From NCBI GenBank assembly GCA_021786825.1, contig JAJYMS010000216.1:1-41462 (forward strand): DNA of 41,462 bases, in the 5' to 3' direction. The translations under genes were made by a program, and so were the position numbers. The DNA is from Bacillota bacterium (GTDB lineage: Bacteria; Bacillota; Sulfobacillia; JAMDAP01; JAJYMS01). Shown piece by piece: positions 1-41,462 of the stretch. The notes beneath the pieces are model-generated. The model saw only the letters and a list, made by a program, of their open reading frames with translations, was not told the DNA's origin and made no database searches. Position 1 is the stretch's first letter, and each line of letters opens with the position of its first letter.

Positions 1-2
1 TT

Positions 3-1007
3 CTGCTCGTGGCTGGCTGCGGTCAGGTGCAGACCGCCAAAACGTCCCCGCCGTCGAACTCCGATTCGGCACAGAGGGCCGCTGTTGCCGGCCCCGCGAC
101 CATCCGATGGGGCTACCGGCTCACCCCCCTGAACATCGTGCTGGTCAACGGCGGTTACGACAAGAAATACAACCTCAAGTTGGAGACGAAGCTTTTTCCC
201 GATGGCCCGGATTCTCGGGACGCCTTGCTGGCCGGAACGATTGACGCGGCAGAGTTGGGTGTCACCCCCGCCCTCACCGCCCTGGCCCAGGCTCCCAAAG
301 ACCTGGTTGCCATCGGCGTTTCCGAGACCGGCGGCGGCAAGTACCGGGTGGTGGTCCCGAAGGACTCCCCGATTCAGAACATGGAGCAACTCAAGGGCAA
401 GAAGATCGCCATTAAGGTCGGCTCGGGCAACTACACCGCCTTCATGCTCTGGGCCAAGCAGCAGGGCCTGACCGAGAAAGACTTCAAGATCGTCAACGCC
501 GGCGACACCGAGGCCATGGCCGCCATGGAGTCCAAATCGGTCGACGCCGTCGCCTACTGGGAGCCCATCCCTTCGATTCTGGTCGCCAAGGGCCTCGCCC
601 GTGAAATTTTCAACTTCAACGGCTTTGTCCAGAATCCCGTCCTGATCGTGGTCCGCCGGGACTGGATCGCCAAGAACCCCGAGGCCGTCAAGCGCTTTAT
701 GGCTGCCTGGGAGGACGCCCAGCAGTTCGTCACCTTTTACACCGATCAGGCCGCGAAGACCAGCGCCGACGCCCTGAAGAAACACGGCGTCAGTATCGAC
801 GCCGACGTCTATCGTCTCTCCCTGAGCCACTCGATGTACGAAAGCTGGTTCTATCCGGCCCTGCTTGATGAGGTTCGCTCCACCTGGGACTTTCTGAAGT
901 CGGCGGGCAAGGCCAAAGGGGATATCGACTGGAGCAAGGCCTTCGACTCCAGCTACCAGGCTGCCGGACTGCAGATCATGGTGCAGAAAGCCATCAACAG
1001 GAAGTAG
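3..1007 (+). CDS. ABC transporter substrate-binding lipoprotein, NMT1/SsuA/TauA type (5' truncated by window edge)
   Basis: Extracytoplasmic solute-binding lipoprotein of a nitrate/sulfonate/taurine-type importer, expected to hand substrate to the permease encoded next. The reading frame is open to the window edge and begins LLVAGCGQ. VAGC is a lipobox, so the signal peptide and start codon lie outside the window and Cys6 of the visible part would be the lipidated residue. The body follows the NMT1/SsuA pattern: an early IRWGYRLTPLNIVLVNGGY segment, a central VDAVAYWEPIPS segment lining the cleft, and a basic C terminus ending AINRK. The substrate cannot be read from sequence; sulfonates, nitrate, thiamin precursors and aromatic acids all occur in this superfamily. 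Start is the edge of the visible frame, not a start codon. Confidence 0.85.
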   Translation: MLVAGCGQVQTAKTSPPSNSDSAQRAAVAGPATIRWGYRLTPLNIVLVNGGYDKKYNLKLETKLFPDGPDSRDALLAGTIDAAELGVTPALTALAQAPKDLVAIGVSETGGGKYRVVVPKDSPIQNMEQLKGKKIAIKVGSGNYTAFMLWAKQQGLTEKDFKIVNAGDTEAMAAMESKSVDAVAYWEPIPSILVAKGLAREIFNFNGFVQNPVLIVVRRDWIAKNPEAVKRFMAAWEDAQQFVTFYTDQAAKTSADALKKHGVSIDADVYRLSLSHSMYESWFYPALLDEVRSTWDFLKSAGKAKGDIDWSKAFDSSYQAAGLQIMVQKAINRK

Positions 1008-1045
1008 ACGCGCCTCGTTCCCACGCAGCCGATGGGAGGGATAGC

Positions 1046-1849
1046 ATGGAGCGACCCGGCCGGTTCGCCGTGCTCCGTTCGACCTATGAGTTCATCGGCC
1101 CGGTGCTGGTGCTGGTCGTGCTTTGGGAAAGCATCGCCCGCTCTGGCCTGGTCCATACCGTCCTTTTGCCCCCCTTTTCCGAGGTGGCGGCCACAGCCCT
1201 GTACTACCTGTCACCGGCGGGCGGCTACCTGCTCTGGAAGCATATCGGCTTGAGCCTCTACCGCCTGCTGGCCGGGTACGGGCTGGCCGTCCTCTGCTCT
1301 GTCACCCTCGGTGCCATGATGGGGATGTTCCGATCGGTTTACAAGTTTTTCACCCCGATCCTCTCGATCCTGATCCCGATCCCCAGCCTGGCGTGGGTGC
1401 CGATCGTGATTATCTGGCTGGGGCTGGGCAACGCCACGCCGATCTTCATCGTCTTCCTGACCGCCACTTTCCCGATTCTCTACAATACCTCAACGGGCGT
1501 GCGCAGCATCGATCACAAGATGATCTGGGCCGTGCGCAGCATGGGTGCGTCCCGATGGCAGGTCTTCTGGCATGTGATCCTGCCCGGCGCCCTGGTCCAC
1601 ATCATCAACGGCCTGAAGATCGGGCTGGCCAGCGCCTGGCGTGCGCTGGTGGCGGCGGAGATGCTCTCGGCGGCGGTCTACGGCCTCGGGTTCATGATCT
1701 TTGAAGCCCGGGAGTTCCTGCAGGTGCCGGTCATGTACGCCGGTATCATTTCCCTGGCCGTAATTGGCTTCATTATCGAAAACGTGACGTTCGGCACGCT
1801 GGAATCGGCGACACTCAAGCGCTGGGGCCTGCTCCGGGACGTCCACTAG
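1046..1849 (+). CDS. ABC transporter permease, SsuC/TauC/NrtB type
   Basis: Inner-membrane permease of the importer begun by the preceding lipoprotein. It is 267 residues, the usual size for this BPD_transp_1 subfamily, with hydrophobic segments spread through the length. The EAA-type cytoplasmic loop that contacts the ATPase is visible as AVRSMGASRWQVFWHVILPGA, with the conserved spaced glycine and the ILP ending. ATG 1046 follows GGGAGGG by a normal distance. The gap to the upstream stop is 38 bases, and the ATPase gene starts within about 12 bases of this stop, so the three genes look co-transcribed. Family assignment is firm; substrate is unknown. Confidence 0.9.
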   Translation: MERPGRFAVLRSTYEFIGPVLVLVVLWESIARSGLVHTVLLPPFSEVAATALYYLSPAGGYLLWKHIGLSLYRLLAGYGLAVLCSVTLGAMMGMFRSVYKFFTPILSILIPIPSLAWVPIVIIWLGLGNATPIFIVFLTATFPILYNTSTGVRSIDHKMIWAVRSMGASRWQVFWHVILPGALVHIINGLKIGLASAWRALVAAEMLSAAVYGLGFMIFEAREFLQVPVMYAGIISLAVIGFIIENVTFGTLESATLKRWGLLRDVH

Positions 1850-1860
1850 GGGGTATTGGC

Positions 1861-2664
1861 CTGGACACCGTCAAGATTTCCGCGCGCGGAATCTCCAAGG
1901 TCTTCGGCGCCCACGGGAAGGCCCAGCCTGTTGCCGCCATCCGGTCGGTGGACATGGAGGTGCGCGCCGGCGAGTTCGCCGTCCTCCTGGGTCCCAGCGG
2001 CTGTGGCAAGTCGACTTTTCTTTACATGGTGGCTGGCTTTGAACAGCCCTCCACCGGGCAGATCTTGCTAGCAGGCAAACCCATCACCGGGCCGGGGGCC
2101 GACCGCGGAATCGTCTTTCAGGAGTACGTGCTCTTCCCCTGGCGGACGGTGCTTGGCAACGTACGTTTCGGCCTGGACCTGAAAGGCGTCCCCCGGCAGG
2201 AAGCCGACCGGAAGGCGATGGAGTACATCTCGCTGGTGGGGTTGAAGGGGTTTGAAAACACCTACACCCATACTCTGTCGGGTGGGATGAAGCAGCGAGT
2301 GGCGATCGCGCGGGCCCTGGCCTATGAGCCTGAGGTGCTGCTTATGGACGAGCCCTTTGGCGCCCTGGATGCACAGACCCGCAACTACCTGATCGCCGAC
2401 CTCTCCCGGATCCACCAGGAGACCCGCAAGACAGTTCTTTTCGTCACCCACAGCGTGCAGGAGGCCGTCCTGCTGGCGGACCGGATTCATGTCTTCACTG
2501 CTCGCCCGGGCAACATCAAGGAGACGCTGGAGGTGGACCTGCCTCGCCCGCGCGCCGCTGCCAGCCCGGAAACCGCCCGCCTCGAACAGCGCATCCTGGC
2601 TCTGCTCAAGACCGAGGTGGAACAGAGCATGAGGGAGGAACTCGGTATTGTTCAGCAACCGTAA
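1861..2664 (+). CDS. ABC transporter ATP-binding protein, SsuB/TauB type, apparent CTG start
   Basis: ATPase that powers the importer. With a CTG start at 1861 it is 267 residues, with Walker A GPSGCGKS (about 44-51), Q-loop in VFQEYVLFPW, signature LSGGMKQR, Walker B LLMDEPFGALD and the H-loop histidine in FVTHSVQEA. The first conventional in-frame start is GTG 1948, which would remove the N-terminal beta strands (VKISARGISKVFG) that the family has before Walker A. The frame is open up to the permease stop, where only ATT 1855 and CTG 1861 are near-cognate starts. CTG 1861 sits 7 bases after GGGGG. I infer the CTG start; a start at 1948 or a sequencing error nearby are the alternatives. Confidence 0.85.
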   Translation: MDTVKISARGISKVFGAHGKAQPVAAIRSVDMEVRAGEFAVLLGPSGCGKSTFLYMVAGFEQPSTGQILLAGKPITGPGADRGIVFQEYVLFPWRTVLGNVRFGLDLKGVPRQEADRKAMEYISLVGLKGFENTYTHTLSGGMKQRVAIARALAYEPEVLLMDEPFGALDAQTRNYLIADLSRIHQETRKTVLFVTHSVQEAVLLADRIHVFTARPGNIKETLEVDLPRPRAAASPETARLEQRILALLKTEVEQSMREELGIVQQP

Positions 2665-4843
2665 CACGGATATCTGGTATGGCAAGATCCGTCTCGAGCC
2701 GGAAGGCGACATCGTCGCGGGTACCTACGGCACCTGGCGCCTGATCTATACGGTGGGCCGTTACGGCATCGACAGCGGCGGCCGCATGAAGCTGGCCTTC
2801 CGCCTGTCGAGCGACTGGGGGACGCCCCAGTTTAGCGATCCGGAGGCAGACAACTACGTGACCGTCACCACCGACGGCGATGCCCGATTGGCGGTTTCCT
2901 GGGAGCCCAAAGGCTACCTGCGTCCCTTCTTCAAGACGATCACCCTGGGAGTTTACGACGGCAGTCTGAAAGAGGGCGACCAGGTGGTCATCACCCTGGG
3001 CGACACCATTGGTGGCAGCCGGGGCACCCGGGCACAGAGCTTCATCGAGTCCCATTTCCAGTTCAAGTTTGTGGTGGAGTCATTCGAATCCGGGATTTTC
3101 GTAGCCTTACCCTCGTCCCCGGTGCTGGCGATTGTCAGCGCCGAGCCCCACCGCCTGCTGGTATCCGCTCCGTCCCTCTTGACGGTGGGGGAACCCTTGG
3201 CTGCAACCGTCAAGGCAGAGGATCGCTTCGGCAATCTGGCAGGCGGATACACGGGGCGGGTGGCCTTCCTCCCCATGACCGGCCTTGTCGCTGCGGATGC
3301 CCACACCTACCAGCCAGACGACGGCGGTGTTCACCGCTTCGAGGGGCTGGTTTTCAAAACTCCCGGCACTTACCGCCTGCAAGTTCGGGATGACGCCGGA
3401 TGTACCGCAGTCAGCAATCCGGTCCGGGTGACCTCGGAACCGCCACGTCATCGTATTTACTGGGCCGATATCCACGGGCAGACGGGCGAGACGGTCGGTG
3501 CCGGCAGCGTGGACGAGTATTTTCGGTTTGCGCGGGATGTTGCGGCGCTGGATGTGACGGGGCATCAGGGCAACGATTTTCAGATCACCCGCAAGCTCTG
3601 GGCTGAAATCGAACACAGAACCAAGGAATACCATGAACCGGGGCGGTTCGTCACCTTCCTCGGGTGGGAGTGGTCGGGCAACAACCCCGCCGGCGGAGAC
3701 CATAACGTCTACTACCCACTTTCGGACACGGGGATGATCCACCGGTCCAGTCACTGGCAGATCCCGGACAAGTCGGATGAGGAGAACGACCGCTACCCGA
3801 TTACGGAACTCTACAAGACGCTCAGGAGCAAGAGCGAGCCGGTCCTGGTGATCCCGCACGTGGGAGGGCGCCACTGCAACCTGGATTTCCACGACCCGGA
3901 CCTCGAACCGGCGCTGGAGATTACCTCGGTCCACGGCCGCTTCGAGTGGCTGCTGGAGGACGCCCTTCGCCGGGGTTACAAGGTCGGCGTGGTCGGCAAC
4001 AGCGACGACCACACCTGCCGGCCCGGGGCCGCCTACCCCACCGATCACTCCTTCGGCGTGCGGGGCGGACTGACCGGAATCCAGGCGGCGGCGCTGACCC
4101 GGGAGGAGATCTTCGCGGCCTACAAGGCCCGGAGGACCTACGCAACCACCGGGGCTCGCATTTTCCTTTCCGTTACGGCGAACGGCCATCCGATGGGGGC
4201 TGAATTCACCGCGAGTCGGTCACCAGCCCTTCAAGTGGAGGTGTCCGGGACCGGGCCGATCGATCGGGTGGAGATCAAGCGGGGGTCCGACGTAGTCTAT
4301 TCGTATCCCCCGGTCCGGAGCGCGGATTTGGATCCGCAGCAACTCCGCATCCTCTGGGGCGGGGCGCGCATCCCGGGGCGGGGGCGGCACACCCGGTGGG
4401 ATGGGGAGATTTCGCTGAGCCGGGGGCGAATCACCTCGGCCGAGACGGTGGCTTTTGACGCCCCGACCCAGGGGCTTACGGAAGTGACCGAGCAGAAGGT
4501 GGCCTGGATTTCCACCACTTCGGGCGACGTCGACGGCCTGGTGCTTCGCCTGGACGCGCCGCCGGATGCCGCGTTGACCTTTACCTCGCCGGTTACATCA
4601 TTCTCGGTCCGGATCTCAGACCTGGCCGGAGGGCTCGTCCGGCACGAAGTGGGGGGGCTGGACCAGCATGTGGAGGTCTCGCTCATGCCCCGCCAGGCCC
4701 CGCCTGCGGACGTCTCCTTCACCTTCACGGACCCGGAGATCCGCCCCGGACTGAACGCCTACTACGTCCGGGTGATGCAAACAGACGGCGAGATGGCCTG
4801 GTCTAGCCCGATCTATGTGCGTTATGAGGGACCGGGCCGCTGA
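2648..4843 (+). CDS. DUF3604/CehA-McbA-like PHP-type metallohydrolase
   Basis: Predicted metal-dependent hydrolase of 731 residues. The first 250 or so residues look beta-rich. From about residue 270 comes a PHP-like domain with metal-ligand candidates in DIHGQT (274-279), GHQGNDF, HNVYYP, IPHVGGRHCNLDFHDP and NSDDH (451-455), the spacing seen in DUF3604 proteins. A beta-rich C-terminal part follows. There is no signal peptide, so it is probably cytoplasmic. The TTG start overlaps the ATPase gene by 17 bases after AGGGAGGA, which implies translational coupling with the importer. Related CehA/McbA enzymes hydrolyse carbamate or ester bonds in xenobiotics; the reaction here is unknown and the importer link is inference from position. 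Confidence 0.75.
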   Translation: MFSNRNTDIWYGKIRLEPEGDIVAGTYGTWRLIYTVGRYGIDSGGRMKLAFRLSSDWGTPQFSDPEADNYVTVTTDGDARLAVSWEPKGYLRPFFKTITLGVYDGSLKEGDQVVITLGDTIGGSRGTRAQSFIESHFQFKFVVESFESGIFVALPSSPVLAIVSAEPHRLLVSAPSLLTVGEPLAATVKAEDRFGNLAGGYTGRVAFLPMTGLVAADAHTYQPDDGGVHRFEGLVFKTPGTYRLQVRDDAGCTAVSNPVRVTSEPPRHRIYWADIHGQTGETVGAGSVDEYFRFARDVAALDVTGHQGNDFQITRKLWAEIEHRTKEYHEPGRFVTFLGWEWSGNNPAGGDHNVYYPLSDTGMIHRSSHWQIPDKSDEENDRYPITELYKTLRSKSEPVLVIPHVGGRHCNLDFHDPDLEPALEITSVHGRFEWLLEDALRRGYKVGVVGNSDDHTCRPGAAYPTDHSFGVRGGLTGIQAAALTREEIFAAYKARRTYATTGARIFLSVTANGHPMGAEFTASRSPALQVEVSGTGPIDRVEIKRGSDVVYSYPPVRSADLDPQQLRILWGGARIPGRGRHTRWDGEISLSRGRITSAETVAFDAPTQGLTEVTEQKVAWISTTSGDVDGLVLRLDAPPDAALTFTSPVTSFSVRISDLAGGLVRHEVGGLDQHVEVSLMPRQAPPADVSFTFTDPEIRPGLNAYYVRVMQTDGEMAWSSPIYVRYEGPGR

Positions 4844-4963
4844 AGCCTCCCGGCCTGTCAGGTATGACGCGGACGTGTGACCATGACGTGAGGGTCTCGG
4901 ATTTCGGTTGTGCCAGCAGGAAAACAGACCACCATGGCAGAATATGTCAGCGGGTGATGTCAG

Positions 4964-6541
4964 ATGCTGGCCAGGGTACGAAGCGTTGCCGTTTACGGGA
5001 TGCAGGTACAGCCTGTCGCGGTGGAAGTCGACATCAGTAACGGCCTCCCGGTTTTCGAGATCGTCGGTCTTCCTGACAGTGCCGTGAGGGAGTCCAGGGA
5101 GCGGGTGCGCTCGGCCATCCGCAACTCCGGCTTCGATTTTCCCTACAAGCGCATCACCGTCAACCTGGCGCCGGCAGACATCCGCAAGGAGGGACCGGTT
5201 TTCGACCTGCCCATCGCCATTGGCGTGCTGGCCGCCGCCGGGCAGGTGCGCGAGGCGGGGCGCCACATCCTGGCCGGGGAACTCTCCCTGGATGGCTCCT
5301 TGCGGCCGACGGCCGGAATCCTGCCGATGGCGGTGGCCGCCTGGCGGGTGAGGCAACCGGGCCCGGGGACCTCGGACCAGGTCGAATTCATCGTCCCGCG
5401 GGACAACGGGGCGGAGGCGGCGGCGGTCGGGGGGCTGCGGGTGCGCGCGGCTGCAAACCTCCGGGCGGTGGTGGACTGGCTCAACGGCGGGGAGGGCCTG
5501 CCGCTGGCGGTCGAGGCGGCCGTTGGACCCTCCCCCGCCGGCTCGATTTTCGACTTCCGGGACGTCCGGGGTCAGGAGGGGGCCAAGCGGGCCCTCGAGG
5601 TGGCGGCGGCGGGTGGCCATAACGTGCTGCTGATCGGCCCGCCGGGGTCGGGCAAGACGATGATGGCCCGCCGGATGCCCGGGATCCTGCCCGAGCTCAC
5701 GGAGGAGGAGGCGCTGGAGACCAGCCAGATCCACAGCGTGGCCGGGCTGTTAGCGCCGGGGAGCGGCCTGTTGCGGCGGCGTCCCTTCCGGGCTCCCCAC
5801 CACACCGCCTCGGCCGCGGCCCTGATCGGCGGCGGCCAGCCTCTTCGCCCGGGCGAGGTCAGCCTGGCGCACCACGGGATCCTCTTCCTGGACGAGTTGC
5901 CGGAGTTTCACCGCGACGCCCTGGAGGCCCTGCGCCAGCCGCTGGAGGACGGCGAGGTCGCCGTGATTCGCGGCGGCAGGGGCTATCGTTTCCCCGCCCG
6001 CTTCGTTCTGCTGGCCGGGCAGAACCCCTGCCCGTGCGGTTTCTGGGGATCCGCCGACGGCCGCTGCACCTGCACCCTGCCACAGGTGGAGCGGTACCGC
6101 GGCCGCGTTTCGGGCCCCCTGTGGGACCGGATCGACCTGCACGTCGAGGTCCGCCAGCCGGCCCTCGCGGACCTGGAAGGGTCGGCGACAAGGGACGTGG
6201 CAGGGGCGGCAACGGCGGCGGGGGCGGATTCGGCCGGGATGCTGGCGCGGGTCACCGGGGCGCGGGAGGCGCAGCGCCGGCGGTTCAGTAGGCGGGGCCT
6301 CTTCTGCAACGCGCAGATGGGCAAGGCGGAACTCGGCGAGTTCTGCGAGTTGGACCGGCAGGCGCGGTCGCTGCTGGGCGCGGCCTTCGAACGCCTCGGC
6401 TTCACGGCCCGGGCCTACGACCGGGTGCTCAAGGTCGCCCGCACCATCGCCGACCTCGAGGAAGAGGCGGACATCGGCCCGCGGCACGTGGCGGAGGCGG
6501 TCCAGTATCGGAGCCTGGACCGCCGCCTGGACACGATTTGA
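4964..6541 (+). CDS. comM: YifB/ComM family Mg-chelatase-like AAA+ ATPase
   Basis: Cytoplasmic AAA+ protein of 525 residues. In Haemophilus and Vibrio, ComM is a hexameric helicase that promotes branch migration during natural transformation; many non-competent bacteria carry it too. The N-terminal ChlI-like domain is recognisable from VDISNGLPVFEIVGLPDSA and ITVNLAPADIRKEGPVFDLP. Walker A is GPPGSGKT (225-232), Walker B ILFLDELPEF, and the cysteine-containing CPCGFWG and CTCT pair is the usual YifB feature. The C-terminal part (RAYDRVLKVARTIADLE) is the helical lid. ATG 4964 gives the canonical family N terminus MLARVRSVAVYGM. dprA, another transformation-linked gene, lies about 6 kb downstream. 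Confidence 0.93.
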   Translation: MLARVRSVAVYGMQVQPVAVEVDISNGLPVFEIVGLPDSAVRESRERVRSAIRNSGFDFPYKRITVNLAPADIRKEGPVFDLPIAIGVLAAAGQVREAGRHILAGELSLDGSLRPTAGILPMAVAAWRVRQPGPGTSDQVEFIVPRDNGAEAAAVGGLRVRAAANLRAVVDWLNGGEGLPLAVEAAVGPSPAGSIFDFRDVRGQEGAKRALEVAAAGGHNVLLIGPPGSGKTMMARRMPGILPELTEEEALETSQIHSVAGLLAPGSGLLRRRPFRAPHHTASAAALIGGGQPLRPGEVSLAHHGILFLDELPEFHRDALEALRQPLEDGEVAVIRGGRGYRFPARFVLLAGQNPCPCGFWGSADGRCTCTLPQVERYRGRVSGPLWDRIDLHVEVRQPALADLEGSATRDVAGAATAAGADSAGMLARVTGAREAQRRRFSRRGLFCNAQMGKAELGEFCELDRQARSLLGAAFERLGFTARAYDRVLKVARTIADLEEEADIGPRHVAEAVQYRSLDRRLDTI

Positions 6542-6580
6542 CATTTTTTTTGCGAGCGTGGAAAGGGACTGGGAAAGTTT

Positions 6581-6587
6581 TGTCGAA
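6581..6587 (+). promoter_or_regulatory. Possible Spo0A box upstream of the PilZN-ParA fusion gene
   Basis: TTTTGTCGAA contains the core TGTCGAA of the Bacillus Spo0A binding site. It sits 37 bases before the GTG start at 6625, between the comM stop and the next ribosome binding site. The same core lies at nearly the same distance upstream of the HD-GYP gene. This is a motif match only; no binding has been shown. Confidence 0.35.
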
Positions 6588-6624
6588 CCCTCCCAAAGGA
6601 GAAAATCACTGGGAGGCGACGCGC

Positions 6625-7761
6625 GTGGCGGATGAAGCGGAGGTCTTTGCCAACCGGTTAGTCTGGGTTCACAGCCGGACCGGGAAGCAGGGCACGATCT
6701 TTCAGAGCCGCGTCCTGGGCGCGGACGATCAGACCCTCGTCATTGCCCAGCCCTATCGCCAGGGGCGCATCGTCGTCTACAACGCTGGGCAGACCGTCAT
6801 CCTGCGCATGCAGGACCCCGAGGCGGAGGAGGGCCCGGGGCCCGAATACCCGGTCCAGGTCCTGGAGCGCCGGTTGCGGCCGTTGCCGTCGCTGGTGCTG
6901 ACCCTCACGCCTGACTTGGCGCGCGCCCTGCGCGGGCAGTCGGAACGGTACGCGAAGGTCGTGGCGATCACCAGCGGCAAGGGCGGGGTCGGGAAGACGA
7001 CGCTGACGGTGAACCTGGGGATCGCCCTGGCTCAGGCGGGGGTCAAGACGGCGATCATCGACGCCGACCTGGGACTGGCGAACGTCGATGTGATGATGAA
7101 AATCGACGCCCCTTACAACCTCAACCACCTGATCAACGGCGAACGCACCCTGCGGGAGATCGTCCTGGAAGGGCCCCATGGGCTGCGGGTGGTCCCCGGG
7201 GGGTCGGGGCTGTCGGAGTTGGCCAACCTGAATGAGTGGCAGTTCGGCCGCCTGGTGGCGAGCCTGACCGAGTTGGAGCGGGACGCCGAGATGATCCTGA
7301 TCGATACGGGGGCGGGGCTGTCCCGCAACGTGACCAACTTCTTCCTGGCGGCGGACGAGGTGGTGGTGGTCACCAATCCCGAACCCCCGGCCACCCTTGA
7401 CGCTTACGGAGTCATGAAGGTGGTGGGGGAGCAGGGGCGCCGCCACGGCGTCAAGCTGGTCGTAAACCGCGCCCAGAACCCGAACGAGGCGTCCCTGGTG
7501 GCGGAGAAACTGGCGGAGACGGCCAAGCGCTTCCTGGGAATCGAGGTCACCTACTTGGGCCCCGTCCTGGAAGACCAGATGGTCGTCAGTGCGGTCAAGC
7601 GGCAGAAGCCGTTGTTGGTGCACTACAACGCGTCGGTGGCGGGGCAGGGGATCAAGCGATTGGCGCGCCAACTCCAACCCAGCCCGGAGGCGGAGCTGCA
7701 AGCGGGAGGCGAGCGGCTGGGCTTCTTCCAACGCCTGCGCCAGCTCTTCGCCAACCCCTGA
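6625..7761 (+). CDS. MinD/FlhG-type ParA ATPase with N-terminal YcgR-N/PilZN-like domain
   Basis: A two-part protein of 378 residues. Residues about 8-95 look like the YcgR N-terminal (PilZN) fold: VWVHSRTGKQGTIFQSRV, then a pattern close to ALVIAQPYRQGRIVVYNAGQ. No PilZ RxxxR/DxSxxG motif follows. From residue about 112 it is a deviant-Walker MinD/FlhG ATPase: SGKGGVGKTT (117-126), IIDADLGLANVDV, LIDTGAGLS, then VVTNPEPPATLDAYGVMK. The tail LGFFQRLRQLF could be a membrane-binding amphipathic helix as in MinD. The FlhF-activating DQAxxLR motif of FlhG is absent. GTG 6625 is chosen because GGGAGG precedes it by 8 bases; an upstream TTG at 6538 would overlap the comM stop. A role in flagellar or pole placement is inferred from family. 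Confidence 0.8.
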   Translation: MADEAEVFANRLVWVHSRTGKQGTIFQSRVLGADDQTLVIAQPYRQGRIVVYNAGQTVILRMQDPEAEEGPGPEYPVQVLERRLRPLPSLVLTLTPDLARALRGQSERYAKVVAITSGKGGVGKTTLTVNLGIALAQAGVKTAIIDADLGLANVDVMMKIDAPYNLNHLINGERTLREIVLEGPHGLRVVPGGSGLSELANLNEWQFGRLVASLTELERDAEMILIDTGAGLSRNVTNFFLAADEVVVVTNPEPPATLDAYGVMKVVGEQGRRHGVKLVVNRAQNPNEASLVAEKLAETAKRFLGIEVTYLGPVLEDQMVVSAVKRQKPLLVHYNASVAGQGIKRLARQLQPSPEAELQAGGERLGFFQRLRQLFANP

Positions 7762-7789
7762 AAACCGGACCGAACCGGCCGCGCCGCTG

Positions 7790-7813
7790 AAGCCCGGGCA
7801 TTGCCCGGGCTTT
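7790..7813 (+). terminator. Intrinsic terminator-like hairpin after the PilZN-ParA gene
   Basis: AAGCCCGGGC and GCCCGGGCTT form a perfect 10-base-pair stem around an ATT loop, starting 29 bases after the stop codon. The following T run is only three bases, so termination efficiency is uncertain. It separates this gene from etfBA. Confidence 0.6.
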
Positions 7814-7930
7814 AAGCGTCCCCAGAAGGGTGAACAGGCAAGAGCAGGAATCCGGCGCCGAAATGCCGAACGCTCAGTCTTGTCGCACCTGTGACTCGAA
7901 TAACAAGGCCATGCCAGCAAGATACCAAGG

Positions 7931-7973
7931 GTGATCAGATCCCGACCCTCAGGTGATCGGATCGCAACCCTCA
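7931..7973 (+). repeat. Two-copy direct repeat upstream of etfB
   Basis: GTGATCAGATCCCGACCCTCA and GTGATCGGATCGCAACCCTCA are imperfect direct repeats with a 22-base period, ending 20 bases before the etfB start. A period of two helical turns is typical of tandem operators, so this may bind a regulator of etfBA. The rest of the gap from 7762 holds the terminator and nothing else I recognise. Confidence 0.5.
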
Positions 7974-7993
7974 AAGGAAGGTGAACGCGGGCA

Positions 7994-8779
7994 GTGAACG
8001 TGGTGGTTTGCATCAAGCAGGTTCCCGAAACCGGCGCCATCAAGCTGACCGGACCGGTCCAAACCCTCAAGCGCGAAGGGGTCAACATGATCGTCAACCC
8101 GTTTGACCAGTACGCGATCGAGGAGGCCATCCGGATCAAGGAGCGCGATGGCGGGACCATCACCGCGGTGTGCATGGGGGAGGCGAAGGGCAAGGAGGCG
8201 GTCCGGGAGGCCATCGCTATGGGCGCGGACGCCGGGATGCTTCTGGCCGACCCCGCTTTCACCGATTCGGACACCCTGGGAACGGCGCGCGTGCTGGCCC
8301 AGGGCCTGAAGCGGCTGGAAGGAGCCACGCTGATCATCCTGGGGCGCCAGGCGGTGGACGGGGCCTCCGGACAAGTCGGCCCGCAGCTCGCCGAAGAACT
8401 GGGAGTCCCCCACCTCACCAACGTCCGCAAGATCCTGGAACTCCGGCCGGACTACCTGAAGGTGGAGAGGCTGCTGGAGGTGGGGGTCGAAGTGGCCGAG
8501 ACCTCGCTGCCGGCGCTGATCACCGTGGTGAAGGAAATCAACGAACCGCGGCTCCCGTCCCTGAAAGGGATTATGCGGGCCAAGAAGACCGAGATCACCA
8601 CCTACGGCGCCGCCGACCTGGGCGTCGACGCCTCCCAAGTGGGAGCGGCGGGCGCGATGATGCAGGTGGTCGAATACGCTCCCCCACCGGCGCGCGGCAA
8701 GGGCGAACTGATCCAGGGTGAGGTTCAGGAGCAGGTCCACACCCTGGTGGCCAAGCTACGGGGGACCAAGCTGATTTGA
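7994..8779 (+). CDS. etfB: Electron transfer flavoprotein beta subunit (EtfB/FixA)
   Basis: Small subunit of the heterodimeric flavoprotein that carries electrons between acyl-CoA or other dehydrogenases and an acceptor; the beta subunit holds AMP, or a second FAD in bifurcating types. It is 261 residues with the family N terminus MNVVVCIKQVPETG, then VNPFDQYAIEEAIRIKE and LGRQAVDGASGQVGPQLAEELG, which belongs to the nucleotide-binding region. GTG 7994 follows AAAGGAAGG by 12 bases. etfA starts 13 bases after the stop. No partner dehydrogenase is nearby, so the electron donor cannot be inferred. Confidence 0.94.
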   Translation: MNVVVCIKQVPETGAIKLTGPVQTLKREGVNMIVNPFDQYAIEEAIRIKERDGGTITAVCMGEAKGKEAVREAIAMGADAGMLLADPAFTDSDTLGTARVLAQGLKRLEGATLIILGRQAVDGASGQVGPQLAEELGVPHLTNVRKILELRPDYLKVERLLEVGVEVAETSLPALITVVKEINEPRLPSLKGIMRAKKTEITTYGAADLGVDASQVGAAGAMMQVVEYAPPPARGKGELIQGEVQEQVHTLVAKLRGTKLI

Positions 8780-8792
8780 GGGGGGTAGGGCG

Positions 8793-9785
8793 ATGAGCGA
8801 GAGCAAGGGCGTCTGGATCTGGGCGGAGCAGCGGGACGGCGCGCTGGCCTCCGTCGTCTACGAGTTGCTGGGCGGGGCTCGCAAGCTGGCCGACAGCTTG
8901 GGCCAGCCGCTGGGCGCGGTGCTCCTCGGCGACGGCGTGGAGGGCCTAGCCCGGAACCTCTTCGAATACGGCGCGGACCAGGTCTACCTGGTGGAGAGCC
9001 CCGATTTGAAACAACTCCGGGACGAGGCCTACGTTCAGGCGCTGGCCGCGCTGGCCGGCAAGTACCAGCCCGACGTGTTGCTGCTGGGGGGCACCGTGGC
9101 CGGCCGTTCAGTGGCCGCACGCCTGGCGGCCCGACTGAAGGTCGGCCTGGCCGGGGACTGCACGGGGGTCGAGACCGGCCCTGACGGCCGGCTGAAACTC
9201 ACCCGGCCGGCTTTCGGCGGCAATATCATCGCCACCGTGCTGGCCGCCGGCCGCCCGCAGATGGCGACGGTGCGCCTGAAGACCTTTGCCAAGGGAACCC
9301 GGCAGGAGGGCCGCGGCGGGCAGTTGATCCGGGAGGCGGCGGCGATCGACAGCACCTTGCTGCGCACCCGGGTGGTCGACTTTGTGGCGGAGCTCGCCGG
9401 CAAGGTGAAACTCGAGGAGGCTGACATTATCGTCTCGGGCGGCCGCGGGCTGGGCGATCCCTCCAAGTTCAAGCTGCTGGAGGAACTCTGCCAGGTTCTC
9501 GGCGCCGCCCTGGGGGCGTCCCGCGCGGCGGTGGACGCCGGATGGATCCCCTACTCCCACCAGGTGGGCCAGACCGGCAGGACGGTCAGCCCCAAGATCT
9601 ACATCGCGGTCGGCATCTCCGGGGCGATTCAGCACCTGGCCGGAATGCAGTCTTCGGACATCATCGTGGCTATCAACAAGAATCCGGACGCCCCCATCTT
9701 CCAGGTGGCCACTTTCGGGATCGTGGGCGATCTGAACCAGGTGGTGCCGGCCCTCACGACCGAATTCAAGCGTGCCCTCGCCTAG
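8793..9785 (+). CDS. etfA: Electron transfer flavoprotein alpha subunit (EtfA/FixB)
   Basis: Large subunit of the flavoprotein, 330 residues. The C-terminal FAD-binding domain is clear: SGGRGLGDPSKFKLLEELC, SRAAVDAGWIPYSHQVGQTG, then YIAVGISGAIQHLAGM and INKNPDAPIFQVATFGIVGD. The N-terminal part contains LLGGTVAGRSVAARLAARL, matching the alpha-subunit alpha/beta fold. There is no ferredoxin-like N-terminal extension of the kind found in some bifurcating EtfA proteins. ATG 8793 has GGGGGGTAGGG upstream. The gene is followed by a terminator at 9839, so etfBA is a compact two-gene unit. Confidence 0.95.
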   Translation: MSESKGVWIWAEQRDGALASVVYELLGGARKLADSLGQPLGAVLLGDGVEGLARNLFEYGADQVYLVESPDLKQLRDEAYVQALAALAGKYQPDVLLLGGTVAGRSVAARLAARLKVGLAGDCTGVETGPDGRLKLTRPAFGGNIIATVLAAGRPQMATVRLKTFAKGTRQEGRGGQLIREAAAIDSTLLRTRVVDFVAELAGKVKLEEADIIVSGGRGLGDPSKFKLLEELCQVLGAALGASRAAVDAGWIPYSHQVGQTGRTVSPKIYIAVGISGAIQHLAGMQSSDIIVAINKNPDAPIFQVATFGIVGDLNQVVPALTTEFKRALA

Positions 9786-9838
9786 GCCGAAGACCACCGC
9801 CGGTGGAGCCGGCGCCGCCGCGAGCGCCGCCGCCGGCC

Positions 9839-9875
9839 AAGACCCACCTCCCCCGGGGAGACGGGTCTTTTGTTT
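9839..9875 (+). terminator. Intrinsic terminator after etfA
   Basis: AAGACCC and GGGTCTT form the outer stem, with CTCC and GGAG inside it. TTTTGTTT follows directly. It lies 54 bases after the etfA stop and ends the etfBA unit before the HD-GYP gene. Confidence 0.75.
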
Positions 9876-9884
9876 CATCAAAAG

Positions 9885-9907
9885 GAAATTTGTGGCCTTT
9901 TGTCGAA
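9885..9907 (+). promoter_or_regulatory. Possible regulatory region before the HD-GYP gene: shared 11-mer plus Spo0A-box core
   Basis: GAAATTTGTGG (9885-9895) is identical to 20820-20830 upstream of flgB. Five bases later comes TTTTGTCGAAAC with the Spo0A core TGTCGAA at 9901-9907, 35 bases before the TTG start at 9943. A weak promoter reading, TTTGTG, 16 bases, TACAAC, would put the box between the -35 and -10 elements, a repressing position. All of this is motif matching. Confidence 0.35.
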
Positions 9908-9942
9908 ACTTACAACATGATTCCGGTACGGGGGGATATGGG

Positions 9943-11079
9943 TTGGCTCGGAAGGTGCTTCAGCTTGACCAGGTCGCACCTGGAATGGTGCTGGCCCGTC
10001 CGGTCCTGGCGCCGAGCGGCCGCACTCTGCTGCAGGCGGGCCTGGCGCTGACGGACCTGCACCTGCACAAACTGCGCCAATTGGAGGTTCCCATGGTTAC
10101 GGTGCTGGCGGACGACCCTCCCGACTCCCAGGTCGTCCGCTGGCTGGCCTCGCTGTCCAACCGGGTGCCCTACGTCATCGACCAGCAACTGCGGGGACAG
10201 GCCATGGGGTTCATCGACGGCGTCCTCCGACAGGCCCGCTTGCGGGGCGACGTCGACGTCGGCGCTTCCCGCCAGGTGGTGGACAAGCTGCTGGAAGAGT
10301 TGCTGGCGAAGGAAACCGCGGTCAGCACCCTGGTCGACTACAACCAGGCCGACACCTACCTCTCGGCGCACTCGGTGAGCGTCAGCGTCATCGCCCTGCA
10401 CCTGGGGCTGAAGAAGGGGTCGTCCCGGATCGAACTGCGGGAGTTGGGGCTGGCGGGCCTGCTGCACGACATCGGGAAGGCTCGCGTCCCCGCCGACTTG
10501 CTAAGCAAGCCCGGACCGCTCACGGATGAGGAGTGGGTGCTGATGCGCCGGCACCCCGAGCTGGGGAGCCAGATGCTGGGGTGCCGGCCGGGGGTGGGGG
10601 AGCAACTCACCGCCGCCCTGGTCCAGCACCACGAACGCTATGACGGCCTGGGTTACCCCCACGGGCTGGCCGGGGATCAGATTCACCCGATGGCCGAGTT
10701 GATCGCCCTGGCCGACGTGTTCGACGCCCTTTCGTCGGAGCGGTTCTACCGGGCCAAGTGCGAACCCTACGAAGTCGCGGAGACCATGATCGCCCTCTCG
10801 GGCGAGGCTTTCCGTCCGTCGCTGCTGCGGTTCTTTCTCGCCAACGTGCCGGCCTACCCCCCGGGCACGGTGGTCCGCTTCAACACCGGGGAGGTGGCGA
10901 TGGTCAAGCTCGCCCGCCCCGAGATGCCGACCCGCCCCTTGTGCGAGATGGTCTTTGACGCCGACGGCGTGCGGCTGGACCGGCCCCGGCTGGTCGATCT
11001 GGCCGAGCAGCTGGCCATCTTCCCCGCTCAGGTCCTCGGCGCCGAACCCATTGGACCCATCGCGGGCCACCGGGGTTGA
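9943..11079 (+). CDS. HD-GYP domain protein, predicted c-di-GMP phosphodiesterase
   Basis: Cytoplasmic protein of 378 residues. The N-terminal region (about 1-120) has LDQVAPGMVLARPV, common at the start of this clostridial family. The HD-GYP domain carries HD at 175-176 in LLHDIGKARVP, LSKPGPLTDEEW, then HHERYDGLGYP (229-239) with an intact GYP motif, and ADVFDAL. All the residues expected for metal binding and c-di-GMP hydrolysis appear present. There is no receiver or membrane segment. TTG 9943 is preferred: GGGGGAT precedes it, and extending upstream in frame would run through the etfA terminator. Being near motility genes, it may lower c-di-GMP and favour swimming; that is inference. Confidence 0.88.
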   Translation: MARKVLQLDQVAPGMVLARPVLAPSGRTLLQAGLALTDLHLHKLRQLEVPMVTVLADDPPDSQVVRWLASLSNRVPYVIDQQLRGQAMGFIDGVLRQARLRGDVDVGASRQVVDKLLEELLAKETAVSTLVDYNQADTYLSAHSVSVSVIALHLGLKKGSSRIELRELGLAGLLHDIGKARVPADLLSKPGPLTDEEWVLMRRHPELGSQMLGCRPGVGEQLTAALVQHHERYDGLGYPHGLAGDQIHPMAELIALADVFDALSSERFYRAKCEPYEVAETMIALSGEAFRPSLLRFFLANVPAYPPGTVVRFNTGEVAMVKLARPEMPTRPLCEMVFDADGVRLDRPRLVDLAEQLAIFPAQVLGAEPIGPIAGHRG

Positions 11080-11154
11080 GGCGCGGGGTCCGAAGGAGGA
11101 TTTTGGTAGGGGCCGCCGAATTGCGGTAAACTAGTTGGCGAAGAGGTGGTCCGC

Positions 11155-12285
11155 TTGCCGACCGTCAAAGGTGTCCGGTCTGATGCCATAAAATACGTTG
11201 AGCGCAACCTCGACCTCTACCTGGAGGAAGTCGTGCGGCTCGCCGAGCTGCCAGCCCCCACTTTTCAAGAAGCCCGGCGGGCTGATTATGTTTTGCGGCG
11301 TTTTCAGGAACTGGGCCTGGAGGCCTCGCTCGATGGAATCGGCAACGTCGTCGGCGGGCCGGCCGGGGGCGATCGCCGGCCGGCGGTGCTGGTGGCAGCC
11401 CACCTGGACACCGTTTTCCCCCTTGACACCGACTGCCGGGTAAGGCGCGAAGACGGGAGACTCCACGGGCCGGGGGTGGGGGACAACGCCTCCAACCTGG
11501 CGGGGCTGCTTTTTCTCGCCCAGGGGCTTCGGGCGGGCGACCTGCGACTGAAACGGGAGTTGCTGCTGGCGGCCACCGTGGGAGAGGAGGGGCTCGGGGA
11601 CCTGCGCGGCGTGAAGCAGGTGTTGGTGGACCGGCAGGGGGAGTTCGACCGGGCCATCATCCTGGACGGAAGCCTGGGGGCCCTGGTCTACCAGGGAGTA
11701 GGCAGCCGCCGGCTGAAAATTTCCTGCCACGCCCCCGGAGGCCACAGCTGGGGGCTTTTCGGCGCTCCCAGCGCGGTGCACGTCCTGGGGCGGATCATCT
11801 CTCGCATCTCCTACCTCGCGGTTCCGCAACAGCCGCGCACCACCTACAACGTGGGGACGGTCCGGGGGGGAACCTCGGTGAACACCATCGCCTCCGAGGC
11901 GGAGTTGCTGCTGGACCTCCGTTCGGTGGACCGCGCGGAACTGGTGAAGCTGGAAGAGCGGGTCGTCGCCCTGCTGAAGGAGGCCGCCACCGAAGCCGGG
12001 GTTGAGGTGCGGTGGGAGTGCATCGGCGACCGGCCGACCGGTTCGGTTCCCGCCGATCACCCCCTGGTGCGGGCGGTCCGCCGCGTGCACCGCCGCCTGG
12101 GCATCCCGACGGTGGAGGTGCCGTCTTCCACCGATGGCAACGCCCTGCTCAGCCAGGGCATCCCGGCGGTCACCATCGGCCTTACCACCGGTGGCAACGG
12201 ACATCGCACCGACGAGTATATCAATATCGCCCCGGCCTCACTGGGGTTGCAGCAACTGTTCTGGTTGCTGGCGGAACTGGAGTAG
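11155..12285 (+). CDS. M20 family zinc metallopeptidase (peptidase T/dipeptidase-like)
   Basis: Cytoplasmic exopeptidase or amidohydrolase of about 376 residues with a two-metal centre. Ligand motifs are in order: AAHLDTVFP (H83, D85), GVGDNAS (D110), GEEG (catalytic E144 and metal-ligand E145), ILDGS and the late TGGNGHRTDE (H350). A dimerisation domain begins near GGHSWGLFGAPSA. TTG 11155 is preferred since AAGAGGTGG ends 5 bases before it; GTG 11146 falls inside that ribosome binding site. The pattern resembles peptidase T-like and YgeY-type enzymes, and the substrate is not predictable. dprA follows 23 bases after the stop. Confidence 0.88.
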   Translation: MPTVKGVRSDAIKYVERNLDLYLEEVVRLAELPAPTFQEARRADYVLRRFQELGLEASLDGIGNVVGGPAGGDRRPAVLVAAHLDTVFPLDTDCRVRREDGRLHGPGVGDNASNLAGLLFLAQGLRAGDLRLKRELLLAATVGEEGLGDLRGVKQVLVDRQGEFDRAIILDGSLGALVYQGVGSRRLKISCHAPGGHSWGLFGAPSAVHVLGRIISRISYLAVPQQPRTTYNVGTVRGGTSVNTIASEAELLLDLRSVDRAELVKLEERVVALLKEAATEAGVEVRWECIGDRPTGSVPADHPLVRAVRRVHRRLGIPTVEVPSSTDGNALLSQGIPAVTIGLTTGGNGHRTDEYINIAPASLGLQQLFWLLAELE

Positions 12286-12308
12286 TCCGGGGCGTGGAGG
12301 CTGGTCTG

Positions 12309-13463
12309 TTGCGGGACGTGCAAGACCTGTTGCCCTGGCTGACCCTGGGGAGGGTGCCGGGGGTCGGGCGACGGCGCTATGCCACGCTCTTGCGCCGCTT
12401 CGGTTCCCCGGAGGCGGTGCTGGCCGCCCCGGTCTCGGTCCTGGCGGCCACGCCGGGGGTCGGGGCGCCCGCCGCTGCCGCTATTGCGGCCGCCGGCCGG
12501 CGAACCGAAGGCGCCTCGCCCCGGGAGTTGGCCGAGGCCGACCTGCAGGCCACCCTCTCCTTGGGCCTGGAGATCCTGACGGGCAATTCGCCCGCTTACC
12601 CCGAGGCGCTGAAACACATCTACGACCCACCGCCGTACCTCTTCGTGCGCGGCGGGCTGACGGAGGGCGACGGGGTGGCCGTGGCCATCGTGGGGTCCCG
12701 CCGCGCATCCGCGTACGGGCGGCGCGTGGCCGAGGAACTGGCGGCGGGGCTGGCCGAGGCCGGGGTCAGCGTAGTGAGCGGCATGGCCCGCGGGATCGAT
12801 GGCTCGGCCCACCGGGGCGCGCTGGGGGCCGGGGGAAGGACCATCGGGGTCCTGGGCTGCGGGCTGGACGTCGTTTATCCCCCCGAACACCGCCAGCTTT
12901 ACGCCCGGGTGGCGGCCGGCGGGGCCCTGATCACCGAGTACCCTCCGGGCACGCCACCCGAGCGCTACCACTTTCCGGAGCGCAACCGGGTGATCAGCGG
13001 CCTCTGCCGGGGAGTCGTCGTCGTTGAGGCGGGGGAAGACAGTGGCGCGCTCCTGACGGTCGACTTTGCCCTGGACCAGGGGCGGGAGGTCTTTGCCGTA
13101 CCGGGCAGCGTGTACTCCCGCGACAGCCGCGGCCCGCATCGGCTGCTGCGCCAGGGGGCGCGCCTCTGCGAGTCGGCCGCCGACATCCTGGAGGAACTCG
13201 CCATCGTTCCCCGCCGGCCCGCGGGCGGAACCTGGTCGGCGCCACCTTCGCCGCCGGGCGAGGGCTTCAGCGAGGAAGAGCGAAAGGTCCTGGCCGTGCT
13301 CCAACCCCGGGACGCCCTGACGGTGGACGACGTCGCCGCCCAGGTGGGGCTTGACGCCGGGTCGGTGGCGGCGGTGCTCCTGCTGTTGGAAGTGAAGGGC
13401 GTGGCCCGGCTGCTGCAGGGGCAGGGCTACGTGCGGTCGCCCGGCCCGGCTCGCGTTAATTAG
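12309..13463 (+). CDS. dprA: DNA-processing protein DprA (Smf)
   Basis: Single-stranded-DNA-binding protein that loads RecA on incoming DNA in transformation, widespread also outside competent species. It is 384 residues: an N-terminal helix-hairpin-helix-like region (GRVPGVGRRRYATLLRRFGS), the Rossmann-type core with AIVGSRRASAYG, VVSGMARGIDGSAHRGAL, TIGVLGCGLDVVYPPEH and FPERNRVISG, and a C-terminal winged helix from about residue 320 (LTVDDVAAQVGLDAGSV). TTG 12309 is chosen because GGAGG lies 8 bases upstream; GTG 12294 overlaps that site. The next gene is topA, the usual Bacillota order. Confidence 0.94.
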   Translation: MRDVQDLLPWLTLGRVPGVGRRRYATLLRRFGSPEAVLAAPVSVLAATPGVGAPAAAAIAAAGRRTEGASPRELAEADLQATLSLGLEILTGNSPAYPEALKHIYDPPPYLFVRGGLTEGDGVAVAIVGSRRASAYGRRVAEELAAGLAEAGVSVVSGMARGIDGSAHRGALGAGGRTIGVLGCGLDVVYPPEHRQLYARVAAGGALITEYPPGTPPERYHFPERNRVISGLCRGVVVVEAGEDSGALLTVDFALDQGREVFAVPGSVYSRDSRGPHRLLRQGARLCESAADILEELAIVPRRPAGGTWSAPPSPPGEGFSEEERKVLAVLQPRDALTVDDVAAQVGLDAGSVAAVLLLLEVKGVARLLQGQGYVRSPGPARVN

Positions 13464-13503
13464 CCCGGCGACCGGGCACACTCATGACTCGGAGGTGTAG
13501 TGT

Positions 13504-15624
13504 TTGCCGAAATCGCTGATCATCGTGGAGTCTCCTGCCAAGGCCCGCACCATCGAAAAGTTCCTGGGGCGTCGCTTCACGGTGAAGGCTTCGATGGGGC
13601 ACGTACGCGACCTGCCCAAGAGCCAGTTCGGGGTCGACGTGGAAAAGCACTTTGAACCCAAGTACATCACCATCCGGGGCAAGGGGGATATCGTCAAGGA
13701 TTTGCGGGAAAGCGCCAAGAAGGCGTTGTCCGCCAATGGAAGGGTCTACCTGGCGACCGACCCTGACCGGGAGGGGGAGGCCATCTCCTGGCACCTGGCG
13801 CAGGTGCTCGGCCTGGATGGGGAGGAACCCAACCGCATCGAGCTGCACGAGATCACCCGCGAGGCGGTGCAAAAGGCCCTAAAGCGGCCACGCCCCATCG
13901 ACGAGTCGCTGGTCAACGCGCAGCAGGCCCGCCGCATCCTCGACCGCCTGGTCGGCTACCGGCTTTCCCCCCTGCTGTGGCGCAAGGTGCGGCGGGGTTT
14001 GTCGGCCGGCCGGGTGCAATCCGTGGCCCTGCGGCTGATCTGCGACCGGGACGACGAGGTTCGGGCTTTTCAGCCCCAGGAGTACTGGACGATTACCGCC
14101 TCTTTGTCTCCCGGCGAGTCGGTCCCCCTGGTCGTGGCCAGGTACTGGGGCCGGGGGGAAGCCAAGGACGAATTGCCCAACCGGGAGGGCGTCGACCGGG
14201 TACTGGCCCGGGTGCGGGGACTTCCCTTCACCGTCGCCGCCGTGCGGCGGCGGGAGCGCCGCCGGAACCCGGCGCCGCCCTTCACCACCTCGAGCCTGCA
14301 ACAGGAGGCCTCCCGCAAGCTCGGTTTCACCGTGCGCAAGACCATGCTCGTCGCCCAGCAGCTTTACGAAGGCCTGGACCTGGGGGACGAGGGAACGATC
14401 GGTCTGGTCACCTACATCCGGACCGATTCAACGCGCGTCGCCGACCTGGCCCGGGAGGAGGGAGCCCTCTACGTCCGCGAGGCCCACGGGGAGCAGTACG
14501 TGGCCACGGAGCGGCGGGAGGAGGAGCAGCGCAAGGGGGTGCAAGGGGCCCACGAGGCGATCCGTCCCACGGCCGTGTTCCGGGAACCGGACAAGGTCAA
14601 ACCCCATCTCAGCGCAGACCAGAACAAGCTGTACCGGCTGATCTGGGAGCGCTTCGTGGCCAGCCTGATGAGCCCGGCGGTGCTGGACACCGTCTCGGTG
14701 GACATCACCGCGGGGGAGGACGTCTTCCGGGCCAGCGGCTCGACCATCAAGTTTCCAGGTTTCATGCGCATCTACATCGAGGGCCGGGACGAGGAACCGG
14801 CCGAGCGGGAGGAGGAGGGCCTGCTCCCCGAGCTCAGCGAGGGCCAGAGGCTGGAGCTCCTCGAACTGGAGCCGAAGCAACACCACACTCAGCCGCCGCC
14901 CCTCTATACTGAGGCGATGCTGGTCAAGACCCTGGAGGAGAAGGGCATCGGCCGGCCCAGCACTTACGCCCCGATCATCGAAACGATTCAGCAGCGGGGC
15001 TACGTCACCCGCGAGGAGCGCCGCTTTGTGCCGAGCGAGCTCGGCCGGCTGGTCCTGGACCTGCTCAAGGAACACTTTCCCCGCATTATCGACGTCGAGT
15101 TCACCGCCGACCTGGAAGACCGGCTGGACGAGGTCGAGACCGGGCAGGTCGACTGGCATAAGGTCCTCGGGGAGTTCTACACCCCCTTCGCGGACACCCT
15201 GGAACGGGCCGAGGAGGAGATCGGGGAGGTGGAACTGCCGGAGGAGGAGTCGGACGTCGTCTGCGAGCAATGCGGCCGGAAGATGGTGGTGAAGTACGGC
15301 CGTTTCGGCAAGTTCCTGGCCTGTCCGGGGTTCCCCGAGTGCCGCAACACCAAGCCGATCCTGGAGGAAACCGGAGTCAAGTGCCCCCGGTGCGGGGGCG
15401 CCATCGTCGAGCGGACGAGCAAGAAGGGCCGCAAGTTCTACGGGTGCAGCAACTATCCGGCCTGCGATTTCGTCCTCTGGCACCGCCCGGTCAACCGGGA
15501 ATGCCCCGAGTGCGGGTCCTTGCTGGTCCAGCGGCGCTCCAAGGAACACGGCCCGCACTACGCCTGCTCGAACGAACGGTGTGCTTACCTTGAGCCCGCA
15601 GAACCGGCGCCCAGCGACGCCTGA
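13504..15624 (+). CDS. topA: DNA topoisomerase I (type IA)
   Basis: Relaxes negative supercoils through a 5'-phosphotyrosine intermediate. It is 706 residues. The Toprim domain begins at residue 1 ([13 protein letters not shown]) with the acidic DPDREGE motif, and the catalytic tyrosine is Y304 in TYIRTDSTR. The decatenation and gate domains follow, then three Cys4-type zinc ribbons from about residue 587 (CEQCG...CPGFPEC; CPRCG...CSNYPAC; CPECG...CSNERC), the common arrangement in Clostridia. TTG 13504 follows GGAGGTG by 6 bases. The trmFO start overlaps its 3' end. Confidence 0.97.
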
Positions 15625-16921
15625 GCTGACCGTCATCGGCGCCGGGCTGGCCGGGTCGGAGGCGGCCTGGCAGGCGGCGTCCGCCGGCGTGCCGGTGACG
15701 CTTTACGAAATGCGTCCGCAGCGCCTAACCCCCGCCCACCGGACGGGGGAGTTCGCGGAGCTGGTCTGCTCCAATTCGCTGCGGGCGGCTTCCATCGAAA
15801 ACGCCGTGGGGCTGTTGAAAGAGGAACTCCGGCGGCTGGACTCGTTGATCATCGGGGCGGCCCGGTCCTGCGCCGTCCCCGCCGGCGGGGCCCTGGCCGT
15901 CGACCGGGAGCGGTTTGCGGCGACCGTGACGGAGCGGCTGGAAGCTCACCCCCTGGTGAGGGTTTCCCGGGAAGAGGTGCAGGATCTCCCCGCGGCGGGC
16001 ACCGTCGTGGTCGCCACCGGCCCCCTGACGACGCCGGGCCTGGCCGGGGCGATCAGGCGTTTCCTGGGGGAGGATTACCTCTCCTTCTTCGATGCCGCCG
16101 CGCCGATCGTCACCGCCGATTCGGTCGACCGGGAGAAGGTTTTCCGGGCTTCGCGTTACGGCCAGGGCGGGGGCGCCGAGTACCTGAACTGCCCGATGAA
16201 CGAGGACGAGTACCGCCGCTTTCGGGAGGCGCTCGTTGGGGCCGAACTGGCCCGCCGCCACGACTTCGAGCCCCGCTTCTTCGAGGGCTGCCTGCCGGTG
16301 GAGGAACTCGCCCGGCGGGGGCCCGAGACCTTGCGCTTCGGGCCGTTGAAGCCGGTGGGGCTGGCCGACCCCCGCACCGGGGCGCGGCCTTACGCGGTGG
16401 TGCAACTGCGCCAGGACAACGCCGCCGCCACCCACTATAACCTGGTCGGCTTTCAGACCAGCCTGCGGTGGCCCGAGCAGGAGCGGGTCTTCCGGATGAT
16501 CCCCGGCCTCGCGGAGGCCCGTTTCGTCCGCTACGGGATGATGCACCGGAACTCCTTCATCCTCAGCCCGGTGGTCCTCGGGCCGACGCTGCAGGCGCGC
16601 CGGGATCCGCGGATCTTCTTCGCCGGCCAGTTGACCGGCGTCGAGGGCTACGTCGAATCGGCCGCGATGGGCCTGGTGGCGGGCGTCAACGCCGCCCGGC
16701 TGACGCGGGGTCTGGAACCGCTGGTCTTTCCCCCGGAGACGGTCATCGGGGCGCTGGCCCGGTACATCACCACCGCCGACCCGCGGCACTTCCAACCGAT
16801 GAACGCCGCCTTCGGACTCCTGCCCGCCCTGGAGGTCGCCGTGCGCGAGCGCCGGCGTCGCAACCAGAGGTTGGCCGAACGGGCCCTGGTGAAATTGGCG
16901 AGTTTCGCTGTACAATTATGA
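15581..16921 (+). CDS. trmFO: tRNA (uracil-54-C5)-methyltransferase, methylenetetrahydrofolate-dependent
   Basis: Makes ribothymidine 54 in the T loop of tRNA using methylene-THF and FAD, the Gram-positive route. At 446 residues it matches family length. The FAD site is [14 protein letters not shown], followed by VTLYEMRP and the family signature [25 protein letters not shown], which holds the conserved Cys. Later motifs include [13 protein letters not shown] and [19 protein letters not shown] 15581 or TTG 15590 gives the start; neither has a strong ribosome binding site, and both lie inside topA, so translation is probably coupled. Confidence 0.96.
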
Positions 16922-16930
16922 ATTGATGCC

Positions 16931-16960
16931 TTGCCAGCGGCATTGAACGTGTGCTACCAT
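16931..16960 (+). promoter_or_regulatory. Possible sigma-A-like promoter before xerC
   Basis: TTGCCA (16931-16936), an 18-base spacer and TACCAT (16955-16960) resemble a vegetative promoter in the 53-base gap between trmFO and xerC. The -10 match is moderate and no start site is known. Confidence 0.3.
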
Positions 16961-16974
16961 ACTTACTAGTTTGA

Positions 16975-17898
16975 GTGGCGGTGGTGAAGACACTGGGAAC
17001 GATCCAGCCGTTCTTGGATCACCTCGCGGCTGAGAGACACTACTCGCCCCACACCCTCCGGAGCTATGAACTCGACCTGCGCCAGTTCGCTGGCTTTTGG
17101 ACCGAGGAGCAGAACTCACCGGAACCGCGGTGGGAGGCGGTGGACGCCCGACTATTGCGCCGGTACCTGGGGTTCCTGCAGGAGCGTGGTTATTCGCGCC
17201 GCAGCATCGCCCGCAAGCTGGCGTCCCTGCGGTCTTTTTATCACTTTCTGGGCCGCGAGGGACGGGTGGCGGCCAACCCCGCCCGGCTGGTGGCGGTTCC
17301 GCGCCAGGAGCGGAGGCTGCCGGAGTTCCTGGCGGAGCCGGAGGTCAACGAGTTGCTGGTCTCGCCCAATTCCGGTACCCCCCTGGGCTTGCGCGACCGC
17401 GCCATCCTGGAGACCCTCTACGCTACGGGAGCGAGGGTAAGCGAGTTGTGCGGCCTGGACCTCGATCACCTCGACTATTCCGACGGGGACGTCCGCGTGC
17501 GAGGCAAGGGCAAGAAAGAGCGGCTGATTCCACTGGGGTCTTGCGCGATTGGGGCGCTGGGCGACTATCTCCGGTGCGGGCGCCCGGTGCTGCTGGCCCG
17601 GCGCCGGGGGCCCGGCCGGATGAAGGCCCTGTTTCTCAACCGCCGGGGGACCCGCCTCAGCCCGCGCTCGGTGGCCCGGCTGGTCAAACGGTACGTGCAG
17701 AAGACGGCGATTGTGCGCCGGTGCACCCCCCACACCATCCGCCACAGCTTTGCCACGCACCTCCTGGATCACGGGGCGGACCTGCGCGACGTCCAGGAAC
17801 TGCTGGGCCACGAGAACGTTTCGACTACCCAGATTTACACACACGTCACCCGGGAGCGGCTGCGCAGGGTCTACGAGCAGGCCCACCCCCGGGCCTAA
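16975..17898 (+). CDS. xerC: Tyrosine recombinase XerC
   Basis: Site-specific recombinase that resolves chromosome dimers at dif with a partner Xer protein. At 307 residues it has the N-terminal SAM-like core-binding domain ([23 protein letters not shown]) and a C-terminal catalytic domain. The catalytic residues are R154 ([11 protein letters not shown]), H253 and R256 ([12 protein letters not shown]), H279 ([13 protein letters not shown]) and nucleophile Y288. GTG 16975 gives the usual N terminus. Its place between trmFO and hslV is the conserved Bacillota order, which supports housekeeping XerC over a mobile-element integrase. Confidence 0.95.
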
Positions 17899-17911
17899 AG
17901 GGGGACTTCTC

Positions 17912-18457
17912 CTGGAACCCGTTGGTTTTCACGCGACCACCATCATCGCCGTGCGGCGGGGTCCCCGGGGGGCGATGGCGGGTGACGGCCAGGTGACCCT
18001 CGGACAGGCGACGATCATGAAGCACCAGGCCAAGAAGGTCCGCCGGATCTACCAGGGGCAGGTGGTGGCGGGATTCGCCGGTTCGGTGGCCGACGCCCTG
18101 GCCTTGTTTGACAAGTTCGAGGGGCGGCTGCAGGAGTTTCACGGCAACCTGCTGCGGGCGGCGGTGGAGCTCGCCAAAGAATGGCGGACCGACCGGGTCC
18201 TGCGCCGCCTGGAGGCCATGTTGGTGGTGATGAACCGGGAGCAGTTGCTGGTGCTTTCAGGCACCGGCGAGATCATCGAACCGGACGACGGGGTCGCCGC
18301 CGTCGGTTCGGGCGGGCCTTATGCCCTGGCGGCGGCCCGGGCCCTGGTCCGGCACACCGAGCTGGCGCCGGGGGAGATCGCCCGGGAGGCCTTGCGGATG
18401 GCCGCCGAGATCTGCGTCTACACCAACGATCAGATCACCGTGGAGGAAATCGGATGA
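17912..18457 (+). CDS. hslV: ATP-dependent protease peptidase subunit HslV (ClpQ), apparent CTG start
   Basis: Proteasome-like threonine protease that forms a double hexamer capped by HslU. The mature chain would start at Thr9 (TTIIAVRRG), preceded by a short propeptide ending GFHA, similar to Thermotoga HslV (KFHG before TTI). Other family motifs are [30 protein letters not shown] and YALAAARAL. No ATG, GTG or TTG exists in frame between the xerC stop and Thr9; the next is GTG 17951, which would delete the catalytic Thr. CTG 17912 sits 7 bases after AAGGGGG, so I infer a CTG start and 181 residues. The end overlaps hslU by ATGA. Confidence 0.93.
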
Positions 18458-19869
18458 GCGAGGTCCCTTCTGTCCAGGACCTGACCCCGCGTCAGATCGT
18501 GGCGGCTCTCGACCGCTACATCGTGGGTCAGGCGCAGGCCAAGAAAGCGGTCGCCATCGCCCTGCGCAACCGCTACCGGCGCCGGCGCCTGCAGGGCGAG
18601 ATTCTGGACGAGATTCACCCTAAGAACATCCTGATGATCGGACCCACGGGGGTTGGCAAGACCGAAATCGCCCGGCGTCTGGCGAGGCTGTGCAACGCCC
18701 CCTTTGTCAAGGTGGAGGCGACCAAGTTTACGGAGGTGGGCTATGTCGGGCGCGACGTGGACTCCATGGTCCGCGACCTGGTCGAGACGTCCATCCGCAT
18801 GGTGAAGTCGGAAAAACTCACCGAGGTTGCGGAGCAGGCGCAGCGCCTGGGGGAGGAGAGGCTGCTGGATGTGCTGTTGCCGCGCCCCCGGCGGGAAACC
18901 CCGCGCCACCCATTGGAAGCCCTCTTCGGAGGTCTCGGGGAGCAGAAGGGCAAGGAGGACGCCGACGAACCGGGGCGGGAGGCCGACGTGGAGCGGGAAC
19001 GAGAGCTCCTGCGCCGCCGGCTGGAGCTCGGTTTCATGGAGGACCAGTTGGTCGAGGTGGAAGTGGAAGACAACCTGCCGCCGATGGTGGAGGTCTTTTC
19101 CGGCGCCGGGGTAGAGGAGATGGGGGTCAACTTCCAGGACCTGCTGGGGGGGATGCTGCCCCGCCGGAAGAAGAGGCGGCGGGTAACGGTGGCTGAGGCC
19201 AGAAAGATCCTGACCCAGGAAGAGGCCCAAAAACTCATCGACCTTGACCGGGTCAGCGCCGAGGCGGTGGCCAGGGCAGAGCAGACGGGGATCGTCTTCA
19301 TCGACGAGCTGGATAAGATCGCGGGCAAGGAATACCAGAGCGGGCCGGACGTCTCCCGCGAGGGAGTGCAGCGCGACATCCTGCCGATCATCGAGGGCTC
19401 GACGGTGATGACCAAGTACGGCCCGGTCAAGACCGATCACATTCTGTTCATCGCCGCGGGCGCGTTCCACGTTTCCAAGCCTTCCGACCTGATCCCGGAG
19501 TTGCAAGGGCGGCTGCCGATCAGGGTGGAGTTGCAAAGCCTTACCCGGGAGGACTTCAAGCGGATCCTGACCGAACCGCAATCGGCCCTCGTGCGGCAGT
19601 ACACCGAACTCCTGGCCGCCGACGGGGTCGCGGTCACCTTCGACGAGTCCGGGATCGAGGAGATCGCGGAGGTCGCCCACCGCGTGAACCTCCAGACCGA
19701 GAACATCGGGGCGCGCCGGTTGCACACGGTGATGGAAAAGGTTCTGGAGGAGATTTCCTACGAGGCTCCGGAAGTTCCCCAGAGGACAGTCACAGTGGAT
19801 CAGGCTTACGTCAGACAGAGGCTGGAGGGAATCATCGGGGACCAGGACTTGAGTCGCTACATCCTTTAG
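18454..19869 (+). CDS. hslU: ATP-dependent protease ATPase subunit HslU (ClpY)
   Basis: AAA+ unfoldase partner of HslV, 471 residues. It opens with [17 protein letters not shown], then Walker A GPTGVGKT (63-70) and the pore-loop region [18 protein letters not shown]. The inserted I domain runs from about residue 110 to 240. Walker B is [12 protein letters not shown], the sensor region includes [16 protein letters not shown], and the C terminus ends RYIL, which in the family docks into HslV. ATG 18454 overlaps the hslV stop as ATGA, so the subunits are translationally coupled. A longer in-frame extension to 18181 lies wholly inside hslV and is rejected. Confidence 0.97.
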
Positions 19870-19899
19870 ACTAGATCAGGACCAGAGAGGAGACGGAGA

Positions 19900-20682
19900 T
19901 TGGACATGCAGAATTTGTTGGACAAAACCCGCCGTATTAACCGGCTCCTGCAGAAGACAGGCCACCAGGTGAACTTCGACGAGGTGGCCAGGGTGCTTTC
20001 CGAGATCATGAACGCCAACGTATACGTGGTGAGCCGCAAGGGAAAGGTGCTGGGTCACGCCCTGATCGAGCACTTCGAGTGCGACATCATGGTGGACGAG
20101 GTGTTGCGCCAGGGCACCTTCCCCGATGACTATAGCCAGCGGCTGTTGAAGATCGATGAGACCTCGCCCAACGTCACCCAGGAGGGGCGCAGCTGCGTCT
20201 TTAAGAAGGAAGAGGCCTGTTTGTACACCGGCAAGGTCACCACGCTGGTGCCCATCAACGGCGGCGGCGAGCGCCTGGGGACCCTGATCGTCGCGCGGTT
20301 CGAGGGTGAGTTCGACCACGAGGACCTCATCATCGCCGAGTACGGCGCGACTGTGGTGGGCATGGAGATTCTCCGGTCCAAGTCCGAGGAACTGGAGGAG
20401 GAGGCTCGTCGGCGGGCAGCCGTGCAGGTAGCCATTGGGACCCTCTCCTACTCCGAGCTGGAGGCGGTGCAGCACATCTTCGATGAACTGGAAGGCACCG
20501 AGGGGCTCCTGGTGGCGTCCAAGATCGCCGACCGGGTGGGGATTACCCGTTCGGTCATCGTCAACGCGCTGCGAAAGTTTGAGAGCGCCGGGGTGATCGA
20601 GTCCCGTTCCCTGGGGATGAAGGGAACCCACATCAAGGTTCTCAACGACCGCCTGATCCCCGAACTGAAGAAACTTCGCTAG
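19900..20682 (+). CDS. codY: GTP-sensing global transcriptional regulator CodY
   Basis: Bacillota regulator that senses branched-chain amino acids (and GTP in many species) and represses stationary-phase genes. It is 260 residues, the family length, beginning with [14 protein letters not shown]. The GAF-type ligand domain covers about 1-155, with [19 protein letters not shown] and GTLIVARF. The C-terminal winged helix holds [28 protein letters not shown], whose middle matches the conserved DNA-recognition helix. TTG 19900 or ATG 19906 could start it; GAGAGGAG favours TTG and the GGAG at 19895 favours ATG. In Bacillus it likewise follows hslVU and precedes flagellar genes. Confidence 0.96.
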
Positions 20683-20688
20683 TCCCGC

Positions 20689-20768
20689 GCGCGCCTCGCG
20701 GCGCGCCCGGTAGCGGATGTTGTCGGTTGGCGTCACCCCCGCGGGGGCCGCCTCGACAGGAAACCGAC
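20689..20768 (+). other. Structured intergenic RNA region with alternative pairings, between codY and its terminator
   Basis: Three elements stand out. GCGCGCC (20689-20695) and GGCGCGC (20700-20706) form a perfect 7-base-pair hairpin with a TCGC loop. TGTCG (20721-20725) can pair with CGACA (20754-20758), enclosing GGCG/CGCC and CCCC/GGGG stems. Alternatively GTCGGTT (20722-20728) pairs with AACCGAC (20762-20768). The last two use the same left strand and exclude each other. An intrinsic terminator follows at once. It may be just a stable codY 3' end, or a leader-type switch; no known riboswitch core was recognised. Confidence 0.45.
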
Positions 20769-20769
20769 T

Positions 20770-20805
20770 CCTACCCGGTGAAGAATACCCGGGTAGGATT
20801 TTTTT
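20770..20805 (+). terminator. Intrinsic terminator between codY and flgB
   Basis: CCTACCCGG (20770-20778) and CCGGGTAGG (20789-20797) form a perfect 9-base-pair stem with a 10-base loop, followed by A and seven T. This is the clearest terminator in the window and separates the housekeeping run from the flagellar cluster. Confidence 0.9.
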
Positions 20806-20819
20806 GCCACGGCAGCCCT

Positions 20820-20917
20820 GAAATTTGTGGACGGTTTGGCAAGATCGACCAAGGAATTGACAGGATTTTGGGGAAGCGCGTCGAACTGACTCAGTTAAAG
20901 GTGGGCTGATTGTCGAA
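20820..20917 (+). promoter_or_regulatory. Candidate promoter/operator region of the flagellar cluster
   Basis: After the terminator come GAAATTTGTGG (20820-20830, also found before the HD-GYP gene), a TTGACA -35-like hexamer (20857-20862) inside AGGAATTGACA, a one-mismatch box CGTCGAA (20879-20885) and an exact Spo0A core TGTCGAA (20911-20917), 15 bases before the flgB GTG. I see no good -10 at 17 bases from TTGACA. AGGAATT could instead be a sigma-H -35 with a weak GAAG -10. No sigma-D sequence was found. The promoter is therefore inferred from the preceding terminator more than from consensus. Confidence 0.4.
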
Positions 20918-20932
20918 AAAGGGGGTGAGCGC

Positions 20933-21361
20933 GTGGACCTACTCGGCCGACTGCTCAGTGAGCCAGCCACCACGGCACTGGAGAAAGCTCTGGACGCCGC
21001 GGCGCTGCGACACCAGGCGACGGCTAACAACCTCGCCAACGTGAATACACCCGGTTTTAAACGCACCCGGGTCGGGTTCGAGGACGAACTGGAGGGAGCC
21101 CTGGAGGCGCTGGGCGGCGGCGAACTGCCGCAACCGGCGGCCGCGGTGGAGCGGCCGGCGGCTTGGGCCGCCCTGCAAGGACTGACTCCCCGGGTGGTGA
21201 AGGAAACCGCCACGAGCCTCCGCAACGACGGCAACAACGTCGACGTGGAGAACGAACTGGCCCTGCTAAACCAAAACACCCTCTGGTACGCAGCCCTGTC
21301 CCGGCAACTGACCATCCAGTTCTCCTTGCTCCGGCAGGTCATCACGGAAGGGAGGCGGTAG
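20933..21361 (+). CDS. flgB: Flagellar basal-body rod protein FlgB
   Basis: Proximal rod subunit exported through the flagellar type III apparatus. At 142 residues it has the rod-protein N-terminal motif QATANNLANVNTPGFKRTRVGFE, and the C-terminal part (NNVDVENELALLNQNTLWYAALSRQL) carries the matching heptad helix. GTG 20933 follows GGGGGTGAG by a normal distance. It is the first gene of the long flagellar cluster and lies 128 bases after the terminator. flgC begins 2 bases after the stop. Confidence 0.95.
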   Translation: MDLLGRLLSEPATTALEKALDAAALRHQATANNLANVNTPGFKRTRVGFEDELEGALEALGGGELPQPAAAVERPAAWAALQGLTPRVVKETATSLRNDGNNVDVENELALLNQNTLWYAALSRQLTIQFSLLRQVITEGRR

Positions 21362-21363
21362 CG

Positions 21364-21864
21364 GTGCGACTGTTTCACTCCTTCGACATCAGCGCCTCCG
21401 GGTTGACCGCCGAGCGCCTGCGGATGGACATCATCGCCAACAACCTGGCCAACGCCAACACCACCCGCACCGCCGCGGGAGGGCCCTACCGGCGAGAGGT
21501 CCCGGTTTTCGCGGCCCGGGAGCCGCAGGACTTTATGAGCGTGCTGGCCCGGGCGGCGGGCACGGGCTACCTGGCCGGCGGAATGCTGCCAGGCGGGAAC
21601 CTGCCGGGGGGTTTTTCCGAGGCCGGGATCGGCGAGGGAGTCCGGGTGGTCGGCATCGCCCAGGACCCGAGCCCGCTCCGGCTGCGCTACGCCCCCGGGA
21701 ATCCGGACGCCAACGCCGACGGCTACGTGGCTGAGCCCAACGTGAACACGGTGACCGAAATGGTCGACCTCATTTCCGCCTCGCGGGCCTATGAGGCTAA
21801 CCTGGCGGCGCTGGACGCCGCCAAGGGGATGACCCAGCGGGCCATCGACATCGCGCGGGTCTAG
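21364..21864 (+). CDS. flgC: Flagellar basal-body rod protein FlgC
   Basis: Proximal rod subunit, 166 residues. The N-terminal motif is SFDISASGLTAERLRMDIIANNLANANTTRT, with the usual C-terminal EPNVNTVTEMVDLISASRAYEANLAAL. GTG 21364 lies 7 bases after AAGGGAGGCGG; longer in-frame readings to 21163 overlap flgB and are not coding. Residues about 60-85 contain a glycine-rich loop (YLAGGMLPGGNLPGGF), longer than in most FlgC proteins. fliE follows after an 18-base gap. Confidence 0.95.
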   Translation: MRLFHSFDISASGLTAERLRMDIIANNLANANTTRTAAGGPYRREVPVFAAREPQDFMSVLARAAGTGYLAGGMLPGGNLPGGFSEAGIGEGVRVVGIAQDPSPLRLRYAPGNPDANADGYVAEPNVNTVTEMVDLISASRAYEANLAALDAAKGMTQRAIDIARV

Positions 21865-21882
21865 CTCCTGGGAGGGTGAGAG

Positions 21883-22218
21883 ATGGCAGCAGGACCGATC
21901 GATCCCATCAAACCCCTGGCGGGCTTTCCCGGGCTGGACCCGGTCCGCACGGCGGGCGGGGCCGGGGCCGCGGGCGGGGCCCAGGGAGGGCAAACGGCCC
22001 GTCCCTTCAGCGAGGTGCTGTCGGACGCCCTGTCGCAGGTGAACCAGCTCCAGTTGGAGGCCGACCGCCAGAGCATGCTGCTGGCGACCGGCCAGGCCGG
22101 TGAAATCCATAGCGTGATGATCGCCGCGGAGAAGGCGGAACTGGCCCTGCAGCTGACCCTTCAGTTGCGGAACAAGGCCCTGGAGGCCTACCAGGAGATC
22201 ATGCGCATGCAGGTCTAA
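21883..22218 (+). CDS. fliE: Flagellar hook-basal body complex protein FliE
   Basis: Adaptor that links the MS ring to the rod and is exported first. At 111 residues it is normal in size. The N-terminal third is low-complexity and rich in Gly/Ala (AGGAGAAGGAQGGQ). The conserved C-terminal region has FSEVLSDALSQVNQLQLEADRQS, IHSVMIAAEKAELALQLTLQLRNKALEAYQEIMRMQV, ending at the usual MRMQV. ATG 21883 follows GGGAGGGTGAG. The glycine stretch may be a flexible linker. Confidence 0.95.
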   Translation: MAAGPIDPIKPLAGFPGLDPVRTAGGAGAAGGAQGGQTARPFSEVLSDALSQVNQLQLEADRQSMLLATGQAGEIHSVMIAAEKAELALQLTLQLRNKALEAYQEIMRMQV

Positions 22219-22259
22219 GCCCTGACAACGCCCGGTGACGGGAAGGAGCGAAGTCCGTA

Positions 22260-23849
22260 TTGGTCGACAACGCGAGGCTAGGGTTGGCCAATCTGTGGAA
22301 GAACCTCAACCGCAGGCAGCGGGGCATCGTGATCGGCTCCGCGGCACTGATCCTTGTTTCCCTCATCATCGTTTCCACCACCGTCGCCAACCGTCCGGAC
22401 TACGTCACCCTTTACAACAAGCTCGACCCCAACGACGCCGGCGAAATCGTCCAAAAACTCACTGAGAAAAAGATTTCTTACCAGATCTCGCCCGACGGCT
22501 CCGGCATCCTGGTCCCCGCCAAGGACGTCTACGCGGTCCGCTGGTCCCTGGCCGCCGACGGGCTTCCCAAAGGGGGCGGGGTCGGTTACGAGATTTTTGA
22601 CAAGACCAACCTTGGAGCGACCGACTGGGAGCGCCGGGTTAACTACATCCGGGCCCTGCAGGGGGAACTGGAGCGGACCTTCCGCCAGATGGAGGGCGTC
22701 GAGCAGGCCAAGGTGCTGATCGCCCTGCCTGAGCAGAGCCTGTTCGTCCGGGCACAGAAGCCGACCACCGCCTCGGTGGTCTTGAGGCTGAAGCCGGGGT
22801 TGGAGTTAGACAACAGCCAGATCCGCGGGATCGTGCTGCTGATCACCCACTCGGTGGAGGGCTTGAAACCGAACCAGGTGACGGTGGTGGATGTCCACGG
22901 CCGGTTGCTGACCGCGGGCATCGACCTCAACGACGACAACCCGAGCTTGTCAGGCGGCAACAGCAGGCTGGACACGCAGCGCAAGTTCCAGAAGGACCTG
23001 GAGCATAACCTGCAGACCCTTCTGGAGCAGGTGCTGGGGCCCGGCAATGTGGTTGCCCGGGTTAACGCGGAGTTGAACTTCGACCAGAAGACCACCGAGA
23101 ACACCCTGTTCCGGTCGCCTTTTCAGAACGGCCAGGGGTTGCTGACGTCGCTGCAGGAGCTGCAGGAGACCTTCCGCGGGACGACCGGGGGTGGGGGGGT
23201 CCCGGGGGTCCAGTCCAACACCGCGGGCCAGACTCCTAACACCCCGGAGTACCAGGCGGCCAACCCCTCCGGCAACAGCCAGTCTGACAAGTCGTCACGC
23301 ACGGCCACCTACGCGGTGGACCAGGTCAAGGAGAACCTGGTGGTGGCGCCCGGCAGCGTCCGTCGCCTTTCGGTTTCGGTGGTGGTCAACCGGAACCTCA
23401 GCGCCACTGAAAAGGGCGCCATCGAGAAGATGGTGGCGGCCACCATCGGGTCTGACTCGAAGCGGGACGACCAGATCAACGTGACCGGGCTGCCTTTCAA
23501 CACCCAGCTTGCCGACCAGACGCGCGCGGCCCTGGAGGCGGACGCGAAGGCCCGGGCGACCACGACTCGCAACCTGTACATCGCCCTGGGGGCAGGGCTG
23601 CTCCTCACCCTCTTCGCCTTCCGGTCGCTGGCCCGGCGCGCGCGCGGCCTGAGCGCCGGGCAGATGGCCCTCGGCCCGGGCGGCACCATGGCGGTTCACA
23701 TGCCGCTGCCGCCACCCGAGCCGACGATTCCCCTGACGCCCGAGGAAATGGAGCGCGATCGGCTCAAGAAGGAGATCCACAAGCTGGCTAACCAGAAGCC
23801 CGAGGACGTCGCCAACTTGCTCAAGACCTGGCTTTCGGAGGAGCAATGA
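22260..23849 (+). CDS. fliF: Flagellar MS-ring protein FliF
   Basis: Forms the MS ring in the cytoplasmic membrane, the base on which rod, switch and export gate assemble. It is 529 residues with a first membrane helix at about 22-42 and a second at about 437-457 (YIALGAGLLLTLFAF). The YscJ-like periplasmic domain includes LYNKLDPNDAGEIVQKL and RVNYIRALQGELERTF. The last 40 residues (ERDRLKKEIHKLANQKPEDVANLLKTWLSEE) are the FliG-binding tail. TTG 22260 has AAGGAG upstream. It is 41 bases from fliE and 44 bases before fliG. Confidence 0.96.
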   Translation: MVDNARLGLANLWKNLNRRQRGIVIGSAALILVSLIIVSTTVANRPDYVTLYNKLDPNDAGEIVQKLTEKKISYQISPDGSGILVPAKDVYAVRWSLAADGLPKGGGVGYEIFDKTNLGATDWERRVNYIRALQGELERTFRQMEGVEQAKVLIALPEQSLFVRAQKPTTASVVLRLKPGLELDNSQIRGIVLLITHSVEGLKPNQVTVVDVHGRLLTAGIDLNDDNPSLSGGNSRLDTQRKFQKDLEHNLQTLLEQVLGPGNVVARVNAELNFDQKTTENTLFRSPFQNGQGLLTSLQELQETFRGTTGGGGVPGVQSNTAGQTPNTPEYQAANPSGNSQSDKSSRTATYAVDQVKENLVVAPGSVRRLSVSVVVNRNLSATEKGAIEKMVAATIGSDSKRDDQINVTGLPFNTQLADQTRAALEADAKARATTTRNLYIALGAGLLLTLFAFRSLARRARGLSAGQMALGPGGTMAVHMPLPPPEPTIPLTPEEMERDRLKKEIHKLANQKPEDVANLLKTWLSEEQ

Positions 23850-23893
23850 GAACGCGTGCGGCTCCCTGAAGGTGGTGACCCCCGATACCTACC

Positions 23894-24916
23894 ATGCGTC
23901 AGGCGCAAACCACCGGCCAGATCACCGGCCGGCAGAAGGCTGCCATCCTGCTGATCTCCCTTGGACCGGACGTCTCGGCCAAGGTGTTCAAGCATCTCCG
24001 TGAGGACGAGATCGAGCAACTGACGCTGGAGATCGCGGCGATCCGCCAGGTCGACAGCGGCGCGAGAGAGGCGGTCTACGAGGAGTTTCACCAGATGGCC
24101 CTGGCCAAGGAGTACATCAACCAGGGTGGCATCGAATACGCCAAGGAGTTGCTGGAACGGGCGCTCGGCAACCAGAAGGCCCTCGAGGTCATGCATCGCC
24201 TGACCGCCGCTTTGCAGGTGCGGCCGTTTGACTTTGTAAGGAAGACTGATCCCTCCCAATTACTGAGCTTCATCCAGAACGAGCACCCGCAGACGATCGC
24301 CCTGATCATGGCCTACCTGAGCCCCGAGCAATCCGCCATGGTCCTTTCCGCTCTCCCCACCGAGCGGCAGGCCGACGTGGCCCGCCGTATCGCGATCATG
24401 GACCGCACCTCGCCGGACATCCTGAAAGAGGTCGAGAAGGTGCTGGAACGCAAGCTTTCGGCCCTGGTGACCCAGGACTACACCTCGGCGGGAGGCGTCG
24501 ACACGGTGGTGGAGGTGCTTAACCGGGTCGACCGGACCACCGAGAAGACGATCATGGAGGCGCTGGAGGTACAGGACCCGGAACTGGCGGAGGAAATCAA
24601 GAAGCGGATGTTCCTCTTCGAGGACGTGGTATTGCTGGACAACCGCTCCGTGCAACGGGTGTTGCGCGAGGTGGATTTCTCCAAGGACCTCCCGCTGGCG
24701 CTCAAGGTCGCCTCGGAGGAAGTCAAGAAGAAGATCTTCTCCAACATTTCCAAACGCGCCGGCGAGAACCTCAAGGAAAACATGGACTTCCTCGGGCCGG
24801 TGCGGCTGCGTGACGTGGAAGAGGCCCAGCAGAAGGTCGTAAATATTATCCGCCGACTCGAGGAGGAGGGCGAGATCATCATCGCCCGCGGTGGAGGGGA
24901 CGAGATTGTTGTCTAG
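23894..24916 (+). CDS. fliG: Flagellar motor switch protein FliG
   Basis: C-ring protein that contacts FliF, FliM and the stator; 340 residues. The N domain starts with GRQKAAILLISLGPDVSAKVFKHL. The middle domain carries the EHPQTIAL motif that binds FliM, and the C domain holds the charged torque helix (SVQRVLREVDFSKDLPLALK) ending with IIRRLEEEGEI. ATG 23894 is the only sensible start, although its ribosome binding site (AAGGTGG) is rather far upstream. The 3' end overlaps fliH by about 11 bases. Confidence 0.96.
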   Translation: MRQAQTTGQITGRQKAAILLISLGPDVSAKVFKHLREDEIEQLTLEIAAIRQVDSGAREAVYEEFHQMALAKEYINQGGIEYAKELLERALGNQKALEVMHRLTAALQVRPFDFVRKTDPSQLLSFIQNEHPQTIALIMAYLSPEQSAMVLSALPTERQADVARRIAIMDRTSPDILKEVEKVLERKLSALVTQDYTSAGGVDTVVEVLNRVDRTTEKTIMEALEVQDPELAEEIKKRMFLFEDVVLLDNRSVQRVLREVDFSKDLPLALKVASEEVKKKIFSNISKRAGENLKENMDFLGPVRLRDVEEAQQKVVNIIRRLEEEGEIIIARGGGDEIVV

Positions 24917-25652
24917 CCCAATCATCAAGCGAGACCGACTGGTTTACGTCCCGTCCACGGCCCGGCACGAGACCGCGGCTTCCCGCGCCCCCTCGTCCGA
25001 ACCGTCGCCCGTGAACGGCGTCAAGGCGCGGGGGGCCGAGGCCGATGAACTGGCCATCGCCCGGGCGAAGGCCCAGCGCCTGCTGGCCGAGGCGAAGTCC
25101 CGCGCCGAGTTCCTCATCGACGACGCCTTGCGCGGCGCCGAGCGGCTGGCCGAGGAGGCCCGACGGGAGGGCCGGGAGCAGGGCCTTCGCGAGGCCGCCG
25201 AGCAGGCCCAGGCCGAGACGCGACGGGCCGGGGAAGAGGCGGCGGCGATCGTGGAAAAGGCCCGGCGCGACGCCGAGGCGCTCTTCCAACAGGAGCAGGC
25301 TGAGGCCGTCAGGCTGGCCCTGGCCGTCGCCAAGAAGATCATCGGCCGGGAGGCCCAGTTGGACCCGGAGGTGATGGCGGGACTGGTGCGGTCGGCCCTG
25401 GAGAGGGTCAAGGGCGCCGCCAGCGCCACGGTGAAGGTAGCCCCTGAACTGGTGGAAGCGACCGCGAGCCGGCAGGGTGCCTTCGGGGCCACCCGACTGG
25501 GAATCGGCGAGTGCCGGGTGGAGGGCGACCCGGGGCTGGAGCCGGGGGACTGCGTGACGGAGACCCCTAACGGCACCGTGGATCTCCGCCTGGACCGGCA
25601 ACTGGAGAAGTTCGCGACGGCGATCAGCGAGGTCAGGGAGCAAAAACCGTAG
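24906..25652 (+). CDS. fliH: Flagellar assembly protein FliH
   Basis: Stator-like regulator of the FliI export ATPase; cytoplasmic, about 248 residues. After a variable N terminus there is a long charged coiled coil from about 45 to 150 (ARAKAQRLLAEAKSRAEFLI, then RREGREQGLREAAEQAQAE), then the conserved C domain with AKKIIGREAQLDPEVMAGLV. TTG 24906 is preferred because GGAGGGG ends 6 bases before it; GTG 24891 lies before that site. fliI starts 11 bases after the stop. Confidence 0.9.
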   Translation: MLSSPIIKRDRLVYVPSTARHETAASRAPSSEPSPVNGVKARGAEADELAIARAKAQRLLAEAKSRAEFLIDDALRGAERLAEEARREGREQGLREAAEQAQAETRRAGEEAAAIVEKARRDAEALFQQEQAEAVRLALAVAKKIIGREAQLDPEVMAGLVRSALERVKGAASATVKVAPELVEATASRQGAFGATRLGIGECRVEGDPGLEPGDCVTETPNGTVDLRLDRQLEKFATAISEVREQKP

Positions 25653-25663
25653 GAGGTGACAGG

Positions 25664-26995
25664 GTGGCCGGGGTTTATCCGTTGCTCAAGTGGGACCTCT
25701 TTCACCAGGCCGTTCAGCGGACCGAACCGGTCACCCTGGTCGGGCAGGTCGCCGGGGTCGTCGGTTTGACGGTGCTCTGTCGCGGCCCGGCGGTCAGCCT
25801 GGGGGAAACCTGTGAGATTCGGACCGTGTTCGGCCGGTCGGTGGCCGCCGAGGTGGTCGGCTTCCGGGAAGGCCAGGTGCTGCTGATGCCCGTGGGGGAG
25901 ATGGACGGCATCTCTCCCGGCTGCGAGGTGGTCGCCCAGGGTGGCCGTCCGTCCGTCCCCGTGGGGTGGGGAATCCTCGGGCGGGTGGTGGACGGGCTGG
26001 GCCGGCCCATCGACGGCCACGGACCATGGGGGGCGGAGACCGCCCTTCCGGTGCACAACCAGCCGCCGCCCGCGATGGAGCGGCGCGTCATCACCGAGGT
26101 GCTGGAAACCGGAGTCCGGGCGATCGACACCCTTTTGACATGCGGCAAGGGCCAGCGGATGGGGATCTTCGCCGGGAGCGGCGTCGGCAAGAGCACGCTT
26201 TTGGGGATGATCGCCCGGTACACCTCCGCCGACGTCAGCGTGGTCGCCCTGGTCGGCGAGCGTGGCCGCGAGGTGCGGGAGTTCATCGAACGCGACCTCG
26301 GGCCGTCGGGCCTGGCCCGCTCGGTGGTGGTGGTGGCCACCTCGGATCAGCCGGCGGTGGTCCGTCTGCGGGCGGCCATGGTGGCGACCAGCATCGCCGA
26401 GTTCTTCCGGGACCAGGGCAAGGACGTGGTCCTGATCATGGACTCGGTGACCCGCCTCTGCATGGCCCAGCGGGAGATCGGGCTGGCGGTGGGCGAGCCG
26501 CCGGCCACCCGCGGCTACCCCCCCTCGGTCTTCGCCCTCCTGCCGCGGCTGCTGGAGCGTTCGGGAACCTCCGCCCGGGGGTCGATCACCGGATTCTACG
26601 CGGTGCTGGTGGAGGGGGATGACATGAACGAGCCGGTCACCGACGCGGTTCGCGGCATCCTGGACGGGCACGTGACCCTCTCCCGGGAACTGGCCGCCCA
26701 GAACCAGTACCCGGCCATTGACGTGTTGCAGAGCGTCAGCCGGGTGATGCCGGCGCTGGTGGAGGAGAACCACCGCCGTGCGGCCGGGGAGTTCCGGTCA
26801 CTGCTCGCCAGCATGCGCGAGGCCCGGGATCTGATCGACATCGGGGCCTACCAGCCGGGGTCCAACCCGCAGATCGACCGGGCCCGGTCGCTGATCGACG
26901 GCCTGACCGCTTTTCTGAAACAGGGTGTGGACGATCGGTCTGCTTTCGGCGAGAGCGCCCAGGGGCTTCGCCAGGTAGTCGGACTGACTGCTTGA
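25664..26995 (+). CDS. fliI: Flagellar type III export ATPase FliI
   Basis: Energises and unfolds export substrates. At 443 residues it is an F1-beta-like ATPase: N-terminal beta barrel, Walker A AGSGVGKS (170-177), then VVALVGERGREVREFIE, Walker B VVLIMDSVTRLCMAQREIGL, and SGTSARGSITGFYAVLVEGDDMNEP. GTG 25664 has GGAGGTGAC upstream. It sits between its regulators FliH and FliJ. Confidence 0.97.
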   Translation: MAGVYPLLKWDLFHQAVQRTEPVTLVGQVAGVVGLTVLCRGPAVSLGETCEIRTVFGRSVAAEVVGFREGQVLLMPVGEMDGISPGCEVVAQGGRPSVPVGWGILGRVVDGLGRPIDGHGPWGAETALPVHNQPPPAMERRVITEVLETGVRAIDTLLTCGKGQRMGIFAGSGVGKSTLLGMIARYTSADVSVVALVGERGREVREFIERDLGPSGLARSVVVVATSDQPAVVRLRAAMVATSIAEFFRDQGKDVVLIMDSVTRLCMAQREIGLAVGEPPATRGYPPSVFALLPRLLERSGTSARGSITGFYAVLVEGDDMNEPVTDAVRGILDGHVTLSRELAAQNQYPAIDVLQSVSRVMPALVEENHRRAAGEFRSLLASMREARDLIDIGAYQPGSNPQIDRARSLIDGLTAFLKQGVDDRSAFGESAQGLRQVVGLTA

Positions 26996-27013
26996 GACCA
27001 GGGGGTGGTCCCG

Positions 27014-27478
27014 ATGAAGCGCTTCCGCTTCGGTTTGGAAAGGGTTTTGGCGGTGCGGCGGATCCGGGTCAAGCTGCGCCAGCGGGAACTGGCGCAGGCC
27101 CTGAGTCGCTATGAGTCCGAACTTCGCGCCCTGGAGGCGGTCCAGGAGCGCTACCGGTGGGTCACGGGGGAACTGTGCCAGCGCGAGGCGGGAGGGATTA
27201 ACGCGGGCGAGTTGAGACTCTCTCGCCTGCACGTGGACCGTTTGGCGGAGGGCATCGCGGCGCGGCAGGGACTGGTGAAGGCCGCCCGGGAGTTACTTGA
27301 CCTGTGCCGTGAGCGCCTCGTCCAGGAGAAGCGCGGTGAGCGCACCCTGGAGCGCCTGCGTGAGCGGCGGCGGTTGGCTTACCTGGCCGACGTCCAGCGG
27401 GAGGAGCAGAAGGTCCTTGACGAGTTTGGGGGGCACGCCCGGCCGGTGCTGTTCTCGGAGGGAGGCTCGGGACGGTGA
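27014..27478 (+). CDS. fliJ: Flagellar export chaperone FliJ
   Basis: Small coiled-coil protein that inserts into the FliI hexamer and escorts substrates. About 154 residues, strongly helical and charged, starting MKRFRFGLERVLAVRRIR, the common FliJ start (F.F.LE.VL..R). The helices continue through REGLVKAARELLDLCRERLVQEKRGE-like sequence. ATG 27014 is chosen over GTG 27005 because GGGGGTGG lies just upstream of it. The end overlaps the next gene as GTGA. Confidence 0.88.
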   Translation: MKRFRFGLERVLAVRRIRVKLRQRELAQALSRYESELRALEAVQERYRWVTGELCQREAGGINAGELRLSRLHVDRLAEGIAARQGLVKAARELLDLCRERLVQEKRGERTLERLRERRRLAYLADVQREEQKVLDEFGGHARPVLFSEGGSGR

Positions 27479-28083
27479 GCGGCGTCGCCCGCCCCAAGGA
27501 GGGACTTTCGCTGCTTCCAGTCCTCCTGGCGGTCCTGTTGCTGGTGGCCATGGGGGCGGTCGGCGCCTACTTCTTCTACCCGTCCGCCAAGGCCTGGGCC
27601 GGCAAGCTCCCGTGGGTGGGGCGCTACCTTGGCCCCCCGGCGGCCCAGGCTCCGGCGGCCACGGCCCCGGCGGGGGAGTCGCTGGAGCAGGAGCGGCAGG
27701 CCCTGAACCGGGCGGAAGCCGATTTGCAGGCCCGGGAAGGCCAACTGAAGCTGGACCAGGCCGCCCTGGAACAGGCCAAGAAGGGCCTGGCCGCCCAGCA
27801 GGCCGCCGTGAAGAGCCAGCAAGACCAGCTTCAGGCCGCCAGCGTGGGGGTGGCCCGCCTGGCCCGTATCTACGAGGGAATGAAGCCGGCGGAAGCGTCC
27901 GCCATCATGGGGAACCTGGACGACCAGACGCTGCTGGGCGTGCTCGCGGCGATGGACGACGTCAGCGCCGCCAAGGTTCTGGCGGCCATGGATCCGACTC
28001 AGGCCGCCCGCCTGACCCGCCTGTTGGCCACGCGGCCCCCGCCCTCCCGACCCCAGACGGCTCAATCCCCTTCCACTCCCTGA
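27475..28083 (+). CDS. MotE/YlxF-like membrane protein with MgtE-N-type domain
   Basis: A 202-residue protein in the slot where Bacillus has ylxF and where some proteobacteria have motE. Residues about 12-35 form one hydrophobic membrane segment, followed by a Pro/Ala-rich linker and a coiled coil at about 65-125. The C-terminal domain (ARLARIYEGMKPAEASAIM, then AMDDVSAAKVLAAMDP) matches the MgtE intracellular N domain repeat. MotE-type proteins chaperone or stabilise the stator MotC; here the function is inferred from family and position. GTG 27475 overlaps fliJ by 4 bases. Confidence 0.75.
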   Translation: MSGVARPKEGLSLLPVLLAVLLLVAMGAVGAYFFYPSAKAWAGKLPWVGRYLGPPAAQAPAATAPAGESLEQERQALNRAEADLQAREGQLKLDQAALEQAKKGLAAQQAAVKSQQDQLQAASVGVARLARIYEGMKPAEASAIMGNLDDQTLLGVLAAMDDVSAAKVLAAMDPTQAARLTRLLATRPPPSRPQTAQSPSTP

Positions 28084-28113
28084 GCCGGGCGGTCGAAACC
28101 GGAAGCTGACGAG

Positions 28114-28134
28114 CCTGCCGTTCTCCGTGGCAGG
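28114..28134 (+). other. Intra-operon hairpin before fliK
   Basis: CCTGCC (28114-28119) and GGCAGG (28129-28134) form a 6-base-pair stem with a 9-base loop and no T run. It lies in the 90-base gap before fliK, just ahead of two Shine-Dalgarno-like runs (28142 and 28157). It may be a processing or stability element. Confidence 0.35.
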
Positions 28135-28173
28135 ATGACATAGGAGGTCGCAAGCGGGAAGGAGGTGAGCAGA

Positions 28174-29640
28174 ATGCAGCCACAGATACAGTTACAGGTT
28201 TCGGCCAGACCGGGCTCAGGGCAACCCTTGACGGCCCCGGCGGGACCGGGCGGGACGCCCGACCCTGGCCAGGGTGAAGGGCCCGGTTTCGCCAAGCTCT
28301 TGGCCAAGACGCTGAGCGGAGCGGAGGCGTTGCTGGCCATCTTGGCGGCGGGTGCGCAGAACGGAGTTGCGGCAACACCCCCGGAGGGAACCTCCGGCGG
28401 GGCACCGGCCGAGGGTGGTGCCAAAGGGGCAAGCGGGGCCGTGAACGGGCAGGTGCCCTGGGCCGGCGCCCAGCTTGCGGCCCGGTTGGGCCTGGACGCC
28501 ATGAGCTTGGCGGTCTCCGATGGTGCCTCCGCGCAGCCTTCCTCCCAGCCGACCGCTGGGGAGGTTGCAGCCGGCTTGGTGGACACTGGGCCGCCAAGCC
28601 CGGGAGGGCCCGGCGGGTCAGCCGCGGCGGCCGGGAGCGCAAAGTCGACGGCGGGTGGACTGCCGGAAGGATCCCAGGTCGGGCCGGGCGCTGACGCCGC
28701 GGCGCGAGGCAAGAGCCTCGCTCCGGCGAGTCCGAAACCGACCACCACCTCGGTGGGCGGGTTGACTCCCGCCGAGGGGGCGGCCCCTTCGCCGAAGGCG
28801 AGGGTGGGCGGTCCGGTGGGCTCCGTTGAAGCCGCTGTCACCGCTTCCTCCAGGGTGACGGCGGAGGACCGGGGAAGGGCTGGTCCGCGTGCGGCGGCGG
28901 CGCCGCTCGGGGCACCATCCCAGTCCGGCCAGGCGCAACCGGAGCCCGCCGGGCAACGGGCCGGGCAGCAGGCCGGGCAACGGGCCGGCCGACAGGATGA
29001 ACAAGCCCGGGGTGAGGCGCGGGACTGGCAGCGCACGGTGAGCGCCCCACAGCCGGAAGGACCCGCGAAAGGCTTGCCGGCCGGTAAAACCACGGCAGGG
29101 CGAGGCGAAGTCTCCTCGTTCGACCGCCTGGCAGCCGGCCTGGCGGCACCGGCGGAAGCCCACCCGGACGGAGCGGCGCCAGAAGTGGCGGAAGCACCCG
29201 CCCGCGCGGCGGGGGTGGTCCACCAGTTGGCGGAGCGCTTGGCCGGCGCCACGCCGGCGGGAAGATCCGAACTGGAGTTGTGGCTGGTGCCGGAACACCT
29301 CGGCTCGGTGCGCGTGCAGTTGGCGATCGAGAATGGGAGCCTGGTAGCCCGGATGGTGGTCGGCTCAGCGCACACCAAACAGCTTCTGGACGAAGGATTG
29401 GACCAGTTACGGCAGGCCTTGCGAAACCAAGGGTTCGACGTGGCGGGCCTGTCGGTCGAGATGGGCGGCGGGCGCGGGCCCGAGCTGCAGCAGGGAGGCA
29501 GGGAACAGGGCTGGGAGACATGGGAGCGGCAAGGGATGTATCCGCCGGCCCATCGCGGCGCACCGACGCCGGCATCCGAGCCCCGCTACCACGGCGCCGC
29601 CTGGCGTCCGGGCGGTGGCCGGCTGAACTACCTGGCCTGA
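28174..29640 (+). CDS. fliK: Flagellar hook-length control protein FliK
   Basis: Exported ruler that sets hook length and switches export specificity. It is 488 residues. The first 350 are low-complexity and rich in Gly, Ala and Pro, as usual for this family. The conserved C-terminal Flg_hook domain is at about 365-430, with ELELWLVPEHLGSVRVQLAIE, a stretch like GSLVARMVVGSAHTKQLL, and LRQALRNQGFDVAGLSVEMG. ATG 28174 is chosen because GGAAGGAGG ends 8 bases upstream; GTG 28165 overlaps that site. An in-frame 12-base repeat lies at 28951-28986. Confidence 0.9.
   Translation: MQPQIQLQVSARPGSGQPLTAPAGPGGTPDPGQGEGPGFAKLLAKTLSGAEALLAILAAGAQNGVAATPPEGTSGGAPAEGGAKGASGAVNGQVPWAGAQLAARLGLDAMSLAVSDGASAQPSSQPTAGEVAAGLVDTGPPSPGGPGGSAAAAGSAKSTAGGLPEGSQVGPGADAAARGKSLAPASPKPTTTSVGGLTPAEGAAPSPKARVGGPVGSVEAAVTASSRVTAEDRGRAGPRAAAAPLGAPSQSGQAQPEPAGQRAGQQAGQRAGRQDEQARGEARDWQRTVSAPQPEGPAKGLPAGKTTAGRGEVSSFDRLAAGLAAPAEAHPDGAAPEVAEAPARAAGVVHQLAERLAGATPAGRSELELWLVPEHLGSVRVQLAIENGSLVARMVVGSAHTKQLLDEGLDQLRQALRNQGFDVAGLSVEMGGGRGPELQQGGREQGWETWERQGMYPPAHRGAPTPASEPRYHGAAWRPGGGRLNYLA
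28951..28986 (+). repeat. In-frame 12-base tandem repeat inside fliK
   Basis: Three 12-base units, GGGCAACGGGCC, GGGCAGCAGGCC and GGGCAACGGGCC, encode G-Q-R/Q-A three times at about residues 260-271. A partial fourth unit follows. Copy-number change here would lengthen the ruler part of FliK in steps of four residues without a frameshift. Confidence 0.8.
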
Positions 29641-29678
29641 GCAAGTCGACAAACTACCGTTCCTGAAGGAGGGAAACC

Positions 29679-30119
29679 ATGGGATCAGACACCGTGAACA
29701 CGCTGGGGTGGACGACGCCGGTTCACAACCCCGGCAACCTCTTCGGCCGCGCCAGCGCGGGCAGTGGAAAGATGACCGACAAGGACACCTTCTTCCGCCT
29801 GCTGACTACCCAGTTGGAGCATCAGGATCCTCTCAATCCGGTCGACAACGAGCAGTTTGCGGCCCAACTGGCCCAGTTTTCGACGCTGGAGCAAACCAAC
29901 AACATGTACAACTTGATACTGCAGTCCGTGGCGACCGGTTACCTCGGCAAGCAGGTCTCCGGCGTGGACGGACAGACCAATCAACCCTGGTCAGGGGTCG
30001 TACAGGGCATCACCTGGAGCGAAGGCTCTCCGACCTTGCGGGTCGGCGGCCGCGACGTCCACCTGAGCGACATTCTGGCGGTGCAGCTACCCGACCCGAC
30101 GGCCACCAGCGCGAGGTGA
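29679..30119 (+). CDS. flgD: Flagellar hook assembly protein FlgD
   Basis: Hook cap that allows hook subunit polymerisation; exported. At 146 residues it is the short clostridial form with the FlgD N domain only: MTDKDTFFRLLTTQLEHQDPLNPVDNEQFAAQLAQFSTLEQ is continuous in the protein. The long C-terminal Tudor/Fn3 part of enterobacterial FlgD is reduced to a short WSGVVQGITWSEGSPTL segment. ATG 29679 follows GAAGGAGGG. It is followed after 6 bases by the flagellar operon protein. Confidence 0.93.
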   Translation: MGSDTVNTLGWTTPVHNPGNLFGRASAGSGKMTDKDTFFRLLTTQLEHQDPLNPVDNEQFAAQLAQFSTLEQTNNMYNLILQSVATGYLGKQVSGVDGQTNQPWSGVVQGITWSEGSPTLRVGGRDVHLSDILAVQLPDPTATSAR

Positions 30120-30125
30120 GAAGCG

Positions 30126-30527
30126 GTGGACGAACGGCTGAGAATTGGTTTTCCGGCAGCCCCGAGGGCGGTTCCGGCCGGGGCGCCCAGCCGGAGCTCG
30201 GCCGGGGCGGCGCAACGGCCCGGGCCCGCTCAGCCCTCCGCCTTCGAGCAGTTGCTGGAGGGAAAGCTGCGGGAGCCGGTGAAATTTTCCGCCCATGCCC
30301 AGAGCCGGCTGGCCAGCACTCAGACCCGGCTGACGGAAGCCGACCTGGCACGCCTGAACGAGGCCGTCGACCGCGCGGAGGAGAAAGGAGCCCGGGAGTC
30401 CCTGGTGCTCATGCCCAACGTGGCCCTCATCGTCAGCGTCAAGAACCGCACCGTAATCACCGCGGTCGATGAGAAGCGGATCAAGGAAAACATCTTCACC
30501 AACATCGACAGCGCGGTGATCATTTAA
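30126..30527 (+). CDS. Flagellar operon protein (TIGR02530/YlzI-like, between flgD and flgE)
   Basis: A 133-residue protein of unknown exact role, conserved between flgD and flgE in Bacillota. The C-terminal half is the conserved part: FSAHAQSRL, then LTEADLARLNEAVDRAEEKG, SLVLMPNVALIVSVKNRTVI and ENIFTNIDSAVII. The N-terminal 40 residues are Pro/Ala/Ser-rich. GTG 30126 has GAGGTGAG upstream. Family recognition is from the C-terminal pattern; no enzymatic motif is visible. Confidence 0.8.
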   Translation: MDERLRIGFPAAPRAVPAGAPSRSSAGAAQRPGPAQPSAFEQLLEGKLREPVKFSAHAQSRLASTQTRLTEADLARLNEAVDRAEEKGARESLVLMPNVALIVSVKNRTVITAVDEKRIKENIFTNIDSAVII

Positions 30528-30627
30528 GGCTCCCAAACCGAACGATTCGGGCCGGACCCCTCGGGGAGGCCCGCGGGTCGCCAGAGTGACCGAAGCGACC
30601 CGTAGCAAAGAGAGGAGGTCGAACGCC

Positions 30628-31866
30628 ATGATGCGTTCAATGTTCTCAGGCGTGTCTGGTTTGCGCAACCACCAGATTCGCATGGATGTCATCGGTAACA
30701 ACATCGCCAACGTCAATACGGTCGGTTTTAAGTCCGGCCGGGTCAACTTCGCGGATATCTTCAGCCAGACCCTCCGCGGCGCGGCGTCCCCCACCGCCAG
30801 CATCGGCGGCACCAACCCCCAGCAGGTCGGCCTGGGCATGGCCGTTTCATCGATCGACACCCTGCACACCCAGGGCAACCTGCAGGTCACCGGCAAGATG
30901 ACCGACATGGCCATCCAGGGCAACGGCTTCTTCATCGTCAGTGACGGCGGTCAGCGGTACTTTACCCGGGCCGGGGACTTCGACGTGGATGCCCTGGGCA
31001 ATCTGGTCAACCCCTCCAACGGGATGAAGGTGATGGGGTGGGTCGCCAACGCCAGCGGCGTCTTCGGGACCAAGGACGAAGCCAACCTGCAACCCATCAC
31101 AATCGCGGTGGGGTCCTCCCTGGCCGCCAGCGCGACGACGGCCACCGCCTTCTCCGGCAACCTGGACGCCTCCGCCGCCAACGGAACCACGCGGGCGACC
31201 TCCGTCGAGGTCTATGACTCCCTGGGCAAGGCCTACCCCCTGGAACTCACCTTCACCAAGACCGGTACGAACACCTGGGGCTACGCCATCACCGATCCCA
31301 GCGGGACGCTGGTCCTGTCGGGCAACACCGGTACCCTCGTCTTCTCCCCCAGCAACGGGGCCTTCGTCCCGGCCTCGAGCACCGTCAACACCCTTACCTT
31401 CACTCCCACCGGCTCATCCCCGATGAGCATCACGCCGGACTTCTCCGCGCTCATCCAGCAGGCCGGAACCTCGACGGCCCAACCGAGTTCGCGCAACGGT
31501 TACCCTAAGGGTGACCTGCAGTCCTTCACCATCGACTCTTCGGGCGTCATCACGGGCGTCTACTCCAACGGGCTGAACCAGCCCATCGCCCAGGTGGCGC
31601 TCGGCTCCTTCCCCAACCCGGGTGGCCTGCTGAAGCGGGGCGACAACATCTTCGTCGAATCCAACAACGCCGGCCTTCGCCAGATCGGTGAGGCGCAGAC
31701 GGGGGGACGGGGTGCCATCGCCCCCGCCAACCTGGAGATGTCCAACGTCGACCTCTCCCAGGAGTTCACCCAGATGATCATCACCCAGCGCGGCTTTCAG
31801 GCCAACACCAGGGTGATCACCACCTCCGACCAGATGTTGCAGGAACTCGTCAGCCTGGTCCGCTAG
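30628..31866 (+). CDS. flgE: Flagellar hook protein FlgE
   Basis: Hook subunit, 412 residues. The N-terminal motif is MFSGVSGLRNHQIRMDVIGNNIANVNTVGFK, with the middle FlgE D1 domain (MAIQGNGFFIVSDGGQRYFTRAGDF) and the C-terminal NLEMSNVDLSQEFTQMIITQRGFQANTRVI. ATG 30628 lies 8 bases after AGAGGAGG, and longer readings up to 30586 lack support. The 100-base leader since the previous stop holds two small GC hairpins (CCGAA/TTCGG near 30538 and CCCC/GGGG near 30556), possibly stabilising mRNA for this highly expressed protein. Confidence 0.95.
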   Translation: MMRSMFSGVSGLRNHQIRMDVIGNNIANVNTVGFKSGRVNFADIFSQTLRGAASPTASIGGTNPQQVGLGMAVSSIDTLHTQGNLQVTGKMTDMAIQGNGFFIVSDGGQRYFTRAGDFDVDALGNLVNPSNGMKVMGWVANASGVFGTKDEANLQPITIAVGSSLAASATTATAFSGNLDASAANGTTRATSVEVYDSLGKAYPLELTFTKTGTNTWGYAITDPSGTLVLSGNTGTLVFSPSNGAFVPASSTVNTLTFTPTGSSPMSITPDFSALIQQAGTSTAQPSSRNGYPKGDLQSFTIDSSGVITGVYSNGLNQPIAQVALGSFPNPGGLLKRGDNIFVESNNAGLRQIGEAQTGGRGAIAPANLEMSNVDLSQEFTQMIITQRGFQANTRVITTSDQMLQELVSLVR

Positions 31867-31889
31867 GCTGAACCGGGAGCAGTGAAGAC

Positions 31890-32132
31890 ATGATCTGGGT
31901 CAACCGGCTGGGGGGCGGTTCCAGGCCCCTGGCGATCAACGCCGAACTCATCGAGACGGTCGAGGAGACGCCGGACACGGTGATCACCCTCACCACCGGT
32001 AAGAAGCTGGTGGTCAGGGAGAGGGCCGCCGAGGTAATCAGGCGAGTGATCGAATACCGTGCCGCGGTTCTCGCCGCCCGGCCGGTTGACGGCTCACGTA
32101 GCGATAGCGAGGGGGAGCAACGTCAGGTATGA
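31890..32132 (+). CDS. FlbD/SwrD-like flagellar protein
   Basis: Small protein of 80 residues between flgE and fliL, the place of flbD/swrD in Bacillota. In Bacillus, SwrD increases flagellar motor power. It starts MIWVNRLGGGSRPLAINAELIE, close to the family start (MI.LTRLNG..F.LN..LIE), and then TVEETPDTVITLTTGKKLVV. The charged tail is variable. ATG 31890 is used, and the end overlaps fliL as ATGA. Confidence 0.85.
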   Translation: MIWVNRLGGGSRPLAINAELIETVEETPDTVITLTTGKKLVVRERAAEVIRRVIEYRAAVLAARPVDGSRSDSEGEQRQV

Positions 32133-32581
32133 AGCGTCTGCTGGGTAAGGTTCTGCTTGTGGTCGTCGCGGTGTTGCTGGTTGGAGGAATCGCCGGCGGA
32201 GCCGCCTACTGGGCCGCCACCACGGTGATCGGGAGCGGAGGGGCGAAACCGAAGCAGCCGGCCGAGAAGCAGGCTGCCGCGGGCGGCGTTTTCGACGCCG
32301 GGGACTATACCACCAACCTTGCCGATCCCTCGGGGCGCAGGGTCATCCGGGTCAAGGTGGAGCTCAGCCTTTCAGACCAGAAGGCTCTGGCGGAACTGGA
32401 CAAGCACAAGGGCGACGTGCGCAACGCCATTTTGATGGTGCTGCGGAGCAAGCAGGCCGAGGAGGTCCAGGGGAGCCAGGGCCAGGTCAACCTGGGGCGG
32501 GACATTCAGGCCAAGGTGGCGCCGCTGATCACTCCCGGCAAAATAGACAACGTCAACTTCCTGGAGTTCGTGGTCCAGTAA
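32129..32581 (+). CDS. fliL: Flagellar basal body-associated protein FliL
   Basis: Single-pass membrane protein that surrounds the stator and supports torque; 150 residues. One hydrophobic helix at about 7-31 with a glycine-rich end, then the extracytoplasmic domain with YTTNLADPSGRRVIRVKVELSLSD and the ending INVNFLEFVVQ-like sequence (DNVNFLEFVVQ). ATG 32129 overlaps the preceding stop by 4 bases. fliM follows after 13 bases. Confidence 0.92.
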   Translation: MKRLLGKVLLVVVAVLLVGGIAGGAAYWAATTVIGSGGAKPKQPAEKQAAAGGVFDAGDYTTNLADPSGRRVIRVKVELSLSDQKALAELDKHKGDVRNAILMVLRSKQAEEVQGSQGQVNLGRDIQAKVAPLITPGKIDNVNFLEFVVQ

Positions 32582-32594
32582 CGGAGGTGGAGCC

Positions 32595-33626
32595 TTGGCC
32601 GAGATCCTGACCCAGCAGGAAATAGATGACCTGATTGCGGCCATGGGGGCTGGGGAACCGGTCCGGGAGCAGGCGCCGGCGGTTGAATCGGTCAGAGGGC
32701 CGTCCCCGCAGCGTGAAGGTCAGCGGGAACGACGGGTGAGGGTCTATGACTTCCGCCGACCGGACAAGTTCTCCAAGGAGCAACTGCGCACCATCTCCAT
32801 GATTCACGACAACTTCACCCGCCTGCTGGCGACTTTCTTCTCCGCCCACTTCCGGACGGTGGTCCAGCTCTCCCTGTCCTCGGTCGACCAGATGACCTAC
32901 GGCGAGTTCACCCGGGCCCTTTCGGATCCGACCGTCCTGTCCATTTTCACTTTGAAGCCGCTGAAGGGCAACGGCATCCTGGACATCACGCCCGCAATCG
33001 CCTTTCCGATGATCGACCGGCTGTTCGGCGGGCCGGGGCAGGCGATGGAAAAGACCCGCCCGCTGACGGAGATCGAACAGACCGTGATGGATCGCCTTTC
33101 CCGGGGCTTCTTGAGCAGCCTGGCGGAGGCCTGGCGGAATGTGATCGAGCTGGAGCCGAGGCTGGAGGCGATGGAGTCCAACCCGATGTTCGCCCAGATC
33201 GCGGCCCCCAACGAGATCGTGGTGGCGGTGGTCATCGACCTGCGAATGGGGGAGCATCGGGGAAACATCAACCTCTGCCTGCCGTACCTCCTCATCGAGC
33301 CTTTGCTGCCCAAGCTCTCGGCGCACAGTTGGTTCGCCAGTTCCCAGCGGGAGGCCACCCCCGAGCTGCTGTCCAACCTGAACCACCGACTGGCGGAGAC
33401 AGGGGTTCCCTTGATCGCCGTCCTGGGCCAGGCGGCGGTGAGCGTGCGAGATTTGCTGGGTCTGGAGGCGGGCGACGTGGTGCGCCTAGGCACCCGGGTC
33501 GGCGGGGAGATAGACGTTACGGTGGGCAGCCGGCCGAAGTTCACGGGCCATCCCGGGACCTTAAACGGTCGCCTGGCCGTACGGATCAAGGCCCTGGCAG
33601 GGTCCGAGGAGGATGAGGATGAGTAG
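32595..33626 (+). CDS. fliM: Flagellar motor switch protein FliM
   Basis: C-ring protein that receives CheY-P; 343 residues. The N-terminal CheY-binding segment is LTQQEIDDLIAAM. The CheC-like middle domain starts about residue 50 (RRPDKFSKEQLRTISMIHDNFTRLL) with GGPG in LFGGPGQAMEK, and the SpoA C-terminal domain covers about 265-335 (LLGLEAGDVVRLGTRVGGEIDV). TTG 32595 has GGAGG upstream. Its end overlaps fliY by 14 bases. Confidence 0.96.
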   Translation: MAEILTQQEIDDLIAAMGAGEPVREQAPAVESVRGPSPQREGQRERRVRVYDFRRPDKFSKEQLRTISMIHDNFTRLLATFFSAHFRTVVQLSLSSVDQMTYGEFTRALSDPTVLSIFTLKPLKGNGILDITPAIAFPMIDRLFGGPGQAMEKTRPLTEIEQTVMDRLSRGFLSSLAEAWRNVIELEPRLEAMESNPMFAQIAAPNEIVVAVVIDLRMGEHRGNINLCLPYLLIEPLLPKLSAHSWFASSQREATPELLSNLNHRLAETGVPLIAVLGQAAVSVRDLLGLEAGDVVRLGTRVGGEIDVTVGSRPKFTGHPGTLNGRLAVRIKALAGSEEDEDE

Positions 33627-34752
33627 TGGTAACCTCTCCCAGGAAGAGATCACCTCCCTGTTGCAGAGCATGAACCTGGACGACCAGGTCCCGGCGGGGC
33701 CGGGCGGGGCGCGACCCGGCCAGGAACAGGAGCGGGCGTTGGAGGAGCGGCTGGCCGGGGCAGTGGACGCCGGAGCGGCGGCGCTGACGGTCCTGCTCAA
33801 CCTTCCCCTGAGCCTCTCGGCCCCGGAAGCCCGGCTGATGACGGCCGGGGAGTACGTTCCGGGGCTGGGACAGAACATGGTAATGGTCAAGGTGGAGTTC
33901 GTCCAGGGCGTCGGTGGGGCCCTGTTCTGGCTGTTGAGCGAGGCCGGCGCCACGGCCGTCGCCGACGTGCTCCTGGGTGGGGACGTCCCCGGGGACGGGT
34001 TCCTGGGGCCCCGGCAGAGCGCCTACGGCGAGGCCATCAGCCAACTCTTCGGGGCCTGGGCGACCAGGTTCTCGGAAGTGCTGGGAACCGGTGTCAGCTT
34101 TGCGCCGCCCGAGGTGACGGTCGGGCCGGAGGTGCTGTCCTCCCTGGGCAACGATTTCCCCGCCGAGGCGGAAATCGCGGTGGTCAGCACCAACCTCGTG
34201 CTGGAGGGCAAGCTGCAGGAGCAGGCCGTCATCATCATGGAGAAGGGGCTGGTCGACTCCCTGGCGCCCCCGGCCGCGGCCACGGCCGAAGCCGCCGCCG
34301 CCCCAGCCTTGCTGGAGGCGGAGCGGCCCGCCCTGGCGGCAAAGGTCGCGATCCCCTCCGCCGTGCAGGAGGCCATGGACGGTCTGGCGCCGCCGGGGAT
34401 TGCGCGCGGCCGCTCGCCGGCGGCGCCCGGGAGTTCGGTGACGGTACAGGCCGCCAACTTCGGAGACCTGGGCAAGGGGGCCCTGCCGCCGGAGGCGCAA
34501 AACATCGATCTCTTGATGGATGTCACCCTGCAACTCACCGTCGAGTTGGGGCGCGCCCGGCGGAAGATCCGCGACGTCCTGGCGATGGGGCCCGGCTCGG
34601 TGGTGGAACTGGACCGCCTCGCCGGCGAGGCGGTGGACGTGCTGGTTAACGGCAAGCTGATCGCCAAAGGCGAGGTGGTGGTCATCGACGAGAACTTCGG
34701 CGTCAGGATCACCGACATTGTAACCCCCGCCGAGAGGGTGAGAGGGCTATAG
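33613..34752 (+). CDS. fliY: Flagellar motor switch protein FliY (CheC-like domain plus FliN)
   Basis: C-ring protein of 379 residues (377 from ATG 33619). It has its own N-terminal CheY-binding-like motif (LSQEEITSLLQSM), a CheC-like middle and a C-terminal FliN/SpoA domain from about 295 (DVTLQLTVELGRARRKIRDVL, VLVNGKLIAKGEVVVIDENFGVRI). In B. subtilis FliY is a CheY-P phosphatase. Here the motif S136-x3-E140-x2 ends in S143 instead of the catalytic Asn, and the first site is not recognisable, so activity may be lost. The linker at 225-280 is Ala/Pro-rich. Confidence 0.92.
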   Translation: MRMSSGNLSQEEITSLLQSMNLDDQVPAGPGGARPGQEQERALEERLAGAVDAGAAALTVLLNLPLSLSAPEARLMTAGEYVPGLGQNMVMVKVEFVQGVGGALFWLLSEAGATAVADVLLGGDVPGDGFLGPRQSAYGEAISQLFGAWATRFSEVLGTGVSFAPPEVTVGPEVLSSLGNDFPAEAEIAVVSTNLVLEGKLQEQAVIIMEKGLVDSLAPPAAATAEAAAAPALLEAERPALAAKVAIPSAVQEAMDGLAPPGIARGRSPAAPGSSVTVQAANFGDLGKGALPPEAQNIDLLMDVTLQLTVELGRARRKIRDVLAMGPGSVVELDRLAGEAVDVLVNGKLIAKGEVVVIDENFGVRITDIVTPAERVRGL

Positions 34753-34763
34753 CCTTCAAGGTA

Positions 34764-35111
34764 TTGATCGTTGACGACATTTCTTTCATGCGCAGCATGC
34801 TCCGCAGCATTCTGGAGAGCGCCGGGTACGAGGTGGTGGGTGAGGCCACCAGCGGCAAGGACGCCTTGGAGGCATACGCCAAGCTTGACCCCGACTTGGT
34901 CCTGATGGACATAGTGATGCCGGCGATGGATGGGCTGAACGCCACACAAGCGTTGAAGCGGTACGATCCCAGGGCCCGGGTGGTGATCTGTTCGGCCATG
35001 GGCCAGCGGGAAACGGTCCTTCGGGCCATGCAGGCAGGCGCTTCGGACTTCATCATCAAACCGTTTACGCCGGGCCGGGTGCTGGAGGCCGTGCGGAAGG
35101 CCCTCAGGTGA
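34764..35111 (+). CDS. cheY: Chemotaxis response regulator CheY
   Basis: Single receiver domain that binds the switch when phosphorylated. Seen from TTG 34764 it is 115 residues, with the acidic pair in MIVDD, phospho-acceptor Asp in VLMDIVMP, Thr/Ser in ICSAMGQ and Lys in FIIKPF. In this family the protein usually starts (M)AFKVLIVDD, and the frame upstream reads I-A-F-K-V-L from ATA 34749, which overlaps the fliY stop as ATAG. TTG 34764 would remove most of strand beta-1 and has no spaced ribosome binding site. The start at 34749 is likely, but AUA initiation is rare. Confidence 0.92.
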   Translation: MIVDDISFMRSMLRSILESAGYEVVGEATSGKDALEAYAKLDPDLVLMDIVMPAMDGLNATQALKRYDPRARVVICSAMGQRETVLRAMQAGASDFIIKPFTPGRVLEAVRKALR

Positions 35112-35136
35112 GCCAATCCAAGGAGGGAGGAGGCTC

Positions 35137-35643
35137 GTGGGCGCGATGGACGCGTGGAACAAGGGAATGCAGTTACTTCAAGCAGCGCTGTTATTTGGCC
35201 TCGTACTGGTACTGGCCTATGTGACTACCCGCCTGGTCGGGCGGAGAATGTCTCTGGCCAGCCCGGGTCGGTCGATGCGGCTGGTGGACCAGCTCCCGCT
35301 GGGACAGGGGCGGGGGATGTTCTTGGTGGAGGTGGGCGGCCGGTTACTGGTGTTGGGGGTGTCGGAGGGTTCGGTTTCGCTCCTGCTCAACGTGGTGGAT
35401 CCGGCTGAGGTGCAGGCTTTTCTGAGCGTCGCGGAGGCCCCGGCGGGCCAGGGAGTGCTTGGCGAGGTAGGAGCGGGGTTTGCGGCCAGGCTCCGCTCGG
35501 CCCTGGACCGAACGGCGACTCCACCGGTGTCGTCCAGGCCGGAAGCCGCGCCGCCGGAGGCGGAGCTGCCGGATGCGATCCGGAGCGGGTTATGGCGGCT
35601 TAAGAGACTGCGCCTGGGGCGGTCGTCCAATGAGCAGAGGTAG
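35137..35643 (+). CDS. fliO: Flagellar biosynthetic protein FliO
   Basis: Small membrane protein that helps FliP assemble in the export gate; 168 residues. It has one membrane helix at about 14-32 (ALLFGLVLVLAYVTTRLVG), then the FliO domain with SMRLVDQLPLGQGRGMFLVEV and LLVLGVSEGSVSLL. There is no cleavable signal peptide. GTG 35137 follows GGGAGGAGG; ATG 35146 is also possible. The last 14 bases overlap fliP. Confidence 0.88.
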   Translation: MGAMDAWNKGMQLLQAALLFGLVLVLAYVTTRLVGRRMSLASPGRSMRLVDQLPLGQGRGMFLVEVGGRLLVLGVSEGSVSLLLNVVDPAEVQAFLSVAEAPAGQGVLGEVGAGFAARLRSALDRTATPPVSSRPEAAPPEAELPDAIRSGLWRLKRLRLGRSSNEQR

Positions 35644-36406
35644 GTGGATCCCTTTGCTGGCGGGCTTCCTGTGGCTGCTGGCACCCGCCGCGGTGGCCCA
35701 GGCGGCCGCTGCGCCGGCCGGACTTCCCCTGCCCCTGCCCCGCGTGCAGGTCGGCGTCGACGCCGCCACCTCGCCGCAGGAGGTCGCGACCTCGCTGCAG
35801 ATCCTGGTCATCCTGACGGTTCTTTCCCTGGCCCCGGCCCTGCTGGTCCTAACCACCTCTTTCACCCGCATCGTAGTGGTGCTGGGGTTCGTCCGGAGCG
35901 CGCTGGGCACCCAGCAGGCGCCCCCCAACCAGGTGCTGGTGGGGCTGGCCCTCATCCTGACTTTCTTCGTGATGGCCCCGGTCTGGAATCAGGTCAACGC
36001 GCAGGCTTTGCAGCCGTATCTGGCCGGGCAACTCGACCAGGGCACGGCGCTGGCGCGGGCCGAGGTTCCGCTGCGCGATTTCATGCTGCGCCAGACCCGG
36101 GAGAAGGACCTGGCCCTGTTTGTGAACGCGGCCGCCCTGCCGCAGCCGGAGAAGCCCGCGGACCTGCCGATGCAGGTGGTGGTCCCGGCTTTTGCCATCA
36201 GCGAGCTGAAGACCGCCTTTCAACTGGGCTTCGTCATCTACATCCCCTTCATCGTCATCGACATGGTGGTGGCCACCACCCTGATGTCAATGGGGATGAT
36301 GATGCTGCCTCCGATGATGATCTCGCTGCCCTTCAAGATCCTGCTCTTTGTCATGGTGGACGGATGGCACCTGGTGGTGCAGTCGCTGCTGGCCAGCTTC
36401 CGGTAA
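35630..36406 (+). CDS. fliP: Flagellar export gate protein FliP
   Basis: Core of the export channel. At 258 residues, it begins with a signal-peptide-like segment (about 5-25, ending in an Ala-rich VAQAAAAPA), then membrane helices with TSFTRIVVVLGFVRSALGTQQAPPNQVL and the C-terminal IPFIVIDMVVATTLMSMGMMMLPP. ATG 35630 lies within fliO. The longer in-frame reading to 35480 is basic, Arg-rich and a shadow of fliO. Confidence 0.95.
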   Translation: MSRGRWIPLLAGFLWLLAPAAVAQAAAAPAGLPLPLPRVQVGVDAATSPQEVATSLQILVILTVLSLAPALLVLTTSFTRIVVVLGFVRSALGTQQAPPNQVLVGLALILTFFVMAPVWNQVNAQALQPYLAGQLDQGTALARAEVPLRDFMLRQTREKDLALFVNAAALPQPEKPADLPMQVVVPAFAISELKTAFQLGFVIYIPFIVIDMVVATTLMSMGMMMLPPMMISLPFKILLFVMVDGWHLVVQSLLASFR

Positions 36407-36418
36407 AGGGGGATCGCC

Positions 36419-36688
36419 TTGACGGAGGAGTACGTGATCAACCTGGGGCGGCAGGCCCTGCTCACAGTTCTGCTGGTTTCGGCGCCGATGCTGGGGTTCG
36501 GGCTCGTGGTGGGGCTGGTGGTCAGCATCTTCCAGGCCACCACGCAGATCAACGAGCAGACCCTGGCCTTCATTCCCAAGATCATCGCGGTGATGCTGGC
36601 GGTCGTCCTGTTCGGCCCCTGGATGTTCACGGTCATGTTGCAGTTCACGAGTTCGCTGCTGCTGGGGTTGTCCTCAGTGGTGCGGTAG
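36419..36688 (+). CDS. fliQ: Flagellar export gate protein FliQ
   Basis: Small two-helix membrane protein of the FliPQR gate, 89 residues. Motifs are LGRQALLTVLLVSAPMLGFGLVVGL and FQATTQINEQTLAFIPKI, the family signature, then a second hydrophobic helix. TTG 36419 follows AAGGGGG by 8 bases. fliR follows after 11 bases. Confidence 0.95.
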   Translation: MTEEYVINLGRQALLTVLLVSAPMLGFGLVVGLVVSIFQATTQINEQTLAFIPKIIAVMLAVVLFGPWMFTVMLQFTSSLLLGLSSVVR

Positions 36689-36699
36689 GGGTGTGGGGC

Positions 36700-37488
36700 G
36701 TGGGAGATCTCGCGAGCCTGGTCATCAGCCGAGCCGACCTGTACCTGCTGTCAGCCCTGCGCCTGGGCGGGCTCTTCTTCACCTCCCCGGTATTCGGGAG
36801 CCGCTACGTGCCCGGCGCCTGGAAGACGGCCTTCGGCGTGGTGCTGGCGGCCATGATTCTGCCGCTGGTGCCCGACCCCGGGAACCTGCCGCAAACCTTG
36901 CCGGGCTGGACCCTGGTGGCCCTCAAGGAACTGGCCGTCGGGCTGGTGATGGGCTACGTCGCCAACCTGGTCTTCGTGGCCATTCAGGTGGCGGGCGGTT
37001 TTATGGACATTGAGGTCGGCTTCGGGATCACCAACATCGTCGACCCCCAGACCGGCCAGGCCCTGCCGTTGATCGGCAACTTTCACCAACTGCTGGCCTT
37101 CCTCATCTTCTTGCTGACCAACGGGCATCACTTCCTGATCGCCGCGCTGATCAGGAGCTTTCAACTGGTTCCGGTCGGCGCCGCGGTGGCCGGAGTGACG
37201 ACCCGCGAGGCCCTGGTCACCTTCTTCGCCGCCATGTTCGTCACCGGGGTGAAACTGGCGGCGCCGGTGATCGGCGCGCTCTTCCTGGCCAACCTCGCCC
37301 TGGGTATCGTCGCCCGCACCGTGCCCCAACTCAATATCTTCGTGGTGGGGCTCCCGATCAAGCTGGGAGCGGGCGTGCTGCTCCTGGCGGTAACCCTGCC
37401 GATGTACCTCTCGGTACTGCAACCCCTCTTTGGCCGCATGTTCTCCGACCTGGCCAGATTCCTGTCCACCCTGTCCCCCGCAAGGTAG
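36700..37488 (+). CDS. fliR: Flagellar export gate protein FliR
   Basis: Completes the FliPQR channel; 262 residues and strongly hydrophobic. Motifs include RLGGLFFTSPVFGSRYVPGAWK, VGLVMGYVANLVFVAIQVAGGFMDIEVGFG and the C-terminal GLPIKLGAGVLLLAVTLP. GTG 36700 lies 8 bases after AGGGG; GTG 36691 is alternative. A much longer in-frame reading from 35644 is a shadow through fliP and fliQ. flhB follows after 9 bases. Confidence 0.93.
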   Translation: MGDLASLVISRADLYLLSALRLGGLFFTSPVFGSRYVPGAWKTAFGVVLAAMILPLVPDPGNLPQTLPGWTLVALKELAVGLVMGYVANLVFVAIQVAGGFMDIEVGFGITNIVDPQTGQALPLIGNFHQLLAFLIFLLTNGHHFLIAALIRSFQLVPVGAAVAGVTTREALVTFFAAMFVTGVKLAAPVIGALFLANLALGIVARTVPQLNIFVVGLPIKLGAGVLLLAVTLPMYLSVLQPLFGRMFSDLARFLSTLSPAR

Positions 37489-37497
37489 CGAGGTACC

Positions 37498-38574
37498 ATG
37501 AACCTGCAGCGCTTCGCCCAGGAGAAGACTGAGCCCGCCACGCCAAAACGTCGGACCGAGGCCCGCCGGCGGGGACAGGTCCCCCGCTCCGCGGAGGTCG
37601 CCTCCGCGGTTCTGTTGCTGGGCACCTTCGTGGCGATCAAGACCTCAGGGGCGGGGATGGTCGATGAACTCAGCCGGTTCACCCGGGAGACCCTGGCCAA
37701 TCCGCCGGTGCGGGACCTCGATCCGGCTGCCGTCCTGGGCCTGTTGCCGCGGACGCTCTGGTTGATGGCAAGGGTCACGATGCCTGTGGTGCTGACCGCC
37801 GCCGGCATCGGCCTGGCCTCCAACATCGCGCAGGTAGGCTGGCAATTTACTCCGGGGGCGTTGCGGTTCGACTTCGGCCGTCTGAACCCCGCGGCCGGCT
37901 TGGCGCGGATGTTCTCGCGCCTGAGCGCCTTCGAACTGGTGAAGTCGCTGGCCAAGGCCGGGGTGTTGGGGTATGTTGTCTACCGGACGATCCAGGGGGA
38001 TCTCGGCCTCTTTCCCAGGCTCGCCGACATGGAACTGGGAGCGATCGCCTCCACGGTGGGCGGCCTTGCCCTGGACGTCCTGTGGAAGGCGGGCCTGGCC
38101 CTGCTCGTGATCGCGGCGGTGGACTACTACTGGCAAAGGCTGCAGTTCGAGTCGTCGCTCCGCATGACCAAGGAAGAGATCAAGGAGGAACTGCGCGAAA
38201 CGGAGGGCGACGCGCGCGTCCGGGGGAGGATCCGCGAGCGCCAACGGACCATCGCCCGGCGGCGGATGATGGAGGAGGTCAAGCGGGCCGACGTGGTCGT
38301 CACCAACCCGACCCACTACGCGGTGGCCCTGCGGTACGAGGCCCGGGAGATGGCCGCCCCGCGGGTGGTCGCCAAGGGGAGGGGTTACCTGGCCCTGAAG
38401 ATCGCGGAGCTGGCCCGCCAGCACGGGGTCGGCGTGGTGGAGAACCCGCCGCTGGCGAGGGCCTTGTACGCCTCGGTGGAGATCGGGCAACTGATCCCCC
38501 CCGAACTCTACCAGGCGGTGGCGGAAGTGCTGGCTTTCGTATATCGGACCAAGCGGCTGGCGCAAAGGGGGTAG
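37498..38574 (+). CDS. flhB: Flagellar export switch protein FlhB
   Basis: Specificity switch of the export apparatus, 358 residues. It starts with the basic cytoplasmic segment EKTEPATPKRRTEARRRGQVPRS, has four membrane helices between about 35 and 215, and the cytoplasmic autoproteolytic site NPTH at 270-273 in VVTNPTHYAVALRYE. Cleavage between N270 and P271 changes export from rod/hook to filament subunits, working with FliK. ATG 37498 follows AGCGAGG. Confidence 0.96.
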   Translation: MNLQRFAQEKTEPATPKRRTEARRRGQVPRSAEVASAVLLLGTFVAIKTSGAGMVDELSRFTRETLANPPVRDLDPAAVLGLLPRTLWLMARVTMPVVLTAAGIGLASNIAQVGWQFTPGALRFDFGRLNPAAGLARMFSRLSAFELVKSLAKAGVLGYVVYRTIQGDLGLFPRLADMELGAIASTVGGLALDVLWKAGLALLVIAAVDYYWQRLQFESSLRMTKEEIKEELRETEGDARVRGRIRERQRTIARRRMMEEVKRADVVVTNPTHYAVALRYEAREMAAPRVVAKGRGYLALKIAELARQHGVGVVENPPLARALYASVEIGQLIPPELYQAVAEVLAFVYRTKRLAQRG

Positions 38575-38583
38575 GTTGGCGCG

Positions 38584-40656
38584 ATGGCGGTGAGAGGGCT
38601 GGCGGCCTGGCTCGACAACTGGTTGAAGTACGCGGACGTAGTTTTCGCCGTGGTTGTGATCGTCATCATCAGCATGATGATCATTCCCTTGCCAAGCGCC
38701 CTGCTCAGTTTCCTCCTGGTGGTCAACCTGATCACTTCCCTGGTGATCCTGCTGACCACCCTTTATGCCGGCGAGCCGCTCCAGTTCTCCATCTTCCCGT
38801 CCCTGTTGCTGATTACCACCCTTTTCCGCCTGGCGCTCAACGTTTCCTCCACCCGTCTGATCCTGCTGACCGGTGAGCCGGGCGACGTCATCCGGGGCTT
38901 CGGCGATTTCGTGGTGGGAGGAAGCCCGGTCGTCGGGTTCATCGTCTTCGTGATCCTGGTAGTGATCCAGTTCATCGTGATCACCCGCGGCGCCGAACGC
39001 GTGGCGGAAGTCGCCGCCCGTTTCACCCTGGACGCCATGCCGGGTAAGCAGATGGCCATCGACGCCGATCTGAACGCCGGGCTGATCACCGAGGTCGAGG
39101 CGAGGGCCCGCCGGCGTTCCATCCAGCGGGAGGCCGACTTCTACGGGGCGATGGACGGCGCGTCCAAGTTCGTCAAGGGGGACGCCATCGCCGGGATCAT
39201 CATCGTGGTCGTCAACCTGATCGGCGGCTTCATCATGGGCTGGATGCGCGGGCTCGACCCCGCCCAGTCGCTGCAGACCTACTCGCTCCTTACCGTCGGC
39301 GAGGGTCTGGTGACCCAGATTCCCGCCCTGCTGATTTCCACCGCCACGGGTATCGTGGTGACCCGCGCGGCCTCCGACACGGGACTGGGGCGCGAAATGA
39401 TCGCCCAGGTGCTGGCGCAGCCGCGGGTGCTGCTGATCGCGGGAGGCGTGTCCGTGGTGGTCGCCCTGGTGCCCGGCATGCCGCACATTCCCTTCTTCGT
39501 GGTCGGGATACTCTTCGCCGCTCTGGGCTACCTGACGCAACTGGGGGCGAAGGCCAAGGCGGAGGCCCAGGCTCAGGCCGCCGCCGCCACCGCCGAGGCG
39601 GGGGACCGCAAGCCGGAGAACGTGATGTCCCTGCTGCCTATCGATCCCATGGAGATCGAGCTCGGCTACGCCCTGTTGCCGCTGGCCGACCCGGCCCAGG
39701 GCGGCGACCTGATGGAGCGGGTGGTCGCCATCCGGCGACAGGTGGCCTTGGAGATGGGCTTGGTGTTACCCTACATCCGGGTGCGTGACAATATTCAACT
39801 AAAACCGACACAATATGTCGTTAAGCTTAGAGGAGTTCAGGTCGCGGAGGGAGAAATATACCCGGACCATTATTTGGCTATGAATCCAGGGACCGTCACC
39901 GACCAGGTGCCGGGAACCGACACGCAGGAACCGGCCTTCGGCCTGCCCGCCCGGTGGGTCAGCAAGGCGCAGAAGGAGAGGGCGGAACTGGCCGGTTACA
40001 CGGTGGTCGATCCGCCGGCCGTGGTCGCCACTCACCTCACCGAGATCATCCGGACCCACGCCCACGACCTCTTGGGCAGGCAGGAGGTGCAAGCCCTGAT
40101 GGACGCCGCCAGGACGAGTCACCCCGCGGTCGTCGAGGAGTTGTTACCCAACCTGCTCACCCTCGGCGAGGTCCAGAAGGTCCTGCAGAACCTGCTGCGG
40201 GAAGGGATCTCCATCCGGGATCTGGTGTCCATCCTGGAGAGCCTGGCCGACCACGCCCGGAGCACCCGTGACATCGATTTGTTGACGGAGTTCTGCCGGC
40301 AGGCGCTGTCCCGTGCCATCGCGCAGCACTACGGGCTCCACGGCGGACAGGTGAAGGTAATCACCCTGCATCCGGACCTCGAGCACCGCTTGGCGGCGGG
40401 GCTGGAGCGGCGCGAGACCGGCGCCTACGTGAACCTCGAGCCGGAGCTGCTGCAGAAGGTCCTCGCTTCGCTGACGGCGCAGGCCAACCGGGCCGCGGCC
40501 CTGGGGCACACCCCGATCGTGCTGACCTCGCCGGGCGTGCGGTTTCATTTCAAGCGTTTGACCGAGCGGACCATGCCCCGCCTGATAGTGCTTTCGTACA
40601 ACGAGCTACTACCCGACGTTGAAGTAGAGGCGATAGGGATGGTGAGTGTGGCATGA
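38584..40656 (+). CDS. flhA: Flagellar export gate protein FlhA
   Basis: Large export-gate protein, 690 residues. About eight membrane helices lie in the first 320 residues, with the conserved cytoplasmic loop [21 protein letters not shown] and [22 protein letters not shown]. The cytoplasmic substrate- and chaperone-docking domain follows, with [15 protein letters not shown] and [16 protein letters not shown] 38584 is the start, and the end overlaps flhF as ATGA. A stretch at 39791-39840 (residues about 403-419) is only 36% G+C (18 of 50), unlike the rest of the gene, without any break in the family pattern. Confidence 0.97.
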
Positions 40657-41462
40657 AGGTGAAGAAATACCTGGCGGCGAGCCTCCCCGAAGCGATGGCC
40701 AAGGTCAGGCAGGAACTTGGGCGCGACGCCATCATTTTGCACACCCAGAAGATCCGGGTGGGGGGGATGATGGGCGTTTTCGGCCGTACCATGGTGGAGG
40801 TGACGGCGGCGACCGACGACTCGGCCGGCCCCGTGGCCGTCCACGCCCCTTCCGTGGACGGCGGGCCGGGAGCAGTGCTCCCCGCGGCCCCGCCGATGGG
40901 CGCGCCCCTGCCGATTCAGGGGTCGTCCCAGGCGCTGGTGCTGGCCCCGCCCAGCGAGTTCGTTACCCCGCCGCCCCGGCCGGTCGCGGAACCGCTGGCG
41001 GGAACTGCCGCGACCGCCGGCACGAGCAGCGTCAGCCTGAGCGAGTTGCAGGCGGAACTGGACTCCGTCAAGACCTTGATGAACCAGGTCATCCGTCGCC
41101 TGGAGGTGCCCGACCTGGTGGCCGGCTACCCGGAGGTCCTGCGGCAGCTCTACCAGGGCCTGACCGCCTCCGGGGTGGAACAGGAACTGGCCGCCGACGT
41201 GATCAGCCAGGCGGCGGCGGAGCACCAGGGTGAGGACCTGAGCGTGGAGTCAGCCCGGCAGATCGTGCGCGAGTTGGTCGCCCGCCGGCTGGGGCCGGGG
41301 AGGGGCGTGGAAGTGACCAAAGGAGCCCGCCGGGTGATCGCCCTGGTGGGGCCGACCGGGGTCGGCAAGACGACCACCCTGGCGAAACTGGCGGCCCATT
41401 TCGCGCTGGCCCAGAAGCGGTCGGTGGCCCTCGTAACCGCGGACACCTACCGGATCGCGGCG
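40653..41462 (+). CDS. flhF: Flagellar biosynthesis GTPase FlhF (3' truncated by window edge)
   Basis: SRP-type GTPase that places flagella at the correct cell site. The first 270 residues are visible. The start [23 protein letters not shown] and the [11 protein letters not shown] segment are the FlhF B domain, followed by a Pro/Ala-rich linker at about 65-125, the helical N domain, and the G1 motif GPTGVGKT (233-240) with ADTYRIAA at the window edge. ATG 40653 overlaps the flhA stop by 4 bases. The rest of the G domain, and probably a standard flhG, lie beyond the window. Confidence 0.95.

Follow-up and report, generated by a model that had tools for sequence, protein, structure and literature searches.

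A PilZN-FlhG fusion in Bacillota, apparently an undescribed branch of the FlhG family

The site and number of flagella are set by FlhF and FlhG, and YcgR-type proteins slow the flagellar motor at high c-di-GMP. FlhG stimulates FlhF through its DQAxxLR helix, which carries the catalytic Gln. In YcgR and MotI, PilZN is a protein-docking module, and it normally packs against PilZ within the same chain. DQAxxLR is considered a hallmark of FlhG (reviewed in PMC12826062), which binds the N-terminus of FliM or FliY (PMC12826062, PMC12327844), and in Geobacillus FlhG residues K177, R207 and F215 were found to be crucial for FliY binding (PMC12327844, one passage of which prints Arg277). In E. coli, PilZN binds FliG, according to PMC11800159.

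A gene combining features of both systems lies at positions 6625–7761 (+) of the window, by which we mean the whole 41,462-nt stretch of Bacillota DNA analysed here. In one intact frame it encodes a 378-aa protein formed from an N-terminal PilZN domain, a complete FlhG/FleN-type MinD ATPase and an amphipathic tail. The closest solved relatives of the ATPase belong to the FlhG/FleN/YlxH family (Geobacillus FlhG, 4RZ2; Pseudomonas FleN, 5J1J), with which it shares a deviant Walker A motif, an amphipathic C-terminal helix and C-ring-binding residues; unlike canonical FlhG, it lacks DQAxxLR, has PilZN instead, does not adjoin flhF and coexists with a canonical FlhG. An N-terminal PilZN is also found in the YcgR/MotI (YpfA) flagellar brake or clutch (5VX6, 5Y6F), but in the fusion the ATPase stands in place of the PilZ domain. 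MinD belongs to the same ATPase superfamily and likewise ends in an amphipathic helix, whereas the fusion falls below the MinD cut-off (TIGR01968; 129.4 vs 212.9 bits) and keeps FlhG-type residues at positions 177, 207 and 215. BcsQ (TIGR03371), a MinD-type ATPase from a cellulose synthase context, is of the same superfamily, and its cut-off is also missed (77 vs 158 bits); no cellulose genes were detected among the window proteins scanned.

A literature search turned up no account of a PilZN-FlhG protein, although subscription papers were mostly outside its reach and an earlier mention is possible. Neither PilZ nor the word “paralog” occurs in the FlhF/FlhG review PMC12826062, and no ATPase fusion was seen in the available part of PMC11800159, a survey of PilZN architectures. 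The fusion is apparently an old, widespread and undescribed branch of the FlhG family. An FlhG paralogue with a YcgR docking domain in place of the FlhF-activating helix suggests that the two systems are physically joined, and would give the Bacillota a second FlhG that does not act through FlhF. It also carries a warning for annotation, in that some Bacillota genes labelled “MinD/ParA” or “FlhG” are not canonical FlhG.

Architecture of the fusion protein

The longest form of the open reading frame runs from a TTG at 6538 to 7761 (407 aa), but the GTG at 6625 is the better start: a Shine-Dalgarno-like GGGAGG, read from the sequence, is placed 8 nt upstream (6611–6616, +), and the homologues share this start position. 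A search for promoter and terminator motifs around the gene found none. Although the assembly is in many pieces and contains some contamination, the probability that an annotation or assembly artefact has given an ordinary FlhG a chance N-terminal extension is negligible: the architecture is repeated in ~38 genomes, as one open frame with a conserved domain order, and this recurrence rules out such an origin.

The ATPase domain (residues ~110–349; 6952–7671, +) was delimited from Pfam (AAA_31/CbiA/ParA), PDB matches and a tree. Its catalytic motifs are intact, and comprise the deviant Walker A SGKGGVGKTT (residues 117–126; 6973–7002, +), the Lys of which is present in 38/38 fusions; DADLGLANVD (residues 146–155; 7060–7089, +), with its Asp in the same 38/38; and the Walker B/switch II motif DTGAG (residues 227–231; 7303–7317, +), in which D227 and G231 are invariant across the homologue alignment. 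FleN (5j1j, 1.8e-81) and FlhG (4rz2, 4e-68) are the nearest PDB relatives, as against 4e-48 for MinD (1hyq), and the ATPase is, as judged by sequence, of the FlhG/FleN type and not a generic ParA/MinD.

Alignment with Geobacillus FlhG places K177, R207 and F215 at K265, K295 and F303 of the window protein, K265 (7417–7419, +) being the equivalent of the FliY contact K177, and K295 and F303 (within 7507–7533, +) those of the C-ring contacts R207 and F215 (PMC12327844). The K177 position is Lys in 37/38 fusions and 50/50 canonical FlhG proteins and Gly in MinD; only two other columns are, like it, conserved across fusions and canonical FlhG alike but not shared with MinD. At position 207, 30/38 fusions have a basic residue and MinD mostly Asp; at position 215, 35/38 have an aromatic residue and MinD a gap. 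The FliM/FliY-binding residues of FlhG are mostly kept in the fusions. Candidate ligands are encoded in the window itself, where fliM and fliY (32595–34752, +) carry N-terminal EID-type peptides (ILTQQEIDDLIAAM; LSQEEITSLLQSM). At the C-terminus, FFQRLRQLFAN (residues 367–377; 7723–7755, +) forms a putative membrane-targeting amphipathic helix, with a hydrophobic moment of 0.64 (p=0.02 vs shuffles), and aligns with the C-terminal helix of Geobacillus FlhG (4rz2). This tail is kept in most homologues; a sub-clade (e.g. G017, G037 and G177) has no clear membrane helix.

The N-terminal domain (residues ~5–105; 6637–6939, +) was identified through Pfam PF12945 (PilZNR), which matches residues 21–93 at 27.4–27.5 bits, above the gathering score of 23, and 10/11 fusion homologues (best 1.4e-10). 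A profile made from fusion N-domains only retrieves YcgR proteins that carry both RxxxR and DxSxxG, many encoded directly 3' of canonical flhG. Compared by hhalign with an alignment of 21 Bacillota YcgRs, the fusion N-domains matched at 99.1% (E 1.1e-18), over YcgR residues 8–104, the match stopping at the YcgR RxxxR motif. The fusion-only profile did not retrieve YcgR from the PDB, so the bridge to solved structures was made via the Bacillota YcgR alignment, which matches B. subtilis YpfA/MotI (5VX6, 7.6e-29) and E. coli YcgR (5Y6F, 2.4e-10). AlphaFold2 models rested on very shallow alignments and reached a pLDDT of 52 for the full protein (three sequences) and 55 for the N-domain (two sequences), both being beta-rich and too weak to define a fold; Foldseek with the low-confidence N-domain model returned nothing at E<=0.001, a PilZ structure appearing at rank 25. 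On the profile evidence, the N-terminal domain is assigned as PilZN. The PilZ half is absent by both Pfam and motif searches, and since the protein has no PilZ domain, RxxxR or DxSxxG, no c-di-GMP site is predicted in it.

The initial annotation had described a YcgR-N/PilZN-like domain in residues 1–105, a full MinD/FlhG ATPase and an amphipathic-looking C-terminal tail. All three descriptions are upheld, with the ATPase now placed more specifically in the FlhG/FleN type.

A second FlhG in the same genome

The fusion gene sits between comM/yifB (4964–6541) and etfBA (7994–9785), ~34 kb from flhF and not directly after it. Further downstream, the run dprA-topA-trmFO-xerC-hslV-hslU-codY-flgB-flgC-fliE-fliF continues into a large flagellar operon, and flhF (40653–41462, +) is open at its 3' side at the window end. 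Contig C68 (L042) of the same assembly starts inside flhF and continues with flhG-pilZ-fliA-fapA, its canonical FlhG (MADQAQRLR; MADQAQRLRRLADDLKANIAEKSA...) carrying both DQAxxLR and a membrane-targeting sequence. DQAxxLR is absent from the fusion, and the two proteins share 46% identity across the ATPase. As a separate canonical flhG follows flhF on C68, the fusion is, by this comparison, a second FlhG and not a diverged sole copy, in agreement with the earlier suggestions that the motif was missing, that a standard flhG would follow flhF outside the window, and that this was a distinct member. The assembly comprises 274 contigs with 7.7% contamination; over ~40 bases, the window end (41423–41462) differs from the end of C68 at two positions, and the two are suggested to be adjacent contigs from close strains binned together.

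It is moderately probable that this second protein (FlhG2) is an anciently duplicated FlhG that cycles on the membrane and grips FliM/FliY, having exchanged the control of FlhF for a PilZN dock. ATP would drive its dimerisation and membrane binding, and the ATPase would still capture FliM/FliY by their N-terminal EID peptide, or bind a different ligand at this site, such as GpsB. Being without DQAxxLR, FlhG2 would be unable to stimulate FlhF. We infer by analogy with YcgR and MotI that PilZN docks a partner, and it may tether FlhG2 to FliG or the stator at the motor, or to a c-di-GMP-loaded PilZ domain, the involvement of c-di-GMP being the weaker proposition. The net effect would be that C-ring components are diverted or held, and flagellar number, placement or activity adjusted independently of FlhF.

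A different relation to FlhF, in which the fusion substitutes for canonical FlhG and PilZN replaces the DQAxxLR helix in FlhF stimulation, is improbable. No FlhG besides the fusion was found in G002 and G409, both of which keep flhF, and a DQA-PilZN-ATPase hybrid (described below) demonstrates that helix and domain can share one protein; against this, a canonical DQA-type FlhG coexists with the fusion in most carriers, including the window genome, and PilZN is unlike a catalytic-Gln helix.

For FlhG2 as a duplicated FlhG with a new dock, a candidate PilZ partner would be the 145-aa lone PilZ protein whose gene immediately follows canonical flhG (L042 4887–5324, −); it has RxxxR and DISAGG. Across the genome, PilZNR matches the window gene alone and PilZ only the protein on C68, and in relatives a full PilZN-PilZ YcgR occupies the slot of the lone PilZ. 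These observations are consistent with a specific form of the preferred reading, in which YcgR has been split, and c-di-GMP-bound PilZ docks onto PilZN and recruits or arrests FlhG2, diverting C-ring parts from control by FlhF and canonical FlhG. If true, FlhG2 would directly couple c-di-GMP to flagellar placement. A PilZ protein is present in 35/36 other carriers, but most of these have a complete YcgR, which makes the arrangement lineage-specific at best; G187, a fusion carrier, has no detectable PilZ, so PilZ docking is not universal. Given also the usual packing of the two domains in cis and the fragmentation and contamination of the assembly, the split form is rather unlikely.

A further point on the side of c-di-GMP is an HD-domain (HD_5) protein of HD-GYP type (9823–11079, +), identified by Pfam ~2 kb downstream of the fusion. 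A gene of this type accompanies the fusion in only three distant carriers (the window; L123, 6905–8070; L043, 9685–10884); in G364 it immediately precedes the fusion, and in G002 it lies upstream at a distance of 3.7 kb. It is a possible c-di-GMP link.

Distribution, descent and genomic setting

Within the class, 9/154 genomes, each from a different family, carry the fusion, as do 29/399 genomes sampled from the phylum, window genome included; a DQA-type flhG is also present in most carriers. In a tree of 94 ATPase domains, for which the bootstrap had yet to converge completely and support at the deepest forks is weak, 35 fusions and a PilZN-less protein from G231 are split by one branch (91/92) from canonical FlhG and MinD. 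The fusions neighbour canonical FlhG, a long branch of its own sets MinD apart, and several fusion sub-groups mirror the canonical FlhG sub-groups of the same genomes. We read this as essentially one clade, probably derived from an old duplication and inherited with many losses. The G231 protein (L184 7694–8569, −) is a third FlhG-type paralogue, with neither PilZN nor DQA. Three closely related genomes (G055, G023 and G042; L035, L036 and L037) have an FlhG without a recognisable DQAxxLR helix, and G018 has two fusions, its flhA locus containing no flhF and no canonical flhG.

The fusions of G195, G503 and G419 group with canonical FlhG, apart from the main clade, and these in-operon cases are independent of it. 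In G195 (L135 6797–9532) the order is flhF-flhG(DQA)-fusion-ycgR within a flagellar/chemotaxis operon. In G503 (L129 7624–8790) and G419 (L130 8231–9433) a single FlhG directly after flhF unites the DQAxxLR helix, PilZN and ATPase in one chain, with ycgR next. Such hybrids, together with the tandem loci, render the idea of a junction directly testable.

The flagellar gene flhA is present in 9/9 carriers of the class and 27/28 of the phylum, compared with 325/399 of the phylum sample (Fisher p 0.017). This co-occurrence is only modestly informative, given how common flagella are in the phylum sample (81%) and the non-independence of related genomes. The one carrier without flhA, G177, was considered as a non-flagellated carrier and this was ruled out by its FliG.

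In most relatives the fusion lies outside flagellar operons, amid variable neighbours (parAB-bactofilin, polysaccharide and metabolic genes), so a non-flagellar cargo is possible. The protein would then be a positioning ATPase for the cell pole, origin, bactofilin or envelope/polysaccharide, with PilZN as cargo adaptor and its FlhG ancestry historical, and the retained FlhG residues may serve another ligand. In G494, G473 and G453 the fusion directly follows parA-parB and is itself followed by an M23-like gene and bactofilin, in G362 and G409 it also follows parAB, and in two Syntrophomonadaceae MAGs (L009, L010) it is beside a Wzz-like chain-length gene. In one lineage (L133, L140, L144, L146, L150) it comes after rsmG-parB-like-parA-parB near the origin, and three of these loci continue with an M23-like gene and a bactofilin. 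Most neighbourhoods nevertheless look incidental, flagellar genes are found in every carrier checked, the C-ring contact residues are retained, and in three genomes the fusion is inside a flagellar operon; we regard a non-flagellar cargo as a tentative, minority reading.

The balance favours a flagellar role for the fusion, because it co-occurs with flhA, is found inside flagellar operons in three genomes and retains the C-ring-binding residues. The earlier proposal, that the fusion could link flagellar placement or braking to a positioning ATPase, has therefore fared unevenly: its flagellar part is supported by these same observations, whereas the brake and c-di-GMP part is weakened by the absent PilZ half and the location of the gene, mostly outside flagellar operons.

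A scan of viral sequences returned no match reaching residues before 76, and a scan of named genomes found few relatives of the fusion. Elsewhere in the window, a 731-aa DUF3604 protein (2648–4843) is encoded after an NMT1-type ABC transporter. Of the two Syntrophomonadaceae MAGs, L010 has a BY-kinase gene further on, and L009 has a sortase-like gene close to the fusion.
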